This document shows, in pieces, positions 1 to 60,866 of a stretch of DNA of 60,866 nucleotides; position 1 is the first letter of the stretch, and every line of letters starts with the position of its first letter. The notes under the pieces were generated by a model, which did no database searches, was not told the origin of the DNA, and saw nothing but the letters and a program-made list of their open reading frames with translations. The translations under genes were made by a program, and so were the position numbers. The stretch comes from Olsenella uli (GTDB lineage: Bacteria; Actinomycetota; Coriobacteriia; Coriobacteriales; Atopobiaceae), in assembly GCF_016900775.1 (NCBI RefSeq), contig NZ_JACJKN010000016.1:1-60866 (forward strand), given 5' to 3'.

Positions 1-24
1 CCCCTCCCCTCCATGGCAGCCCCC

Positions 25-1515
25 TCACTCCACGGACCGCGAGCGGAAGCCCACGGCCTCCACGATGTCGTCGGACGTCACCCGGTCGTGGCCCGCGAGG
101 TCGGCTATCGTCCGGGCCACGCGGGCCACGCGGGCGATGGCGCGCCCGCCGAGCCTGAGGCGCTCCGCGAGACCCTCGAAGGTCCGCTGCGCCCCCTGGT
201 CGAGCAGCGCCGCGGCGACCGGCCCCGCTCGGCCGTCATCGCGTCGGGCCCGCCGGGCGGCCCGCTCGCGGGCCTGCGCAACGAGGTCCGCCATCTCCTC
301 GGAGCTCTGGCCCCGCTGCTCGCGGATCACCTTCCTGCCCGAGGGGCGCGCGACGTCCACGACCACGTCGATGCGGTCCATGAGGGGGCCGCCGATCCTC
401 CCCTGGTAGGCGGAGACGCGCGCCGGGGTGCAGCTGCACTCGGCGTCCGGGTCCCCCAGGTGCCCGCAGGGGCACGGGTTGGCCGCCGCGACGAGCTGGA
501 AGTCGCACGGGAACGTGTAGACCCCGTCGACCCGCACGATCCGCACCTCGCCGTCCTCGAGCGGCTGGCGCATCGCCTGCAGCGCGCCCCGGCCGAACTC
601 GGGCAGCTCGTCCAGGAAGAGCACCCCCTTGTCCGCGAGCGACACCTCCCCCGGCCGGACGGGCCGGCCCCCGCCGACGAGCCCGCCGACCGAGATGGAG
701 TGGTGGGGCGCCCTGAAGGGGCGCTCCCCGCGCGCGATGCCGTCGATGGGCTCCCCCGCGACGGAGTGGACGAGCAGGGCCTCGTCGGCCTCGCCCTCCC
801 CGAGCGGCGGGAGGATGGTGGGCAGCCTGCGCGCGAGCATGGTCTTTCCGGCCCCGGGCGGACCGACCATGAGGACGCCGTGGCGCCCGGCCGCGGCGAT
901 GACCATGGCGCGCTTGGCAAGATCCTGGTCGACGACGTCGGCGTAGTCGAGGGCCGGCGCCATCGGCGCGCCGACCGGGGACGCGCCGGCGAGCCCCACG
1001 GGCGGCAGCGCCGAGACGCCACCCCTGAGCTGCGCGAGCGAGACGAGCCCGTGCGTCTCCCCGGGCCAGCCCGGGGAGACCTGGGCGAGGGCCGACGTGA
1101 CGAGCGAGAGCCCCCGCTCGTGGGCCAGCTGCGCATAGGCGACGCCGCCGCGCACGGGGCACACCGAGCCGTCGAGCCCGAGCTCGCCCACCATGAGGCA
1201 GCCCTTGGCCAAGCGGCGGGGCAGCTGCCCCGTGGCCACGAGGATGGCCGTGGCTATGGGCAGGTCGAAGCCGGTCCCGGTCTTTCTCATCTCGCTCGGG
1301 GCGAGGTTGACGGTCACGCGCGCCCGCGGGAGCTCGAAGCCGCAGGAGCGCAGGGCGCAGCGCACCCTCGAGCGCGCCTCGAGCACCGCCGAGTCGGGCA
1401 TGCCGACGACGTCGATGCCCGGGATGCCGCCCGAGGTGCTCACCTCCACGGTGACGTGGAGCGCCTCGACGCCGCGCAGCTCTGCGGCGTCGATTCCGGC
1501 GGACCCGCGCCCCAT
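25..1515 (-). CDS. comM: YifB/ComM family Mg-chelatase-like AAA+ ATPase
   Basis: A 496-residue protein with the layout of the YifB/ComM family: an N-terminal ChlI/Lon-protease-like domain (about 1-170, with SEMRKTGTGFDLPIA near 74-88), an AAA+ core with Walker A GPPGAGKT at 218-225, and a C-terminal magnesium-chelatase-type domain after a Cys-rich stretch (CPCG...CSC). In naturally competent bacteria ComM is a hexameric helicase that promotes branch migration during recombination of incoming DNA; that role is inferred here from family. The start ATG shares one base with the stop of yraN, so the two are translationally linked. The usual dprA neighbour, if present, would lie beyond the left edge. 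Confidence 0.95.
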   Translation of the reverse strand: MGRGSAGIDAAELRGVEALHVTVEVSTSGGIPGIDVVGMPDSAVLEARSRVRCALRSCGFELPRARVTVNLAPSEMRKTGTGFDLPIATAILVATGQLPRRLAKGCLMVGELGLDGSVCPVRGGVAYAQLAHERGLSLVTSALAQVSPGWPGETHGLVSLAQLRGGVSALPPVGLAGASPVGAPMAPALDYADVVDQDLAKRAMVIAAAGRHGVLMVGPPGAGKTMLARRLPTILPPLGEGEADEALLVHSVAGEPIDGIARGERPFRAPHHSISVGGLVGGGRPVRPGEVSLADKGVLFLDELPEFGRGALQAMRQPLEDGEVRIVRVDGVYTFPCDFQLVAAANPCPCGHLGDPDAECSCTPARVSAYQGRIGGPLMDRIDVVVDVARPSGRKVIREQRGQSSEEMADLVAQARERAARRARRDDGRAGPVAAALLDQGAQRTFEGLAERLRLGGRAIARVARVARTIADLAGHDRVTSDDIVEAVGFRSRSVE

Positions 1516-2012
1516 CAGTCGTCTACCTCGTAGGCCCCGGTGAGGTGGCGCAGCCGCGCGGCGCCCTCCCCCACGACGTTCAGGGCTATGACGTCGAAGC
1601 GCACGGCGTCGGCCTCGGGGTGGTTGACGATGTAGGCGAGCGCGAGCATCTTGTACCGGCGGCGCTTGCGGGAGTCGACGGCGAGCTCGGGCATCCCCTC
1701 CCCGCACTCCCCGAGCGCGAGCCTCGTCTTGACCTCCACGAGCACGACCGTCTCGTCCTCGTCGTCCTCGCGCGCGACGATGTCGACCTCGCCGAAGTCG
1801 CAGCGCCAGTTGCGGTCGAGGATGTACCACCCCTTCCGCTCGAGGTAGGCGGCGGCCATCTCCTCGCCCTTCATGCCGAGCTCGCGCGGCGTGAGGTCGC
1901 GGACCGTCCTCGGGCGCTCCTGGGCGCAGGCCTCCCCCTGCGCGTCCGCGGCCCCGGCCGGGGCTACCTGCTCGGGCTCGTACTCGAACGTGCGCTCCTG
2001 CTCCTCGTGCAT
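1515..2012 (-). CDS. yraN: UPF0102 family YraN-like putative endonuclease
   Basis: A 165-residue protein. The C-terminal ~120 residues match the YraN/UPF0102 restriction-endonuclease-like fold: ELGMKGEEMAAAYLERKGW, then GEVDIVARE and VLVEVKTR, which supply the D...ExK metal-binding set. The family is of unclear function and often sits beside rnhB and comM, as here. I chose the ATG at 2012 because GGAGG lies seven bases upstream; an ATG five codons earlier (2027) lacks a site. The first ~40 residues are acidic, low in order and not part of the family core. Confidence 0.85.
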   Translation of the reverse strand: MHEEQERTFEYEPEQVAPAGAADAQGEACAQERPRTVRDLTPRELGMKGEEMAAAYLERKGWYILDRNWRCDFGEVDIVAREDDEDETVVLVEVKTRLALGECGEGMPELAVDSRKRRRYKMLALAYIVNHPEADAVRFDVIALNVVGEGAARLRHLTGAYEVDD

Positions 2013-2193
2013 CTCTCTGCCTCCCATCGTCGGACACGGTCAGACGAGCTTGGCAGAGGGCGCTCTCGCCCCGCGCGCACCGAGCGGGCGCGACGCTTCC
2101 GCGTCGCCGACGGGTCAAGGGGCGGCAGCCGGGGCGCCGCAGCTCACGCCCCTCGCCGCCCGCCGCGGCAGGCGACGGGTCAAAAGCGGCGAA

Positions 2194-2982
2194 TCAGAAG
2201 AGGCGCGGCGTCTCGAGGAAGTTTCCACAGAACGAGACGCGGTGTATCGGGGTGAGGCCGCGCTCCCGGATGGCGGCGATGTGCTCGGCCGACCCGTAGC
2301 CCTTCGACTCCGCGAGGTGGTAGCCCGGGTAGTCGTCCTCGTAGGAGACCATGAGCGCGTCCCTCGTCACCTTGGCGACGATCGAGGCGGCCGAGATGCA
2401 CGCCACGCGCGCGTCCCCCTTGACGACGCAGGTCTCCCGCGGGTGGACGTGCACGGGGTTGCCGTCGATGAGGACGCCGTCCGGCTCGATGCCCGCGTCG
2501 GCGATCGCGGCCGCCATGGCCTCCCTCAGGGCCACGGCCATCCCCACCGCGTCGATCGAGGCGGGCTCAACGTGGGCGACGCCGATGGCGAGCGCGACGT
2601 CGGCGATGCGCGCCGCGAGCGCCTCGCGCCGCGCCGGCGAGAGCTGCTTGGAGTCGTTCAGCCCCCATACGATCGGCTCGTCCGGCAGGGCGACGGCGGC
2701 AACCGTGAGCGGCCCGGCGAGCGCCCCGCGCCCCACCTCGTCGACGCCGAGGACGAGGCCCGTCCCCCCGAGCTCCCGCATGAGGCGGTAGGAGGCCTCC
2801 ACGCGCGACCGCTCGGCCGCCTCGCGCTCGAGGCGCCGCCTCGCGACCTCGATGGCGTGGCGGACCTGGCGCCGCGGGTCCTCGGCGTAGCGCTCCATGA
2901 GGCCGCGGGCCTCCTCCGCCGGCGCGCTCGCGAGGGCGGCCGCGACCTCGCGGGCCGTGGCGGGGCGTGCTGTCGAGGTCAT
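2194..2982 (-). CDS. rnhB: Ribonuclease HII
   Basis: Cleaves RNA in RNA-DNA hybrids and removes single misincorporated ribonucleotides. 262 residues from an ATG preceded by GAGG. The signature DEVGRGALAGP begins at residue 81, giving catalytic Asp81 and Glu82; the later SIVAKVTRD motif carries a third acidic ligand. The first ~70 residues form a charged helical extension found in several Gram-positive RNase HII proteins. A strong terminator separates it from rplS upstream, so it probably has its own promoter or depends on read-through. Confidence 0.95.
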   Translation of the reverse strand: MTSTARPATAREVAAALASAPAEEARGLMERYAEDPRRQVRHAIEVARRRLEREAAERSRVEASYRLMRELGGTGLVLGVDEVGRGALAGPLTVAAVALPDEPIVWGLNDSKQLSPARREALAARIADVALAIGVAHVEPASIDAVGMAVALREAMAAAIADAGIEPDGVLIDGNPVHVHPRETCVVKGDARVACISAASIVAKVTRDALMVSYEDDYPGYHLAESKGYGSAEHIAAIRERGLTPIHRVSFCGNFLETPRLF

Positions 2983-3000
2983 GGGCTCCCCTCTCATGGA

Positions 3001-3026
3001 AAAAGCCGCCCCCGAGGGGGCGGCTC
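3001..3026 (-). terminator. Rho-independent terminator after rplS
   Basis: Perfect 10-bp stem (3005-3014 with 3017-3026) of GCCGCCCCC type followed on the minus strand by five Ts (A run 3001-3005). It lies 24 bases past the rplS stop. Confidence 0.9.
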
Positions 3027-3049
3027 GCAGATGACGCTTCGAATGAGCG

Positions 3050-3394
3050 CTAGTCGCGCTTCTCGCGGATGCGGGCGGCCTTGCCCACGCGGTCGCGCAG
3101 GTAGTAGAGCTTGGCGCGACGGACGTCGCCGTGGCGGACGACCTCGAGCTTGGCAATCTTGGGGCTGTGCAGCGGGAAGGTGCGCTCGACGCCCACGGAG
3201 AAGCTGATCTTGCGGACGGTGAAGGTCTCGCGCGCGCCCGCGCCGCTCATGCGGATGACGTCGCCCTCGAAGACCTGCTCGCGGGTGCGGTCGCCCTCGA
3301 CGATGCGGTAGTGGACCTTGACGTGGTCGCCGACCTTGACCGCGGGGATGTCCTCGCGAATCTGCTGACGCTCGATGGCGCGAATGTAGTCCAT
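3050..3394 (-). CDS. rplS: 50S ribosomal protein L19
   Basis: A 114-residue L19 ([34 protein letters not shown]...), full length for the family. It sits at the 30S-50S interface of the ribosome. The ATG at 3394 has AAGGAA five bases upstream; longer in-frame extensions are not conserved. It is monocistronic by structure, with its own promoter (3463-3491) and terminator (3001-3026). The 5' leader can form a small hairpin (3418-3423 with 3435-3440), which might be an L19-type leader, though I cannot confirm that. Confidence 0.97.
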
Positions 3395-3462
3395 GATCTT
3401 TCCTTGTCTCTCTAGAGGTGCCGCCACGCTTGAACGGCACATAGGCTTACACACAGCGCCTT

Positions 3463-3491
3463 AGTATACGGCAGTGGGCGGCGCTAGACAA
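3463..3491 (-). promoter_or_regulatory. Probable sigma-A promoter of rplS
   Basis: Minus-strand TTGTCT (3491-3486), a 17-bp spacer, then TATACT (3468-3463), about 69 bases before the rplS start and just past the stop of the upstream gene. Four of six -35 and five of six -10 bases match consensus. Confidence 0.65.
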
Positions 3492-3503
3492 GAAGCACAC
3501 AAC

Positions 3504-4463
3504 TCAGAGGCAGAGCCCCACGACGACGCCGGCCTGCCCGCTCGCCGCGCCCGTCATGTTCGGGTACCCCGAGGCCATGGCCTGGTAGACCATGCGCTGC
3601 CCCCACCCCTCGAGCGCGTAGGGGTACGAGGTCCGGTACCACCAGTTGCACGCCTCGCCGTCGTATGACATGACGAGCGCCCCCGAGCTGCCCGCCCCGT
3701 CGACGCCGGCGGCGGAGAAGTACTCGTACTGCGCGCCCTGCGAGGAGAGCGCCTCGTCGTAGGGCGCGAAGTCCACGTACTCCGAGCTCGCGTTCGGGGT
3801 GGTCCCGTACTCGCGGGCAAACCAGTCGACCTCCCCGCACACCTCCGAGACGGAGGGCACCCAGAGCGCGTCGGCGGTCGTGGTGAGCGTGGAGGCGACG
3901 TCGGACGAGCCGTAGCGCACGGCGAGGTTGTCGGTGACCTTCGAGACCGGGACCACGAGCGCGGCGAGCTCGTCGGGCAGAAGGCCGGCCCCCTCCCCCG
4001 CGAGCCACGCCCTGAGCTCGGAGGCCTCCCAGCCGCCCGCGTTCTCGTCGTCGGAGAAGGGGCACACGGCGATGGGCGAGGTCATGAGCGTGAGCCCGGC
4101 CGCGCCGCCGCCGTCCGCGCGCTCGTCGGCGCGGATTCCCACAACGCGCAGCTCCACCACCGTCGCGTCGTCGAGCGTCAGCGTCCGGGTGTCGCCCACC
4201 TCGATCCCGCGCTCGGAGGCCACGGCCCGGCCCTCCTCGTCGGAGGGCGCCGCGGCGATGAGGGCCGCGATGTCGGAGAGCTCCTGCCAGGAGTACTCGT
4301 CGAAGGATTCCGCGACGACGCGCTCGGGTGCCGCGTCGGGGGCGTCCGCCCCCGGGCCCGAGCCCTGCGTGACGAGCACAAGCAGCGTCGCCCCCAGCGC
4401 GACGAGCGCAATCGAGAGCGTGAGCGCGAGCGCCGTGAGGAACCCTCCGCCGTGACGAGCCAT
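3504..4463 (-). CDS. Membrane-anchored DUF6273-like protein
   Basis: A 319-residue protein with one N-terminal membrane segment (about 7-30) after a short basic stretch (MARHGGG), so most of the chain is probably outside the cell. The extracytoplasmic part contains a block resembling DUF6273 (ICPFSDDENAGGWEASELRAWL type, then LP..L..LVVPVSKVTDN), a domain of unknown function seen in surface proteins of Gram-positive gut bacteria. The start ATG at 4463 has GGAGGGGG upstream; an in-frame extension to 4574 has no site and overlaps dgt. Function unknown. Confidence 0.7.
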   Translation of the reverse strand: MARHGGGFLTALALTLSIALVALGATLLVLVTQGSGPGADAPDAAPERVVAESFDEYSWQELSDIAALIAAAPSDEEGRAVASERGIEVGDTRTLTLDDATVVELRVVGIRADERADGGGAAGLTLMTSPIAVCPFSDDENAGGWEASELRAWLAGEGAGLLPDELAALVVPVSKVTDNLAVRYGSSDVASTLTTTADALWVPSVSEVCGEVDWFAREYGTTPNASSEYVDFAPYDEALSSQGAQYEYFSAAGVDGAGSSGALVMSYDGEACNWWYRTSYPYALEGWGQRMVYQAMASGYPNMTGAASGQAGVVVGLCL

Positions 4464-4485
4464 CCAGTCCCCCTCCCCTTCGCTG

Positions 4486-4510
4486 ACGAGAGGGGAACGC
4501 CCCCTCTCGT
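4486..4510. repeat. Perfect 10-bp hairpin between dgt and the DUF6273-like gene
   Basis: Arms 4486-4495 and 4501-4510 pair perfectly around a 5-base loop. No T run follows on the minus strand, so it is not a classical terminator. It would lie in the mRNA leader about 23 bases before the downstream start codon. Confidence 0.5.
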
Positions 4511-4558
4511 CGCCTGCTGCATGCCAGTGTAGGGGAAGCCGCCCCGCGCGCCGAGGGC

Positions 4559-5593
4559 TCAGCGCGTTCTCCACGACCTCGGTATCTTGAGGTCCTCGTA
4601 GACGCGGATCGCGTATCGGTCGGTCATGCCGGAGACGAAGTCGGCAACCTGCACGTCAAGCGGGTCGTCATGGAGGCGGTACTCGGCGGGGACCTCGTCG
4701 GGGTGCCCCGCGAAGTGAGCGAAGAGGTCGACGAGCATCGCGTAGGCCTTCGGCTCCTCCCACTTGGCGTCGCCGCGCGAGTAGAGCCGCTCGAAGAGAA
4801 ACGCGCGCAGCGACATCATCGCCCCCCACACCCCCTCGGACATCAGGACGTCGCCGCTTCTGGAGCTCATGGACACCACGTCGTGGACCATCGTCTCGAT
4901 GCGCTCCGAGGAGCTCGAGCCGAGCCGCTCGCATGGCCCCGGGGGAAGGTCCGACTCCCTGAGCATCCCCGCCCGCTCGGCGTCGTCGATGTCATGGCAG
5001 ACATAGGCGATCCTGTCGGCGAGCGCGACGACGCGCCCCTCGGGCGTGGACGCCCGCCGCACCCCCGTGTGGCAGCGTATGCCGTCGACCACCTCGCGCG
5101 AGAGGTTGAGCCCCCGGCCGTCGCGCTCGAGGACGTCCACGATTCGCGCGCCCTGCTCGTTGTGCGCGAAGAGCCGGGCCCCGTCCTCGGGCTCCCCGCG
5201 GTGCCGGGCGAGGGCGTGGCTGAGCGCCCGCTCGCCGACGTGCCCGAAGGGCGTGTGGCCCAGGTCGTGCCCGAGCGCGATCGCCTCGGTCAGGTCCTCG
5301 TTGAGCCCGAGCGGGCGAGCGATGGAGCGGGCGACCTGCGAGACCTCGAGCGTGTGGATGAGACGGGTGCGGTAGTGGTCCCCCTCGGGGGCGAGAAAGA
5401 CCTGGGTCTTGTGGGCGAGCCTCCTGAAGCTCTTGGAGTGCAGGATGCGGTCGCGGTCGCACTGGAAGCAGGTGCGCAGCTCGTCCGCGGGCTCGGGGCG
5501 CAGCCGCCCGAGCGACGCGTCGGCGAAGGTCGCGTCCGGCGAGAGCCGCCCGCGCTCCGCGCGCTCGAGGTCCCGTCTCGTGATCACCCGCAT
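4559..5593 (-). CDS. dgt: dGTPase-like HD-domain triphosphohydrolase
   Basis: A 344-residue HD hydrolase expected to cleave dNTPs to deoxynucleoside and triphosphate, thereby tuning nucleotide pools. It shows CFQCDRDRILHSKSFRRLAHKTQVF typical of the deoxyguanosinetriphosphate triphosphohydrolase-like family, a first His at 80 (IHTLEVSQ) and the HD pair His109-Asp110 in LGHDLGHTPFGH. The ATG at 5593 is preferred over GTG 5599 because AGGAGG lies eight bases upstream of it. That SD directly abuts the long palindrome at 5607-5736. Confidence 0.9.
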   Translation of the reverse strand: MRVITRRDLERAERGRLSPDATFADASLGRLRPEPADELRTCFQCDRDRILHSKSFRRLAHKTQVFLAPEGDHYRTRLIHTLEVSQVARSIARPLGLNEDLTEAIALGHDLGHTPFGHVGERALSHALARHRGEPEDGARLFAHNEQGARIVDVLERDGRGLNLSREVVDGIRCHTGVRRASTPEGRVVALADRIAYVCHDIDDAERAGMLRESDLPPGPCERLGSSSSERIETMVHDVVSMSSRSGDVLMSEGVWGAMMSLRAFLFERLYSRGDAKWEEPKAYAMLVDLFAHFAGHPDEVPAEYRLHDDPLDVQVADFVSGMTDRYAIRVYEDLKIPRSWRTR

Positions 5594-5606
5594 GGGCACC
5601 CCCTCC

Positions 5607-5736
5607 TGTCGTTTGGGGACGGGTTATTTCTCTCAGAGAACGGGGGGCGGGTCTCGGGCCCGCACCGGGCGGTGCCAAACGGCGGACCAGGCCGGTCCCG
5701 CCGTCTCTGAGAGAAATAACCCGTCCCCAAACGACA
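5607..5736. repeat. Long REP-like inverted repeat between ppdK and dgt
   Basis: Two identical 33-bp arms (5607-5639 and 5704-5736, inverted) flank a 64-bp GC-rich spacer. Each arm holds TTTGGGGACGGGTTATTT and ends in a small palindrome TTCTCTCAGAGAA. The GGGGACGGG core resembles GGGGACAGG at the palindromes flanking the RAYT transposase (18319-18347, 19156-19190). The outer edge of the left arm overlaps the SD of dgt by one base. Confidence 0.9.
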
Positions 5737-5746
5737 CAAACGACAA

Positions 5747-5777
5747 GAGGGGGAGAGGCGCGTTGCCCCTCCCCCTC
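5747..5777 (-). terminator. Possible weak terminator after ppdK
   Basis: Twelve-base arms (5747-5758, 5766-5777) with one mismatch form a GAGGGGGAG-type stem downstream of the ppdK stop; only scattered Ts follow on the minus strand. Confidence 0.35.
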
Positions 5778-5813
5778 CGCACATAACGGCGTGGCGCGTC
5801 TACCTGCGCTGGC

Positions 5814-8573
<2,760 letters not shown>

Positions 8574-8746
8574 GTTTTCCCCTTGCTTTCCTAGGGTTCC
8601 TGACGCGTCCCGTGCGGTCCGCGCCCTTACAGCTCGGTCGCGCTCCGCCATCGCGCGGCCATAGGACATGGTATCAACCAGTCCCCCCTCCGCCCTCACT
8701 ATTCCGCGTCCGGTAACGCAGGGTAGGCGAGCGGCGCGCGGGCGAG

Positions 8747-8778
8747 AAAAACGGGGCCACGCCCTGCGGCGCGGCCCC
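8747..8778 (-). terminator. Rho-independent terminator upstream of ppdK
   Basis: Arms 8753-8763 and 8768-8778 pair with one G-T wobble on the minus strand; five Ts follow (A run 8747-8751). It ends transcription of the truncated regulator gene 33 bases after its stop. Confidence 0.85.
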
Positions 8779-8810
8779 AAAGGTAGTACCATGTGATGTG
8801 ATTTGGCCCT

Positions 8811-9212
8811 TTAGTTGGCCGCCGGCTCGTCCTTGTAGACGGCGCCGATCTCGCGGGTGGGCTCCTCCCCCGTCAGCGTGGAGATGACCGTGACGGCCGG
8901 ACCGAGCAGGTCGATCGAGGGGATTCCGCGGCGGTCGAGCTCGCGGCGGATCTCCCTGCGCAGCGTCCCGTTGGCGAACGTGTGGAACACGGCGCACGGG
9001 CGGCTCTCGTCGTAGTTCTCGTCGAGGAACGAGCGCACGGTCTCGACGTCCTTGACGTTGGAGAGGCGCTCGATGTCGACGGAGCCGTCGCCGAACTGTG
9101 CGGCGGCGGCCATGACGACGGTGTTGGCCGTCTCGCCGCGAGCGTCGGAAAGTACGAAGATGAGGGGGACGACCTGACCGAAGATGTCGTCATCCAGATC
9201 GAGCTTGTTCAC
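8811..9212 (-). CDS. Truncated PPDK regulatory protein, N-terminal domain only
   Basis: A 133-residue protein (or 134 from GTG 9215; GTG 9212 has better SD spacing from AGGAGG). The sequence follows the N-terminal half of the DUF299 kinase-pyrophosphorylase family that phosphorylates and reactivates PPDK: LIFVLSDARGETANTVVMAAAAQF, VKDVETVRSFL, then RRGIPSIDLLGPAVTVISTLTGEEPTREIG. It stops where the family's C-terminal domain, with its P-loop (G.SRTSKTPLS type), should begin. The 237 bases before ppdK do not encode that domain. It therefore cannot be a kinase by itself. The frame is intact with a good RBS and terminator, so it looks like a maintained short gene rather than recent decay. Confidence 0.75.
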   Translation of the reverse strand: MNKLDLDDDIFGQVVPLIFVLSDARGETANTVVMAAAAQFGDGSVDIERLSNVKDVETVRSFLDENYDESRPCAVFHTFANGTLRREIRRELDRRGIPSIDLLGPAVTVISTLTGEEPTREIGAVYKDEPAAN

Positions 9213-9268
9213 CACGAGTCCTCCTGTACCTATCAGGCTTCACGGGGCATACCCCGTCTCACCGTAGC

Positions 9269-11365
9269 CTACTTCCTCCGAGAGAGCGCGCCGACGTCGG
9301 CAATCCCCACGAAGACTTCAACGAAGCGGTTGAGGAGGCGCAGGCGGTTCTCCCTTACCTCAGTATCCTCGTCCATGACAAGCACGTCGTCGAAGAATCG
9401 GTCGATGGGCGTCTTGAGTTCGGCAAGGGCGTCAATCGCGGCGCGGAAGTCCCGCCCGGCGAGCGCCGCCGCGACCCTGCGGCCGCCCTCGTCGCACGCG
9501 TCGAGCAGGGTGCGCTCGGCCTCGCCGAGAAGCGCGGCGTTCACCTCGGAGCCGAGCGTCGGGTCGGCGAGGTGGGCGGCGCGGGCGTAGGCCTGGGCGA
9601 GCGCCTCGAAGGTCGCCGGGTCGTCGCGGCGGGCGTCCTCGAGCGCGTGGGCGCGGGCGAGAAACTCGCCCGGGTCGACCACGCCGACGGCGCCGACGGC
9701 CTCGACGGTGTCGGGCGAGACGCCCTCGTCCTTGGCGATGGCCGCGAGCCTGCCGCGGAAGAAGGCGGCGACGTCGTCGGCGACGCGCGCCTCGTCGAAC
9801 TCGACGCCCTGCTCGCGATACGAGCGCAGGGCCAGGCCGATGAGCGCGCGCAGGTCGGCCGCGGGCAGGGAGCGCAGCATGGCGATGACGCCGATGGCGG
9901 CGCGGCGCACGGCATAGGGGTCCGAGGAGCCGGTCGGCGGCTCGTCGATGGCGAAGATGCCGCAGATGGTGTCGAGCTTGTCGGCCACGGCGACGCACGT
10001 GCCCGTGAGGCCGCCCGGCAGCTCGTCGCCGGCGAAGCGCGGGCGGTAGTGCTCGCGGATGGCGCTCGAGACCTCGGCGGGCTCGCCGGCCGCGGCCGCG
10101 AAGTAGCCGCCCATGACGCCCTGCTGGTTGGTGAACTCGACGACGGTCTGGCTCACGAGGTCGGCCTTGGCGAGGTGGGCCGCCCGCTCGGCGAGCGCAG
10201 CGGCGGCCTCGTCGCCGCCCGCCTGCGCGGCCACGGCGCGGGCGAGCGCCTCCATGCGCGCGACCTTCTGGCGCATGGTGCCCAGGCTCTCCTGGAAGGT
10301 GACCTCCCCGAGGCGCTCGACGAAGTCCTCGAGCGGCCGCTTGAGGTCCTCCTCGAAGAAGAACTTGGCGTCGTCGAGGCGGGCGCGCACCACGCGCTCG
10401 TTGCCCGCCACGACCGTCTCGGAGACGGCCGGGTCGGCGTTGGAGACCACGACGAACTCGCGCGTAAGCGCGCCGGCGGCGTCGTAGATCGGGAAGTAGC
10501 GCTGGTTGGAGAGCATCGACTCGCAGATGATCTCGTGGGGGACGCGCAGGAACTCCTCGTCGAAGGTGCCCACGAGGACCGTTGGCCACTCGCAGAGGTT
10601 CACCACCTCGTCGAAGATGCGCTTGGGCGTGTCCACGTGGGCGCCGCCGCGCGCGGCCTCCACCTCGGCGATGCCGGCGCGAATCCGCTCGGTCCGGCGC
10701 TCTGCGGACAGGACGTGGGCGGCCTCGAGGACCTCCTCGTAGCGGGAGGCGTCGTCCACGACGTGGTCGCCCGGGGAGAGCACGCGGTGGCCGCGGGTCA
10801 CGTTGGAGCTCGTGACGTCGGCGTAGCGGACGGGCACGACCTCCCCGCCGAGCAGGGCGCAGATCCAGCGGATCGGGCGGACGAAGGTCTGGTGTTCGCA
10901 GCCCCAGCGCTGCGAGCGGTAGTTGGGCCACTCGAGCGAGCCGATGACGCGCTCGGAGAGCTCGGAGAGGATGGGCAGGGCCGGCGCCGCCGGCACGCTC
11001 CTCTCGGCGAAGACGTACTCGCGGCCGTCGGCGTCCACGCGGCGGACGAGCTCATCGGCGGCGACGCCGCACTTGCGGGCGAAGCCCTGGGCGGCCTTGG
11101 TGGGCGCGCCGGCGTCGTCGAAGGCGATGCTCGCGGCGGGCCCGCGCCTGACCTCGTGCACCTCGTCGGTCTGGCCGGGCACGCCCGCCACGAGGGCGGC
11201 GAGACGGCGGGGCGACGAGATGACGCGCACCTCGCCGTGGGCGAGCCCGGCCTCGTCGAGCCCCTTGGCGACGAGCCTGCCAAGCTGGCCGGCGGCGTTC
11301 ATGAGCGGCGCCGAGGGCATCTCCTCGGTGCCGATCTCCAGCAGGAAGTCACGAGTCTCGGCCAT
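9269..11365 (-). CDS. glyS: Glycyl-tRNA synthetase beta subunit
   Basis: The 698-residue beta subunit of the tetrameric alpha2-beta2 glycyl-tRNA synthetase, needed for tRNA-Gly recognition. It starts LLEIGTEEMPSAPL, the family's N-terminal signature, and is of normal length (about 690). Its ATG directly follows the TAG of glyQ (TAGATG) and has GGAGGTGG upstream, inside the end of glyQ. Last gene of the rpsP-lepB-glyQ-glyS run. Confidence 0.97.
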   Translation of the reverse strand: MAETRDFLLEIGTEEMPSAPLMNAAGQLGRLVAKGLDEAGLAHGEVRVISSPRRLAALVAGVPGQTDEVHEVRRGPAASIAFDDAGAPTKAAQGFARKCGVAADELVRRVDADGREYVFAERSVPAAPALPILSELSERVIGSLEWPNYRSQRWGCEHQTFVRPIRWICALLGGEVVPVRYADVTSSNVTRGHRVLSPGDHVVDDASRYEEVLEAAHVLSAERRTERIRAGIAEVEAARGGAHVDTPKRIFDEVVNLCEWPTVLVGTFDEEFLRVPHEIICESMLSNQRYFPIYDAAGALTREFVVVSNADPAVSETVVAGNERVVRARLDDAKFFFEEDLKRPLEDFVERLGEVTFQESLGTMRQKVARMEALARAVAAQAGGDEAAAALAERAAHLAKADLVSQTVVEFTNQQGVMGGYFAAAAGEPAEVSSAIREHYRPRFAGDELPGGLTGTCVAVADKLDTICGIFAIDEPPTGSSDPYAVRRAAIGVIAMLRSLPAADLRALIGLALRSYREQGVEFDEARVADDVAAFFRGRLAAIAKDEGVSPDTVEAVGAVGVVDPGEFLARAHALEDARRDDPATFEALAQAYARAAHLADPTLGSEVNAALLGEAERTLLDACDEGGRRVAAALAGRDFRAAIDALAELKTPIDRFFDDVLVMDEDTEVRENRLRLLNRFVEVFVGIADVGALSRRK

Positions 11366-12277
11366 CTAGGCCACCTCCCCCTTCTGAGCGGCTCCGTCCG
11401 CCTTGCTCGCCACCTCGGCGAGGTAGGACTCGCAGCAGAGCTTGGCGAGGGTGCGGACGCGCAGGATGTAGTTGGCGCGCTCGGTCGCCGAGATCGCGCC
11501 GCGGGCGTCGAGCAGGTTGAACGCGTGGCTGCACTTCATCACGCAGTCGTAGGCGGGCAGCGGCAGCCGGTGCTCGAGGCACGAGTGGCACTCGCGCTCG
11601 TAGTCGTCGAACTTCTCGCGCATCATCTCGACGTTGGCCACCTCGAAGTTGTAGGTGGAGAACTCGAACTCGTTCTCGTGGAAGACGTCGCCGTAGGTCA
11701 TGGGCGTGCCGTCGGGCAGGTAGCTCCACACGAGGTCGTAGACCGAGTCGACGCCCTGGATGTACATCGCGATGCGCTCGAGGCCGTAGGTGATCTCAAC
11801 CGGGACCGGGTCGACCTCGATGCCGCCCACCTGCTGGAAGTAGGTGTACTGCGTGACCTCCATGCCGTCCATCCAGACCTCCCAGCCAAGGCCCCAGGCG
11901 CCCAGCGTCGGGCTCTCCCAGTCGTCCTCGACGAAGCGGACGTCGTGCTCGGCCGGGTCGAGGCCGATGGCCTTGAGTGAGCCGAGGTAGAGGTCCTGCG
12001 AGTCGGCCGGGCAGGGCTTCAGGATGACCTGGAACTGGTAGTAGTGCTGCATGCGGTTGGGGTTCTCGCCGTAGCGCCCGTCGGCCGGGCGGCGGCACGG
12101 CTGCGGGTAGCAGGTCCGCCACGCGGCCGGGCCGAGCGAGCGCAGGGTCGTCGCGGTGTGGAACGTGCCCGCGCCCACCTCGGAGTCGTAGGGCTGCATG
12201 ACGGTGCAGCCCTGCGCGGCCCAGTAGCGCTCGAGGGCGAGGATCATGTCTTGGAACGTCAGCGCGGAGTCTCTCAT
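11366..12277 (-). CDS. glyQ: Glycyl-tRNA synthetase alpha subunit
   Basis: 303 residues, usual length for the class II catalytic alpha subunit, which forms glycyl-adenylate and charges tRNA-Gly together with GlyS. Family signatures [19 protein letters not shown] and [30 protein letters not shown] are present. The ATG at 12277 has AAGGA upstream. It lies 24 bases after lepB and abuts glyS. Confidence 0.97.
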
Positions 12278-12301
12278 ATCAGTCCTTCCCTAGGTCAGGG
12301 G

Positions 12302-12883
12302 CTAGAGCGCCCCGATGCGAGAGAGCGGCCAGTAGATGAACAGCGCCCTCGATGTTACGTCATCGACGCTCACGGGGCCGAAGTAGCGCGAGTCCTTGGA
12401 GTTGGTGCGGTTGTCCCCCATGACCCAGACGCAGCCCTCGGGGACGACGTAGGGGTACTCGATCCCCGCGGAGCCCTCGAGGTCGGAGAGCGAGTAGGTG
12501 GGCCTGCCGCCCGTATAGGGCTCGTCGAGGGCCTCGCCGTCGACGTAGACGACACCGTCGACGAGGTCGATGGTCTGGCCCCCCACCGCCACCACGCGCT
12601 TGATGAGGGTCTCGCCGTCGAGCGGGCTCTCGAAGGTGACGATGTCTCCCGGGGCCGGCGGCTCGAAGCGCAGGGTCACCTTCTCGCCGAGCAGCATGTC
12701 GCCCTCGAGGATCGTGTCGCGCATCGAGCCGGAGGGCACGTAGTAGGGCATCCCCACGAAGGTCCTGAGCACGAAGGCGACGCCCACGGCGAAGGCGACG
12801 CTCCCGATGACCCAGCCGTGACGGGCGAGAAACCCCTCGCGCCGCTCCGCCTCTCGGCTCTCATGTGCGGCCATGCGCGCCAT
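12302..12883 (-). CDS. lepB: Signal peptidase I
   Basis: Type I signal peptidase that removes signal peptides from exported proteins. One N-terminal membrane segment (about 24-42), then the catalytic Ser in YVPSGSMRDTI and the Lys in LIKRVVAVGG, and the C-terminal GDNRTNSKDSRYFGPV box. 193 residues. An alternative ATG at 12874 (three codons later) is possible. It overlaps the end of trmD by 23 bases, so it is translationally coupled. Confidence 0.95.
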   Translation of the reverse strand: MARMAAHESREAERREGFLARHGWVIGSVAFAVGVAFVLRTFVGMPYYVPSGSMRDTILEGDMLLGEKVTLRFEPPAPGDIVTFESPLDGETLIKRVVAVGGQTIDLVDGVVYVDGEALDEPYTGGRPTYSLSDLEGSAGIEYPYVVPEGCVWVMGDNRTNSKDSRYFGPVSVDDVTSRALFIYWPLSRIGAL

Positions 12884-13619
12884 CCCCCCTCGCCTCGCGC
12901 GCGATCCGCGCCGCGAGCTCTCGCTCCTCCTCGGTGAGCTCGGCCGACGCGAGCAGGTCGGGCCGCCAGCGGGCCGTGCGCTCGATCGCGCTCAGCCGGC
13001 GCCAGGCGTCGACGCGCGCGTGGTCGCCCGAGAGGAGCACCTCCGGAACGTCCATCCCGCGATAGCTCGCGGGGCGGGTGTACTGGGCGTACTCGAGCAG
13101 CCCCGCCGCCGAGAACGACTCGTCCTCCGCGCTCCTCTCGTCCCCGAGCGCGCCCGGCAGCAGGCGCACCGTCGCGTCGATGACCACGAGCGCCGCGAGC
13201 TCCCCGCCGGTGAGCACGTAGTCCCCGAGCGATATGACCTCGTCGGCGAGCGCGTAGGCGCGCTCGTCCATCCCCTCGTAGCGCCCGCAGACGAGCAGCA
13301 CGCGCTCGCGGCGCGAGAGCTCCTCGGCGCGGGCCTCGTCGAAGCGCGCGCCGCAGGGCGAGAAGAACACCACGTGGGGCTCGGGCCCGCGCGAGGAGAG
13401 CTCGTCGATCGCCTCGAAGATCGGGGCGGGCTTCATGAGCATGCCCTGCCCGCCACCGAACGGGGCGTCGTCCACGGTGCGGTGACGATCGTGCGTCCAG
13501 TCGCGCAGGTCGTGCGCGCGGAACTCGAAGACGCCCGCCCGCTGCGCGCGCCCCATGATCGAGGCGTCGAGGTAGGGGGCGAAGACGTCGGGGAAGACCG
13601 AGAGCGTCTCGAATATCAC
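12861..13619 (-). CDS. trmD: tRNA (guanine-N1)-methyltransferase
   Basis: Methylates G37 next to the anticodon of several tRNAs using SAM, preventing +1 frameshifting. 252 residues. SPOUT-type motifs: TVDDAPFGGGQGMLMKP, LLVCGRYEGMDERA, ISLGDYVLTGGELAALVVID. The GTG at 13619 was chosen because it forms a four-base GTGA overlap with the rimM stop and has GGAGGTG upstream; the frame opens eight codons earlier without conservation. Confidence 0.95.
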   Translation of the reverse strand: MIFETLSVFPDVFAPYLDASIMGRAQRAGVFEFRAHDLRDWTHDRHRTVDDAPFGGGQGMLMKPAPIFEAIDELSSRGPEPHVVFFSPCGARFDEARAEELSRRERVLLVCGRYEGMDERAYALADEVISLGDYVLTGGELAALVVIDATVRLLPGALGDERSAEDESFSAAGLLEYAQYTRPASYRGMDVPEVLLSGDHARVDAWRRLSAIERTARWRPDLLASAELTEEERELAARIAREARGDGAHGRT

Positions 13620-14149
13620 GACGCGCCCACCTCCCCCGGCCACCCGAGCCCGCGCGGGACGCGCACGGGGATGGGCCCCTCGTCGGGGACGCGCGAGACG
13701 ACCTCGTCGACCACGGGGACGAGGACCTCCGCGCCCTCGGCCTCGAGGACCCAGACGTCGTTCGCGGGCCCGGTCATGACCTCGCGTATGCGGGCGGCGC
13801 GGCCGTCGGGCTCGTTCACCACCGTGCGCCCCACGAGCCGCTCGGGGTCGTGGAGGGCGAGGTCCGCCGGCAGGTCGCGCTCGCGGGCGAGGAGCACCTT
13901 GCCGACGAGGGCCTCGGCGGACGAGACGTCGCCCACGCCCGAGAGCGCGACGAGCCTCCCGGAGCGCGCGTCCCCGGCGACGGACGTGACCGTGCGCCAG
14001 CGCGGCCCCCTGAGGTCGGGCGGCAGCACGGCGACCTCGAGCCCCTCGCGAACAAGTGAGGGAAGGCCGTGGACGGGCTCCGTCACGACCTCCCCTCTTC
14101 TCCCGCGCGCCTTGGCGACGCGGGCTATGGTCCTGTAGCGCTCGCGCAT
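13616..14149 (-). CDS. rimM: 16S rRNA processing protein RimM
   Basis: A 177-residue 30S maturation factor with an N-terminal RimM barrel (TIARVAKARGRRGEVVTEPV) and a C-terminal PRC-like barrel (LVGRTVVNEPDGRAARIREVMTGPANDVWVLEAEGAEVLVPVVDEVV). It sits between khpA and trmD, the standard order, overlapping trmD by four bases. Confidence 0.93.
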   Translation of the reverse strand: MRERYRTIARVAKARGRRGEVVTEPVHGLPSLVREGLEVAVLPPDLRGPRWRTVTSVAGDARSGRLVALSGVGDVSSAEALVGKVLLARERDLPADLALHDPERLVGRTVVNEPDGRAARIREVMTGPANDVWVLEAEGAEVLVPVVDEVVSRVPDEGPIPVRVPRGLGWPGEVGAS

Positions 14150-14155
14150 GCGCCC

Positions 14156-14446
14156 CTAGCCTACGACCTCGACCTCGACCATCGTCCCCACGCGCTGCCC
14201 GAGGGCGCGGGCGAGGGTGCGGATGGCCTTGATGGTGCGTCCCTTGCGGCCGATGACGCGGCCGGCGTCATCCTCGGAGCACGTGACCTCGATGAGGGAC
14301 GAGCCCTCGCTGTCCGTCACGTCGAGGGAGACGGCCTCCTGATCGTCGACGAGCCCGCACACGATGTACTCGACGAGGTCGGCGACCTTGTCGGACGGGA
14401 GCTCGCGGCCCTCGACCGCGTCGAGCGCGCTGTCCGTGGCCTCCAT
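14156..14446 (-). CDS. khpA: KH-domain RNA-binding protein KhpA
   Basis: A 96-residue single KH domain with the GxxG loop GRKG in EDDAGRVIGRKGRTIKAIR. KhpA, with KhpB/Jag, binds RNA and influences cell division and growth in Gram-positives; that role is from family knowledge. Position between rpsP and rimM is conserved across Firmicutes and Actinobacteria. Confidence 0.92.
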   Translation of the reverse strand: MEATDSALDAVEGRELPSDKVADLVEYIVCGLVDDQEAVSLDVTDSEGSSLIEVTCSEDDAGRVIGRKGRTIKAIRTLARALGQRVGTMVEVEVVG

Positions 14447-14455
14447 GGGGCGCGC

Positions 14456-14788
14456 CTACTCGGCGTCGCCCTGGGCGGCCTCGGCGGCCGCGGCGGCCTT
14501 GGCGGCGGCCTTCTTGGAGAGCTTCGCCTTCTTCTCGACGACGGGCTCGCCGGTGCGGGCGACGTCGATCAGGTGGGCGACGGCGTTGGTGGGCTGGGCG
14601 CCCTTGGCGATCCACTCGTCGACCTTCTCGAGGTTGATGTCGATGACCTTGGGGTTGGTCAGCGGGTTGTAGCGGCCGACCTCCTCGATGTAGCGGCCGT
14701 CGCGGGGCATGCGGCCGTCGGCGACGACGACGCGGTAGTACGGGCGCTTCTTGGCACCGTGGCGGGCCAGGCGAATCTTAACTGCCAC
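14456..14788 (-). CDS. rpsP: 30S ribosomal protein S16
   Basis: S16 starting [38 protein letters not shown]. The start is a GTG at 14788 with GGAGGAG six bases upstream. 110 residues: the ~80-residue core is followed by an Ala/Lys-rich tail ([16 protein letters not shown]), common in actinobacteria. It heads the rpsP-khpA-rimM-trmD-lepB-glyQ-glyS run. Confidence 0.96.
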
Positions 14789-14863
14789 TGAAAACTCCTC
14801 CGATACGTGCGGTGCGCGTGGTTGGTAGGTAGGCCGCACCGCATAGCCACATAGCAGTTAGAC

Positions 14864-14891
14864 ATCATACCGCTCCTCAATGTGCTCGCAA
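14864..14891 (-). promoter_or_regulatory. Probable promoter of the rpsP operon
   Basis: Minus-strand TTGCGA (14891-14886), 16-bp spacer, TATGAT (14869-14864), about 75 bases before the rpsP start, in the gap shared with the divergent two-component operon. Confidence 0.5.
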
Positions 14892-15014
14892 GGTGCAGTT
14901 TTTGTGAACGGTCGGCGTCGAGTCCGTGTGGGCGGGGCGGCTTCAGGAGAAATTAAGGCTCGCTGGGTAGGATAGCAGCGTCAGCAGCATCCGAGGGCCG
15001 ACAAGGGGGCACTC

Positions 15015-15692
15015 ATGAACATCCTGGTCGTCGAAGACGAGCGCAACCTCGCGGACGCCATCGTCCGCATCCTCGAGGGGGCCTCCTACCACGCCGAGGC
15101 GGTCTACGACGGCACGGCGGGGCTGCGCTCCGCCCTCTCGGGCGCCTACGACGCCGTGGTGCTCGACGTCATGCTCCCCGGGATGAGCGGCTATGAGGTG
15201 GTGCACGAGATGCGGCGCGAGGGCTCCCCCACGCCCGTCCTGCTCCTCACCGCCCGCTCCTCCACTGCCGACAAGGTCGAGGGGCTCGACGCCGGCGCGG
15301 ACGACTACATGACCAAGCCCTTCGAGGCGGCCGAGCTGCTCGCCCGCCTGAGGGCCCTCACGCGCCGGCGCGGCGACGTCGTGATCGACGAGCTGACCTT
15401 CGGCGACGTGCGCCTCGACCTCGAGACGCACGACCTCTCCTGCAAGGACTCGTCGGTCCACCTCTCCGGCAAGGAGTTCGAGGTGATGAAGGTCCTCATG
15501 AGCTCGTCCGCGCGCGTCGTCTCCAAGCAGGACCTGCTGCTCAGGGTCTGGGGCGCGGACGCCGAGGCGTCGGAGAACTCCGTCGAGGCCTACGTCTCGT
15601 TCCTGCGCAAGAAGCTCGCCCACGTGGGGTCCGCCGTCCAGATCACGACCCTCAGGATGCTCGGCTACCGCCTTGAGACGTTCGAGCGATAG
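15015..15692 (+). CDS. OmpR/PhoB-family response regulator
   Basis: A 225-residue transcription factor: receiver domain 1-115 with acidic pocket Glu7-Asp8, phosphoacceptor Asp51 (VVLDVMLPGMSG) and Lys in DYMTKPF, then a winged-helix DNA-binding domain (about 125-222, VHLSGKEFEVMKVLM...ENSVEAYVSFLRKKL...TLRMLGYRL). The start has AAGGGGG. It is followed after 16 bases by its histidine kinase. Target genes and signal cannot be read from the sequence. Confidence 0.95.
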   Translation: MNILVVEDERNLADAIVRILEGASYHAEAVYDGTAGLRSALSGAYDAVVLDVMLPGMSGYEVVHEMRREGSPTPVLLLTARSSTADKVEGLDAGADDYMTKPFEAAELLARLRALTRRRGDVVIDELTFGDVRLDLETHDLSCKDSSVHLSGKEFEVMKVLMSSSARVVSKQDLLLRVWGADAEASENSVEAYVSFLRKKLAHVGSAVQITTLRMLGYRLETFER

Positions 15693-15708
15693 GGAGCGCC
15701 GGGACCCG

Positions 15709-16938
15709 ATGCTCCGGCGGCTGCGCCGCAACTTCGTCGCCGTCGCGATGTCGATCGCGGGCGCCGTCCTGCTCGCCTCGCTCGGCTCGTCGTTCTTCTC
15801 GTCCTACACCACGCAGCAGGCGCTGACCGACGACCTGCTCTCCCGCGCGCTCTCGGCCGAGAGCTGGGCCGCCGCGACGATCGGCGAGGGCGGGGGCCAG
15901 GGCGCCGACGTCATGCTCGCCGTCTCGGTGGACGTGGGCTTTGACGGCACCGTGAGCCTCAGCAGCGCCACGCCGCTCACCATCTCCGACCCCGCCCTGA
16001 ACGAGCTGCTCTCCGAGGCCCTCTCGAGCGAGTCCGCCTCCGGGCGAAACCCCTCCTACCACGTCGCCTGGAAGCGCGCCGCCACCCGATCCGGGTGGCG
16101 CGTCGCCTTCGCGGACACCTACTCGAGGGACGCCGCGCTGCGCGCCCAGGCGACGATGGACCTCGCCATCTTCCTCGTGGCCATGGCGGTGCTGCTCGTC
16201 ATCGTGACCCGGCTCGCCCGCTGGATCCTGCGGCCGGTCGAGGAGGCATGGGACCAGCAGCGGCGCTTCGTCTCGGACGCCTCGCACGAGCTCAAGACGC
16301 CGCTCGCCGTCATCCTCGCCAACGCGCAGATCCTCGAGACGGTCGAGGGCGTCCCCGAGGAGGCCCGCCGCTGGGCCAGGAGCACCGCCGAGGAGGCCAC
16401 CCACATGAAGGGCCTGGTCGAGGACATGCTCACGCTCGCGCGCGCCGACGAGCAGCGGGCCTGCGGCGAGGGGGCCGGTACCGGGCGCGTCGAGCTCAGC
16501 ACGCTCGTGGACGGCTGCGCGCTCGAGTTCGACGCCGTGGCCTTCGAGCGGGGCTGCTCGATCGAGTCCAGGCTCGAGCCGGGCCTCGCCGTCACGGGCG
16601 ACGCCTCGCAGCTCGGGCGGCTCGTGCGGACCCTGCTCGACAACGCGACGAAGTACGCCGCGGCGGGCAGCGCGGTGCGGGTCAGCCTCGCGCGCGAGGG
16701 CCGCGCCGCGCGCCTGGCCGTCACCAACCTCGGCGACCCGATCGCGCCCGAGGACCTCGAGCACCTCTTCGACCGCTTCTACCGCACCGACCGCGCGCGC
16801 GAGCGCCAGCCCCAGGGCGGGTTCGGGCTCGGCCTGGCCATCGCGCGCAGCATCGCGGAGGCGCACGGCGGCACCATCTCTGCCACCTCCTCGGCCGAGG
16901 CCGGGACCACCTTCACCGTCGTCCTCCCCCTCGCCTGA
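15709..16938 (+). CDS. Sensor histidine kinase
   Basis: 409-residue partner of the preceding regulator. Two membrane segments (about 9-31 and 151-170) enclose a ~120-residue extracytoplasmic sensor with no recognised domain; no clear HAMP. Cytoplasmic part: HisKA with FVSDASHELKTPLA (His193) and an HATPase with LLDNATKYA (N box), VTNLGDPIAPEDLEHLFDRFYR and GFGLGLAIARSIAEAHGG. The D of the usual DxGxG box is Asn, as in many relatives. The ATG at 15709 is preferred over an in-frame TTG at 15673 inside the regulator. The stop codon forms the edge of a near-perfect 95-bp palindrome shared with the convergent dinB. Confidence 0.93.
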   Translation: MLRRLRRNFVAVAMSIAGAVLLASLGSSFFSSYTTQQALTDDLLSRALSAESWAAATIGEGGGQGADVMLAVSVDVGFDGTVSLSSATPLTISDPALNELLSEALSSESASGRNPSYHVAWKRAATRSGWRVAFADTYSRDAALRAQATMDLAIFLVAMAVLLVIVTRLARWILRPVEEAWDQQRRFVSDASHELKTPLAVILANAQILETVEGVPEEARRWARSTAEEATHMKGLVEDMLTLARADEQRACGEGAGTGRVELSTLVDGCALEFDAVAFERGCSIESRLEPGLAVTGDASQLGRLVRTLLDNATKYAAAGSAVRVSLAREGRAARLAVTNLGDPIAPEDLEHLFDRFYRTDRARERQPQGGFGLGLAIARSIAEAHGGTISATSSAEAGTTFTVVLPLA

Positions 16939-17030
16939 CGGGGGCGACCTGACAAGGGTGACAGGGTCGTTTGTCATGAACCCCTTCATGACAAACGACC
17001 CTGTCACCCTTGTCAGATCGCCCCCCGTCA
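16936..17030. repeat. 95-bp near-perfect palindrome holding both stop codons of convergent genes
   Basis: Core arms 16949-16980 and 16985-17016 are perfectly complementary over 32 bp around a CCCC loop; the outer arms continue to 16936 and 17030 with one base indel and one mismatch. The outermost bases on each side are TGA stops, of the histidine kinase (+) and of dinB (-). The core GACAGGGTCGTTTGTCATG is shared with the palindrome at 52934-53003. It may act as a bidirectional terminator or mRNA-end stabiliser, although there is no T run. Confidence 0.92.
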
Positions 17031-18290
17031 GAAGTCCGACTTGTTCATGGGGGCGGTGTCGGACGTGCGCCCGCTGAAGCGCAGGTCGCGGCCGTAGCTC
17101 ACCGCCGCGTCGCCGAAGCGCTCGCGCACGGCGTCGGTCACGCGCCCGAGCGCCGAGAGGTCGCGCGCGGGCCCCTCCTCGTCCCGCGCCCCGAAGAGCG
17201 CGAGCTGCTCGGCCGCCGCGCCGTCAAAGCCCGAGACGCCCACGCCCACGAGGCGCACGGGCATCCCCCGCGCCCACACCTCGTCGAGCAGAGAGGCCGC
17301 CACGCGCCCGAAGACCCACTCGTCGTCGGTCGGGGCAGCGAGCGCGCGCTGCGCGGTGTGGCCGTGGCCGACGTCGTACTTGAGCTTGAGCGTCACGGTG
17401 CGCCCCCTGAGGCCCTTCCGGCGCAGGCGCCGGCCCACGACCGAGGCCACGTGCAGGATCGCCGCCTCGATCTCGTCTCTCGCCGTGAGGTCGCTCGAGA
17501 AGGTCCGCTCGTTGGAGACCGACTTGACGTCGTCCGGGGCGTCCGCCTGCGCCACGCGGCTGCGCTCGAGGCCCGCCGCGCGCCGCGCCATCCGGGGCCC
17601 GAGGACGCCGAACTCGCGCTCGAGCGCGCCGGCGTCCGCGCGGGAGAGCTCCCCGAGGGTCCGGATGCCCATCCGGCGCAGGCGCCCCTCGGTCGCGGGC
17701 CCCACGCCGCTCATGGCGCCCACCGGCAGCGGCGCGAGAAACGCCCGCTCGGTTCCGGGCGGCACCACCGTGAGCCCGCGGGGCTTCTCCCGCTCGGAGG
17801 CGATCTTCGCGACGGTCTTGTTGACGCCGAGCCCGATGGAGCAGGTGACGCCGAGTGCGGTCACCCTCCCCTGGACGCGCCGGCAGATGGCGACGGGGCT
17901 CTCGCGCGAGAAGCGCCCCGGGGTGACGTCGAAGAACGCCTCGTCGATGGAGACCTGCTCGACGAGGGGCGTCTCCTCGCCGAGGAGCGCCATGACGCGG
18001 TCGCTCATCTCGCGGTAGCGCCCGTAGCGGCCCTGGGTCCAGATGGCATCGGGGCACAGGCGCCGCGCCGTGGCCGAGGGCATGGCGGAGTGCACGCCGA
18101 AGCGCCGCGCCTCGTAGGAGGCCGTCGAGACGACGCCGCGCCGCTCGGCCGAGCCGCCCACGATGACGGGCCTCCCCCGCCACTCGGGGTGGTCGAGCTG
18201 CTCGACCGACGCGAAGAAGGCGTCGAGGTCGAGCAGGCCCACGGCCGGGCCCTCCCACTCCAGGGGCGAGATGTGCGCAGCTTCGTCCAT
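17028..18290 (-). CDS. dinB: DNA polymerase IV (Y family)
   Basis: A 420-residue error-prone translesion polymerase. Catalytic carboxylates Asp21/Asp23 in LLDLDAFFASVEQ and Asp116-Glu117 in SIDEAFFDV; thumb HhH region VGAMSGVGPATEGRLRRMGI; little-finger domain about 245-355; a sliding-clamp binding motif EQLALF at 361-366, followed by a ~55-residue tail. The ATG at 18290 has no SD and lies six bases after a perfect TATAAT, suggesting a leaderless mRNA. No LexA-type operator was recognised. Confidence 0.95.
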   Translation of the reverse strand: MDEAAHISPLEWEGPAVGLLDLDAFFASVEQLDHPEWRGRPVIVGGSAERRGVVSTASYEARRFGVHSAMPSATARRLCPDAIWTQGRYGRYREMSDRVMALLGEETPLVEQVSIDEAFFDVTPGRFSRESPVAICRRVQGRVTALGVTCSIGLGVNKTVAKIASEREKPRGLTVVPPGTERAFLAPLPVGAMSGVGPATEGRLRRMGIRTLGELSRADAGALEREFGVLGPRMARRAAGLERSRVAQADAPDDVKSVSNERTFSSDLTARDEIEAAILHVASVVGRRLRRKGLRGRTVTLKLKYDVGHGHTAQRALAAPTDDEWVFGRVAASLLDEVWARGMPVRLVGVGVSGFDGAAAEQLALFGARDEEGPARDLSALGRVTDAVRERFGDAAVSYGRDLRFSGRTSDTAPMNKSDF

Positions 18291-18296
18291 GCGTCG

Positions 18297-18325
18297 ATTA
18301 TACGTTGCCTAAATGGGTGCCTAAA
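18297..18325 (-). promoter_or_regulatory. Promoter giving a probably leaderless dinB transcript
   Basis: Perfect TATAAT on the minus strand (18302-18297), with a 17-bp spacer to TTTAGG (18325-18320), which lies in the left arm of the RAYT-flanking palindrome. Only six bases separate the -10 from the dinB ATG. Confidence 0.55.
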
Positions 18326-18347
18326 TGGGGACAGGCCCCATTTAGGC
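18307..18347. repeat. REP-like palindrome at the 3' end of the RAYT gene
   Basis: Arms 18319-18330 and 18336-18347 (GCCTAAATGGGG) form a perfect 12-bp stem with loop ACAGG. A partial extra copy GCCTAAATGGG sits directly beside it at 18307-18317. The right arm contains the TAA stop of the transposase gene. Confidence 0.9.
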
Positions 18348-19103
18348 GACCCTGCGGCGATGGGTCGCGTGCGAGATCGTGCTTCTCCCTATGCCCGTGA
18401 GGCGCTCGACCTGCCGGATGGTGAGGCCCGCGTCGCGCATCAGCTGGAGGAGCCGGTCCCTCTCGTCGCGGCCCATCGCCTTCAGGGCGGAGGGCTCGAC
18501 GTCCCCGAGGGCTTCCCGCGCCGCGGCGAGCGCGTCGTCATCCAACACGCGCGCGCCCAGCCGCTCGACGTAGCCGAGGTAGTCGGCGCCCGCGCTGAAG
18601 TCGACGAACCCCTCCGGCCCGCCGAGCATGCCGAGAACGGTCCCCGTGCGCGCCAGGACCGAGTCGCCGCCGGCATACTCGGCGTAGCTGCTCCACGGGT
18701 ACTCCTCCGCGCGACACATGCCGGCGCGCTCCGGGTTGTCGTGGATGTAGCGCACGACCTGGAGGAGCTGGCGACTCGAGGTGACGGGAACGCTCTTGAA
18801 CCTCCCCTCGAAGACGTGCCCAACGTGCCCGCTCAGTCGGTTGAAATGCGCGGCGTAGCGCCCGGCGAGCCGATGCATGGCATGGCTGAGCTCGTCGGCC
18901 GAATCTTCGAGGAGCAGGTGGACGTGGTTGCTCATGAGGCACCAGGCAAGCACGTCAACCCCGGCATCGCCCAGGCATTCCCGCGCGAGCAGAAGGAAGA
19001 GCCTCCTGTCGCCGTCGCACTCGAATATGATCTGGCGCCCGCTGCCGCGCAGGATGACATGATAGAAGCCCTGCTCGGCACGAACTCTGGGACCTCGCGC
19101 CAT
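18342..19103 (-). CDS. REP-associated tyrosine transposase (RAYT, Y1/IS200-like)
   Basis: 253 residues. HUH motif in CLMSNHVHLLLED (His60, His62), then the likely nucleophile Tyr83 in GRYAAHFNRLSGHVGHVFEGRFKS, the family's typical C-box (VRYIHDNPERAGM...YPWSSYAEY), and a C-terminal helix-turn-helix (LTIRQVERLTGIGRSTISHAT, 227-247) found in RAYT subgroups. RAYTs nick single-stranded REP hairpins and are thought to spread them; they are normally single-copy chromosomal genes without IS ends. Here the gene is bracketed by REP-like palindromes in opposite orientation (18307-18347, 19156-19190). The ATG at 19103 has GGAGG five bases upstream. Confidence 0.92.
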   Translation of the reverse strand: MARGPRVRAEQGFYHVILRGSGRQIIFECDGDRRLFLLLARECLGDAGVDVLAWCLMSNHVHLLLEDSADELSHAMHRLAGRYAAHFNRLSGHVGHVFEGRFKSVPVTSSRQLLQVVRYIHDNPERAGMCRAEEYPWSSYAEYAGGDSVLARTGTVLGMLGGPEGFVDFSAGADYLGYVERLGARVLDDDALAAAREALGDVEPSALKAMGRDERDRLLQLMRDAGLTIRQVERLTGIGRSTISHATHRRRVA

Positions 19104-19155
19104 AACTGCCTCCTCACCGCGTGGGAAGAAGGCTAGCACGATGCGAGCGAAATAG

Positions 19156-19190
19156 CTTGCCTAAAAGGGGCCTGTCCCCTTTTAGGCAAG
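19156..19190. repeat. REP-like palindrome upstream of the RAYT gene
   Basis: Perfect 15-bp arms 19156-19170 and 19176-19190 (CTTGCCTAAAAGGGG) with loop CCTGT. The right arm includes the TAA stop of rsfS (19182-19184), so the last residues of RsfS are encoded next to the repeat. Confidence 0.92.
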
Positions 19191-19529
19191 GTCGAGGCGG
19201 GGGGCGTCGCCCCAGAGGGTCTCCAGGCGGTAGAAGTCGCGCGACTCGGGGCGGAAGACGTGGACGACGACCGAGCCGTAGTCGACGAGCACCCAGGAGA
19301 GCGCCTCCCTCCCCTCGCACGAGAGGGGCGAGACGCCGCAGTTCTTGGAGACGCGCTCGCGGACCTCGTCCACGATGGCGTCAACCTGGCGCGCGTTGGC
19401 GCCGGTGCAGATGACGAAGTAGTCGCAGACGTCCGTGAGCGACGTGAGGTCGAGGCAGACGAGGTCCTCGGCCTTCTTGTCGTCGGCCGCGAGCGCGGCG
19501 ACGCGGGCAATCTCGAGTGGGGTGGGCAT
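19182..19529 (-). CDS. rsfS: Ribosomal silencing factor RsfS
   Basis: 115 residues of the RsfS/Iojap family, which binds L14 and blocks subunit joining when nutrients are short. Signature DLTSLTDVCDYFVICTGANARQVDAI and EGREALSWVLVDYGSVVVHVFRPESRDFYRLE. AAGGAG precedes the ATG. It ends inside the palindrome 19156-19190 and follows yqeK by ten bases. Confidence 0.96.
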   Translation of the reverse strand: MPTPLEIARVAALAADDKKAEDLVCLDLTSLTDVCDYFVICTGANARQVDAIVDEVRERVSKNCGVSPLSCEGREALSWVLVDYGSVVVHVFRPESRDFYRLETLWGDAPRLDLA

Positions 19530-19539
19530 GTTCTTCTCC

Positions 19540-20181
19540 TTACGGGCATCCCTCGGCGCGGCGCGCGGCGAGGGCGTTGTAGACGTCGATGGTTCCGGGA
19601 TAGAGGTAGCGGCCGCCCTCGAGGACGTAGACGATGCCGCCGACGAACGACTCCCAGAAGAGGTCGTCGAGCGAGGCCTTGCCCACGAGCGAGCGGCTCC
19701 GGCAGATGCCGGGGGTGTCGAGCCTCAGCGGCTCGATGCCGTCGGCGACGAAGAGCACCTCGTCGAGCGGCCCCATGTCGGCCGCCGCGGAGGTGTGGAC
19801 GGAGATGGCGTGCCACACGGCGGGGGGCAGCTCCGGGTAGCGCTCCGGGAGCGTCCGGGCCGCTATGATGCCGTGGAGCAGGGAGTGGACGAGCTCGAGC
19901 TCCACGCCGAGGTCGACCCCGAGCTCGCGCGCCTGGGCGAGCTGCTCGGAGACGGGCGCGGCCTTGGCCCAGTCGTGGAGGAGCCCGGCGGCGCGGGCGA
20001 GGAACGGGTCCACCCCGTAGGCGAGCGCGAGGCGCTCGGCGGTCTTGGCCACGGAGAGCGAGTGCGCGAGGCGCCTCGGCTTCTGCGCGAGGTGCTCCGA
20101 GACGTCCGCCTTGATCCGGGCGAGCAGGTCGCGCTGCTCGGGCGCGTACTCGACGCGCCGGGCGCTCTTCTTCTTGCCCAC
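19540..20181 (-). CDS. yqeK: YqeK-type HD phosphohydrolase
   Basis: 213 residues. HD motifs: His40 (LAHSLSVAKTAERLA), His69-Asp70 (AGLLHDWAK), then HSLLHGIIAA, ISVHTSAAADM and LFVADGIEP. YqeK proteins symmetrically cleave diadenosine tetraphosphate and sit beside nadD and rsfS, as here. The start GTG overlaps the nadD TAG by one base. Confidence 0.9.
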   Translation of the reverse strand: MGKKKSARRVEYAPEQRDLLARIKADVSEHLAQKPRRLAHSLSVAKTAERLALAYGVDPFLARAAGLLHDWAKAAPVSEQLAQARELGVDLGVELELVHSLLHGIIAARTLPERYPELPPAVWHAISVHTSAAADMGPLDEVLFVADGIEPLRLDTPGICRSRSLVGKASLDDLFWESFVGGIVYVLEGGRYLYPGTIDVYNALAARRAEGCP

Positions 20182-20888
20182 TACGAGACCACCTCCCCCG
20201 TCTGGCCGTACCTGCTTCGGGCTGCGCCGTACAGGCCGTGCTTGTGCAGGTAGCCCGTCACCTGGTCGGGCGTGAGGTAGCGCAGGCTCTGCCCGGCGCG
20301 CACGCGCTCCCTCAGGTAGCTCGACGATATGGCGAGCGCCGGGACGGAGAGGTAGGTGACGTCGAAGTCGAGCCCCGAGGCGGCGATGGCGTCCCAGGCG
20401 CGGTCGAGGTCGTAGCCCGGGCGCGTGGCGCCCACGAGGTGCGCCAGGCGCGCGATGTCCGCGGCGTCTCGCCAGGTGACGATCTCGGTGATGGCGTCCG
20501 CGCCGGTGATGAAGTAGAACTCGACGTTGGGCGGATAGAGCCCGCGGAGCAGCCGGAGGGTGTCGGCGGTGTAGGTGACGCCCGCGCGGTCGATCTCGAA
20601 GCGCGAGGCGACGAAGTGCGGGTTGTCCGCCGTCGCGAGCAGCGTCATGGCGAAGCGCTCCTCGCTCGAGGTGACGTCCTGCTCCAGCTTGAAGGCGGGC
20701 CGCCCCGCCGGCATGAAGACCACGAGGTCGAGCCCGAGGTCGTCGAAGGCCTGCTCCGCCGCGACGAGGTGGCCGTAGTGGATGGGGTCGAAGGTGCCGC
20801 CCATGATCCCGAGCCGGTAGCGGCGCCCCTCGTCGGCGCCGAGGACCGGCAGGTCCGCGGCGCGCAGCGCGGTGACGTCGACGCTCAT
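20181..20888 (-). CDS. nadD: Nicotinate-nucleotide adenylyltransferase
   Basis: Converts NaMN + ATP to deamido-NAD in NAD synthesis. 235 residues; nucleotidyltransferase motif GGTFDPIHYGHL at 30-41 and ISSSYLRERV near the C terminus (usually ISST). The ~20-residue N-terminal extension precedes the fold. The ATG at 20888 overlaps the proA stop in ATGA and is the best start. Confidence 0.95.
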   Translation of the reverse strand: MSVDVTALRAADLPVLGADEGRRYRLGIMGGTFDPIHYGHLVAAEQAFDDLGLDLVVFMPAGRPAFKLEQDVTSSEERFAMTLLATADNPHFVASRFEIDRAGVTYTADTLRLLRGLYPPNVEFYFITGADAITEIVTWRDAADIARLAHLVGATRPGYDLDRAWDAIAASGLDFDVTYLSVPALAISSSYLRERVRAGQSLRYLTPDQVTGYLHKHGLYGAARSRYGQTGEVVS

Positions 20889-22144
20889 CGGACCTGCCCG
20901 TCCCCGCGCGCGAGGTACTTCGTCGTGGTGAGGGCCGAGGCGCCCATGGGGCCGCGGGCGTGGAGCTTCTGCGTGGAGATGCCGATCTCGCCGCCCAGGC
21001 CGAAGACCCCGCCGTCGGTGAAGCGCGTCGAGGCGTTGGCGTAGACGGCGGCCGCGTCGACGCCCGCGAGAAACGCCTCGCAGGCGGCGTAGGACTCGCT
21101 CACGATGGCCTCGGAGTGGCCGGTGCCGTAGCGGTTGACGTGCGCGATGGCCTCCTCGACGCCCCCCACGCAGCGCACCGACATCTTGAGGTCCAGATAC
21201 TCGGTTCCCCAGTCCTCCTCGGTGGCGGCCCCCATCTCGACGCCGCACGCGGCCGCCGCGGCGCGCGCGCCCTCGTCGCCCACGAGCTCCACGCCGCGCT
21301 CGGAGAGGGCGAGAAGGACGGGCGGGAGGAGCCGCTCGGCCGCGCAGGCGTCCACGAGGAGCGACTCGGCGGCGTTGCAGACGCCCGGGCGCGAGCACTT
21401 GGCGTTCGTGACGATCCGCACGGCCTTCTCGACGTCCGCCTCGCGGTGGAGGTAGATGTGGCAGTTTCCGGTGCCGGTCTCGATGACGGGCACGGTCGCG
21501 CGCTCCACGCAGCGCCGGATGAGCTCCGCGCCGCCGCGCGGGATGAGGGCGTCGACGAGGCCGTTCGCGCGGATGAGCTCGTCGGTCTCGGTGTGGGCGG
21601 CGTCGTCGGAGACGTACTGCACGGCGTCCGCGGGAAGGCCCGCCTCGACGAGCGCGTCGCGGCAGGCGGCGGCGATCGCCTCGCAGGACTCCCGCGCGGC
21701 CGAGCCCCCCTTGAGGACGCAGGCGTTCCCGGAGCGCACGCAGAGCGCGAAGGCGTCCGCCGTGACGTTCGGGCGCGCCTCGTACACGATGGCGACGACG
21801 CCCAGAGGGACGCTCACCTGCTCGATGCGGACGCCGCACTCGAGCGTGCGGCCGCCCAGGACGCGCCCGAGGGGGTCTTCCTGCCGGGCGATGTCCTCGA
21901 GCGCGGAGGCGATGGAGGCGAGGCGGCCCTCGTCGAGGAGGAGCCGGTCCTGGAGGGGCGCCGGCATGCCGGAGCGCCTCCCCCGCTCGAGGTCGCGCGC
22001 GTTCGCCGCGCAGATGTCGGCCGCGCGCTCGAGGACGAGGCGCGCGGCGGCGCGTATGGCGCGCGAGCGGGACGCGGCCGTCGCCTGGCCGAGCCTGATG
22101 GACGCCTCGCGGGCGAGCGAGGCCTTGGTGCGAGCCTCTGACAT
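20885..22144 (-). CDS. proA: Gamma-glutamyl phosphate reductase
   Basis: Second step of proline synthesis: NADPH reduction of glutamyl-5-phosphate to the semialdehyde. 419 residues, normal length; aldehyde-dehydrogenase fold with catalytic Cys256 in SRPGVCNAAESLLV, and PLGVVAIVYEARPNVTADA upstream. It follows proB by 77 bases, a gap holding a perfect TATAAT. Confidence 0.97.
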   Translation of the reverse strand: MSEARTKASLAREASIRLGQATAASRSRAIRAAARLVLERAADICAANARDLERGRRSGMPAPLQDRLLLDEGRLASIASALEDIARQEDPLGRVLGGRTLECGVRIEQVSVPLGVVAIVYEARPNVTADAFALCVRSGNACVLKGGSAARESCEAIAAACRDALVEAGLPADAVQYVSDDAAHTETDELIRANGLVDALIPRGGAELIRRCVERATVPVIETGTGNCHIYLHREADVEKAVRIVTNAKCSRPGVCNAAESLLVDACAAERLLPPVLLALSERGVELVGDEGARAAAAACGVEMGAATEEDWGTEYLDLKMSVRCVGGVEEAIAHVNRYGTGHSEAIVSESYAACEAFLAGVDAAAVYANASTRFTDGGVFGLGGEIGISTQKLHARGPMGASALTTTKYLARGDGQVR

Positions 22145-22172
22145 GGGCCGCTCCTTTCGCCGGGTGAGCCCG

Positions 22173-22178
22173 ATTATA
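22173..22178 (-). promoter_or_regulatory. Possible internal -10 element before proA
   Basis: Perfect minus-strand TATAAT 28 bases before the proA start, but no recognisable -35 at 16-18 bp and no extended -10 TG, so a real promoter here is uncertain. Confidence 0.3.
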
Positions 22179-22221
22179 TAGCGTCGGCCGCCCGCGCCCG
22201 CCCGGCGGCGCGCGGCGGGGC

Positions 22222-23334
22222 CTAGAAGACGAGGAGGTCGTCGCGGTGCACGGCCGGCTGGGCACGGTCCTCGCCGAGGAAGCGCGCGATGACGTCGAGC
22301 TTGATACCGCGCACCCGGCCCATGTCCTCCGAGGAGTAGCGCGCCACGCCGCGCCCGATGACGTCTCCCGCGGGCGAGCGGACGTTCACGACGTCGCCCG
22401 CGGCGTAGGACCCGCTCGTGGAGACCACGCCGACGGGCAGGATGGACGCCCCGCGCTCCAGCACGGCCCGCGCGGCACCCTCGTCAAGCGTGATCGTGCC
22501 GCGCGGCACCTCGGCGAGGCCGATCCAGAGCTTCCTGCCGCCCTCGTGGGGCGACCCCGCGGGCGCCTCGAAGCGGGTCCCCACGGCCTCTCCCGAGGCG
22601 AGCTGCGCGAGCACGCCCGGGCGCCGCCCGCGGCAGACGACCATCGGGATCCCCGCGGCGAGCATCGCGCGGGCGGCACGCAGCTTCGAGGCCATCCCGC
22701 CCGTGCCGAACGTCGTGCCCGCGCCGCCCGCGACGGACATGAGCTCGGGCGTGACCTCGCTCACGCGGCCGATCAGCTCGGCCGCGAGGTCCTGCTGCGG
22801 GTTGGCCGTGTAGAGGCCCTCGACGTCGGAGCAGATGACGTAGAGGTCCGCCCCCACGAGCGCGGCCACGAGCGCGCCGAGCATGTCGTTGTCGCCGAAG
22901 GCGAACTCGGCGGTTGAGACGGTGTCGTTCTCGTTGACCACGGGGACGGCGCCGAGCTCGATGAGACGCGCGAGGGTGCTGCGCGCGTTGAGGAAGCCGT
23001 CGCGGTCCATGACGTCGCGCCGGGTGAGCAGGACCTGGCCGCAGGGGATGCCCCGCTCGGCCAGGACGTCGGCGTAGGCCTGCGTGAGGTTGGCCTGGCC
23101 GGCCGCGGCGCAGGCCTGGAGCGTGGCGATGTCGCCCGGCCGCCCGGGAAGGCCGAGGACGTCGCGCCCGGCGGCCGCGGCGCCCGACGACACCACGACG
23201 ACTCGCGTCCCGCCCGCGACGAGGGCGGCCACCTGGTCGCAGAGGGAGCGGATGAAGCCGCGGTCGAGCGCGCCGGACTCGTCGACGAGCGTCGAGGAGC
23301 CCACCTTCACGACCATGAGCCCGGGGGCGCCCAC
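22222..23334 (-). CDS. proB: Glutamate 5-kinase
   Basis: First, usually proline-inhibited, step of proline synthesis. 370 residues: amino-acid-kinase domain (VVKVGSSTLVDESG, VVVVSSGAAAAGRDVLG, PVVNENDTVS, FGDNDMLGALVAALVGADLYVICSDVEGLYTANP) and a C-terminal PUA domain (about 275-365). GTG 23334 lies directly after the obg TAG with AGG upstream; ATG 23316 is a plausible alternative six codons in. Confidence 0.95.
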   Translation of the reverse strand: MGAPGLMVVKVGSSTLVDESGALDRGFIRSLCDQVAALVAGGTRVVVVSSGAAAAGRDVLGLPGRPGDIATLQACAAAGQANLTQAYADVLAERGIPCGQVLLTRRDVMDRDGFLNARSTLARLIELGAVPVVNENDTVSTAEFAFGDNDMLGALVAALVGADLYVICSDVEGLYTANPQQDLAAELIGRVSEVTPELMSVAGGAGTTFGTGGMASKLRAARAMLAAGIPMVVCRGRRPGVLAQLASGEAVGTRFEAPAGSPHEGGRKLWIGLAEVPRGTITLDEGAARAVLERGASILPVGVVSTSGSYAAGDVVNVRSPAGDVIGRGVARYSSEDMGRVRGIKLDVIARFLGEDRAQPAVHRDDLLVF

Positions 23335-25014
<1,680 letters not shown>

Positions 25015-25029
25015 GATGTGACCGAGACT

Positions 25030-25278
25030 TTACGCCTCGCGGACGTGCACGCGGTGCTTGACGCCCTTGGTAAACTCGACGGTGCCGGCGGTGAGGGCGA
25101 ACAGCGTGTCGTCCTTGCCGATGCCGACGTTGTCGCCGGGGTGGATGTGGGTGCCGCGCTGGCGGACGAGAATCTCGCCGGCCTTCACGAACTGCCCGCC
25201 GTAACGCTTGGTGCCGAGGCGCTGCGCCTGCGAATCGCGGCCGTTGCGGGACGAGCCGAGACCCTTCTTGTGAGCCAT
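25030..25278 (-). CDS. rpmA: 50S ribosomal protein L27
   Basis: 82-residue L27 ([43 protein letters not shown]), placed near the peptidyl-transferase centre. It starts directly with MAHKKG, i.e. without the cleaved N-terminal extension found in many Firmicutes. It follows rplU by 31 bases. Confidence 0.97.
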
Positions 25279-25309
25279 GGTATGACCTGCCTTCTACTCA
25301 GATACGAAA

Positions 25310-25618
25310 CTACGCGGGAATCTCGACGACCTGGAGCTTCGTCAGGTTCTGACGGTGGCCCTTGGTGCGGTGATAGCGCTTGCGCTTCTTGAGCTTGAAG
25401 ACGAGGACCTTCTCGCCCTTGAACTGATCGACGACCTCGGCGGTGACCTTCTTGTCCTGGAGGGAGGCGGGGTCGACGATGGTCGCGGAGCCGTCGTTCA
25501 GGAGAAGGACGTCAAGCTCGACCTTGTCGCCAGGCTGCGCGTCGAGCTTCTCGACGTCGATGACGTCGCCCTTGGCAACCTTATACTGCTTGCCACCAGT
25601 TGCTACGATTGCGTACAT
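25310..25618 (-). CDS. rplU: 50S ribosomal protein L21
   Basis: 102-residue L21 (MYAIVATGGKQYKVAKGDVIDVEKL...KKRKRYHRTKGHRQNLTKLQVVEI). First gene of rplU-rpmA, with its own promoter at 25661-25689. Confidence 0.97.
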   Translation of the reverse strand: MYAIVATGGKQYKVAKGDVIDVEKLDAQPGDKVELDVLLLNDGSATIVDPASLQDKKVTAEVVDQFKGEKVLVFKLKKRKRYHRTKGHRQNLTKLQVVEIPA

Positions 25619-25660
25619 GTGCGAAACCCTTCATTGCTGGCGTGAATGCAACAGTTGCTT

Positions 25661-25689
25661 ATATTACTAGCAGCGCCCCCACGCGTCAA
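25661..25689 (-). promoter_or_regulatory. Probable promoter of rplU-rpmA
   Basis: Minus-strand TTGACG (25689-25684), 17-bp spacer ending TGCTAG, and TAATAT (25666-25661), 42 bases before the rplU start. Confidence 0.6.
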
Positions 25690-25766
25690 CGAGGAGTTGC
25701 CGTGACCTGCGGGTCCGTAAGGGAAAAGACGGCGCCCGAGCTCATGCGGGGACGATGCGGCCTTGC

Positions 25767-26540
25767 TCAGGATAGCGGCGCGCGCGGCTCGCTCGCAAAA
25801 AACGAGAAAGGCTCCACAAGACGCCCATCTTCCTCGTGGCGCTGGGCGACCCTGCGCACGCGGACGGCCGCGCACGCCCCCGCGCCCGCCTCGGCGAGGG
25901 CGGCGTCGACGAGGGCGCGCGGCCGAAGCGACGCCCGCGCGCCGGAGCGCGTCTCCACCCGGACGAGGACGGACCCGCCCGCGAGGTCCACGGCCTCGAG
26001 CGCGACGAGCGTCGAGGCGAGCTCGACGGTCTTCTCGCGCTCCCCGCGGAGGTAGGTGAGGGTGCCGCGCGCCCTGAGCTCGCCCACGGCGCGCTCGATC
26101 CGCGCGGCGTCGACCGGCGAGGACACGAGCTCGACCTCCCAGCCCGAGCGGTTCAGCCACGCCTCGAGGGCGGGGGCGGCGCCGGGCACGTAGGCCGCGC
26201 GGGCGGGTGCGAGGGCCGGCGGCGTGGCGGCGCGCAGGAGCGCGAGGGCCTCCTCGGCGTCCACGCGCTCGGTGAGCCGCACGTCGTAGTACTCGCAGGC
26301 CGAGCTCGCCCCGACGGGCAGGGCGCCAGAGAACTGCAGGCGCATGCGGCGGGCGAAGCCGTTGCCGATGGAAAACGGGAGCCGCGCGCGACGGACGCAG
26401 CGCTCCACCGTGGCGATGACCTCGAGGTGGCCGAGGTAGGCGAGCCGCTCGTCCTTGCCGTACTCCACGCGCAGGCGCGCGAGCTCGGCCTTGGTCGGCT
26501 GGTCCTGCGGGCGGCCCGCGAAGGGCTGGGGCCTCGTCAT
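25767..26540 (-). CDS. DUF2344 (TIGR03936) radical-SAM-linked protein
   Basis: 257 residues. RVEYGKDERLAYLGHLEVIATVERCVRRARLPFSIGNGFARRMRLQFSGALPVG is the hallmark of the DUF2344 family, which is either fused to or encoded beside a TIGR03960 radical SAM protein. The ATG overlaps the radical SAM stop in ATGA. Its biochemical role is not established; the partner arrangement suggests a shared reaction. Confidence 0.88.
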   Translation of the reverse strand: MTRPQPFAGRPQDQPTKAELARLRVEYGKDERLAYLGHLEVIATVERCVRRARLPFSIGNGFARRMRLQFSGALPVGASSACEYYDVRLTERVDAEEALALLRAATPPALAPARAAYVPGAAPALEAWLNRSGWEVELVSSPVDAARIERAVGELRARGTLTYLRGEREKTVELASTLVALEAVDLAGGSVLVRVETRSGARASLRPRALVDAALAEAGAGACAAVRVRRVAQRHEEDGRLVEPFSFFASEPRAPLS

Positions 26541-28414
26541 GAGCGCACCCCCTGTATGACGTTGCGGACGCCGAGCGCGGGGCACACGCCGCAGCCCGTG
26601 CAGCTCTCCCGCGTGCAGTCGGGCGTGGTGACGCCCTCGACGGCGCGGAGCCACTCGCGCTGGAGGTAGCCCTTGGAGACGCCGGGCGAGGTGTGGTCCC
26701 AGGGCAGGGCAGCCGAGAGCGGGAACTCCTCGCAGGCCACGTCCGTCAGGTCAAGCCCGCACTCGCGCGCGGCCCGCTCCCAGAGGTCGAACCTGAACTC
26801 GCTCGTCCAGGCGTCGAAGGAGCAGCCGAGCTCCCAGGCGCGCCGCACGAGCGCGAAGCCGGCGCGGCCCATCTTGGAGAGCGCCCCCTCCACGAGCGAG
26901 ACGTCCGCGTCGTGGTAGGAGACGCGGATGGCGCGGTCGCGCACCTCGTGGAGCAGGAGCTGCTGGCGGCGCCTGACCTCGGCCGGGTCGAGCTGGCCCA
27001 CCCACTGGAAGGGCGTGTGGGCCTTGGGCACGAGCACGGCGACCGAGATGGAGACCGACACGCCGCTCTTGGGGCCGCGCCCCACGACCTCGCGGCCGAT
27101 CTCGAGCACGCGCTCGGCCATGCGGGCTATGCCCACCACGTCCTCGTCCGTCTCGGTGGGAAGGCCCATCATGAAGTAGAGCTTCATGCGCCGCCAGCCC
27201 TGCGAGAAGGCGTTTCTCGCCGCGCGCTCGAGGTCGTCCTCGGTCACGTTCTTGTTGATGACGTCGCGCAGGCGCTGGCTGCCGGCCTCGGGGGCGAAGG
27301 TGAGGCCTCCCCTCCTGCCGCCGGCCACGGCCGCGGCCATGTCCACGCCGAAGGAGTCGAGGCGCTGCGAGGGGATGGAGACGCGGATGCCCCTGCCCTC
27401 GAGGCCCTCGTTCATGCCGCGCAGGATCTCCTCGCACTGGGAGTGGTCGGTCGTGGAGAGCGACGTGAGCGATATCTCGTTGTGCCCGCTGGCGAGAAGG
27501 CCCTCCACGCCGCACGCGACCACCTGGGCGGCGGGCCGCTCGCGCACGGGCCGGTACGTCATGCCCGCCTGGCAGAAGCGGCACCCCCGGGCGCAGCCGC
27601 GCAGCACCTCGAGGGAGAGGCGGTCCTGCACGATGCCCATGTAGGGGACGATCCGCTGGGCGACGGCGTCCGTCCCGGCGAAGTCCTGCAGGCAGCGCTT
27701 GAGGACGACCTCGGGCGCGCCCTCCCCCGCCCTCGGGACCGCGCGACCCCAGCGCGTGGTGGACTCGTCGACCACGACGTCGTAGAGCGAGGGCACGTAG
27801 GTCCCGGGCACGCGGGCGAGGCGGCGCAGGACCTCGGCGCGGCAGGCGCCCTCGGCGCGCGCCGCGCGGATGCAGGCGCACGCCTCCACGATCGACTCCT
27901 CGCCGTCGCCGAGCAGGACCGCGTCGAAGACGGGCGCGAGCGGCTCGCAGTTCCAGGCGGAGGGGCCTCCGGCGAGGATGATGGGGTCGTCCTCGTCGCG
28001 CCCGTCGCTCGTGGGCGCGATGCCGGCAAGATCGAGCACCTCGAGGACGTTCGTGGCGATGAGCTCGTGGGCGAGCGTGAAGCCGATCGCGTCGAAGGAG
28101 GCGAGCGGGGCCGCCCCCTCGAGGGAGAGCAGCGGCACGCCCTCCCCCCTCATGAGCGCGGCCATGTCCTTCCAGGGCAGGTAGCAGCGCTCGCAGCTCA
28201 TGCCCTCCTGCGCGTTCACCCGGTTGTAGAGGATGGCCACGCCGAGGTTGGGCTGGCCGACCTCGTAGACGTCCGCGTAGACCATGCAGAGGTGGAAGGG
28301 CCCCTGCTGCTCCTCGCAGGCGCCCCACTCGTGGTCGAGGTAGCGCGAGGGGTGCTCGACCCGGGCGAGGAGCGGCTCGATGAGGTGGAAGAGGTTCTCG
28401 CGCCGCGCCCTCAT
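26537..28414 (-). CDS. TIGR03960-type B12-binding radical SAM protein
   Basis: 625 residues. N-terminal cobalamin-binding-like region (about 20-200, with FDAIGFTLAHELIATNVLEVLDLAG and ILAGGPSAWNCEPLAPVFDAVLLGDGEES), then the radical SAM domain with Cys274, Cys278 and Cys281 (LRGCARGCRFCQAG), and a C-terminal Cys cluster CTRESCTGCGVC that could hold another FeS centre. The family is widespread, often beside rodA/rplU/obg genes, with no proven substrate. It overlaps its neighbours by four bases on both sides. Confidence 0.9.
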   Translation of the reverse strand: MRARRENLFHLIEPLLARVEHPSRYLDHEWGACEEQQGPFHLCMVYADVYEVGQPNLGVAILYNRVNAQEGMSCERCYLPWKDMAALMRGEGVPLLSLEGAAPLASFDAIGFTLAHELIATNVLEVLDLAGIAPTSDGRDEDDPIILAGGPSAWNCEPLAPVFDAVLLGDGEESIVEACACIRAARAEGACRAEVLRRLARVPGTYVPSLYDVVVDESTTRWGRAVPRAGEGAPEVVLKRCLQDFAGTDAVAQRIVPYMGIVQDRLSLEVLRGCARGCRFCQAGMTYRPVRERPAAQVVACGVEGLLASGHNEISLTSLSTTDHSQCEEILRGMNEGLEGRGIRVSIPSQRLDSFGVDMAAAVAGGRRGGLTFAPEAGSQRLRDVINKNVTEDDLERAARNAFSQGWRRMKLYFMMGLPTETDEDVVGIARMAERVLEIGREVVGRGPKSGVSVSISVAVLVPKAHTPFQWVGQLDPAEVRRRQQLLLHEVRDRAIRVSYHDADVSLVEGALSKMGRAGFALVRRAWELGCSFDAWTSEFRFDLWERAARECGLDLTDVACEEFPLSAALPWDHTSPGVSKGYLQREWLRAVEGVTTPDCTRESCTGCGVCPALGVRNVIQGVRS

Positions 28415-29346
28415 GCCGCACCCCCGCCGATGGTGACGTAGCCGTCATCGCCCGTCGCCGGGGCGAGCGCCTGGCCGGCCGGGGCGGCGGGCTCGCCCGC
28501 GCCCTCCGGGGACGGGGCCGCGTCGCGCCCGTCCTCGAGCTCGAGTCGCAGGCGGATGGCGCGGGCGGTGGCGACGGTGCCGCCGTAGCCGACGCAGGCC
28601 TTGAGCGCGGCGCCGAGCCCCGGGACGAGCCCCACGAGCGTCCGCGCGAGCGCGCGGTAGGCGAGCCCGCCGCCCATGACGCCCGCGAGCTCGGCCAGCC
28701 GCTCGAGGTCGACGTCGCGCCCGTAGGCGGCGGCGATGTCGAGCGCGAGCGCGCACTGGCTCGCGCACATGATGGGCAGGTCCGAGCCCGGGATGAGGCT
28801 CACGGCCCCCACGGCGGCGTTCTCGAGGGCACGCCGCGCGACGAGCGCGTCGGTCACCGCGCGGCGGCAGAACGGGAAGTTCGCGGCAAGCGCGAGGGGC
28901 TTCTCGGTGGCCTGCGCGAGCCACGAGGCGAGCCGCCCGAGGAGCGCCTCGTCGCTCGAGCCGCAGACGACGCCCACGAGCGGAGCGGCCTCGGGCGCAA
29001 GGCCGAGCGGCGGCACGTCGAGCGCGCCCTCGGCGACCATGGCGACGGGCACGCCCGCCCCGGCGTAGGAGCGGGCGATGGCCGCACAGGGACCCTCCCC
29101 GACGAGCACGAGGGCGGCGTCCGCCGGCTCCGAGCCCGCGGGCGCCGCCGACAGGCCGCGCACGTCCACGACCCCGCCCGGGCGCTCCGCGGCGAGCGCG
29201 CGCCTCACCGCGCCCGCGACGGCGGGCGGGCAGGTCGCGTCCACGTGGACGCGCAGGACCACCCGCTCGTCGCGCCGGGCGAACGAGCTTCTCCCCGCCG
29301 AGAGCACCTCGAGCACCCTGCCCAGGGTGACCTTCCGCGATGACAT
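28411..29346 (-). CDS. DUF697 domain protein without GTPase domain
   Basis: 311 residues. The C-terminal half carries the DUF697 pattern (ENAAVGAVSLIPGSDLPIMCASQCALALDIAAAYGRDVDLERLAELAGVMGGGLAYRALARTLVGLVPGLG), a helical, probably membrane-associated domain usually fused to a Ras-like GTPase in YcjF/YcjX-type proteins. No P-loop is visible in the N-terminal half, although it has alternating strands (AALVLVGEGPCAAIARSYAGAGVPVAMVAE) like a nucleotide-binding fold. A low-complexity Ala/Pro tail follows. Function unknown; it lies between rodA and the radical SAM gene in one transcription unit. Confidence 0.75.
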   Translation of the reverse strand: MSSRKVTLGRVLEVLSAGRSSFARRDERVVLRVHVDATCPPAVAGAVRRALAAERPGGVVDVRGLSAAPAGSEPADAALVLVGEGPCAAIARSYAGAGVPVAMVAEGALDVPPLGLAPEAAPLVGVVCGSSDEALLGRLASWLAQATEKPLALAANFPFCRRAVTDALVARRALENAAVGAVSLIPGSDLPIMCASQCALALDIAAAYGRDVDLERLAELAGVMGGGLAYRALARTLVGLVPGLGAALKACVGYGGTVATARAIRLRLELEDGRDAAPSPEGAGEPAAPAGQALAPATGDDGYVTIGGGAA

Positions 29347-29385
29347 GACTTCCTCCCCTCCGGGGCCTCGCCCCGAGCACCCGCG

Positions 29386-30597
29386 TCACGCGACCTTCTG
29401 GCGGTGCCTCCACACCGACTGGACGACCCCCACGGCCGCCATCTGGACGATCATTGAGGACGAGCCGTAGCTCATGAACGGCAGCGGGATGCCCGTGATC
29501 GGCATGATCCCGATGCACATGCCGACGTTCTCCAGCACCTGGAAGGTCCAGAGCGCCGCGCAGCCCACGAGCACGAGCTTGGAGAACGGCGACTCCACGC
29601 GCATCGCCAGCAGGATCGTCGCGAGGATCATCCAGGCGAACAGGCCGAGAAGGACGACCGAGCCGACGAAGCCGAACTGCTCGGCGAAGGTGGCGAAGAT
29701 GAAGTCCGTGTGCGCCTCGGGGAGAAAGCCCGAGAGCGCCTGGGACGCGTTGCCCACGCCCTTGCCGAGAAGGCCGCCCGAGCCGATGGCGATCTTTGCC
29801 TGGAGGAGATTGTATCCGTCCTCGGAGGCCGTGCCCTCCGGGTCCATGAAGACGGTGAGCCGCTTGAGCTGGTACTCCTGCAGGATGTGCGGGATGCCCT
29901 CGATCGACGAGGTGATCACGACGAGGGCCGCCACGGCCACGATGAGCGCTATGGTGGCGAGCACCCAGGAGCGCGGCGCGCCGCTGCAGATGATGATCGT
30001 GGCGCCCGCGAAGAAGATCATGAGGCCGGTCCCGAGGTCGGTCACCATGATGAGCAGAAGCGGCACGAGCAGCGTCGCGCACATCTTGGCGTAGTCGCGA
30101 AACGAGTCGATCTTGCCGTTGTACTGGGCGCACGTGGCCGCCATGAGGAAGATCACGACGAGCTTGGCGGGCTCGGAGGGCTGGAAGCGCAGGGGACCGA
30201 TCCGCACCCAGCCGACCATGCCGCCGCCCTCGACGCCGAGCCCGGGGACCTTGGGCAGCACCATGAGGACGCACGCGAGCACGAAGAGCACGGTCGTCAG
30301 GTTGGCGAGGTTGCGGTAGTCGTAGCGCCAGACCACGAACGCCACGGCGGCGCCGAGCGCGATGCCGGCGAGGTGGCTCGTGAAGTTGGCGTCGGCGAGC
30401 GTGAGCGAGCACGACCACATGGTGATGACGCCGATGATGATGATGAGCAGCGCGGGGATGAGCTGCGAGAGGTAGAGCTTCTCGAGCGGGCCGCCGCGCT
30501 TGCCCACGCGCGCCCCGGCGCCCCCGCGCCCGCCGCGCTGCCCGATCGAGGAGAGGCCCCCGCCCGCCGTGCCCGGGCCGGTGAATTCTCGTGCCAT
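29386..30597 (-). CDS. rodA: Rod-shape SEDS glycosyltransferase RodA
   Basis: 403-residue peptidoglycan polymerase of the elongasome, working with PBP2 (mrdA, next upstream). About ten membrane segments after a ~40-residue Gly-rich cytoplasmic N terminus. SEDS signatures: RIGPLRFQPSEPAKLVVIFLMA, LPEAHTDFIFATFAEQFGFVGS, and ITGIPLPFMSYGSSSMIVQMAAVGVV. Nine bases separate it from mrdA. Confidence 0.95.
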   Translation of the reverse strand: MAREFTGPGTAGGGLSSIGQRGGRGGAGARVGKRGGPLEKLYLSQLIPALLIIIIGVITMWSCSLTLADANFTSHLAGIALGAAVAFVVWRYDYRNLANLTTVLFVLACVLMVLPKVPGLGVEGGGMVGWVRIGPLRFQPSEPAKLVVIFLMAATCAQYNGKIDSFRDYAKMCATLLVPLLLIMVTDLGTGLMIFFAGATIIICSGAPRSWVLATIALIVAVAALVVITSSIEGIPHILQEYQLKRLTVFMDPEGTASEDGYNLLQAKIAIGSGGLLGKGVGNASQALSGFLPEAHTDFIFATFAEQFGFVGSVVLLGLFAWMILATILLAMRVESPFSKLVLVGCAALWTFQVLENVGMCIGIMPITGIPLPFMSYGSSSMIVQMAAVGVVQSVWRHRQKVA

Positions 30598-30606
30598 GCT
30601 CCCCTC

Positions 30607-32649
30607 CTAGTCCGTGCCGCCGACTTCGGCGGTCGAGGTGTCGGGCTGCCCGTAGATGGTGCCGAAGATGTCGCGCACGACGAGCATGGCGCTCGACGAG
30701 CCCCAGTCCGCGCCGTCGACGTTGGCGAAGGCGACGTACTTGGGGTCGTCGGCCGGCGCGTAGGCGCCGAACCAGCCGACGTTGCGGTCGGCCGAGGCCT
30801 GCTCGGCGGTGCCGGTCTTGCTGCAGACGCGCACGTCGAGGTTCGTCCAGTGGGCCGTCTGCGTGGGGCTCTCCTCGTAGGTGACCCCGAGCATGCCCTG
30901 CTTCACCAGGTCGCGGTAGGCGGGGTCCTCCTGGACGTCGTTGATCTGCTCGGCGCGGTAGCGCGAGATGAAGCCGTCGCCTATGCGGGCCCGCACGCCG
31001 TGCATGACGTGCGGGCGCCAGATGGGGCCGCCGTTGGCGAGCCCGCAGTAGACGCAGGCCATCTGCAGGCAGGTGACGAGCATGTCGCCCTGGCCGATGG
31101 CGAGGTTGCAGTTCTCGCCGCCCTGCCAGGTGGCGTCGTCGTCGGAGTAGCCGAGCGACTTGAAGTAGTCCCACTTCCAGGCGGCGTCCGGCACGCGCCC
31201 GGCCGCCTCGCCCGAGATGTCAATGCCGGTCGTGGAGCCCAGGCCGTACTCGCGGAAGGTCTCCTGCATGCCCTCGGGGTCGTCCGAGCTCCAGAAGCCC
31301 TTGCCGATCTCGTAGAAGACGACGTCGCAGGAGTAGGTGATGCCGCCGACGAGCCCGATGCCGCCGTGGCCCGACTCGCTCCAGCACTTCATGCCGTTGG
31401 GGTCGCTCTGGTCCCCGGACCACGTCCACCACCCCGTGCAGTAGTAGCTCGAGTCGGGCGTCGCGATCCCGTGGTCGAGCGCGGCGAACGTGGTGAGCGG
31501 CTTGATGACCGAGCCGGGCGGGTACTGGCCCGCGATGGCGCGGTTGAGCATGGGGTTGTGCGCGCCCTCGTCCTGAAGGGCGTCCCAGTCTGCGGTGGAG
31601 ATGCCGCCCACGAAGACGCTCGGCGAGAAGGTCGGGTTGCTCGCCATGGCGAGGATCTCCCCGTTGGTGCAGTCCATGACGATGGCCGAGCCGCCGACGG
31701 AGTCGATGCCGCGCTTGCGCATCTCGCCCACGATGCGCTCGAGCGACTCCTCGGCCGTGCGCTGGATGTCGACGTCGAGCGTGAGCACGAGGTCCGAGCC
31801 GCTCTGCGGCTCGATGCTCGTGGAGAGGCCCACCACGTCGCCGAGGGCGTCGATGTAGACGACCTGCTCGCCGCGCACGCCCTGCAGCACGCTCTCGTAG
31901 GCGAGCTCCACGCCGGTCTGGCCCACCACGTCCCCGGAGCGATACGCGATGCCGTCGCCCTGGGACTGCTCGCTCGCCTCGAGCTGCTCCGAGGTCACGG
32001 TGCCCGTGTAGCCCACCACGTGGGCGGCGAGCGAGCCGAGCGGGTAGGAGCGCTGGGTCCGCTGCTCCACCTTCACTCCCGGGAAGACGTCGGGGTGCTC
32101 GCCGATGTAGGCGACCACGCGCCGCGAGACATCCACGGAGACGGTGCGCAGGTTCTGGTAGCCCTCGGAGCTGTCCTGGAGGCGCCGGCGCACGGCCTGC
32201 GCGGGCATGCCGATGAGGTTGGCCAGAAGCTGCACCTCCACCTCGTCGTCGAGGACGTCGGCGCTCGCCGCCACGGTGAGGCTCGCGCGGTTGGAGACGA
32301 TCTCGACGCCGTTGCGGTCCAGGATGCGCCCGCGCGGCGCCTGCGTGTAGACGGTGCTCGTGCGGTTTGACTCGGCCTGCTCCGAGTACTCCTCGCTCGA
32401 GACGAGCTGCATCGACCAGAGGCGCGCGACGAGCGTGGCGAAGATGGCGCCCACGGCCACCGCAAAGCCGACGAGCCGCCCGGAGAGGGTCTTCTCCGCC
32501 GACGAGTCCGAGCCGCCCGAGGCCCGCGGCGACGCGCCGCCGATGTCGAGCGTGAAGGCGGCCTCCGAGCGTCCGTAGACCACGAAGACCACGATGAGCG
32601 CGACGGCCAGGACCGCGCACACGATGACGATCACGAGGGAGAGGTCCAT
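30607..32649 (-). CDS. mrdA: Elongasome penicillin-binding protein 2
   Basis: 680-residue class B PBP that crosslinks lateral-wall peptidoglycan. PBP dimerisation domain (about 95-270) and transpeptidase domain with SxxK at Ser380-Lys383 (PPGSVIKPLTTF), SxN position as Ser440-Cys-Asp442 (TYSCDVVFYEIG), and KTG in VCSKTGTAEQ. Unusual point: there are two strongly hydrophobic segments, 5-26 and 58-80, where PBP2 normally has one. It lies between mreD and rodA. Confidence 0.95.
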   Translation of the reverse strand: MDLSLVIVIVCAVLAVALIVVFVVYGRSEAAFTLDIGGASPRASGGSDSSAEKTLSGRLVGFAVAVGAIFATLVARLWSMQLVSSEEYSEQAESNRTSTVYTQAPRGRILDRNGVEIVSNRASLTVAASADVLDDEVEVQLLANLIGMPAQAVRRRLQDSSEGYQNLRTVSVDVSRRVVAYIGEHPDVFPGVKVEQRTQRSYPLGSLAAHVVGYTGTVTSEQLEASEQSQGDGIAYRSGDVVGQTGVELAYESVLQGVRGEQVVYIDALGDVVGLSTSIEPQSGSDLVLTLDVDIQRTAEESLERIVGEMRKRGIDSVGGSAIVMDCTNGEILAMASNPTFSPSVFVGGISTADWDALQDEGAHNPMLNRAIAGQYPPGSVIKPLTTFAALDHGIATPDSSYYCTGWWTWSGDQSDPNGMKCWSESGHGGIGLVGGITYSCDVVFYEIGKGFWSSDDPEGMQETFREYGLGSTTGIDISGEAAGRVPDAAWKWDYFKSLGYSDDDATWQGGENCNLAIGQGDMLVTCLQMACVYCGLANGGPIWRPHVMHGVRARIGDGFISRYRAEQINDVQEDPAYRDLVKQGMLGVTYEESPTQTAHWTNLDVRVCSKTGTAEQASADRNVGWFGAYAPADDPKYVAFANVDGADWGSSSAMLVVRDIFGTIYGQPDTSTAEVGGTD

Positions 32650-32658
32650 CGTCGCCCC

Positions 32659-33201
32659 CTACGCGCCCCGCCTGGAGAAGTGGCCGCCGGAAAGGCTCGG
32701 CCCCGACGGGACGTGGACGCGGGAGAAGTAGTAGGCGAAGGGCAGGAAGAAGACGAAGGTGAGCAGCGCCGTGGGAAGCGTCCGGAAGACGAGGACGTCG
32801 AGCAGCGAGTCGGCCTGCCCCACGAGGAGCATCGCCAGGTGGTAGACGAGCGAGACGGCGAGGGCGGAGGCGGCGAAGTGCGCCATCGCCGAGGCGAGGT
32901 CGCCCGCCATGCGGTTGCGCTCCTCCAGGCCGAGCGCGAAGGAGGACGCCGAGAGGCAAAACGCCATGAGGCCGATCGGGCCGGTCGTGGAGAGGTCGAA
33001 GAAGAGCCCGGCGAGAAACCCGGCGACGACGCCGCGGCGCCCGCCCGTCTGCAAGGCGACGCAGGCGGAGAAGATGAGCGCGAAGTTGGCCCGCCCGTTG
33101 CCGAGCCCCACGTTGGGGGCGAGCGCGAGCTGGAGCACCGCGCACACGAGCGCGAGCACCGCGATGCTGCGCGACTCCCTGTTCCTGTCAGAGACCTGCA
33201 T
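32659..33201 (-). CDS. mreD: Rod-shape protein MreD
   Basis: 180-residue membrane protein with about five to six helices; LIFSACVALQTGGRRGVVAGFLAGLFFDLSTTGPIGLMAF is typical of MreD, an elongasome scaffold partner of MreC. The ATG at 33201 has AGGGGG five bases upstream and is preferred to GTG 33207. Confidence 0.9.
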   Translation of the reverse strand: MQVSDRNRESRSIAVLALVCAVLQLALAPNVGLGNGRANFALIFSACVALQTGGRRGVVAGFLAGLFFDLSTTGPIGLMAFCLSASSFALGLEERNRMAGDLASAMAHFAASALAVSLVYHLAMLLVGQADSLLDVLVFRTLPTALLTFVFFLPFAYYFSRVHVPSGPSLSGGHFSRRGA

Positions 33202-33210
33202 GGGCACCCC

Positions 33211-34254
33211 CTACTCCGAGCTCGCGTCCGCATCCGCGCCCGCGCCGGCGGCGTCCGAGCCGTCGCCCTGGTCGGTCGCGTCAGAGCCTCCGTCGTCCGG
33301 GCCGTCGGCCCCGTCCGCCGCCCCCTGCGCGGGCGCCGAGGAGCTGTCCTGCGCGTCGGCCGCGGCGATGTCGTCGGCCGTGGCGCGCTGCTCCTCGGTG
33401 AGCGAGGTGATGACGAGGACCTCCTCGTAGTTCTCCGCGTGCGCGAACGGCTCGACGACGATGGTGAGGTAGGCCGCGCCCGGGCTGCTCTCGACACTCG
33501 TGACCTCGCCGAGGGGCAGGCCCTTGGGGAAGACGCCCCCCAGGCCGCTCGTGACGACGACGTCGCCCTGGGCAACGCTCTGGTCCGCGCCGATGAGCGT
33601 GAGCTCGAGCTGGCCCGTCACGGTGCCGACAAGCATCCCCTGGGCCCGGCTCGACTGGACCATGGCGGACACGGAGGAGTTGTCATCGGTTATGAGGCGC
33701 ACCGTCGAGGTGGCCGGGCCGCACTCCACGATCTGGCCGATGACGCCGTTCGACGTCGTGACCGGCATCCCCACCGCAAGGCCCGACGAGGCGCCCTTGT
33801 CGATGGTGACGGTCGTGCCCCAGGAGTCCCCCGAGCCCGAGATGATGCGGGCCGCGGTGGACTGGAGGTTGTTGGCGTCGCGCAGGTCGAGCAGGCCCTG
33901 GAGGCGCTCGGCGGACTGCGCCGCCTCCTCGAGCTCGACGTTTCTGGCCCTGAGCTCGTCGTTCTCGGCCTGGAGCTCCGAGAGCGTCGCCTGGTCGGCC
34001 GTGAGGTTGGTGACGATGTTGCCAAGGCCCTGGAAGGGGGCCGCGACGGTCGCGCCGAGGTAGCGCACCGGCAGCGTCACGGTCTGGAACGCCCCGCGCA
34101 CGACGCCGAGCGGCCCCTCCTCGCCGAAGCGGCAGCTCACGGTGAAGAGCACGAGCGAGACGACGAGGCATGCCACGAGCGTCCGCCCGCTGCCGCCCCT
34201 TCGGTTGTTGCCTATGGTCGGACCCGCCTGCCGCCCCCGCGTAGAGAGAGGCAC
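33211..34254 (-). CDS. mreC: Rod-shape protein MreC
   Basis: 347 residues: short cytoplasmic N terminus, one membrane segment (about 24-42), a coiled coil (about 85-120, LSELQAENDELRARNVELEEAAQ) and the MreC beta-barrel domain (about 125-290, GSSDSWGTTVTIDKGASSGLAVGMPVTTSNGVIGQI type). It ends in a long Asp/Ala/Gly-rich low-complexity tail. The start is a GTG five bases after the mreB stop with a weak SD. Confidence 0.93.
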   Translation of the reverse strand: MPLSTRGRQAGPTIGNNRRGGSGRTLVACLVVSLVLFTVSCRFGEEGPLGVVRGAFQTVTLPVRYLGATVAAPFQGLGNIVTNLTADQATLSELQAENDELRARNVELEEAAQSAERLQGLLDLRDANNLQSTAARIISGSGDSWGTTVTIDKGASSGLAVGMPVTTSNGVIGQIVECGPATSTVRLITDDNSSVSAMVQSSRAQGMLVGTVTGQLELTLIGADQSVAQGDVVVTSGLGGVFPKGLPLGEVTSVESSPGAAYLTIVVEPFAHAENYEEVLVITSLTEEQRATADDIAAADAQDSSSAPAQGAADGADGPDDGGSDATDQGDGSDAAGAGADADASSE

Positions 34255-34258
34255 GCGA

Positions 34259-35299
34259 CTACCCGGCGCTCTGGACGAAGCCGCCCGAGAGCGCGTTGGC
34301 CTCGAGGACCTTCGCGCAGCCGTTCACGACGTTCTCGAGCGCCGTGGGGCTCACGTTGACCGGGACGCCGGTCTCCTCGCGCAGGCGCTGGTCGAGCCCG
34401 CGCAGAAGCCCGCCGCCGCCCGTGAGGAGGATGCCGTAGTACATGAGGTCCGAGGCGAGGTCGGGAGGCGTCACGTCGAGCGCGTCCTTGACGGCCTTGG
34501 TGACCTCGTCGAGCGGGCGGTCGAGCGCGCGGCGGATCTCCTCGCTCTCGATGCGCACGCTCTTGGGCAGGCCGCTCATCACGTCGCGGCCGTTGACCTC
34601 GACGTCGAGCTCCTCCGCGAGCGGGGCGGCGGAGCCGACCTTGATCTTGATGTCCTCGGCCGTGCGCTCTCCGATGGAGAGGTTGTAGACGTCGCGGACG
34701 TGCTGGAGGATGGTCTGGTCGAACTCGTCGCCGGCGGTGCGGATGGACTGGGAGACGACGATGCCGCCCATCGAGATGACGGCCACCTCGGTGGTGCCGC
34801 CGCCGATGTCGACGACCATGGATCCCGTGGGGTCCTCGATGGGCAGGTCCGCGCCGATGGCCGCCGCCATCGGCTCCTCGATGAGGTAGGCCTGGCGGGC
34901 GCCGGCGGAGATGGTCGCCTCGAAGACGGCGCGCTTCTCGACGGACGTGACGCCCGACGGCACGCACACCACGACGCGCGGGCGCGGGGACCACGGGTAG
35001 TGGTTGCCGCGCGCCTTCTCGATGAAGTAGCGGAGCATGACCTCGGTGACGTCGAAGTCGGCGATGACGCCGTCCTTGAGGGGGCGCTCGGCGATGATCG
35101 AGCCCGGGGTGCGGCCGATCATGCGCTTGGCGTCGGCGCCCACCGCGAGCACGCGGCTCTCGCTCTTGTCGATGGCGACGACGGAGGGCTCGTTGATCAC
35201 GATCCCGTGCCCGCGGACGGCCACGAGCGTGTTGGCCGTGCCGAGGTCGATGGCGAGGTCTCCGCCGTACTCCCCGAAGAGGGTGTCAAAAAGTGACAT
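34259..35299 (-). CDS. mreB: Rod-shape actin homologue MreB
   Basis: 346 residues, normal length. Actin-fold ATP-binding motifs: DLAIDLGTANTLVAVRGHGIVINEPSVVAID, GSMVVDIGGGTTEVAVISMGGIV, and LLTGGGGLLRGLDQRL. Polymerises under the membrane and positions the cell-wall elongation complex. First gene of mreB-mreC-mreD-mrdA-rodA. Its presence predicts a rod or short-rod cell. Confidence 0.97.
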   Translation of the reverse strand: MSLFDTLFGEYGGDLAIDLGTANTLVAVRGHGIVINEPSVVAIDKSESRVLAVGADAKRMIGRTPGSIIAERPLKDGVIADFDVTEVMLRYFIEKARGNHYPWSPRPRVVVCVPSGVTSVEKRAVFEATISAGARQAYLIEEPMAAAIGADLPIEDPTGSMVVDIGGGTTEVAVISMGGIVVSQSIRTAGDEFDQTILQHVRDVYNLSIGERTAEDIKIKVGSAAPLAEELDVEVNGRDVMSGLPKSVRIESEEIRRALDRPLDEVTKAVKDALDVTPPDLASDLMYYGILLTGGGGLLRGLDQRLREETGVPVNVSPTALENVVNGCAKVLEANALSGGFVQSAG

Positions 35300-35323
35300 G
35301 GTCCCTGCCCTGGTCGCTGTCTC

Positions 35324-36628
35324 TTACTCTGCGGACGTCGCGTCGCCGGCCGAGGCGTACTCGGGCGTGACCGAGACGACCTTCCAGCTGATGCCGTCGC
35401 GCCGAAGCTCGACGGTGTAGTCCTGCTCCCCGCCCGCGGCGAGCGCCGCGGTGAGGTAGACGGTGGAGTCGGTCATGCTGCGGTCGCAGCCCTCCACGGT
35501 GACGGTGACGTCGCCGGTGGGAAGCGAGTCGCCCATGGTCTCGATCTGGCTCGCCGAGGTCCCCGCCACGACGTACTGGGCGATGTCCTCGCCGGAGGAC
35601 TTGGCCTCGAAGAGCTGCTCGGCGACGGCCTCCTGGGTGGGCCAGCCGTAGCCGCGCACGTACGCGAAGACCGCCGCACCCACGGCGAGGACGAGCAGCA
35701 CGAGGAGGAAGACGAGGACCTTGAGGCCCGTGTGGCGGTGCTTGCGGCGGACCTTGCGCTCCTTCTTGTCGGCGGCCATGAGGTCCTCCTCAGTGACCGA
35801 GAAGAACCCGGTGTCCTCGGGCGAGGGCATGAGCTCGCCCGACTCCCCCATCGGGTCGAGCGGGTCGTAGCCACCGCCGTAGCCGGCCGCCGCCAGGAAG
35901 GCGTCGGTGTCGGACTGGCGGCGCTCGCCCATCGCCGCCACGGCCTTGCGGGCCGCGTCGTAGGAGGCCTGGGCCTCGGGGCTGAGCGAGAAGGTGCCGT
36001 CGGCGGTCGCGTGCGCGAAGGCGTCGACGGCCTCGTTCATGCGGTTGGCCGCGACGTAGGCCAGGCCGAGGTCGCACCAGATCTGGTTCTGGCTCTCGAG
36101 GGGGGTCGTGAAGTCGAGCGCCGTGCGGTAGGCCTCCACGGCGTCGACCGCGCGGCCGAGCCGCATGAAGCAGCTGCCCAGCTTGGAGAGGGCCGCCGCC
36201 GGGGCGGGGTTGGCCTCGTCGATGGCGGCGTTGCGGTACGCCATGCCGGCGCCGCGGACGTCGCCGATCCGCTCGTAGGCCGCGCCGAGCGCGAGGTAGG
36301 CCTTGTAGGGCGTCGCGTAGGAGGCGTCCGAGACGGCCTCCGTGAGCGCGGAGACGGCCTCCTCGGCCCGTCCCGCGGCGAGCAGCGCGCGGCCGAGGTT
36401 GCACTGGAGCGCGCCGCGCTTGCCGTACGAGGCGTCCGCGAGGGCGCCCTGGTAGGCCCGCGCCGCGGAGTCGAACTGGCCGAGCTTCATGTACGCGTTG
36501 CCGCGGAGGTGGTCGACCTCGCCGGACGGCTCGCCCGGGGCCGCGGCGTCGGCGAGGCGCGTCACCGCCCCGAACCAGTCGCCGTTCTTGTAGGCGAGCT
36601 TGCCGGATTCATAAGCATGCTGGTTCAC
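35324..36628 (-). CDS. TPR-repeat membrane protein
   Basis: 434 residues. Tetratricopeptide repeats over about 1-215 (ESGKLAYKNGDWFGAVTRLADAA, LRGNAYMKLGQFDSAARAYQGAL, CNLGRALLAAGRAEEAVSALTEAV, LGLAYVAANRMNEAVDAFAHA), an acidic linker, then a basic patch (KKERKVRRKHRHTG) and a membrane segment (about 300-323) with the last ~110 residues outside. The GTG at 36628 has GGAGG five bases upstream; a TTG four codons earlier opens the frame. Specific role unknown; its place before mreB hints at the cell envelope. Confidence 0.8.
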   Translation of the reverse strand: MNQHAYESGKLAYKNGDWFGAVTRLADAAAPGEPSGEVDHLRGNAYMKLGQFDSAARAYQGALADASYGKRGALQCNLGRALLAAGRAEEAVSALTEAVSDASYATPYKAYLALGAAYERIGDVRGAGMAYRNAAIDEANPAPAAALSKLGSCFMRLGRAVDAVEAYRTALDFTTPLESQNQIWCDLGLAYVAANRMNEAVDAFAHATADGTFSLSPEAQASYDAARKAVAAMGERRQSDTDAFLAAAGYGGGYDPLDPMGESGELMPSPEDTGFFSVTEEDLMAADKKERKVRRKHRHTGLKVLVFLLVLLVLAVGAAVFAYVRGYGWPTQEAVAEQLFEAKSSGEDIAQYVVAGTSASQIETMGDSLPTGDVTVTVEGCDRSMTDSTVYLTAALAAGGEQDYTVELRRDGISWKVVSVTPEYASAGDATSAE

Positions 36629-36658
36629 TGTGCCCTCCAACGTGTGCCCCGCCGGCGC

Positions 36659-37207
36659 CTAGGCGTCGGCGTGCTCGATCCTGACCGAGTTGATGACGTC
36701 GCCCTGCCGGAGGGCGGCGATGACGTCGAGCCCCTCGAGCGTCGACCCGAAGACCGTGTAGCCGGAGTCGAGGCCGTGCTGGGGCCCGAGGCAGAAGTAG
36801 AACTGGGACCCGGCGGAGTTGGGGTCCATCGAGCGCGCCATGGCGAGCGCGCCGTCCACGTGCGAGTTGCGGGGGTTGGTCGTGTACTCCTCGCGGATGC
36901 GATACCCCGGCCCGCCGGTCCCCGGGCGCCCCATGGGGCCGACCTTCCCGGCGGCGACGTCGGCGGGGGACATCTCGCGGGTGTTGGGGCAGCCGCCCTG
37001 GATGACGAAGCCCGGGACGTAGCGGTGGAACTTCAGCCCGTCGTAGAAGCCCGACGAGGCGAGCTCGCAGAAGTTGGCCACGTGCACGGGCGCGCCCGCG
37101 CCGTCGAGGCGCGCGCGGATGGTCCCCCGCGACGTGTCGAAGACGGCGACCTCGTCGCCCACGACCTGGTAGGTGGGCGTGTAGAGCGGGTCTTGGATGA
37201 AGCCCAT
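36659..37207 (-). CDS. Cyclophilin-type peptidyl-prolyl isomerase
   Basis: 182 residues. Cyclophilin core: FDTSRGTIRARLDG, ANFCELASSGFYDGLKFHRYVPGFVIQGGCP, GALAMARSMDPNSAGSQFYFCLGPQHGLDSGYTVFGSTLEGLDVI. No signal peptide, so a cytoplasmic folding catalyst. The ATG at 37207 has GAGGG upstream; the frame runs further 5' without conservation. Confidence 0.93.
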   Translation of the reverse strand: MGFIQDPLYTPTYQVVGDEVAVFDTSRGTIRARLDGAGAPVHVANFCELASSGFYDGLKFHRYVPGFVIQGGCPNTREMSPADVAAGKVGPMGRPGTGGPGYRIREEYTTNPRNSHVDGALAMARSMDPNSAGSQFYFCLGPQHGLDSGYTVFGSTLEGLDVIAALRQGDVINSVRIEHADA

Positions 37208-37265
37208 GTCCCTCTCCCCTCTCGGGGCGCGTTGCGTACGCGCGCAGTATGCTTCCAACTAGATG

Positions 37266-37274
37266 ATTCTAGCA
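37266..37274 (-). promoter_or_regulatory. Extended -10 element before the cyclophilin gene
   Basis: Minus-strand TGCTAGAAT, an extended -10, 59 bases before the cyclophilin start. It overlaps a small perfect inverted repeat CTAGA-TGAT-TCTAG (37259-37272). The identical TGCTAGAAT occurs before the formyl-THF cyclo-ligase gene (54056-54064). Confidence 0.45.
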
Positions 37275-37323
37275 GGAGGCGCCAGGTTTCACATATTCGG
37301 CAGAGAGCCCGGGGCGGGGCGCC

Positions 37324-38304
37324 TCAGGCGGCGGGGTCCCAGGCGTCGTAGTTCTGCGAGAAGAGCCGCTGGAAGGCCGAGCCCGCGTCCATGGCGCCGG
37401 TGATCTTGTCCGCGTCCGCCGCGGGGTCCCCGGACTCGGCCGAGATGCCCCACGCCCCGGTGAGGGCGTCGCAGCGGTTGCGCAGCCAGTTGCCGAGCGT
37501 CTCGAGGTGATCGACCTTCTCGGAGACCCCCTCGCTGCCGTCGTCGAGCGCCGAGACGTCGTTGATGAGGTTGGAGACGTCTATGGAGATGGAGCGCGCC
37601 TCCGAGAGGCCCGCCGCGCGGTCCTCGGCCGACGTCGAGGAGAGGACGCCCTCCGAGCGCAGGAGCCGCTCGCTCTCGTCCACGCGCCCGGAGAGCTCGC
37701 CGAGCGAGTCGTGGGCGGAGGCGAGGGCGGACTCGAGGGTCTGCGCCTCCCCCGCCCTGCTCCCGTCCTGGCCGACGAGCGTCTCCAGGAAGCCCGGGAA
37801 GCCCGACATCGAGGTGTCGGCGGGCGTGGTCGCGGAGATGCGCGTGGCGCTCGGGTCCCAGGGGTGGGTGATGAGGACGGCCGCGCCGCCCACCACGAGA
37901 ACGGCGAGCAGCCCGGCGAGCAGAAACGCCCTCGTGCGCGGCATGCGGTCGCTGCGCGAGACGGGCGACGAGGCGTCGTCGACGGAGGGCAGCGCGCTCT
38001 CGATGCGCGTGATGACGCCCGTCTCCTCCGCGCCCGCGGCGTCGCCGAGCTCGCCGGTCGAGCCGATGTCGGGCAGGTCGAGGTCGCGCGTCGGCCGCGC
38101 GGGCGCGGCCTCGGCCCCCTCGGGGCGCACCGACGAGCCGCACTTGGGGCAGACGTCGGCGCCCGGCGGCAGCAGGGCGCCGCAGCCGGGGCACCACGAG
38201 GCGTCGGTCAGCGCGATGCGCTGGGTGGAGTCGATGGGCTCGTTGCAGCGGGGGCAGCAGAGCGAGCCGTCGGGCACGCGCCCCCCGCAGGCGGGGCAGA
38301 TCAC
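37324..38304 (-). CDS. Double zinc-ribbon membrane protein
   Basis: 326 residues. Two N-terminal zinc ribbons (CPACGGRVPDGSLCCPRC at 3-20 and CPGCGALLPPGADVCPKC at 38-55), an acidic linker, one membrane segment (about 127-146), and a ~175-residue extracytoplasmic part with alpha-helical, coiled-coil-like character (LESALASAHDSLGELSGRVDESERLL). GTG start with GGGAGGG upstream. No known family recognised for the outer domain; function unknown. Confidence 0.75.
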   Translation of the reverse strand: MICPACGGRVPDGSLCCPRCNEPIDSTQRIALTDASWCPGCGALLPPGADVCPKCGSSVRPEGAEAAPARPTRDLDLPDIGSTGELGDAAGAEETGVITRIESALPSVDDASSPVSRSDRMPRTRAFLLAGLLAVLVVGGAAVLITHPWDPSATRISATTPADTSMSGFPGFLETLVGQDGSRAGEAQTLESALASAHDSLGELSGRVDESERLLRSEGVLSSTSAEDRAAGLSEARSISIDVSNLINDVSALDDGSEGVSEKVDHLETLGNWLRNRCDALTGAWGISAESGDPAADADKITGAMDAGSAFQRLFSQNYDAWDPAA

Positions 38305-38331
38305 AGTGCGGCGCCCTCCCCTCTCTTCTCG

Positions 38332-40998
38332 CTAGCCAAGCTCGTCAAGGACGTAGGGAAGGATACCACCCTTCGCGAGGAACGCGCCCTCCATCGGCGT
38401 GTCCACGCGCACAACGCACTCGAAGCTGAAGGAGGTGCCGTCCGGGCGCGTGGCGCGGACGGTCGCGCGCGGGGAGGCCGGGAGCCCGCCCGAGAGGTCG
38501 ACCGGGGAGACGTCGAACGTCTCGTCCCCGCGGATGCCGAGGGTGCCGGCGCCCTCCCCCTCGAGGAACTGGAGCGGCAGCACCCCCATCTGGACGAGGT
38601 TGGAGCGGTGGATGCGCTCGAAGCTCTCGGCGATGACGGCGCGCACGCCGAGCAGAAGCGGCCCCTTGCCCGCCCAGTCGCGGCTCGATCCGGAGCCGTA
38701 GAGCTTGCCGGCCACCACGACGAGCGGAACCCCCGCCGCGCGGTAGGCCTCGGCGGCGTCGAAGACGCTCGTGACCTCGCCGGTGAGCAGGTTCTTGGTC
38801 CAGCCGCCCACGCGGCCGCCCGCGAGCGCGTTTCTCAGCTTGACGTTGGCGAAGGTGCCGCGCGCCATGACCTCGTGGTTGCCGCGGCGGGCGCCGTAGG
38901 TGTTGAAGTCGGCCGGCTCGACGCCGCGCTCGGTGAGGTAGCGCGCGGCGGGCGAGTCCTGGGCGATGGAGCCCGCGGGCGAGATGTGGTCCGTCGTCAC
39001 GAAGTCCCCGAGCAGCGCCAGGGCGCGGGCGTCGCGCACCTCGACGACCTCCTGCTCCCGGGCGATCTCGAAGTAGGGCGCGCGCCGGACGTAGGTGGAG
39101 GCGGGGTCCCAGGGGAAGGTCGCCGACTGCGCGGAGGGGATGGAGCGCCAGGTCTCGGCCCCCTCGAGCAGGCCCCGCGAGCCCTCCTCGAAAAGCGACG
39201 CGTCGCAGTGCGCCGCGAGCTCGGCGGCGATCTCGTCGTCGGTGGGCATGATGTCGGAGAGCATGACGGGCGCCCCGTCCGCCCCCAGGCCCACCGGCTC
39301 GCTCGCAAGGTCCACGTCCATCGTGCCGGCGAGCGAGTAGGCCACCACGAGGGCGGGCTGGCAGAGGTAGTTCTGGCTCACGTCCGGGGAGATGCGCCCC
39401 TCGAAGTTGCGGTTGCCCGAGAGCACGCTCGTGAGCTCGAGCTCGGCTGCGTGGGGCTTCAGGCACGCCTTGATCTCCCCCGAGTTGCCGATGCAGCTCA
39501 TGCAGCCGAAGCCGCAGGTGAAGAAGCCGAGCGCGCGAAGCGGCGCCGCGAGCCCGCAGCGCTCGAGGAGAAGCTCGGTGGCGTGGCTGCCGGGGGCGAG
39601 GACCTTCTTGACCCAGGGGCGCGGCGCAAGGCCGCGCTCCACGGCGTGGCGGGCGAGCAGGCCCGCCGCGACCATCATCGCCGGGTCGGTCGCCGTGGTG
39701 CAGCTCGTGATCGCGGCGATGGCGATGGCGCCGTGGCCGAGCTCGCCGGCGCCCTCGACCTCGACGCGCTCGGAGAGGTCGCGCCCGGCCGCGCGCGCGG
39801 CGGACTCGAAGCGTTCCTTGAGGCCGGAGACGGCCACGCGGTCGTGCGGCCGGGACGGGCCGGCGAGCGAGGGCTCGACGGAGGCGAGGTCGAGCTCGAG
39901 CGTGCGGGCGTAGGAGCGCCCCTCGGCCGCGCCGTAGGCGCCCTGGGCCTCGAGGTAGGCGCGCGCGAAGGCCATCTCGGCCTCGTCGCGCCCGGCGAGC
40001 GCGAGGTAGTCGAAGGTGACGTCGTCGGCCGGGAAGAGCGTGGCGGTGGCGCCGTACTCCGGCGTCATGTTGGACACGCACGCGCGCTGGGTGGCGGAAA
40101 GCGACGCCACGCCCTCGCCCGTCACCTCGACGATCGAGCCCACGACGCCCTCGGCGCGCAGGAGCTGCGCCACCGTGAGGGCGACGTCCATGCCCGAGAC
40201 GCCCGCCGCGGGCGCCCCGGAGAGGCGAAGCTCCACCACGGGCGGCACGAGCATCGAGATGGGCTGGCCGAGCGCCGCGGCCTCCGCCTCGATGCCGCCG
40301 ACGCCCCAGCCCAGCACGCCCACGCCGTTGGCGGTCGTGGTGTGCGAGTCCGTGCCGACGAGGGTGTCGAAGCAGGCCACGTCCCCCTCGCCCGCGGCGA
40401 GGGCGTCGGTGGTGACCACGCCGCAGAAGCGCTCGATGTTGAGCTGGTGGCAGATGCCGCCGCCCGGCGGGACGATCTCGACGTTCTGGAAGGAGCGGCT
40501 CGCCCACTTGAGGAAGGCGAAGCGCTCGCGGTTGCGCTCGGCCTCGAGGCACTGGTTCTCGGCCACCGCGCACGCGCACTCGGCCACGTCCGCGATCACG
40601 GAGTGGTCGACGACGAGCGTGCAGGGGATGCGCGGGTTCACGAGCATCGGGTCGCCGCCGCGCTCGACCATGGCGTCGCGCATCGCGGCGAAGTCGACGA
40701 AGACGGGGACGCCCGTGAAGTCCTGGAAGAGCACGCGCGCCGGCATGAACTCGATCTCCGCGCCCGCCTCGCCCGACGTCCCGGCCTCGACGACGGCCGC
40801 GGCCATGCGCACGGCGTCGTCGTCGGTGGCGGCGCGGCGGACGACGTTCTCGAGCAGGACGGTCAGCGCGCGGGGAAGCCGCGCCGCGCCGGGGATGCCC
40901 GAGACCACGTGCGCCAGGCGCGAGATGCCCCCGCCCTCGACGGTAACGGGGCGGCGCGCCGCCAGGACGGCCGCGCGAAACTCATTCGTTGCTGCCAT
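38332..40998 (-). CDS. acnA: Aconitate hydratase A
   Basis: 888-residue 4Fe-4S enzyme that isomerises citrate and isocitrate. AcnA/IRP type: cluster cysteines in ITSCTTATDP and in FGCMSCIGNSG (the usual GYGCTTCIGNSG), substrate-site GTDSHTTTANGVGVLGWGVGGIEAEA, and the swivel domain with FNTYGARRGNHEVMARGTFANVKLRN and YGSGSSRDWAGKG. Full length. In an anaerobe it likely feeds 2-oxoglutarate/glutamate synthesis. Its start overlaps the end of the P-type ATPase gene by 17 bases. Confidence 0.97.
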   Translation of the reverse strand: MAATNEFRAAVLAARRPVTVEGGGISRLAHVVSGIPGAARLPRALTVLLENVVRRAATDDDAVRMAAAVVEAGTSGEAGAEIEFMPARVLFQDFTGVPVFVDFAAMRDAMVERGGDPMLVNPRIPCTLVVDHSVIADVAECACAVAENQCLEAERNRERFAFLKWASRSFQNVEIVPPGGGICHQLNIERFCGVVTTDALAAGEGDVACFDTLVGTDSHTTTANGVGVLGWGVGGIEAEAAALGQPISMLVPPVVELRLSGAPAAGVSGMDVALTVAQLLRAEGVVGSIVEVTGEGVASLSATQRACVSNMTPEYGATATLFPADDVTFDYLALAGRDEAEMAFARAYLEAQGAYGAAEGRSYARTLELDLASVEPSLAGPSRPHDRVAVSGLKERFESAARAAGRDLSERVEVEGAGELGHGAIAIAAITSCTTATDPAMMVAAGLLARHAVERGLAPRPWVKKVLAPGSHATELLLERCGLAAPLRALGFFTCGFGCMSCIGNSGEIKACLKPHAAELELTSVLSGNRNFEGRISPDVSQNYLCQPALVVAYSLAGTMDVDLASEPVGLGADGAPVMLSDIMPTDDEIAAELAAHCDASLFEEGSRGLLEGAETWRSIPSAQSATFPWDPASTYVRRAPYFEIAREQEVVEVRDARALALLGDFVTTDHISPAGSIAQDSPAARYLTERGVEPADFNTYGARRGNHEVMARGTFANVKLRNALAGGRVGGWTKNLLTGEVTSVFDAAEAYRAAGVPLVVVAGKLYGSGSSRDWAGKGPLLLGVRAVIAESFERIHRSNLVQMGVLPLQFLEGEGAGTLGIRGDETFDVSPVDLSGGLPASPRATVRATRPDGTSFSFECVVRVDTPMEGAFLAKGGILPYVLDELG

Positions 40999-43378
40999 GC
41001 TTGCCCTCCACCTTTCTCACGAGGCGCGCGAAGCGCTCGTCCTTCTCGTAGCCCGCGAGCGAGCGGTCGTACATCCAGTTGAAGAACGCGACCGCGAGCA
41101 CGCCCGCGGCGGCGATCACCACACCCATGCTACCCGTCATCCCCACCATCTCGAAGAACGGGGCGAAGACCGTACACCCACCCGCAACAATGGCGGCGAT
41201 CACGGCGAGAAGCGCCGTCCTGAGCGGCGTGAGGGGCTGGGAGATGCGCCACACGAGCGCGATGCCCACGAAGGCGACGAGCACGGTGCAGACCGTGGAT
41301 ATCTCGGCGAAGGAGTGGTCGAGGGCGCGGCCCACGACGAGCTCGGCGAGAAGCGCCGCCACGATGGCGGCCGAGGCCGGGAGCGACCGGGCGAGCACGT
41401 TGGCGAGGAAGCTCCCGCGCACGAGCTCGTGGTTGGGCTCGAGCGCGAGCACGAAGGAGGGGATCCCGATGACGGCCGTGGAGAGCAGCGACATCTGGAT
41501 GGGGATGAAGGGGTAGGGCGGCATGACGATGCACACGAGCGCGAGCACGGCCGTGAAGACGGTCTTGACGAGGAAGAGCGACGCGGAGCGCTGGAGGTTG
41601 TTGATCGAGCGGCGGCCCTCGGCCACGACCTCGGGCATGTGGGCGAAGTCGTTGTCCGCAAGGACGATCTCCGAGACGTTTCTCGCCGCGGCGGAGCCCG
41701 AGGCCATGGCCACCGAGCAGTCGGCCTCGCGCAGGGCCAGCACGTCGTTCACGCCGTCGCCCGTCATGGCCACCGTGCGCCCGCGGCGGTGGAGCGCCCG
41801 CACGAGGTCGCGCTTCTGCTGCGGCGTGACGCGCCCGAAGACGCGCGCCTCGTCGACGGCGGCGTCGAGCTTCTCGGTCGTGTCGAGCGTCGCCGCGTCC
41901 ACGAAGCGCCCCGCATCGGGCACCCCGGCGCGCGCGGCGATGGCCGAGACCGTGCGCGGGTCGTCGCCGGAGATGACCCTGAGCTCGACCCCCTGCTCGA
42001 GGAAGAAGCGCATGGTCTCGGGCGCGGAGGCGCGGATCTCGTCGCGGATGGCCACGCAGCCCATGAGGCGCGGCTCGCCCAGGAGCACGCCCCCCTCGTC
42101 GAAGCCCGGCGCCTCGGCCACCACGAGCACGCGCTCCGTGGCGTCGAAGGCGCGCGCGAGCTCGTCGGCCTCGGCCGCCCGGTCGCGCCCGAGCACGAAG
42201 GCGGCCGCGCCCATCACGAGCGCGCGCCCGTCCGCCGCGACGCAGCCCGAGTACTTGCGCGCCGAGTCGAAGGGGACGGCGCGCGCGGCGGGCGCGGGCG
42301 CGAGGCCGAGCTCGTCGGCGTGGCGCAGCAGGGCGAGCGCGGTCTCGTTGGCGTCGGCGGCGTTGGACGCCGCGATGGCGGCCATGGCGGCCTCGACCTC
42401 GGCCTCGTCGCGGCCGGGCGCGGCGCGCACCGAGGAGACCTCCATCTCGCCGGAGGTGATCGTGCCCGTCTTGTCGAGGCAGAGCGTGTCCACGCGCGCG
42501 AGCGTCTCCACGCAGTAGGCCTGCTGCACGAGGACCAAGCGCCGCCCGAGGCGGAAGGTCGCGATGGCGAGGACCGACGAGGTGAGCAGCACGAGGCCCT
42601 GGGGCACCATGCCGATGACGGCCGCGACCGAGGTGAGGATCGCGTCATCGAGGCTGCCGCCGTCCATGAGAAGCGAGCGAAGGAACAGGCCGAGCCCGAG
42701 CGGCACGAGCGCGGCCGTGCCGAGCCGGATGATGGCGCGCAGGGTCTCCTGGATCTCCGAGCGCACGGCCTTGACGTACTTCGCCTCGGCGTTGATGCGC
42801 GCGGCGTAGCCCTCGGCGCCCACGCGCGTGACGCGCGCGACGAGGCTGCCCGCGTCGACGAAGCTCCCCGAGAGCAGCTCGTCGCCGGGGCCCTTGGAGA
42901 CGGGCTTGGCCTCGCCGGTGAGCAGGCTCTCGTTCATGGAGACGTTGCCCTCCACGATGACGCCGTCTGCGGGGACCTGGTCGCCGTGCGCAAGCCGCAC
43001 GAGGTCGTCGGCGACGAGCTCGGAGGGGCTCAGCGCCCGCTCGCCCGCGGCGCGGATGACGGTGACCTCCTTCTGCGTGAGGATGGTGAGCCTGTCCACC
43101 ATGCGCTTGGCGCGGACCTCCTGGACGACGCCGATGACGAGGTTCGCCCCCACGACGCACATGAAGAGGAGGTTGCGGTACTGCCCCGTGACGAGCACGA
43201 GCAGCGCGAGCGCGAGGTTCACGCCGTTGAAGAGGGTGAGCGCGTGCTCCGCCACGATCTGGCGCACGGACTTGGTCTTGACGTCGGTGTTCGCGTTGGT
43301 GAGGCCCGCCGCCACGCGCTCGGCGACCTCGGCGTCGGTGAGCCCGCGCGGCTCGGCGTTCTTCTCGTCCAGCGTCAT
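40982..43378 (-). CDS. P-type cation-transporting ATPase (CtpE-like)
   Basis: 798-residue P-type ATPase. Actuator TGEAKPVSKG (TGEA at 154-157), phosphorylation site DKTGT with Asp302, hinge MTGDGVNDVLALREADCSVAMASGSAAARN, about ten membrane helices. The M4 motif reads GMVPQGLVLLTSS rather than PEGL, and there is no N-terminal heavy-metal domain; both fit the actinobacterial CtpE group, linked to calcium uptake in mycobacteria. Ion specificity here is inference. The ATG at 43378 is chosen; an ATG ten codons earlier (43408) is possible. Confidence 0.9.
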   Translation of the reverse strand: MTLDEKNAEPRGLTDAEVAERVAAGLTNANTDVKTKSVRQIVAEHALTLFNGVNLALALLVLVTGQYRNLLFMCVVGANLVIGVVQEVRAKRMVDRLTILTQKEVTVIRAAGERALSPSELVADDLVRLAHGDQVPADGVIVEGNVSMNESLLTGEAKPVSKGPGDELLSGSFVDAGSLVARVTRVGAEGYAARINAEAKYVKAVRSEIQETLRAIIRLGTAALVPLGLGLFLRSLLMDGGSLDDAILTSVAAVIGMVPQGLVLLTSSVLAIATFRLGRRLVLVQQAYCVETLARVDTLCLDKTGTITSGEMEVSSVRAAPGRDEAEVEAAMAAIAASNAADANETALALLRHADELGLAPAPAARAVPFDSARKYSGCVAADGRALVMGAAAFVLGRDRAAEADELARAFDATERVLVVAEAPGFDEGGVLLGEPRLMGCVAIRDEIRASAPETMRFFLEQGVELRVISGDDPRTVSAIAARAGVPDAGRFVDAATLDTTEKLDAAVDEARVFGRVTPQQKRDLVRALHRRGRTVAMTGDGVNDVLALREADCSVAMASGSAAARNVSEIVLADNDFAHMPEVVAEGRRSINNLQRSASLFLVKTVFTAVLALVCIVMPPYPFIPIQMSLLSTAVIGIPSFVLALEPNHELVRGSFLANVLARSLPASAAIVAALLAELVVGRALDHSFAEISTVCTVLVAFVGIALVWRISQPLTPLRTALLAVIAAIVAGGCTVFAPFFEMVGMTGSMGVVIAAAGVLAVAFFNWMYDRSLAGYEKDERFARLVRKVEGKHGSNE

Positions 43379-43473
43379 CGCCCCCCTCTCGTCTCTGGGA
43401 GCGTCCATTGTGCCACGCGGCCGCGACGCATGCGCAAACCTTACGAAAAAGAGAGACGCCCCGGCGGCGCACG

Positions 43474-43501
43474 AAAAAGCCCGGCCCTCGCGGGGCCGGG
43501 C
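43474..43501 (-). terminator. Terminator after tRNA-Arg
   Basis: Nine-bp stem GCCCGGCCC (43479-43487 with 43493-43501), five-base loop, then TTTTT on the minus strand (A run 43474-43478). Confidence 0.88.
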
Positions 43502-43510
43502 GACGGTGCG

Positions 43511-43587
43511 TGGTGCGCCCAGGGGGATTCGAACCCACGACCTTCTGCTCCGGAGGCAGACGCTCTCATCCACTGAGCTATGGGCGC
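43511..43587 (-). tRNA. tRNA-Arg (anticodon CCG)
   Basis: 77 bases including an encoded CCA (43513-43511). Acceptor GCGCCCA/TGGGCGC, D stem GCTC/GAGC, anticodon stem TCTGC/GCAGA around loop CTCCGGA (anticodon CCG, reading CGG), and T arm with TTCGAATC. The gene is followed by a terminator ten bases later. Confidence 0.95.
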
Positions 43588-43714
43588 GTGCGAGGGGCAG
43601 TATAGCTCAATCGCGCCGCCGCCACAAACGGGGGCGCCCGACGCCGTAACCTCGCGGTCACACGCCCGTGGTATCATCGCGCAGCACTTCACGCACCCAA
43701 CCCAGGAGAAGCGA

Positions 43715-44740
43715 ATGATCGCAGTAGTCAGGGACAGCGCCACGACCGAGCAGCTCGACCACTTCGTGAGGTGGATCGAGGACCGCGGCTTCAAGACGAA
43801 CGTCTCCCAGGGAGACAACGAGACGCTGGTCGGCATCATCGGCGACACCACCCGCATCGACCCGTTCCTGCTCGAGAGCATGGACATCGTCGAGCGCGTC
43901 CAGCGCGTTTCCGAGCCCTTCAAGCTCGCCAACCGCAAGTTCCACCCCGAGGACACCGTCGTGGACTGCGGCCACGGGGTGCTCGTGGGCGGCGGCAACT
44001 TTCAGGTGATCGCCGGGCCGTGCTCGGTCGAGGGCGACAACCTCATCGAGATAGCCCGCGCCGTGCGCGCGGCCGGCGCCACCATGCTGCGCGGCGGCGC
44101 CTTCAAGCCCCGGACCTCCCCCTACACCTCCCAGGGCATGGGCGAGCGCGGGCTCGACCTGCTCATGGAGGCGGGCGCCGAGCTCGACATGCCCGTCGTG
44201 ACGGAGATCATGGACCCGCGCGACGTGGGGCTCTTCCTCGACAAGGGGGTGGACGTCCTGCAGGTGGGCGCGAGAAACGCGCAGAACTTCCCGCTGCTGC
44301 GCGAGGTCGGTAGGGCCGGCGTGCCGGTCCTGCTCAAGCGCGGCATGTCCGAGACCATCGACGAGTTCGTCATGAGCGCCGAGTACGTCATGAGCGAGGG
44401 CAACGGGTCGGTCATGCTCTGCGAGCGCGGCATCCGCACCTTCGAGACGCGCACGAGAAACACCTTCGACGTGAACGCCGTCCCGGTGCTGCACCACCTC
44501 ACCCACCTGCCCGTCGTCGGCGACCCGAGCCACGCCACCGGCTACACGCGCTACGTGCGCCCGGCCGCCTACGCGGCGGTGGCCGCGGGCGCCGACGCGC
44601 TCGAGATCGAGGTGCACGACTGCCCCGCCAAGGCCTGGTCGGACGGCGCCCAGGCGCTCACGCCCGAGCAGTTCGCCGACGCCATGCGGCGCATCTCGCT
44701 CATCCGCGAGGCCGTCACCGCCGACGTCGAGGGGGCCTAG
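43715..44740 (+). CDS. aroF: DAHP synthase, type I-beta with N-terminal regulatory domain
   Basis: Condenses PEP and erythrose-4-phosphate, the entry step of the shikimate pathway. 341 residues: a ~75-residue ferredoxin-like N-terminal domain (MIAVVRDSATTEQLDHFVRWIEDRGFKTNVSQGDNETLVGIIGD), as in Thermotoga-type DAHP synthases where it mediates feedback control, then a TIM barrel with GPCSVE (101-106), LRGGAFKPRTSPYTSQG, LLKRGMSETIDEF and GDPSHATG. AGGAG lies upstream of the ATG. First gene of the aromatic amino-acid operon. Confidence 0.96.
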   Translation: MIAVVRDSATTEQLDHFVRWIEDRGFKTNVSQGDNETLVGIIGDTTRIDPFLLESMDIVERVQRVSEPFKLANRKFHPEDTVVDCGHGVLVGGGNFQVIAGPCSVEGDNLIEIARAVRAAGATMLRGGAFKPRTSPYTSQGMGERGLDLLMEAGAELDMPVVTEIMDPRDVGLFLDKGVDVLQVGARNAQNFPLLREVGRAGVPVLLKRGMSETIDEFVMSAEYVMSEGNGSVMLCERGIRTFETRTRNTFDVNAVPVLHHLTHLPVVGDPSHATGYTRYVRPAAYAAVAAGADALEIEVHDCPAKAWSDGAQALTPEQFADAMRRISLIREAVTADVEGA

Positions 44741-44741
44741 G

Positions 44742-45617
44742 GTGGCCGCCCGAGCGCTCGCGCCCGAGGTCGTCCCGGGGCGCATCGGCATCGTGGGGCT
44801 CGGCCTCATGGGCGGCTCGTTCGCCAAGGCCTTCGCCGCGGCCGGCGTCGAGGCGTACGCCTGGAACCGGACGCGCTCCACGCTCGAGCTCGCGATGATA
44901 GAGACCGTCGCCGGCGAGCTCACCGACGAGGTGGTGCCCACCTGCGAGCTCGTGATCCTCGCGGGCTACCCCGCCTCGGCCGTCTCCTGGCTCGAGGAGA
45001 AGGCCCCGCTCCTCTCCGCCGGCGCCATCGTGATCGACGCGGTGGGCGTCAAGCGCGTCATCTGCGAGCGCTGCGAGAAGATCGCGGAGGGCCGCCCCTT
45101 CACCTTCGTCGGCTGCCACCCCATGGCCGGGACGCAGTACTCCGGCTTCGCGCACGCGCGCGCCACGATGTTCAGGGGCGCCCCGATGGTCGTCGTGCCG
45201 CCCGAGATGGACGACTTCGAGCGCGCCGACGTCCTCGAGCGCCTGAAGGAGCTCCTCGAGCCGTGCGGCTTCGGCAGCTTCACGCTCGCCACGCCCGCCG
45301 TGCACGACCGCGTCATCGCCTTCACCTCGCAGCTCGCCCACGTGGTCTCCAACGCCTACGTCAAGAGCCCCACGGCGCGCGCGCACCGCGGCTTCTCGGC
45401 GGGCTCCTACAAGGACCTCACGCGCGTCGCGCGCCTGAACGCCCCCATGTGGACGGAGCTCTTCCTCGACAACGCCGACTACCTCTCGGAGGAGATCGGG
45501 ACCATCATCGGGAGCCTCCAGGAGTACAAGGACGCCATCGACGAGCGCGACGCAGGGCGGCTCGAGTCCCTCCTCGCGGAGGGCGACAAGATCAAGCGGG
45601 AGGTGGACGGCCGATGA
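44742..45617 (+). CDS. tyrA: Prephenate dehydrogenase
   Basis: Oxidative decarboxylation of prephenate to 4-hydroxyphenylpyruvate for tyrosine. 291 residues, GTG start one base after the aroF stop. NAD-binding GLGLMGGSFAKAF at 19-31, GCHPMAGTQYSGF active-site segment, and TSQLAHVVSNAYV in the helical C-terminal domain. No ACT domain, so feedback by tyrosine is not obvious. Confidence 0.93.
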   Translation: MAARALAPEVVPGRIGIVGLGLMGGSFAKAFAAAGVEAYAWNRTRSTLELAMIETVAGELTDEVVPTCELVILAGYPASAVSWLEEKAPLLSAGAIVIDAVGVKRVICERCEKIAEGRPFTFVGCHPMAGTQYSGFAHARATMFRGAPMVVVPPEMDDFERADVLERLKELLEPCGFGSFTLATPAVHDRVIAFTSQLAHVVSNAYVKSPTARAHRGFSAGSYKDLTRVARLNAPMWTELFLDNADYLSEEIGTIIGSLQEYKDAIDERDAGRLESLLAEGDKIKREVDGR

Positions 45618-46744
45618 GCACGCGACCAACGAGCGCGGGCGAGAAGGGCGCGGCGGGCGCGTTCCGCACGGTCCCCGTGAGCGCCGCCTCCGCCTCCTAC
45701 GACGTGCTCGTGGGCGCGGGCGTGCTCGACGGCCTCGGCGCCGTCGCGCGGCGGGCCACGGCCTCGGCGCGCGCCTGCGTCATCACCGAGACCACCGTGG
45801 GGCCGCTCTACGCCGACGCCGCCGAGGCGTCGCTCGCCGCCGCGGGCATGGACGTGGCGGCGCGCCTCACCTTCCCCGCGGGGGAGGCCAGCAAGAACCT
45901 CGCCACCCTGGGCGAGCTCCTCGAGGGGCTCGCCGAGCGCGGGCTCACGCGCGACGACTGCGTCGTGGCGCTCGGGGGCGGCGTCACGGGCGACATGGGG
46001 GGCATGGCCGCGGCGCTCTACCTGCGCGGCGTGCGCGTCGTGCAGGTCCCGACGTCGCTCCTCGCGATGGTCGACTCCTCCGTCGGCGGCAAGACCGCCG
46101 TCGACCTGCGCGCGGGCAAGAACCTCGCCGGCGCCTTCTGGCAGCCCGCGGCCGTCGTGGCCGACGTGCGCTGCCTCGCGACCGTCTCGCCCGAGCTCTT
46201 CCGCGACTCGTGCGGAGAGGTGATCAAGCACGCCGTCCTCGCCGACGCCGCGCTACTCGACGAGCTGACGCGCGCGCCGCTCACCGCCGCGGCCGCGGAC
46301 GAAGCGCGCCTCGTCCGCGTGGTGGCGAGAAACGTCGAGATCAAGCGCGACGTCGTGAACGCCGACGAGCGCGAGCGGGGCCTCAGGCAGACGCTCAACC
46401 TCGGCCACACCGTCGGGCACGCCATCGAGTCCGCGAGCGGGTTTGCCCTCGGCCACGGCTCCTGCGTCGCGGCGGGGCTCTGCATCGTCGCGCGCGCCGC
46501 CGCGCGGATGGGCTGGTGCGCGGCCGAGACGAGCGAGCGCATCGTCGCGTGCGTCGAGGCGCACGGCCTGCCCACGGCAACCGACGTCCCCACGGACGAG
46601 CTCATGCGCTACGCGGGGCACGACAAGAAGCGCCACGGCGACTCGGTGAACCTCGTCGTGCCGCTCGAGCCGGGCCGCGTCGAGCTGCGCCGCGTGGGCA
46701 TGGACGAGCTCAGGCGCCTCATCGAGCTCGGAAGGGGGGCGTGA
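45614..46744 (+). CDS. aroB: 3-dehydroquinate synthase
   Basis: Second step of the shikimate pathway, NAD- and metal-dependent. 376 residues. Motifs: FPAGEASKNLATLGELLEGL, VALGGGVTGDMGGMAAALYLRGV, VPTSLLAMVDSSVGGKTAVDLRAGKNLAGAFWQP, and the metal ligands in EVIKHA, NLGHTVGHAIE and H of GHDKKRHGD. ATGA overlap with tyrA. Confidence 0.97.
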   Translation: MSTRPTSAGEKGAAGAFRTVPVSAASASYDVLVGAGVLDGLGAVARRATASARACVITETTVGPLYADAAEASLAAAGMDVAARLTFPAGEASKNLATLGELLEGLAERGLTRDDCVVALGGGVTGDMGGMAAALYLRGVRVVQVPTSLLAMVDSSVGGKTAVDLRAGKNLAGAFWQPAAVVADVRCLATVSPELFRDSCGEVIKHAVLADAALLDELTRAPLTAAAADEARLVRVVARNVEIKRDVVNADERERGLRQTLNLGHTVGHAIESASGFALGHGSCVAAGLCIVARAAARMGWCAAETSERIVACVEAHGLPTATDVPTDELMRYAGHDKKRHGDSVNLVVPLEPGRVELRRVGMDELRRLIELGRGA

Positions 46745-48066
46745 GCGTGGACGTGACCGTCGGGCCCGGGCCCCTCTCCGGCGAGCTCGCCGCCCCCTCC
46801 TCCAAGTCCGAGGCGCACCGCCTGCTCGTCTGCTCGGCCTTCGCGCCGGGCGTGACCGACATCGCCTGCGCCACCTCCTCCCAGGACATCGACGCCACCG
46901 CCTCGTGCCTCGAGGCCCTCGGCGCCCGCATCGCGCGCACGCGCGCGGGCTTCCGCGTCCGGCCCGTCCCGGGCACCTCGGCGACGGACAACCTCCCCGA
47001 GGCCCGCCGCGGCGCCCTGCTCGACTGCGGGGAGTCCGGCTCCACGCTGCGCTTCCTCCTGCCCGTCGTGGCCGCGCTCGGCTGCGACGCGCGCCTCACC
47101 GGGCACGGCCGGCTCCCCGAGCGGCCGCTCTCCCCGCTCTACGAGGAGCTCGTCGCCCACGGCGCGCGCCTCTCCCCGCAGGGGGCCTTCCCCCTCTCCG
47201 TGGGCGGCAGGCTCGAGGCGGGGCGCTTCTCCCTGCCGGGCGACGTCTCGTCGCAGTTCGTGACCGGCCTGCTCCTCGCCGCGCCGCTCCTGCGCGCGCC
47301 CGTGGAGGTCGTCGTGGGTGAGCCCGTCGAGTCGAGGCCCTACATCGACATCACCGTCTCTGCCCTCAGAGCCTTTGGCGTCGAGGTCTCCGAGGGCCGC
47401 GCGCGGACGCCGGGCGGCCGGCAGGCGCGCTCCTACGTCGTCTGCGCCCCGGGCGGCTACGCCACCCCCGGTTCCGTGCGCGTGGGCGGCGACTGGTCCA
47501 ACGCCGCGTTCTGGCTCGCGGCGGGCGCCATCGGCGAGGGGGGCGTCGCCGTGCGCGGGCTCGACCTGGCGAGCGCCCAGGGCGACCGCCAGGTCCTCGC
47601 CGCGCTCGCCCTGCTCGGCGCGCGGGTGCTCCGCCGCGCGGACGGGGCGGCGTGCGAGCGCGACCTCCTGCGCGGCCGCGAGCTCGACGTGAGCAGCTGC
47701 CCCGACCTCGTGCCGCCGCTCGCCGCGGTGGCCGCCGTGGCCGAGGGCACCACGCGGATACGCGGCGCGGCGCGCCTGCGCATCAAGGAGTCCGACCGCC
47801 TCGAGACCGTCTCGGCCGCGATCCGCGCGGTCGGCGGCCGCGCCGAGACCACCCCCGACGGCCTCGTCATCGAGGGGGCGCCCGAGCTCGCCGGCGGCAC
47901 CGTCGACGCAGCGAACGACCACCGCATCGCCATGATGGCCGCCGTCCTCGCCTCGCGCTGCTCCGGCCCCGTGACCATCCTCGGGGCGGAGTGCGTGGCC
48001 AAGTCCTATCCCGCCTTCTTCGAGGACCTTGCGGCCCTCGGCGGCATCGTCAGAAAGGAGCGGTGA
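46741..48066 (+). CDS. aroA: 3-phosphoshikimate 1-carboxyvinyltransferase (EPSP synthase)
   Basis: Joins PEP to shikimate-3-phosphate. 441 residues, from a GTG in a GTGA overlap with aroB. Signatures: PSSKSEAHRLLVCSAFA, LDCGESGSTLRFLLPVVAALG (usually GNSGTxxR), GDVSSQFVTGLL, RIKESDRLETV and ANDHRIAMMAAVL. Confidence 0.96.
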   Translation: MSVDVTVGPGPLSGELAAPSSKSEAHRLLVCSAFAPGVTDIACATSSQDIDATASCLEALGARIARTRAGFRVRPVPGTSATDNLPEARRGALLDCGESGSTLRFLLPVVAALGCDARLTGHGRLPERPLSPLYEELVAHGARLSPQGAFPLSVGGRLEAGRFSLPGDVSSQFVTGLLLAAPLLRAPVEVVVGEPVESRPYIDITVSALRAFGVEVSEGRARTPGGRQARSYVVCAPGGYATPGSVRVGGDWSNAAFWLAAGAIGEGGVAVRGLDLASAQGDRQVLAALALLGARVLRRADGAACERDLLRGRELDVSSCPDLVPPLAAVAAVAEGTTRIRGAARLRIKESDRLETVSAAIRAVGGRAETTPDGLVIEGAPELAGGTVDAANDHRIAMMAAVLASRCSGPVTILGAECVAKSYPAFFEDLAALGGIVRKER

Positions 48067-49181
48067 TGCCCTCCTCGTTTGGCACCGCGCTCAGGGTCAC
48101 CGTGTTCGGCCAGTCCCACTCCCCCGCCGTGGGGTGCGTCGTGGAGGGGCTGCCGGCGGGCATGCCCGTGGACGCCGAGGCGCTCGCCGCGTTCGTGGCG
48201 CGCCGCGCGCCCGGCAACGACCCCTGGGGGACGCCCCGCAAGGAGCCCGACGCCCCCCGCATCGTCTCCGGCCTCAACCCGGACGGCAGGACCTGCGGCG
48301 CGCCGCTCGCCGCCGTCATCGAGAACACCAACACGCGCTCGCGCGACTACAACAACCTCCTCGCCGTGCCGCGCCCCGGCCACGCCGACTTCACGGCCTG
48401 GGCCAAGTGGCACGGCGAGCAGGACGTGCCGGGCGGCGGCCACTTCTCGGGCCGCCTCACCGGGCCGCTCTGCGTGGCGGGCGGGCTCGCCCTCCAGTGG
48501 CTGGCCACCCGGGGCGTGGACGTGCGCGCCCACGTGGCCGAGCTCGCGGGCATCGCCGACGAGCCCTTCTCGGCGCTCGACAACTCCCCCGCCTCGCTCG
48601 ACCTGCTCGCCCGGCAGATGGCGGCCGTCGCCGACGGCCGGCGCATGCCGACCATAGACGGGGCCGCCGGCGAGCGCATGGTCGAGGCCGTCACCGCCGC
48701 CCGCGCGCGCAAGGACACCCTCGGCGGCGTCGTGGAGTGCGTCGCCACGGGGCTTCCCGCCGGCGCCGGCTCTCCGATGTTCGACGGCGTGGAGAACGTC
48801 ATGGCGCGCGCCCTCTTCGGCATCCCCGCAGTGAAGGGCGTCGAGTTCGGGCGCGGCTTCGGCGCGGCCCGGCTCACCGGCACGCAGAACAACGACCCCT
48901 ACGAGGTGCGCGACGGCGCCTGCGTGCCCGCGACCAACAACGCGGGCGGCATCCTCGGCGGCATCACCACGGGCGCGCCCGTGCTCGTGCGCTGCGCCTT
49001 CAAGCCCATCTCGAGCGTCATGGTGGAGCAGAACTCGGTGGACCTCACCACGATGGAGCCCGCCCGCCTCAAGGTGCACGGCCGCCACGACACCACGGCC
49101 GTCATCCGCGCCGTCCCGGTGGTCGAGGCGGTCTGCGCCCTCGCGCTCGCCGACGTCCTGCTCGCCTGGCCCGCCGAGTGA
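48066..49181 (+). CDS. aroC: Chorismate synthase
   Basis: Makes chorismate from EPSP using reduced FMN. 371 residues. VTVFGQSHSPAVGCVVEGLPAGMPVD replaces the canonical GESHG opening, RPGHADFTAWAKWHGEQDVPGGGHFSGRLT the second, and NAGGILGGITTGAPV with KPISSVMVEQNSVDL the C-terminal signature; this is the divergent group found in many anaerobic Gram-positives. The ATG shares one base with the aroA stop. Confidence 0.96.
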   Translation: MPSSFGTALRVTVFGQSHSPAVGCVVEGLPAGMPVDAEALAAFVARRAPGNDPWGTPRKEPDAPRIVSGLNPDGRTCGAPLAAVIENTNTRSRDYNNLLAVPRPGHADFTAWAKWHGEQDVPGGGHFSGRLTGPLCVAGGLALQWLATRGVDVRAHVAELAGIADEPFSALDNSPASLDLLARQMAAVADGRRMPTIDGAAGERMVEAVTAARARKDTLGGVVECVATGLPAGAGSPMFDGVENVMARALFGIPAVKGVEFGRGFGAARLTGTQNNDPYEVRDGACVPATNNAGGILGGITTGAPVLVRCAFKPISSVMVEQNSVDLTTMEPARLKVHGRHDTTAVIRAVPVVEAVCALALADVLLAWPAE

Positions 49182-49244
49182 CGCACCCCGAGAGACACGC
49201 CGCCCGAGGGGCGCTCCCCCGGCGGGCACGAAGAAAGGACGCAC

Positions 49245-50396
49245 ATGCCCGAGCTCTCTGACCTACGACGTGAAATCGACCGCATCGACGGGGAGATCTT
49301 CCGGCTCTTCTCGGAGCGCGCCGGCGTGTCCGAGGAGGTCGCCGCCTACAAGCGCGAGCACGGCATGCGCGTCTTCGACCCCGCGCGCGAGCGCGCCAAG
49401 GTGGCCGACGCCGCCGAGCGCGCGCCCAAGGACCTCGCCACCTACGCGCAGGTGCTCATGGAGCTCCTCATGGAGGCCTCCCGCGCCCGCCAGCACGCGC
49501 TGCTCGCCGACTCCGCCGACGACGGCACCCTCGCGCTCGTGGAGCGGGCGCGCGCCGCGACGCCGGAGCTCTTCCCCCGCTCCGCGCGCGTCTCGTGCCA
49601 GGGCGTCGAGGGGGCCTACTCCCAGATAGCCGCCGAGCGCATCTTCCGCCGCCCCGCGATCGCCTACGCCGCCACGTTCGACGGGGTCTTCCGCGCCGTC
49701 GAGCAGGGCGCCGCGGACTACGGCGTCATCCCCGTGGAGAACTCCACGGCGGGCACCGTGAACCAGGTCTTCGACCTCATGATGGAGCACTCCTTCTACG
49801 TGGTGCGCACCACGCGCGTGAAGGTCGACCACAACCTCCTCGCGCTGCCCGGCGCGAGCCTCTCCGGCATCCGGGAGATCTTGAGCCACGAGCAGGCCAT
49901 CAACCAGTGCGCCGAGTTCCTCTCGGGCCTGCCGGACGTGCGCGTGCGCGTGTGCGAGAACACGGCCGCCGCGGCCAAGGGGGTCGCCGAGTCCGGCCGG
50001 CTCGACGTGGCGGCGCTCTCGTCGCTGCCCTGCGCGGACCTCTACGGGCTCGACGTGCTCTCCGCCGACGTCCAGGACCGCGACAACAACTACACGCGCT
50101 TCGCGTGCATCTCCAAGGACCTCGAGGTCTACCCCGGCGCGGACCGGACCTCGCTCATGATCGTGCTGCCGCACGAGCCGGGCGCCCTCTACAAGCTGCT
50201 CGCCAAGTTCTACGCGCTCGACATCAACCTCCTCAAGCTCGAGAGCCGCCCCATCCCCGAGCGCGACTTCGAGTTCATGTTCTACTTCGACGTCGAGTGC
50301 CCCGTCGCGGCGCCCGAGTTCTCGTCGCTCCTCGCCACGCTCTCCCCGCTCTGCCAGGAGTTCCGCTATCTCGGAAGCTACGCGGAGGTGGTCTAG
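49245..50396 (+). CDS. pheA: Bifunctional chorismate mutase/prephenate dehydratase
   Basis: 383-residue P-protein: AroQ-class chorismate mutase (about 1-90, LRREIDRIDGEIFRLFSERAGVSEEVAAYK), prephenate dehydratase (about 113-290, CQGVEGAYSQIAAERIF, GVIPVENSTAGTVNQVFDLM, DNNYTRFACI) and a C-terminal ACT domain (about 300-383, SLMIVLPHEPGALYKLLAKFYALDINLLKLESRPIPERDFEFMFYFD) for feedback by phenylalanine. It supplies the only chorismate mutase in the operon, so TyrA presumably depends on it. 63 bases after aroC, AAAGGA upstream. Confidence 0.96.
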   Translation: MPELSDLRREIDRIDGEIFRLFSERAGVSEEVAAYKREHGMRVFDPARERAKVADAAERAPKDLATYAQVLMELLMEASRARQHALLADSADDGTLALVERARAATPELFPRSARVSCQGVEGAYSQIAAERIFRRPAIAYAATFDGVFRAVEQGAADYGVIPVENSTAGTVNQVFDLMMEHSFYVVRTTRVKVDHNLLALPGASLSGIREILSHEQAINQCAEFLSGLPDVRVRVCENTAAAAKGVAESGRLDVAALSSLPCADLYGLDVLSADVQDRDNNYTRFACISKDLEVYPGADRTSLMIVLPHEPGALYKLLAKFYALDINLLKLESRPIPERDFEFMFYFDVECPVAAPEFSSLLATLSPLCQEFRYLGSYAEVV

Positions 50397-51685
50397 TGCC
50401 CGGCGAGAAGAACCTCGGGGGGGCGCCCTTCGGGCTGCTCGGCCGCACGCTCGGCCACAGCTGGTCGCGCGAGATCCACGCGCGGCTGGGCTCCGCGCCC
50501 TACGCGCTCCTCGAGCTCGAGCCCGAGGAGGTCGCGCCCTTCGTCCGCGAGGGCGCCTGGCGCGGCCTCAACGTGACCATCCCCTACAAGCGCGAGGCGG
50601 CCCTCCTCGCCGACGTGCGCTCGGCCGCCGTCGAGCGCATCGGCACCGCCAACACCCTCGTGCGCGCCGACGACGGGCGCATCGTCGCGGAGAACACGGA
50701 CGTGCTCGGCTTCGCGTGGATGCTCGAGCGCTTCTGCCGCGAGCGCCTCGGCGCCTCGGCGCACGACGCCCTCGCGGGCGAGAAGGCCCTCGTCCTCGGC
50801 AGCGGCGGCGCGAGCCAGGCCGTCGTCGACGCGCTCGCGCACACCGTCGGCGCCCGGCCCGTCGTCATCTCGCGTACGGGGGAGGAGACCTACGCCACGC
50901 TCGTCGAGCGCCACGCGGACGCCGTCCTTCTCGTCAACGCCACGCCCGTGGGGATGTTCCCGCGCTGCCCCGCCTCCCCCCTCCCCGAGGCGGACCTCGC
51001 CGCGCTCGCGGGGCTCAGGGGCGTGCTCGACGTGGTCTACAACCCGGAGCGCACCGGGCTCTGCCTCGCGGCGGAGCGACTCGGCCTGCCGTGCGAGTCG
51101 GGCCTCGCCATGCTCGTCGCCCAGGCGCTCTACGCGAGCGAGCTCTTCCAGGGGCGCGCGCTGGACGACGCGCTCGCCCTCGAGGTAGAGCGCGAGCTCC
51201 GCTCCCAGACGCGCAACGTCGTGCTCATCGGCATGCCGGGCGCCGGCAAGACGAGCTGCGGCCGCGCGCTCGCCCGCGCGCTCGACCGGCCCTTCGTCGA
51301 CATGGACGAGGTCGTGGCCACCGAGCGCGGCCGGGGCGCGGCCCAGATCATCCGCGAGGACGGCGAGGCGGCCTTCCGCGCCCTGGAGACCGAGGCCACC
51401 GGCCGCTACGGCGCGCGCTCGGGGCTCGTCATCGCCTGCGGCGGGGGCGTCGTCACGCGCCCGGAGAACTACGACCTGCTGCGCCAGAACGGCACGATCG
51501 TCCTTCTCGACCGCCCGCTCGACCAGCTCGGCACCGAGGGCCGCCCCGTGTCCCAGGCGCGCGGGGTCGAGGCGCTCGCCGCCGAGCGCATGCCGCGCTA
51601 CCGCGCGTGGGCGGACCTCGTCGTGGCGTGCACGGGCACGCCCCAGGGGGACGCCGCGCGCATCCGGGAGCTGCTGGGGCTCTGA
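50396..51685 (+). CDS. aroE-aroK: Fused shikimate dehydrogenase-shikimate kinase
   Basis: 429 residues carrying two pathway enzymes in one chain. AroE (about 10-268): GRTLGHSWSREIH, NVTIPYK with catalytic Lys65, ENTD (Asp102), GSGGASQAVVDAL (nucleotide loop 135-140), NATPVGMFP. AroK (about 273-429): P-loop GMPGAGKT at 279-286, VDMDEVVATERGRGAAQIIREDGEAAFRALETEA, ACGGGVVTRPENYDLL, and RPLDQL. A single uninterrupted frame with a short Arg/Glu linker. GTG start sharing one base with the pheA stop. It catalyses two consecutive-family steps around shikimate. Confidence 0.95.
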   Translation: MPGEKNLGGAPFGLLGRTLGHSWSREIHARLGSAPYALLELEPEEVAPFVREGAWRGLNVTIPYKREAALLADVRSAAVERIGTANTLVRADDGRIVAENTDVLGFAWMLERFCRERLGASAHDALAGEKALVLGSGGASQAVVDALAHTVGARPVVISRTGEETYATLVERHADAVLLVNATPVGMFPRCPASPLPEADLAALAGLRGVLDVVYNPERTGLCLAAERLGLPCESGLAMLVAQALYASELFQGRALDDALALEVERELRSQTRNVVLIGMPGAGKTSCGRALARALDRPFVDMDEVVATERGRGAAQIIREDGEAAFRALETEATGRYGARSGLVIACGGGVVTRPENYDLLRQNGTIVLLDRPLDQLGTEGRPVSQARGVEALAAERMPRYRAWADLVVACTGTPQGDAARIRELLGL

Positions 51686-51694
51686 GGCTCCCGG

Positions 51695-51753
51695 GCATGC
51701 CCCCACGCACGCCTTCGCCCCCGTGGCGAGAAGAACCGTGCGCGGGGGCATGC
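51695..51753. repeat. Inverted repeat between aroE-aroK and aroQ
   Basis: Seventeen-base arms 51695-51711 and 51737-51753 (one mismatch, G-T on RNA) with a 25-base spacer, starting ten bases after the fusion gene. No T run follows, so it may be a partial terminator or mRNA-end hairpin. The remainder of the 277-bp gap holds a weak TATACT at 51866-51871 as a possible -10 for aroQ. Confidence 0.55.
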
Positions 51754-51962
51754 TCGCCCACTCGCCCCGCGCGTCCCGCTGCGCCGACTTGTGACGTTTT
51801 GCCGGAGGCTTGACCGCCCGCCGCGCCGCTCGGCGGGATGGGGGTGCGCGACGTGGCGTCACACGTATACTAGCCACTCGAAATGACAGAAGACGCAGTC
51901 GTATGACGGTGAGTGGAGACGGGGCTCTGACTCGCGATTCGACGACGGGAAAGGATCGCGGA

Positions 51963-52922
51963 GTGGACAGGCACCAGATCGCAGAAGAGGTCCTCGCGGC
52001 TGTGGGCGGGGGCGGCAACGTCACGGCCAACGACATCTGCATGACGCGTCTCAGACTCGTGACCGAGGACCCCACGCTCGTCGACACCGACAAGCTCTCC
52101 GCCGCCCGCGGCGTGCTCGGCTTCGTGCGGAGCGGCGACAATGGCATCGAGGTCGTCTTTGGGCCCGGCAAGGCCGAGGCCGTCCACGACGAGATCGCCC
52201 GCATCACCGGCGTCGACACGAGCGACGTCGAACCGGAGCCCGCGTCGACGCCGCAGAGGAGCTCGATACGGGTCCACATCACCCCGAGGCGCCTCTGCCC
52301 CGAGCCTGCGGTCCCCGAGGCCGCCAAGGCGGAGGGCGACGGGCCGTCCGCGGTGGACGAGCTCGTCAGCCTGCTGAGCGAGATCGAGCCTGCGGACGCC
52401 GAGCTTGACACCGCGACGATCGACGAGCCCCTCGACGAGCCCGACTCGCCGGAGGAGGACGACGAGGCGCCCGGCCCGCGGCGGGCGCGCGTGCTCGTGA
52501 TCAACGGCCCCAACATCAACATGCTCGGCATCCGCGAGCCCGACATCTATGGACACGACACCTACCAGGAGCTCCTCAGGATCTGCCAGGCAGCCGCGCG
52601 AGACGCCGGCTTCGACGACTGCACCTGCTTCCAGTCCAACCACGAGGGCGACCTCATCGATGCCATCCAGGACGCCTACGGCAGCTACGACGGCATCGTC
52701 ATCAACCCGGGCGCCTACACCCACACCTCGATCGCCATCCTCGACGCGGCCAAGGCGGTGGGGCTGCCCATGGTCGAGGTGCACATCTCCAAGCTCGACG
52801 AGCGCGAGGACTTCCGCCAGGTCTCCTACATCCGCGCCGCCTGCTTCGAGACCATCACCGGGCTCGGGCTGGACGGCTACCGCAAGGCGCTGCACGACCT
52901 CGCCGAGCACCTCGGCCTCTAG
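51963..52922 (+). CDS. aroQ: PTS EIIB-like domain fused to type II 3-dehydroquinate dehydratase
   Basis: 319 residues in one frame. Residues 1-85 (DRHQIAEEVLAAVGGGGNVTANDICMTRLRLVTEDPTLVDTDKLSAARGVLGFV...IEVVFGPGKAEAVHDEI) match the glucose-type PTS EIIB fold, including the CxTRLR phosphorylation motif with Cys26. A Pro/Glu/Asp-rich linker (about 86-176) leads to AroQ at 177-319: VINGPNINMLGIREPDIYG (catalytic Tyr196), SNHEGDLID, NPGAYTHTSIAI, VEVHIS and REDFRQVS. AroQ removes water from dehydroquinate. The usual SN after EVH is SK. The GTG at 51963 has AGGA seven bases upstream; ATG 51903 would add 20 residues. It completes the operon's set of seven shikimate enzymes. Confidence 0.88.
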   Translation: MDRHQIAEEVLAAVGGGGNVTANDICMTRLRLVTEDPTLVDTDKLSAARGVLGFVRSGDNGIEVVFGPGKAEAVHDEIARITGVDTSDVEPEPASTPQRSSIRVHITPRRLCPEPAVPEAAKAEGDGPSAVDELVSLLSEIEPADAELDTATIDEPLDEPDSPEEDDEAPGPRRARVLVINGPNINMLGIREPDIYGHDTYQELLRICQAAARDAGFDDCTCFQSNHEGDLIDAIQDAYGSYDGIVINPGAYTHTSIAILDAAKAVGLPMVEVHISKLDEREDFRQVSYIRAACFETITGLGLDGYRKALHDLAEHLGL

Positions 52923-52933
52923 GCCCGATAAAG

Positions 52934-53003
52934 CTTGACAAAGGTGTCAGGGTCGTTTGTCATGAAATCGTTCATGACAAACGACCCTGACACCTTTGTC
53001 AAG
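52934..53003. repeat. 33-bp-arm palindrome between aroQ and a small membrane protein gene
   Basis: Perfectly complementary arms 52934-52966 and 52971-53003 around loop ATCG. Shares GTTTGTCATGAA and AGGGTCG with the palindrome 16936-17030, but substitutions in one arm are matched in the other. The SD (AAGGAG) of the next gene begins directly at its right edge. Confidence 0.93.
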
Positions 53004-53015
53004 AAGGAGCCCGTC

Positions 53016-53411
53016 ATGCGCAGGAAGCCAGGCCTCGTTCTTCTCGCCATCTATCTCTGCGCGTGGGCCGCGTCGGTCGCGGCCATCTGGACGGCCGACT
53101 CCGTCGAGCTCATGGGCGCCATCATCCTCTGGCTCTACCTCGTCATGCCCGCCGTGACCCTGGGCACGTCGGTCGCCGCCGCGCTGCTCGGCGCCTACGG
53201 GAGGGCGGCGTGGCTCATGGCGCCCGCCTGCGGCGCGGGCCTCATGCTCGTCCCCTACCTCACGACGTCGCTCGCCAACACGCTGGCCACCGGAAACCTC
53301 CACGCACCCGACCTCGGCACCTTCGCCGTCGGGACGGCGATCTCGCTCGTGGGGCTCCTTGCGGGGCGCGCGATCGGGCGCCTGAGGCGGCGTGCCGGCG
53401 GGGACGACTGA
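53016..53411 (+). CDS. Small membrane protein, unknown function
   Basis: 131 residues, about four hydrophobic helices (LVLLAIYLCAWAASVAAIW, LMGAIILWLYLVMPAVTLGTSVAAALLGAYG, WLMAPACGAGLMLVPYLTTSLA, LGTFAVGTAISLVGLLAGRAIG), short basic C terminus. The ATG at 53016 has AAGGAG with good spacing; the frame runs back through the palindrome but that part is not coding-like. No family recognised. Converges on the formyl-THF cyclo-ligase gene 13 bases away. Confidence 0.75.
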   Translation: MRRKPGLVLLAIYLCAWAASVAAIWTADSVELMGAIILWLYLVMPAVTLGTSVAAALLGAYGRAAWLMAPACGAGLMLVPYLTTSLANTLATGNLHAPDLGTFAVGTAISLVGLLAGRAIGRLRRRAGGDD

Positions 53412-53424
53412 CGGCCGCGGGAGG

Positions 53425-54024
53425 CTAGCGGGGGCGGCAGCTCCAGACGGAGCCCTCCGTGGCGATGAAGTCCACCGGCACGTCGTGCCCGTCCGTCGGG
53501 AGCGGGTTGGAGGAGAGCATCGTCGTGCGCGCGAGGCCGATCTTGTCGCCGGGATAGAACGCGAGGAAGCGGTCGTAGTAGCCGCCGCCGTAGCCCACGC
53601 GGTAGCCGGCGCCGTCGAAGACGAGGCCCGGGACGAGGCAGACCGAGCCGACCATCTCGGGGACACGCACCACGGGCGCGTCAGCCGCCGGCTCGAGGAT
53701 GCGCATCGTGCGCGGGACGAGCTCGTCGAGCGATGCGATCTTTCGGAAGTCCATCGAGCGCGCCTCGAGGTCGACGCGCGGCACGGCCACACGGACGCCC
53801 TCCGCGAGCAGGGACGCGATGATCTCGCGCGTGTCCACCTCGGCCCCGCGCGATACGTAGGCGAGCACGAGGGGGGCCTCCGAGAAGAGCGGGAACGCCG
53901 CGAGGGCGCTTCTGATGGAGGCGTCGCTCTCGAGCCGCGTGCGCGCCGGGATGGCGCGCCGGGCCATGAGGTAGTTGCTCCTGAGCGAGCTCTTGTCGGC
54001 ATCCGTCCCGTATGAGCTCGCCAT
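53425..54024 (-). CDS. 5-formyltetrahydrofolate cyclo-ligase
   Basis: Converts 5-formyl-THF to methenyl-THF using ATP, rescuing folate. 199 residues. Motifs: SLRSNYLMARRAIP near the start, VLAYVSRGAEVDTREII, and the ATP/folate loop VGYGGGYYDRFLAFY. The ATG at 54024 has GAGAGG upstream; an ATG 11 codons earlier (54057) is weaker. Confidence 0.93.
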   Translation of the reverse strand: MASSYGTDADKSSLRSNYLMARRAIPARTRLESDASIRSALAAFPLFSEAPLVLAYVSRGAEVDTREIIASLLAEGVRVAVPRVDLEARSMDFRKIASLDELVPRTMRILEPAADAPVVRVPEMVGSVCLVPGLVFDGAGYRVGYGGGYYDRFLAFYPGDKIGLARTTMLSSNPLPTDGHDVPVDFIATEGSVWSCRPR

Positions 54025-54055
54025 GGCCTCTCCCCTCTCGCTGAGCAATGCGTTC

Positions 54056-54064
54056 ATTCTAGCA
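54056..54064 (-). promoter_or_regulatory. Extended -10 before formyl-THF cyclo-ligase
   Basis: Minus-strand TGCTAGAAT, an extended -10 with no good -35, 32 bases before the chosen ATG. Same nonamer as at 37266-37274. Confidence 0.45.
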
Positions 54065-54172
54065 GCGAATCCGTGGCACGCCGGCGCGCGGCGGGCAAAT
54101 CGGCCCGTTTTGCCGTACCATAGGAGGCCGTGTGAACGCGGACGCGCCACGGCGCGACGAAGGGGGAAGACC

Positions 54173-55222
54173 ATGCCCAACGAGGGAAGCTACGAGGCGG
54201 CAAAGCGCAGGAGCGACGAGGTCCACGCCGACCTTCTCGTCCACCCCGAGAACTACACCATGCTCACGGGCGACCGCCCGACGGGCCGGCTCCACCTGGG
54301 CCACTACTTCGGCACGCTCGTCGACCGCGTGCGCCTGCAGGGCATGGGCGTGCGCACCAACATCATCATCGCGGACTACCAGGTCATCACCGACCGCGAC
54401 ACCACCGAGCACATCAAGGACAACGTCTACAACATGGTCATCGACTACCTGGCCTGCGGGATCGACCCGGCCAAGACGATGATCTTCACGCACTCCGCCG
54501 TGCCCGAGCTCAACCAGCTCATGCTCCCCTTCCTCTCCCTCGTGACCGAGGCCGAGATGGAGCGCAACCCCACGGTCAAGGCCGAGCAGGAGGCCTCCGG
54601 CCACGCGCTCACGGGGCTTCTCCTCACCTACCCCGTCCACCAGGCCTGCGACATCCTCTTCTGCAAGGGCAACATCGTGCCCGTGGGCCGCGACCAGCTG
54701 CCCCACATCGAGATCACCTCAAAGATCGCCCGCCGCTTCAACGAGCGCTACGGCCAGGTCTTCCCGGACGTGACGGGGCTTCTCACCTCGACGCCGCTGC
54801 TCCCCGGCCTCGACGGCCGCAAGATGAGCAAGTCCTACGGCAACGCGATCTCCATCTCCATGACGGCCGAGGAGACGGCCAGGCTCATCAAGAAGTCCAA
54901 GAGCGACTCCGAGCGCATGATCACCTTCGACCCCGAGAACCGCCCCGAGATCTCGGGACTTCTCACCACGGCCGGCATCTGCACCGGCCGCGACCCGAAG
55001 GAGATCGCCGAGGAGATCGGCATGGGCGGCGCGGGCCAGCTCAAGCGCGTGGTCACGGAGGCCGTGAACGGCTACTTCGCGCCCATCCGCGAGCGTCGCG
55101 AGAAGATCGCCCAGGACATGGGCTACGTGGCCGACGTCCTGCACGAGGGCAACCGCCGCGCCCGCGAGATCGCCGCCGCGACCCTCGACGAGGTCCGCGA
55201 GGCGATGGGCATGGTCTACTAG
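54173..55222 (+). CDS. trpS: Tryptophanyl-tRNA synthetase
   Basis: 349-residue class Ic synthetase. HIGH-type motif in TGDRPTGRLHLGHYFG (32-47), QACDILFCKGNIVPVGRDQLPHIE, and KMSKS in LDGRKMSKSYGNAI. Normal length. The ATG at 54173 has AAGGGGGA upstream. Divergent from the cyclo-ligase gene. Downstream is a terminator and then a 41-bp repeat array. No T-box leader seen. Confidence 0.97.
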   Translation: MPNEGSYEAAKRRSDEVHADLLVHPENYTMLTGDRPTGRLHLGHYFGTLVDRVRLQGMGVRTNIIIADYQVITDRDTTEHIKDNVYNMVIDYLACGIDPAKTMIFTHSAVPELNQLMLPFLSLVTEAEMERNPTVKAEQEASGHALTGLLLTYPVHQACDILFCKGNIVPVGRDQLPHIEITSKIARRFNERYGQVFPDVTGLLTSTPLLPGLDGRKMSKSYGNAISISMTAEETARLIKKSKSDSERMITFDPENRPEISGLLTTAGICTGRDPKEIAEEIGMGGAGQLKRVVTEAVNGYFAPIRERREKIAQDMGYVADVLHEGNRRAREIAAATLDEVREAMGMVY

Positions 55223-55277
55223 GCACATCCCCCGCTCGCGCGCAACGCGCCGGCCCAGGCACCTGACGTCACGTCTT

Positions 55278-55312
55278 GACCGTCGGTCAGCTTGGCCGGC
55301 GGTCTTTCGTTT
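55278..55312 (+). terminator. Terminator after trpS
   Basis: Ten-bp stem with two G-U pairs (55278-55287 with 55295-55304), loop CAGCTTG, followed by TTTCGTTT, 56 bases past the trpS stop. Confidence 0.7.
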
Positions 55313-55320
55313 GGGACGTG

Positions 55321-55636
55321 GGTTAGGGAATGGCGCTCGTTGCGGGTTTTGGCGGGCGCGGCGTTAGGGATTGGAAGTCGTTGCGCGCCCGCGGGCGCAT
55401 GCGACGCGAGGGCCGCGGGCCGGAGGCGGCAATGTGCCGGGGGTGGCCGCCCATTCCGCGCGACGACCCTGCTTTTCTGCGCGATCGCGGCCACGCCGGC
55501 CGCAACGGCCGCCACTTCTCAACGGTGCCGCGCGCAAGCCATGCAACGACCCGGATTCCCTAACGCATTCCGGCACCCCGGCCGCAACGGCGGCGATTCC
55601 CTAACGCAAACCGGCACGTCACCCGCAACAACCCCC
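55321..55636. repeat. Array of 41-bp repeats in two opposed blocks
   Basis: The 554-bp gap between trpS and argF contains no convincing gene. On the plus strand four 41-bp units run 55473-55636: GCAAC recurs at exact 41-bp steps (CAAC at 55503, 55544, 55585, 55626) and ATTCCCTAACGC at 55555 and 55596. On the minus strand at least two units precede them, with TTAGGG at 55323 and 55364 and CGTTGC at 55338 and 55379. Units are degenerate (two are close copies, the rest share the GCAAC half). A ~90-bp GC-rich centre separates the blocks. Confidence 0.75.
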
Positions 55637-55688
55637 CAAAAGCCCAGGCGGACCGTCGTCGCGCGCCGCGACGGGCGCCCGATGCGCC

Positions 55689-55722
55689 GCGGGCCCGCCC
55701 GCGCAGAGGCGGACGGGCCCGC
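55689..55722 (-). terminator. Hairpin downstream of argF
   Basis: Outer stem GCGGGCCCG (55689-55697 with 55714-55722) continued after a 1x1 mismatch by CCGC/GCGG. It lies 55 bases past the argF stop but no T run follows, so terminator function is uncertain. Confidence 0.35.
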
Positions 55723-55776
55723 GAGGGCGCGTTCTTCTCGCCAGCCGCCCCGGGGCCGCGTGCGGAGCGGACCCCG

Positions 55777-56775
55777 CTATCGCAGCGTCGCCAGCATCAC
55801 GGCCTTGATGGAGTGCAGGCGGTTCTCCGCCTCATCGAAGACGCGACTGCGCGCCCCCTCGAAGACCTCGTCGGTCACCTCGAGCTCCGCGAGGCCGAAC
55901 TTCTGGTAGACCTCCTCGCCGATCGTGGTCTTGCGGTCGTGGAAGCTCGGCAGGCAGTGCATGAAGATCGCGTCCGGCGCGGCCTTAGCCATGAGCTCGG
56001 CCGTCACCTGGTACGGCGAGAGCAGGCGGATGCGCTCTCCCCAGAGCTCGGCCGGCTCCCCCATGGAGACCCAGATGTCCGTGTAGATGACGCTCGCACC
56101 GCGCGCGCCCTCGTCGACGTCGGGCGTGAGGGTGATCGTGGAGCCGGTCTCCGCCGCGATCCCGCGGCACGTCTCGACGAGCTCCGCCGCGGGCATCTGC
56201 TCGGCGGGGCCGCACGCGCAGAAGTCGATCCCCAGCTTGGCGCATACGACCATGAGCGAGTTGCCCACGTTGTTGCCGGCGTCGCCCATGAAGGTCACCT
56301 TGCGGCCGCGCATGCCGTCGCGGCCGAACTCCTCCTCCATCGTGAGGACGTCGGCGAGCATCTGCGTGGGGTGGAACTCGGTGGTGAGGCCGTTCCACAC
56401 GGGGACGCCGGCGTAGGCGGCAAGCTCCTCGACGCGCTCCTGACCGAAGCCGCGGTACTCGATGCCGTCGAACATGCGGCCGAGGACGCGCGCGGTGTCG
56501 GCGATGGACTCCTTCTTGCCGATCTGGCTCGCGGAGGGGTCCAGGTAGACGGCGTGCATGCCGAGGTCGGCCGCACCCACCTCGAAAGCGCAGCGGGTGC
56601 GCGTGGAGGTCTTCTCAAAGACGAGGGCGACGTTTCTCCCCTCGAGGTAGCGGTGCGGCTCCCCCGCGCGCTTCTTGGCCTTGAGCTCGGCCGAGAGGTC
56701 GAGCAGGGAGCGGATCTCTTCGGGGGTGAAGTCGAGGAGCTTGAGGAAGCTCCGCCCAGAGAGGCTCACGGACAT
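55777..56775 (-). CDS. argF: Ornithine carbamoyltransferase
   Basis: 332 residues. Carbamoyl-phosphate loop STRTR at 57-61 ([13 protein letters not shown]), [50 protein letters not shown] and the ornithine-site [11 protein letters not shown]. Acts in arginine synthesis or in the arginine deiminase route; no arcA or arcC is in view, so direction is open. AAGGAG precedes the ATG at 56775. Confidence 0.95.
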
Positions 56776-56976
56776 GTTCTTCTCCTTCCGGGCGCGGCCC
56801 GTCGCGGGGTGTGCTGAGAAGTGCATTGTATGCCCTGCCGCGCGACGGCGCCCGCCGCGCGCCGGGCGCTTTGCACAACCTTAACGCGCGCGGGGGCGGC
56901 GGCGCCCCGCGCAAGCGGTACTATGGAGGATAACCGTGAGGTAGGCTCACACCACAACGCTGTCGAAAGGTTCGCG

Positions 56977-59481
56977 ATGAGCAAGGACAAGACCAGGGAC
57001 GCCGCGGAGCAGGACGTCAAGAAGGGCGCCAAGACGGCCCACCGCGAGAAGGACCTCGAGAAGGCCGCCGAGAAGTACGCGGGCAAGGACAAGGACGGCA
57101 GGCGCGACTTCTCCTACACCCAGAACCGCGAGATCAGCTGGCTGCGCTTCGACGACCGCATCCTCGACGAGGCCTACGACCCCGACGTCCCCATCTTCGA
57201 GCGCCTCAAGTTCTGCGAGATCGTCGAGTCCAACCTCGACGAGTGGTTCATGATCCGCGTGGGCGGCCTCTCCGACCTCGCCTCGCTCAAGAACCAGCCG
57301 CGCGACAACAAGTCGAACCAGACGCCCGCCGAGCAGCTCGACGGCATCTTCGAGGCCCTGCCCGCCCTCGTCGAGCGCCACGAGCGCGGCCTCGCCGAGG
57401 TCGAGTCGCTCCTCGCGGAGAAGGGCCTCGTGCGCGTCTCCCCCGCCGAGTACACCGAGGAGGACCGCGCCGCGGTGCGCCGCCACTTCGAGCGCCGCCT
57501 CGCGCCGATCATCTCCCCGCTCATCGTGGACCCGCGCCACCCCTTCCCCAACCTGAGGAACGGCCGCCTCTTCGTGGCCTGCTCGCTCGACGGCGCCGAC
57601 GAGACGGGGCTGCTCGGCATCATCGAGGTCCCGCGCACCGAGGCGCGCGTCGTGGCGCTGCCCTCCTCGCCCAAGGCCTGGCGCTACACCCTGCTCGAGG
57701 ACGTGCTCGAGACCTCGCTCGACCAGTGCTTCGGCGACTACGTGCCCAAGCGCTCGGCCGTGCTGCGCGTCACGCGCAACGCCGACATCGACCCCGACGG
57801 CGAGGGCGTCGAGGAGGAGGAGGACTACCGCCAGCACATGAAGAAGGTCCTCAAGCTCCGCCAGCGCCTCCAGCCGGTGCGCCTGGAGATCCGCGGCAAG
57901 CTCGGCAAGAAGCTCGAGGACCTCGTCGCGGGCGAGCTCTCGCTCGAGCCGCGCCGGATCTTCCACCTCGAGCGGCCCATCGACCTCGGCTACGTCTACG
58001 GCCTCGAGTCCCACATCCCCGACCACGTGCACACCGCCTGCGTCTACCGGCCCTTCGAGCCGCAGATCTCCCCGATGGTGGACCTCTCGCGCCCGATGCG
58101 CGGGCAGGTGGAGGACCACGACGTCCTGCTCACCTACCCCTACGAGTCCATGACGCCGCTCCTGCGCCTCGTGCGCGAGGCCTCCGCCGACGACGCCTGC
58201 ATCTCCATCAAGATCACGCTCTACCGCGTGGCCAAGTCCAGCCACCTCTGCGAGAGCCTTATCAGCGCCGCCGAGGCCGGCAAGGACGTGACCGTCCTCA
58301 TGGAGCTGCGCGCCCGCTTCGACGAGGCCAACAACATCGCCTGGGCGGAGCGCCTCGAGGACGCCGGCTGCACGGTCATCTACGGCTCCGAGGGCTTCAA
58401 GTGCCACTCCAAGATCTGCCAGATCACCTACCACGACCGCGACGGCATACGCCGCATCACGTGCCTCGGCACCGGCAACTTCAACGAGAAGACCGCGACC
58501 CTCTACTCCGACTTCATGCTGCTCACGGCCGACGAGGGGATCGGCGCGGACGGCAACACCTTCTTCCGCAACCTCTCGCTCGGCAACCTCCGCGGCACGT
58601 ACCGCCAGCTCGGCGTGGCGCCCGTGGGGCTCAAGCCGCTCGTCATGCGCGGGCTTGACCGCGAGATCGCCCGCGCCCGAGAGGGGGCGCCGGCGCGCGT
58701 CTTCCTCAAGATGAACTCGCTCACGGACCGCGACGTCATCGACAAGATCTCCGAGGCCTGCGAGGCGGGCGTCAAGGTCGTCATGATCGTGCGCGGCATC
58801 TGCTGCATCAAGGCGGGCGTCCCCGGCAAGACCGACGGCCTCGTGGTGCGCCAAATTGCCGGGCGCTTCCTCGAGCACGCGCGCATCTACGCCTTCGGCG
58901 AGTACGCCGACACGATCTACCTCTCGAGCGCGGACATGATGACGAGAAACACCGAGCGGCGCGTGGAGATCGCCTACCCCGTGCGCGACCCGGCGTGCTC
59001 GGAAATCGTCCGCCACTTCATCGAGCTCCAGCTCTCCGACAACGTCAAGGCGCGCCAGCTCACGGCCGAGGGCACCTGGGAGCGCGTCGAGTGCGGCCCG
59101 GACGAGCCGCGCATCATCTGCCAGGAGGTCCTGCTGAGGGAGGCCTACGAGCGCGCACGCGCCGCCGTCGAGGCGCGCGCCGCGGCGGCGAAGGCCGAGC
59201 GCTTCGAGCCGGAGCCCGAGGCGGCCCCCGCCCTCACGCCCGTCGAGGAGCCTGCGCCCGCGCCCGCCGAGGCCGCAGACGAGCCGGCGGAGGAGCCGCG
59301 CCGGGAGGAGGCGGAGCACGCGCCCGCGCCGCGCCCCGAGCCCCCGCGGCCCGCGGCGGAGCAGCCCCGGCCCGCGCCGCGTCCCGCGCCTGCGCCCGAG
59401 CGCCGCAGGGGGCGCGTCGGCCGCGCGCTCTCGCTCTTTGGCCAGGCCTTCGGCACCCTTTTCGGCGGGGGTGACGAGTGA
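56977..59481 (+). CDS. ppk: Polyphosphate kinase 1 with long C-terminal tail
   Basis: 834-residue enzyme that polymerises ATP gamma-phosphate into polyphosphate. A ~40-residue charged N terminus precedes the four PPK1 domains: NREISWLRFDDRILDEA, LDEWFMIRVGGL, phosphohistidine His477 in GFKCHSKICQI, and His634 in FLEHARIYAFGEYADTIYLSSADMMTRN. After about residue 720 comes a ~115-residue Pro/Ala/Glu-rich tail ending in a basic, amphipathic segment (RRRGRVGRALSLFGQAFGTLFGG), not part of the normal enzyme. AAAGG upstream of the ATG at 56977. Confidence 0.95.
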   Translation: MSKDKTRDAAEQDVKKGAKTAHREKDLEKAAEKYAGKDKDGRRDFSYTQNREISWLRFDDRILDEAYDPDVPIFERLKFCEIVESNLDEWFMIRVGGLSDLASLKNQPRDNKSNQTPAEQLDGIFEALPALVERHERGLAEVESLLAEKGLVRVSPAEYTEEDRAAVRRHFERRLAPIISPLIVDPRHPFPNLRNGRLFVACSLDGADETGLLGIIEVPRTEARVVALPSSPKAWRYTLLEDVLETSLDQCFGDYVPKRSAVLRVTRNADIDPDGEGVEEEEDYRQHMKKVLKLRQRLQPVRLEIRGKLGKKLEDLVAGELSLEPRRIFHLERPIDLGYVYGLESHIPDHVHTACVYRPFEPQISPMVDLSRPMRGQVEDHDVLLTYPYESMTPLLRLVREASADDACISIKITLYRVAKSSHLCESLISAAEAGKDVTVLMELRARFDEANNIAWAERLEDAGCTVIYGSEGFKCHSKICQITYHDRDGIRRITCLGTGNFNEKTATLYSDFMLLTADEGIGADGNTFFRNLSLGNLRGTYRQLGVAPVGLKPLVMRGLDREIARAREGAPARVFLKMNSLTDRDVIDKISEACEAGVKVVMIVRGICCIKAGVPGKTDGLVVRQIAGRFLEHARIYAFGEYADTIYLSSADMMTRNTERRVEIAYPVRDPACSEIVRHFIELQLSDNVKARQLTAEGTWERVECGPDEPRIICQEVLLREAYERARAAVEARAAAAKAERFEPEPEAAPALTPVEEPAPAPAEAADEPAEEPRREEAEHAPAPRPEPPRPAAEQPRPAPRPAPAPERRRGRVGRALSLFGQAFGTLFGGGDE

Positions 59482-60803
59482 GCGAGGAGCTCGAGCTCGT
59501 CTGCGAGCGCATGACCTATGGCCCGGACGCCGTCGCCCACGACGGTGACGGCAGGGCCGTCTTCGTCACCGGCGGCGTCGCGGGGGACCGCGTCCGCGCC
59601 GTCGTGGACCACGAGGAGGGCCGCTGGGCCCACGCCCGCGCGGTCGAGGTCCTCGAGGCCTCCCCTGACCGCGTCACGCCCCCCTGCCCCTACGTCGGCG
59701 CCTGCGGGGGCTGCCCGTGGGCGGCGCTCTCGCGCGAGGCGCAGGTCGCGGCCAAGCGCGCGTGCGTCGTCGACGCGCTCTCCCGCGTGGGCCGCATGGG
59801 CGACGAGCGGGCCCAGGCCCTCGTCGCCCCGCTCGAGACCCCGGGCGAGCCCTGGGGGTATCGCAACAAGGTCGAGCTCGCCGTCTCCCGCGAGCGCGGG
59901 CGCGTGGCGCTCGGCATGCACGCGGCCGGCGGCGCGGGCGTCGTGCGCGTCAAGAGCTGCCCGCTGCTCGACAAGGCCCACGCCGGCGCCGTGAAGTCCG
60001 TCGCCGGCGCGCTCTCCTACCTCTCCAACAGCCACGGGCTCGACCTCGAGCGCGTGGGGATCCGCGTCTCGCGCCGCACGCGCGACGTGGAGGTCGCGCT
60101 CTGGGACCACCCCGGCGCCTTCCCGCGCGCCCAGGCGGCCAAGGTGCTCGAGGACGCGCTGCGCCCCACCTCCGTCGTGCGCGTCATGCAGAAGGGACCG
60201 GCCAAGGCCCGCCGCATCGCGGGCGTGGAGTGCCTCTCCGGCGCGGGCTCCTGGGGGGAGCTCGTGGGCGAGGAGCGCATGCGCGTCTCGGCCCCCTCGT
60301 TCTTCCAGGTGAACACGCGCGGCGCCGAGCGGCTCGTGGCGCTCGTCATGGAGGCGCTCGACCCGCGCCCGGACGAGGAGGCCATGGACCTCTACTGCGG
60401 CGCCGGCACCTTCACACTGCCGCTCGCCCGGCGCGCCGGCTTCGTCTCCGCCGTGGAGTCCTACGGGCCGGCAGTCCGCGACCTGCGCCGCAACCTCGAG
60501 ACCGCCGGGCTCGACAACGTCGACCCCATCGGGGGCGACGCGGGCCGCGAGTTCCCGGACACCGACGCCGACGTCATCGTCGTGGACCCGCCGCGCGCGG
60601 GACTCGCCGCCGACGTGGTGCGCCGGCTCTCCGAGCAGCCCGCGCGCGCCATCGCCTACGTGAGCTGCGACCCGGCGACCCTCGCGCGCGACCTCGCGCG
60701 CTTCGGCGAGGCCGGGGTCTTCTCGCCCGCGCGCGTGACGCCGGTGGACCTCTTCCCGCAGACCTATCACGTCGAGACGGTGACGCTGCTCGAGCGCGCA
60801 TGA
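59478..60803 (+). CDS. rlmD: RlmD/TrmA-type RNA (uracil-C5) methyltransferase
   Basis: 441-residue SAM-dependent 5-methyluridine methyltransferase of the RlmCD/RumA family. N-terminal TRAM-like barrel, FeS ligands Cys70, Cys76, Cys79 (PPCPYVGACGGCPW) and a fourth in KSCPLL, SAM motif MDLYCGAGTFTLPLA, VDPPRAGL, and the catalytic Cys in YVSCDPATLARDL. Whether it acts on 23S rRNA or tRNA cannot be told. GTG start in a GTGA overlap with ppk. The last 63 bases of the window after it show nothing recognisable. Confidence 0.92.
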   Translation: MSEELELVCERMTYGPDAVAHDGDGRAVFVTGGVAGDRVRAVVDHEEGRWAHARAVEVLEASPDRVTPPCPYVGACGGCPWAALSREAQVAAKRACVVDALSRVGRMGDERAQALVAPLETPGEPWGYRNKVELAVSRERGRVALGMHAAGGAGVVRVKSCPLLDKAHAGAVKSVAGALSYLSNSHGLDLERVGIRVSRRTRDVEVALWDHPGAFPRAQAAKVLEDALRPTSVVRVMQKGPAKARRIAGVECLSGAGSWGELVGEERMRVSAPSFFQVNTRGAERLVALVMEALDPRPDEEAMDLYCGAGTFTLPLARRAGFVSAVESYGPAVRDLRRNLETAGLDNVDPIGGDAGREFPDTDADVIVVDPPRAGLAADVVRRLSEQPARAIAYVSCDPATLARDLARFGEAGVFSPARVTPVDLFPQTYHVETVTLLERA

Positions 60804-60866
60804 ACCCCGGCCGTCCCCTCCCGCACCCTGCCCGAAACCCCCGGCGATTGGGTGGCACCCTTGATG

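What the first reader, a model, noticed from the sequence alone, without database searches (positions are those of the whole stretch)
51963..52922. PTS EIIB-like domain fused to the shikimate enzyme AroQ
One uninterrupted frame joins a glucose-type EIIB module, with the phosphorylatable Cys in a CxTRLR motif, to a complete type II dehydroquinase through a ~90-residue acidic/proline linker. EIIB domains normally pass phosphate from EIIA to an incoming sugar; no EIIC or EIIA is nearby. The fusion could tie aromatic synthesis to PEP/sugar status: the PTS and DAHP synthase compete for PEP, and this gene closes the shikimate operon. Alternatively the EIIB fold may have been reused as a binding or oligomerisation module. 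I know of no described system of this kind.
Basis: partly seen in the sequence, partly recalled or inferred. Interest (0 to 1): 0.78.

Follow-up and report, generated by a model that had tools for sequence, protein, structure and literature searches.

The report
Sugar-uptake protein domain on shikimate enzyme
A family of bacteria carries, at the end of its aromatic amino acid genes, a piece of the sugar-uptake phosphorylation machinery joined to a shikimate enzyme; some relatives have lost the enzyme but kept this piece, which suggests that it is a signal protein linking sugar uptake to aromatic synthesis.

Summary
The fusion is real: window 51963-52922 encodes a glucose-class EIIB domain (PF00367 over cut-off), a ~90-residue linker and a type II dehydroquinase in one frame. 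It is a family trait, inferred Atopobiaceae: of 140 genomes 127 have AroQ; in 124 I read one fused frame with Cys26, the other three are broken by contig ends or Ns. In other families of the order AroQ was seen without EIIB. Natural decay is decisive. In genus g31 AroQ has lost R191, Y196, H254 and R281 in 15 of 15 sequences, while EIIB keeps C26, R29 and R31; type I dehydroquinase is in 15 of 16 genomes. In five g35 genomes AroQ is gone but EIIB plus linker remains, 145-162 aa, after aroK. So EIIB plus linker has a role that needs no dehydroquinase activity. In 5 of 28 genomes it is the only PF00367 EIIB, though EIIA and EI persist. Best reading: a PTS phospho-acceptor reporting sugar/PEP state to the shikimate pathway. 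Phosphorylation and target are inferred. I saw no published description.

The parts
51963..52922 (+). EIIB-linker-AroQ fusion gene, 319 aa
   Evidence: conserved start in 107 of 120 loci
51963..52214 (+). glucose-class EIIB domain, residues 1-84
   Evidence: PF00367, longer NCBIfam EIIB matches, model and Foldseek
52038..52055 (+). C26-M-T-R-L-R phospho-acceptor motif
   Evidence: C26, T28, R29, L30 and R31 in 120 of 120 aligned fusions
52149..52151 (+). Glu63, where 27 of 27 transporter EIIBs compared have Gln; Glu in 119 of 120 aligned fusions
52215..52487 (+). acidic/proline linker, residues 85-175
   Evidence: low confidence in the models; much of it kept in the five proteins that lack AroQ
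52263..52286 (+). linker motif 1, residues 101-108 (SIRVHITP; V104 and I106 conserved)
   Evidence: V104 in 79% and I106 in 81% of 125 sequences
52347..52379 (+). linker motif 2, residues 129-139, predicted helix; L134 conserved
   Evidence: L134 in 122 of 125 sequences; helix in both models
52488..52919 (+). type II 3-dehydroquinate dehydratase domain, residues 176-319, catalytic residues present
   Evidence: PF01220, TIGR01088; mapping on the C. glutamicum enzyme
43580..51685 (+). upstream shikimate gene run: DAHP synthase, prephenate dehydrogenase, AroB, AroA, AroC, chorismate mutase/prephenate dehydratase, AroE-AroK frame
   Evidence: Pfam; same order in most relatives with enough flank, rearranged in some

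Best explanation
An EIIB-type phospho-acceptor protein dedicated to the shikimate pathway ('aro-EIIB'). EI, HPr and a glucose-class EIIA pass phosphate to Cys26, so that its phosphorylation state reports PTS sugar flow and the PEP supply, PEP also being a substrate of DAHP synthase and AroA. In one of the two states EIIB plus linker motifs bind a shikimate-pathway target, most likely an enzyme of the same locus such as DAHP synthase, and adjust flux. In most of the family AroQ is both an active enzyme and the carrier of this module; in one clade (g31 and g35), where type I dehydroquinase occurs, the AroQ part has decayed or been deleted in most genomes while EIIB plus linker remains. Shown: fusion, family-wide conservation, invariant Cys/Arg core, retention where AroQ has lost catalytic residues or is absent, constant aro locus. 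Inferred: phosphorylation by EIIA, the target, the direction of control.
For: Fused frame in 124 of 127 AroQ-bearing genomes of 140, the other three cut by assembly. C26, R29 and R31 in 120 of 120 aligned. Against 27 transporter EIIBs of the same family the GGxxN and CxTR.R core is shared (the CxTR.R part was the selection rule for those 27) while L52, G61, E63 and P68 set the aro-EIIBs apart. g31: R191, Y196, H254 and R281 gone in 15 of 15, EIIB C26/R29/R31/E63 kept in 15 of 15; AroD in 15 of 16; chorismate synthase in 16 of 16. Five g35 genomes keep EIIB plus linker alone in the same locus (three of three scanned match PF00367 only). EIIB is more alike than AroQ only in the decaying groups: 0.70 v 0.53 in g31 and 0.67 v 0.58 in a g35 subset, against 0.76 v 0.82, 0.84 v 0.85 and 0.45 v 0.67 in the three other sets; pN/pS reverses likewise. 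Sole PF00367 EIIB in 5 of 28 genomes that retain PF00358 EIIA and EI; in one of these, G032, a free-standing EIIA lies near ptsI. Four genomes in which chorismate synthase was not found also gave no aro-EIIB hit.
Against: No phosphorylation data. EI (PF05524) was not found in 14 of 140 genomes, 4 of them among the 101 good ones; all 14 are drafts of 40 or more contigs and at most 91% completeness, but 5 of them are g31 genomes that carry the fusion. EIIA (PF00358) was not found in 6 of 140; one, G105 of g31, is 98% complete and carries the fusion. HPr was not tested. The Gln found in all 27 transporter EIIBs is Glu here, so chemistry could differ. EIIB evolves faster than AroQ in most of the family. 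EIIA could persist for other roles. No target is identified. g31 AroQ keeps N184, N226 and N248 in 15 of 15 and H274 in 5 of 15, so the decayed domain may still have a binding role. G126 has type I dehydroquinase yet an intact AroQ; G139, with AroQ deleted, gave no AroD hit (73% complete), and G122 is 83% complete.
Confidence: 0.55

Rival explanations
1. Cis control: phosphorylation of EIIB switches the AroQ domain of the same chain, which is why the two are fused.
For: Every unbroken AroQ frame read in the family is fused; type II dehydroquinases form large oligomers in which a domain could gate neighbours (recalled).
Against: EIIB stays intact where AroQ has lost catalytic residues (15 of 15 in g31) or is deleted (5 g35 genomes). 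An Atopobium rimae protein with the theoretical mass of an AroQ domain alone (15.5 kDa) was active, kcat 9.06 per s, Km 401 uM (PMC4314829, first part of the results section read). Cis control could still exist beside a trans role.
Confidence: 0.12
2. Binding module only: the EIIB fold was reused to bind a partner or oligomerise, with no phosphate transfer.
For: Gln of 27 of 27 transporter EIIBs replaced by Glu, and other subfamily-specific positions; conserved linker motifs; EIIA or EI not found in some genomes with the fusion, one of them 98% complete. In E. coli EIIB is solved bound to Mlc (title of 3bp8).
Against: C26, T28, R29 and R31 do not vary in 120 aligned fusions, which a mere scaffold would not need; five genomes keep EIIA with no other PF00367 EIIB.
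Confidence: 0.2
3. Transport in trans: the EIIB serves a glucose-class EIIC that lacks its own EIIB.
For: PF02378 EIIC matches outnumber PF00367 EIIB matches in most of the 28 genomes.
Against: The four EIICs without PF00367 that I read (G000, G070, G004, G090) look like lactose/cellobiose-type proteins, two of them with a different C-terminal EIIB (classes from recall). In G089 and G032 the best EIIC matches are weak (2.4e-19, 5.8e-21). The constant place after aroK is not explained. The match table was cut, so not every EIIC was placed.
Confidence: 0.06
4. Relic: EIIB plus linker persists by chance after a neutral fusion.
For: EIIB evolves faster than AroQ in much of the family.
Against: Motif intact in all 124 fused frames read; purifying selection; AroQ was lost, probably more than once, with EIIB left each time.
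Confidence: 0.04

Closest known systems
Glucose-class EIIB domains of PTS permeases (PF00367; E. coli IIBGlc, sucrose and N-acetylmuramate IIBC)
   Same: Fold, CxTRLR motif, GGxxN motif, length
   Different: No EIIC in the chain, none found in the window; Glu where 27 of 27 transporters have Gln; sits at the shikimate locus; acidic linker
Type II dehydroquinase AroQ (PF01220, TIGR01088; C. glutamicum 8idr)
   Same: Whole domain and catalytic residues
   Different: Carries an N-terminal EIIB; catalytically decayed or absent in part of the family
E. coli IIBGlc bound to the repressor Mlc (3bp8)
   Same: Glucose-class EIIB used as a signal output (title; passage of PMC11393339)
   Different: There the EIIB belongs to the permease and acts on a transcription repressor
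PTS nitrogen branch (EINtr-NPr-EIIANtr)
   Same: PTS phosphate used for regulation, not transport (start of abstract of PMC4635465 in a search listing)
   Different: Its named parts include an EIIA but no EIIB; not a shikimate-locus protein
PRK14905 (NF011497), triosephosphate isomerase joined to a PTS IIB
   Same: A named model in which an EIIB is joined to a metabolic enzyme; its EIIB part matches residues 5-81 weakly (E 0.0017)
   Different: Glycolytic enzyme, EIIB at the C-terminal end; its members were not examined here

Membership tests
glucose-class PTS EIIB (PF00367) | Pfam model over curated cut-off | tested here: met
   38.1 bits against 27; three EIIB-only relatives 35.0-39.3 bits
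glucose-class PTS EIIB (PF00367) | Active-site Cys in CxTRLR | tested here: met
   120 of 120 aligned, four more by motif
glucose-class PTS EIIB (PF00367) | EIIB fold | tested here: met
glucose-class PTS EIIB (PF00367) | Gln at the position of residue 63, as in 27 of 27 transporter EIIBs compared | tested here: not met
   Glu in 119 of 120, Asp in one; a sign of a distinct subfamily, not known to me to define the family
glucose-class PTS EIIB (PF00367) | Joined to or beside an EIIC | tested here: not met
   aro genes as neighbours
glucose-class PTS EIIB (PF00367) | Accepts phosphate from EIIA | not testable with these tools
   needs a phosphotransfer assay
type II dehydroquinase | Family models over cut-off | tested here: met
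type II dehydroquinase | N12, R19, Y24, N75, H81, H101, R108, R112 (C. glutamicum numbering, passages of PMC10772564) | tested here: met
   window protein has N184, R191, Y196, N248, H254, H274, R281, R285; R191, Y196, H254 and R281 not met in 15 of 15 g31 relatives
type II dehydroquinase | Dehydratase activity and oligomer | not tested
   needs an assay
PTS-controlled transcription regulators (PRD type) | DNA- or RNA-binding domain | tested here: not met
   Pfam finds only EIIB and dehydroquinase

The most novel reading that the evidence does not exclude
A PTS branch whose output is an anabolic pathway: a soluble EIIB with its own effector linker, unlinked from sugar transport, adjusts shikimate flux in trans, with AroQ as a dispensable carrier that has become a pseudoenzyme or has been dropped.
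Probability: 0.5. Interest if true: 0.87.

Novelty: new variant of a known kind. Interest (0 to 1): 0.76.

Why it matters
PTS signalling is known mainly for sugar genes, carbon repression and the nitrogen branch. An EIIB dedicated to the shikimate locus would be a direct line from PEP/sugar status to aromatic synthesis, where PEP is a shared substrate. Nature has supplied a separation-of-function series (active fusion, decayed fusion, EIIB plus linker alone), so the role of EIIB can be tested with small soluble proteins without AroQ in the way.

Tried and rejected
A late start that leaves EIIB untranslated: rejected. Standalone AroQ in the family: none seen; 13 of 140 genomes lack PF01220, of which five have EIIB plus linker alone, four gave no chorismate synthase (G038, G039, G060, G138), two have contigs that end before aroK (G083, G041), and two (G040, G112; 57% and 68% complete) were not followed. 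Viral contigs gave nothing. Phage and plasmid records: 14 and 435 records match, none over 80% of the query; the rows listed (10 and 8) cover AroQ only. Rfam over 42500-53500: one tRNA, no other element. PHROGs: nothing. Promoter scan: none found in 51600-53100. Papers: the rows listed by searches (not every hit was listed or opened; open-licence library only) showed no EIIB-dehydroquinase fusion. A 2014 paper on domain architectures of shikimate enzymes (Zhi et al., Mol Phylogenet Evol) was seen only as a citation and may mention it. The role of IIBGlc arginines was sought in PMC11393339 (passages) without an answer, so it is left out of the argument.

Naming the family rests on contig lengths: G053 has a contig of 1,543,805 bp, the genome size given for Atopobium parvulum, and G066 one of 2,051,896 bp, that of Olsenella uli (passages of PMC3035223 and PMC3035265; contig lengths); that both belong to Atopobiaceae is recalled.

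Full report
Observation. The frame 51963-52922 (+) encodes 319 residues. Residues 8-41 match PTS_EIIB over the curated cut-off and 176-313 match type II dehydroquinase; NCBIfam EIIB-containing models extend the match to about residues 3-90. AlphaFold gives a confident EIIB fold and a low-confidence linker with one helix near 129-139. The six Foldseek matches at E up to 0.001 are all PTS chains; 1o2f, 3bp3 and 3bp8 fit at TM 0.80-0.82 by target. In the window, tblastn with two EIIA and four PTS-locus frames, one of them probably a wrong-strand frame, hit only this EIIB; the genome has three further PF00367 EIIBs. Upstream lies a shikimate run from DAHP synthase to an AroE-AroK frame; 277 bases separate aroK from the fusion.

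Distribution. In the genus, 31 of 31 genomes match. In the family, 127 of 140 genomes match at E up to 1e-20. I read 122 of these loci first: 120 have EIIB and AroQ in one frame; four more followed, so 124 of 127. The other three are G028 (pieces on two contigs), G067 (Ns and two frames) and G111 (contig begins at AroQ); EIIB pieces with the Cys exist for the first two. None of the other 13 genomes has PF01220. Outside the family but in the order, the AroQ matches printed start at query residue 149 or later (the table was cut), and 109 outside loci, some with short flanks, held no stretch like aro-EIIB at E up to 0.01. The family is inferred to be Atopobiaceae from two contig lengths and recall.

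Conservation. In 120 aligned fusions G15, G16, N19, C26, T28, R29, L30, R31 and L52 do not vary. The search accepted six letters at the Cys place and demanded TRLR; a frame without it would have been listed as lacking the motif, and only the two assembly-broken family loci were. Against 27 transporter EIIBs (32 loci, less five that are aro-EIIBs; picked by a CxTR.R motif, some nearly identical) G15, G16 and N19 are shared, while L52, R57 (Ser in the window protein), G58, G61, E63, F66 and P68 set the aro-EIIBs apart; residue 63 is Gln in 27 of 27 transporters and Glu in 119 of 120 aro-EIIBs. The start codon lies at the same place in 107 of 120.

Decay of AroQ, not of EIIB. In the C. glutamicum enzyme, alanine in place of N12, R19, Y24, N75, E99, H101, R108, H81 or R112 abolishes or nearly abolishes activity (PMC10772564, passages). 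Mapped by alignment, R191 (R19), Y196 (Y24), H254 (H81) and R281 (R108) are replaced or gapped in 15 of 15 g31 sequences; H274 (H101) stays in 5 and R285 (R112) in 1, while N184, N226 and N248 stay in 15. C26, R29, R31 and E63 are kept in 15 of 15. Two g31 AroQ domains scanned still match PF01220. Type I dehydroquinase was found in 15 of 16 g31 genomes and chorismate synthase in 16 of 16. The gene still follows aroK in g31, next to it in most loci, about 3 kb away in two (L121, L124).

EIIB alone. Five g35 genomes (G122, G131, G135, G137, G139) have no PF01220 but, between aroK and the 5-FTHF cyclo-ligase gene, a protein of 145-162 aa that is EIIB plus linker, with CATRLR, a stop codon and no Ns; three of three scanned match PF00367 alone. 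Four of the five have type I dehydroquinase; G139 (73% complete) gave none. Of the other 13 g35 genomes, eight have all twelve residues checked (G123-G128, G134, G136; G126 also has AroD), four have changed catalytic residues (G129, G130, G132, G133) and G138 has neither AroQ nor chorismate synthase. AroD was not sought in G123-G125, G127, G128, G130, G132-G134 and G136. In a tree of 102 loci from six shikimate proteins g31 and g35 form one clade (0.995); G122 falls apart from the other four deletions, but branches between them have low support, so two deletions are likely, not certain.

Selection. Mean pairwise identity of EIIB against AroQ: g31 0.697 v 0.525; a g35 subset of five (G126, G129, G130, G132, G133) 0.668 v 0.582; seven other g35 0.757 v 0.822; g1 0.840 v 0.853; 63 others 0.448 v 0.667. 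pN/pS of EIIB against AroQ: g31 0.32 v 0.48, the g35 subset 0.36 v 0.48, g1 0.21 v 0.22, four further groups AroQ lower (synonymous differences are high in several groups). So constraint on AroQ is relaxed in the clade with type I enzymes, and EIIB stays constrained. Elsewhere EIIB is as fast or the faster half.

PTS context. EI was found in 126 of 140 and EIIA in 134 of 140 genomes; HPr was not tested. The 14 without EI are drafts of 40 or more contigs, at most 91% complete, five of them in g31. Of the six without EIIA, G105 (g31, 98% complete) carries the fusion, which speaks against a need for EIIA unless the assembly lacks it. In 5 of 28 nearly complete genomes (G004, G032, G087, G089, G090) the fusion is the only PF00367 match, while EIIA matches number 2, 2, 2, 1 and 1. 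In G032 one EIIA is a free 155-residue protein two genes after ptsI. Where the other EIIAs of these five lie was not seen. Free EIIA proteins of 170-191 aa occur in G042, G051, G052 and G053. The four EIICs without PF00367 that I read are of lactose/cellobiose type by recall, so a partner EIIC is not evident.

Linker. V104, I106 and L134 stand out in 125 aligned EIIB-linker sequences (79%, 81%, 98%), and like stretches persist in the EIIB-only proteins. I read them as short binding motifs; this is inference.

Mechanism. Transfer from EIIA to the Cys is the established chemistry of this family and its core residues are intact; that it happens here is inferred. That the output concerns the shikimate pathway rests on the constant locus, on retention with the pathway in the absence of AroQ, and on the lack of a hit in four genomes without detected chorismate synthase, only one of them at least 90% complete. 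DAHP synthase as target is a guess guided by the shared use of PEP. An Atopobium rimae protein of AroQ size (15.5 kDa) was active in a published survey (PMC4314829, first part of the results section); if that species carries the fusion, as five of five g15 genomes do, EIIB is not needed for catalysis. I could not tell which of my genomes, if any, is A. rimae, and internal starts in the g15 genes near that size give 14.8-15.1 or 16.0 kDa rather than 15.5.

Verdict. The fusion is real, family-wide and constrained; EIIB plus linker has a role separable from dehydroquinase activity. It is a new variant of PTS signalling modules, with phosphorylation and target still to be shown.

Noticed in passing
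window 52937-53000 and 16951-17014: An inverted repeat with arms of at least 26 bases lies just after the fusion gene and again near 17 kb (two mismatches per arm there); four arm matches, none in 100 shuffles. Perhaps a terminator or REP-like element.
   Followed up: partly
window 49595-51685: Shikimate dehydrogenase N-terminal and shikimate kinase domains lie in one 696-aa frame, so AroE and AroK may also be fused.
   Followed up: no
L191, L192, L193 (G126, G104, G098): The three type I dehydroquinase genes read lie outside the aro locus; neighbours with Pfam hits were DUF1295 and an ECF transporter component.
   Followed up: partly
window 43580-44740: DAHP synthase carries an N-terminal ferredoxin-like domain, PF18152, a possible place of control.
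   Followed up: no
L121, L124 (G097, G102): About 3 kb more lies between aroK and the fusion gene than in relatives.
   Followed up: no
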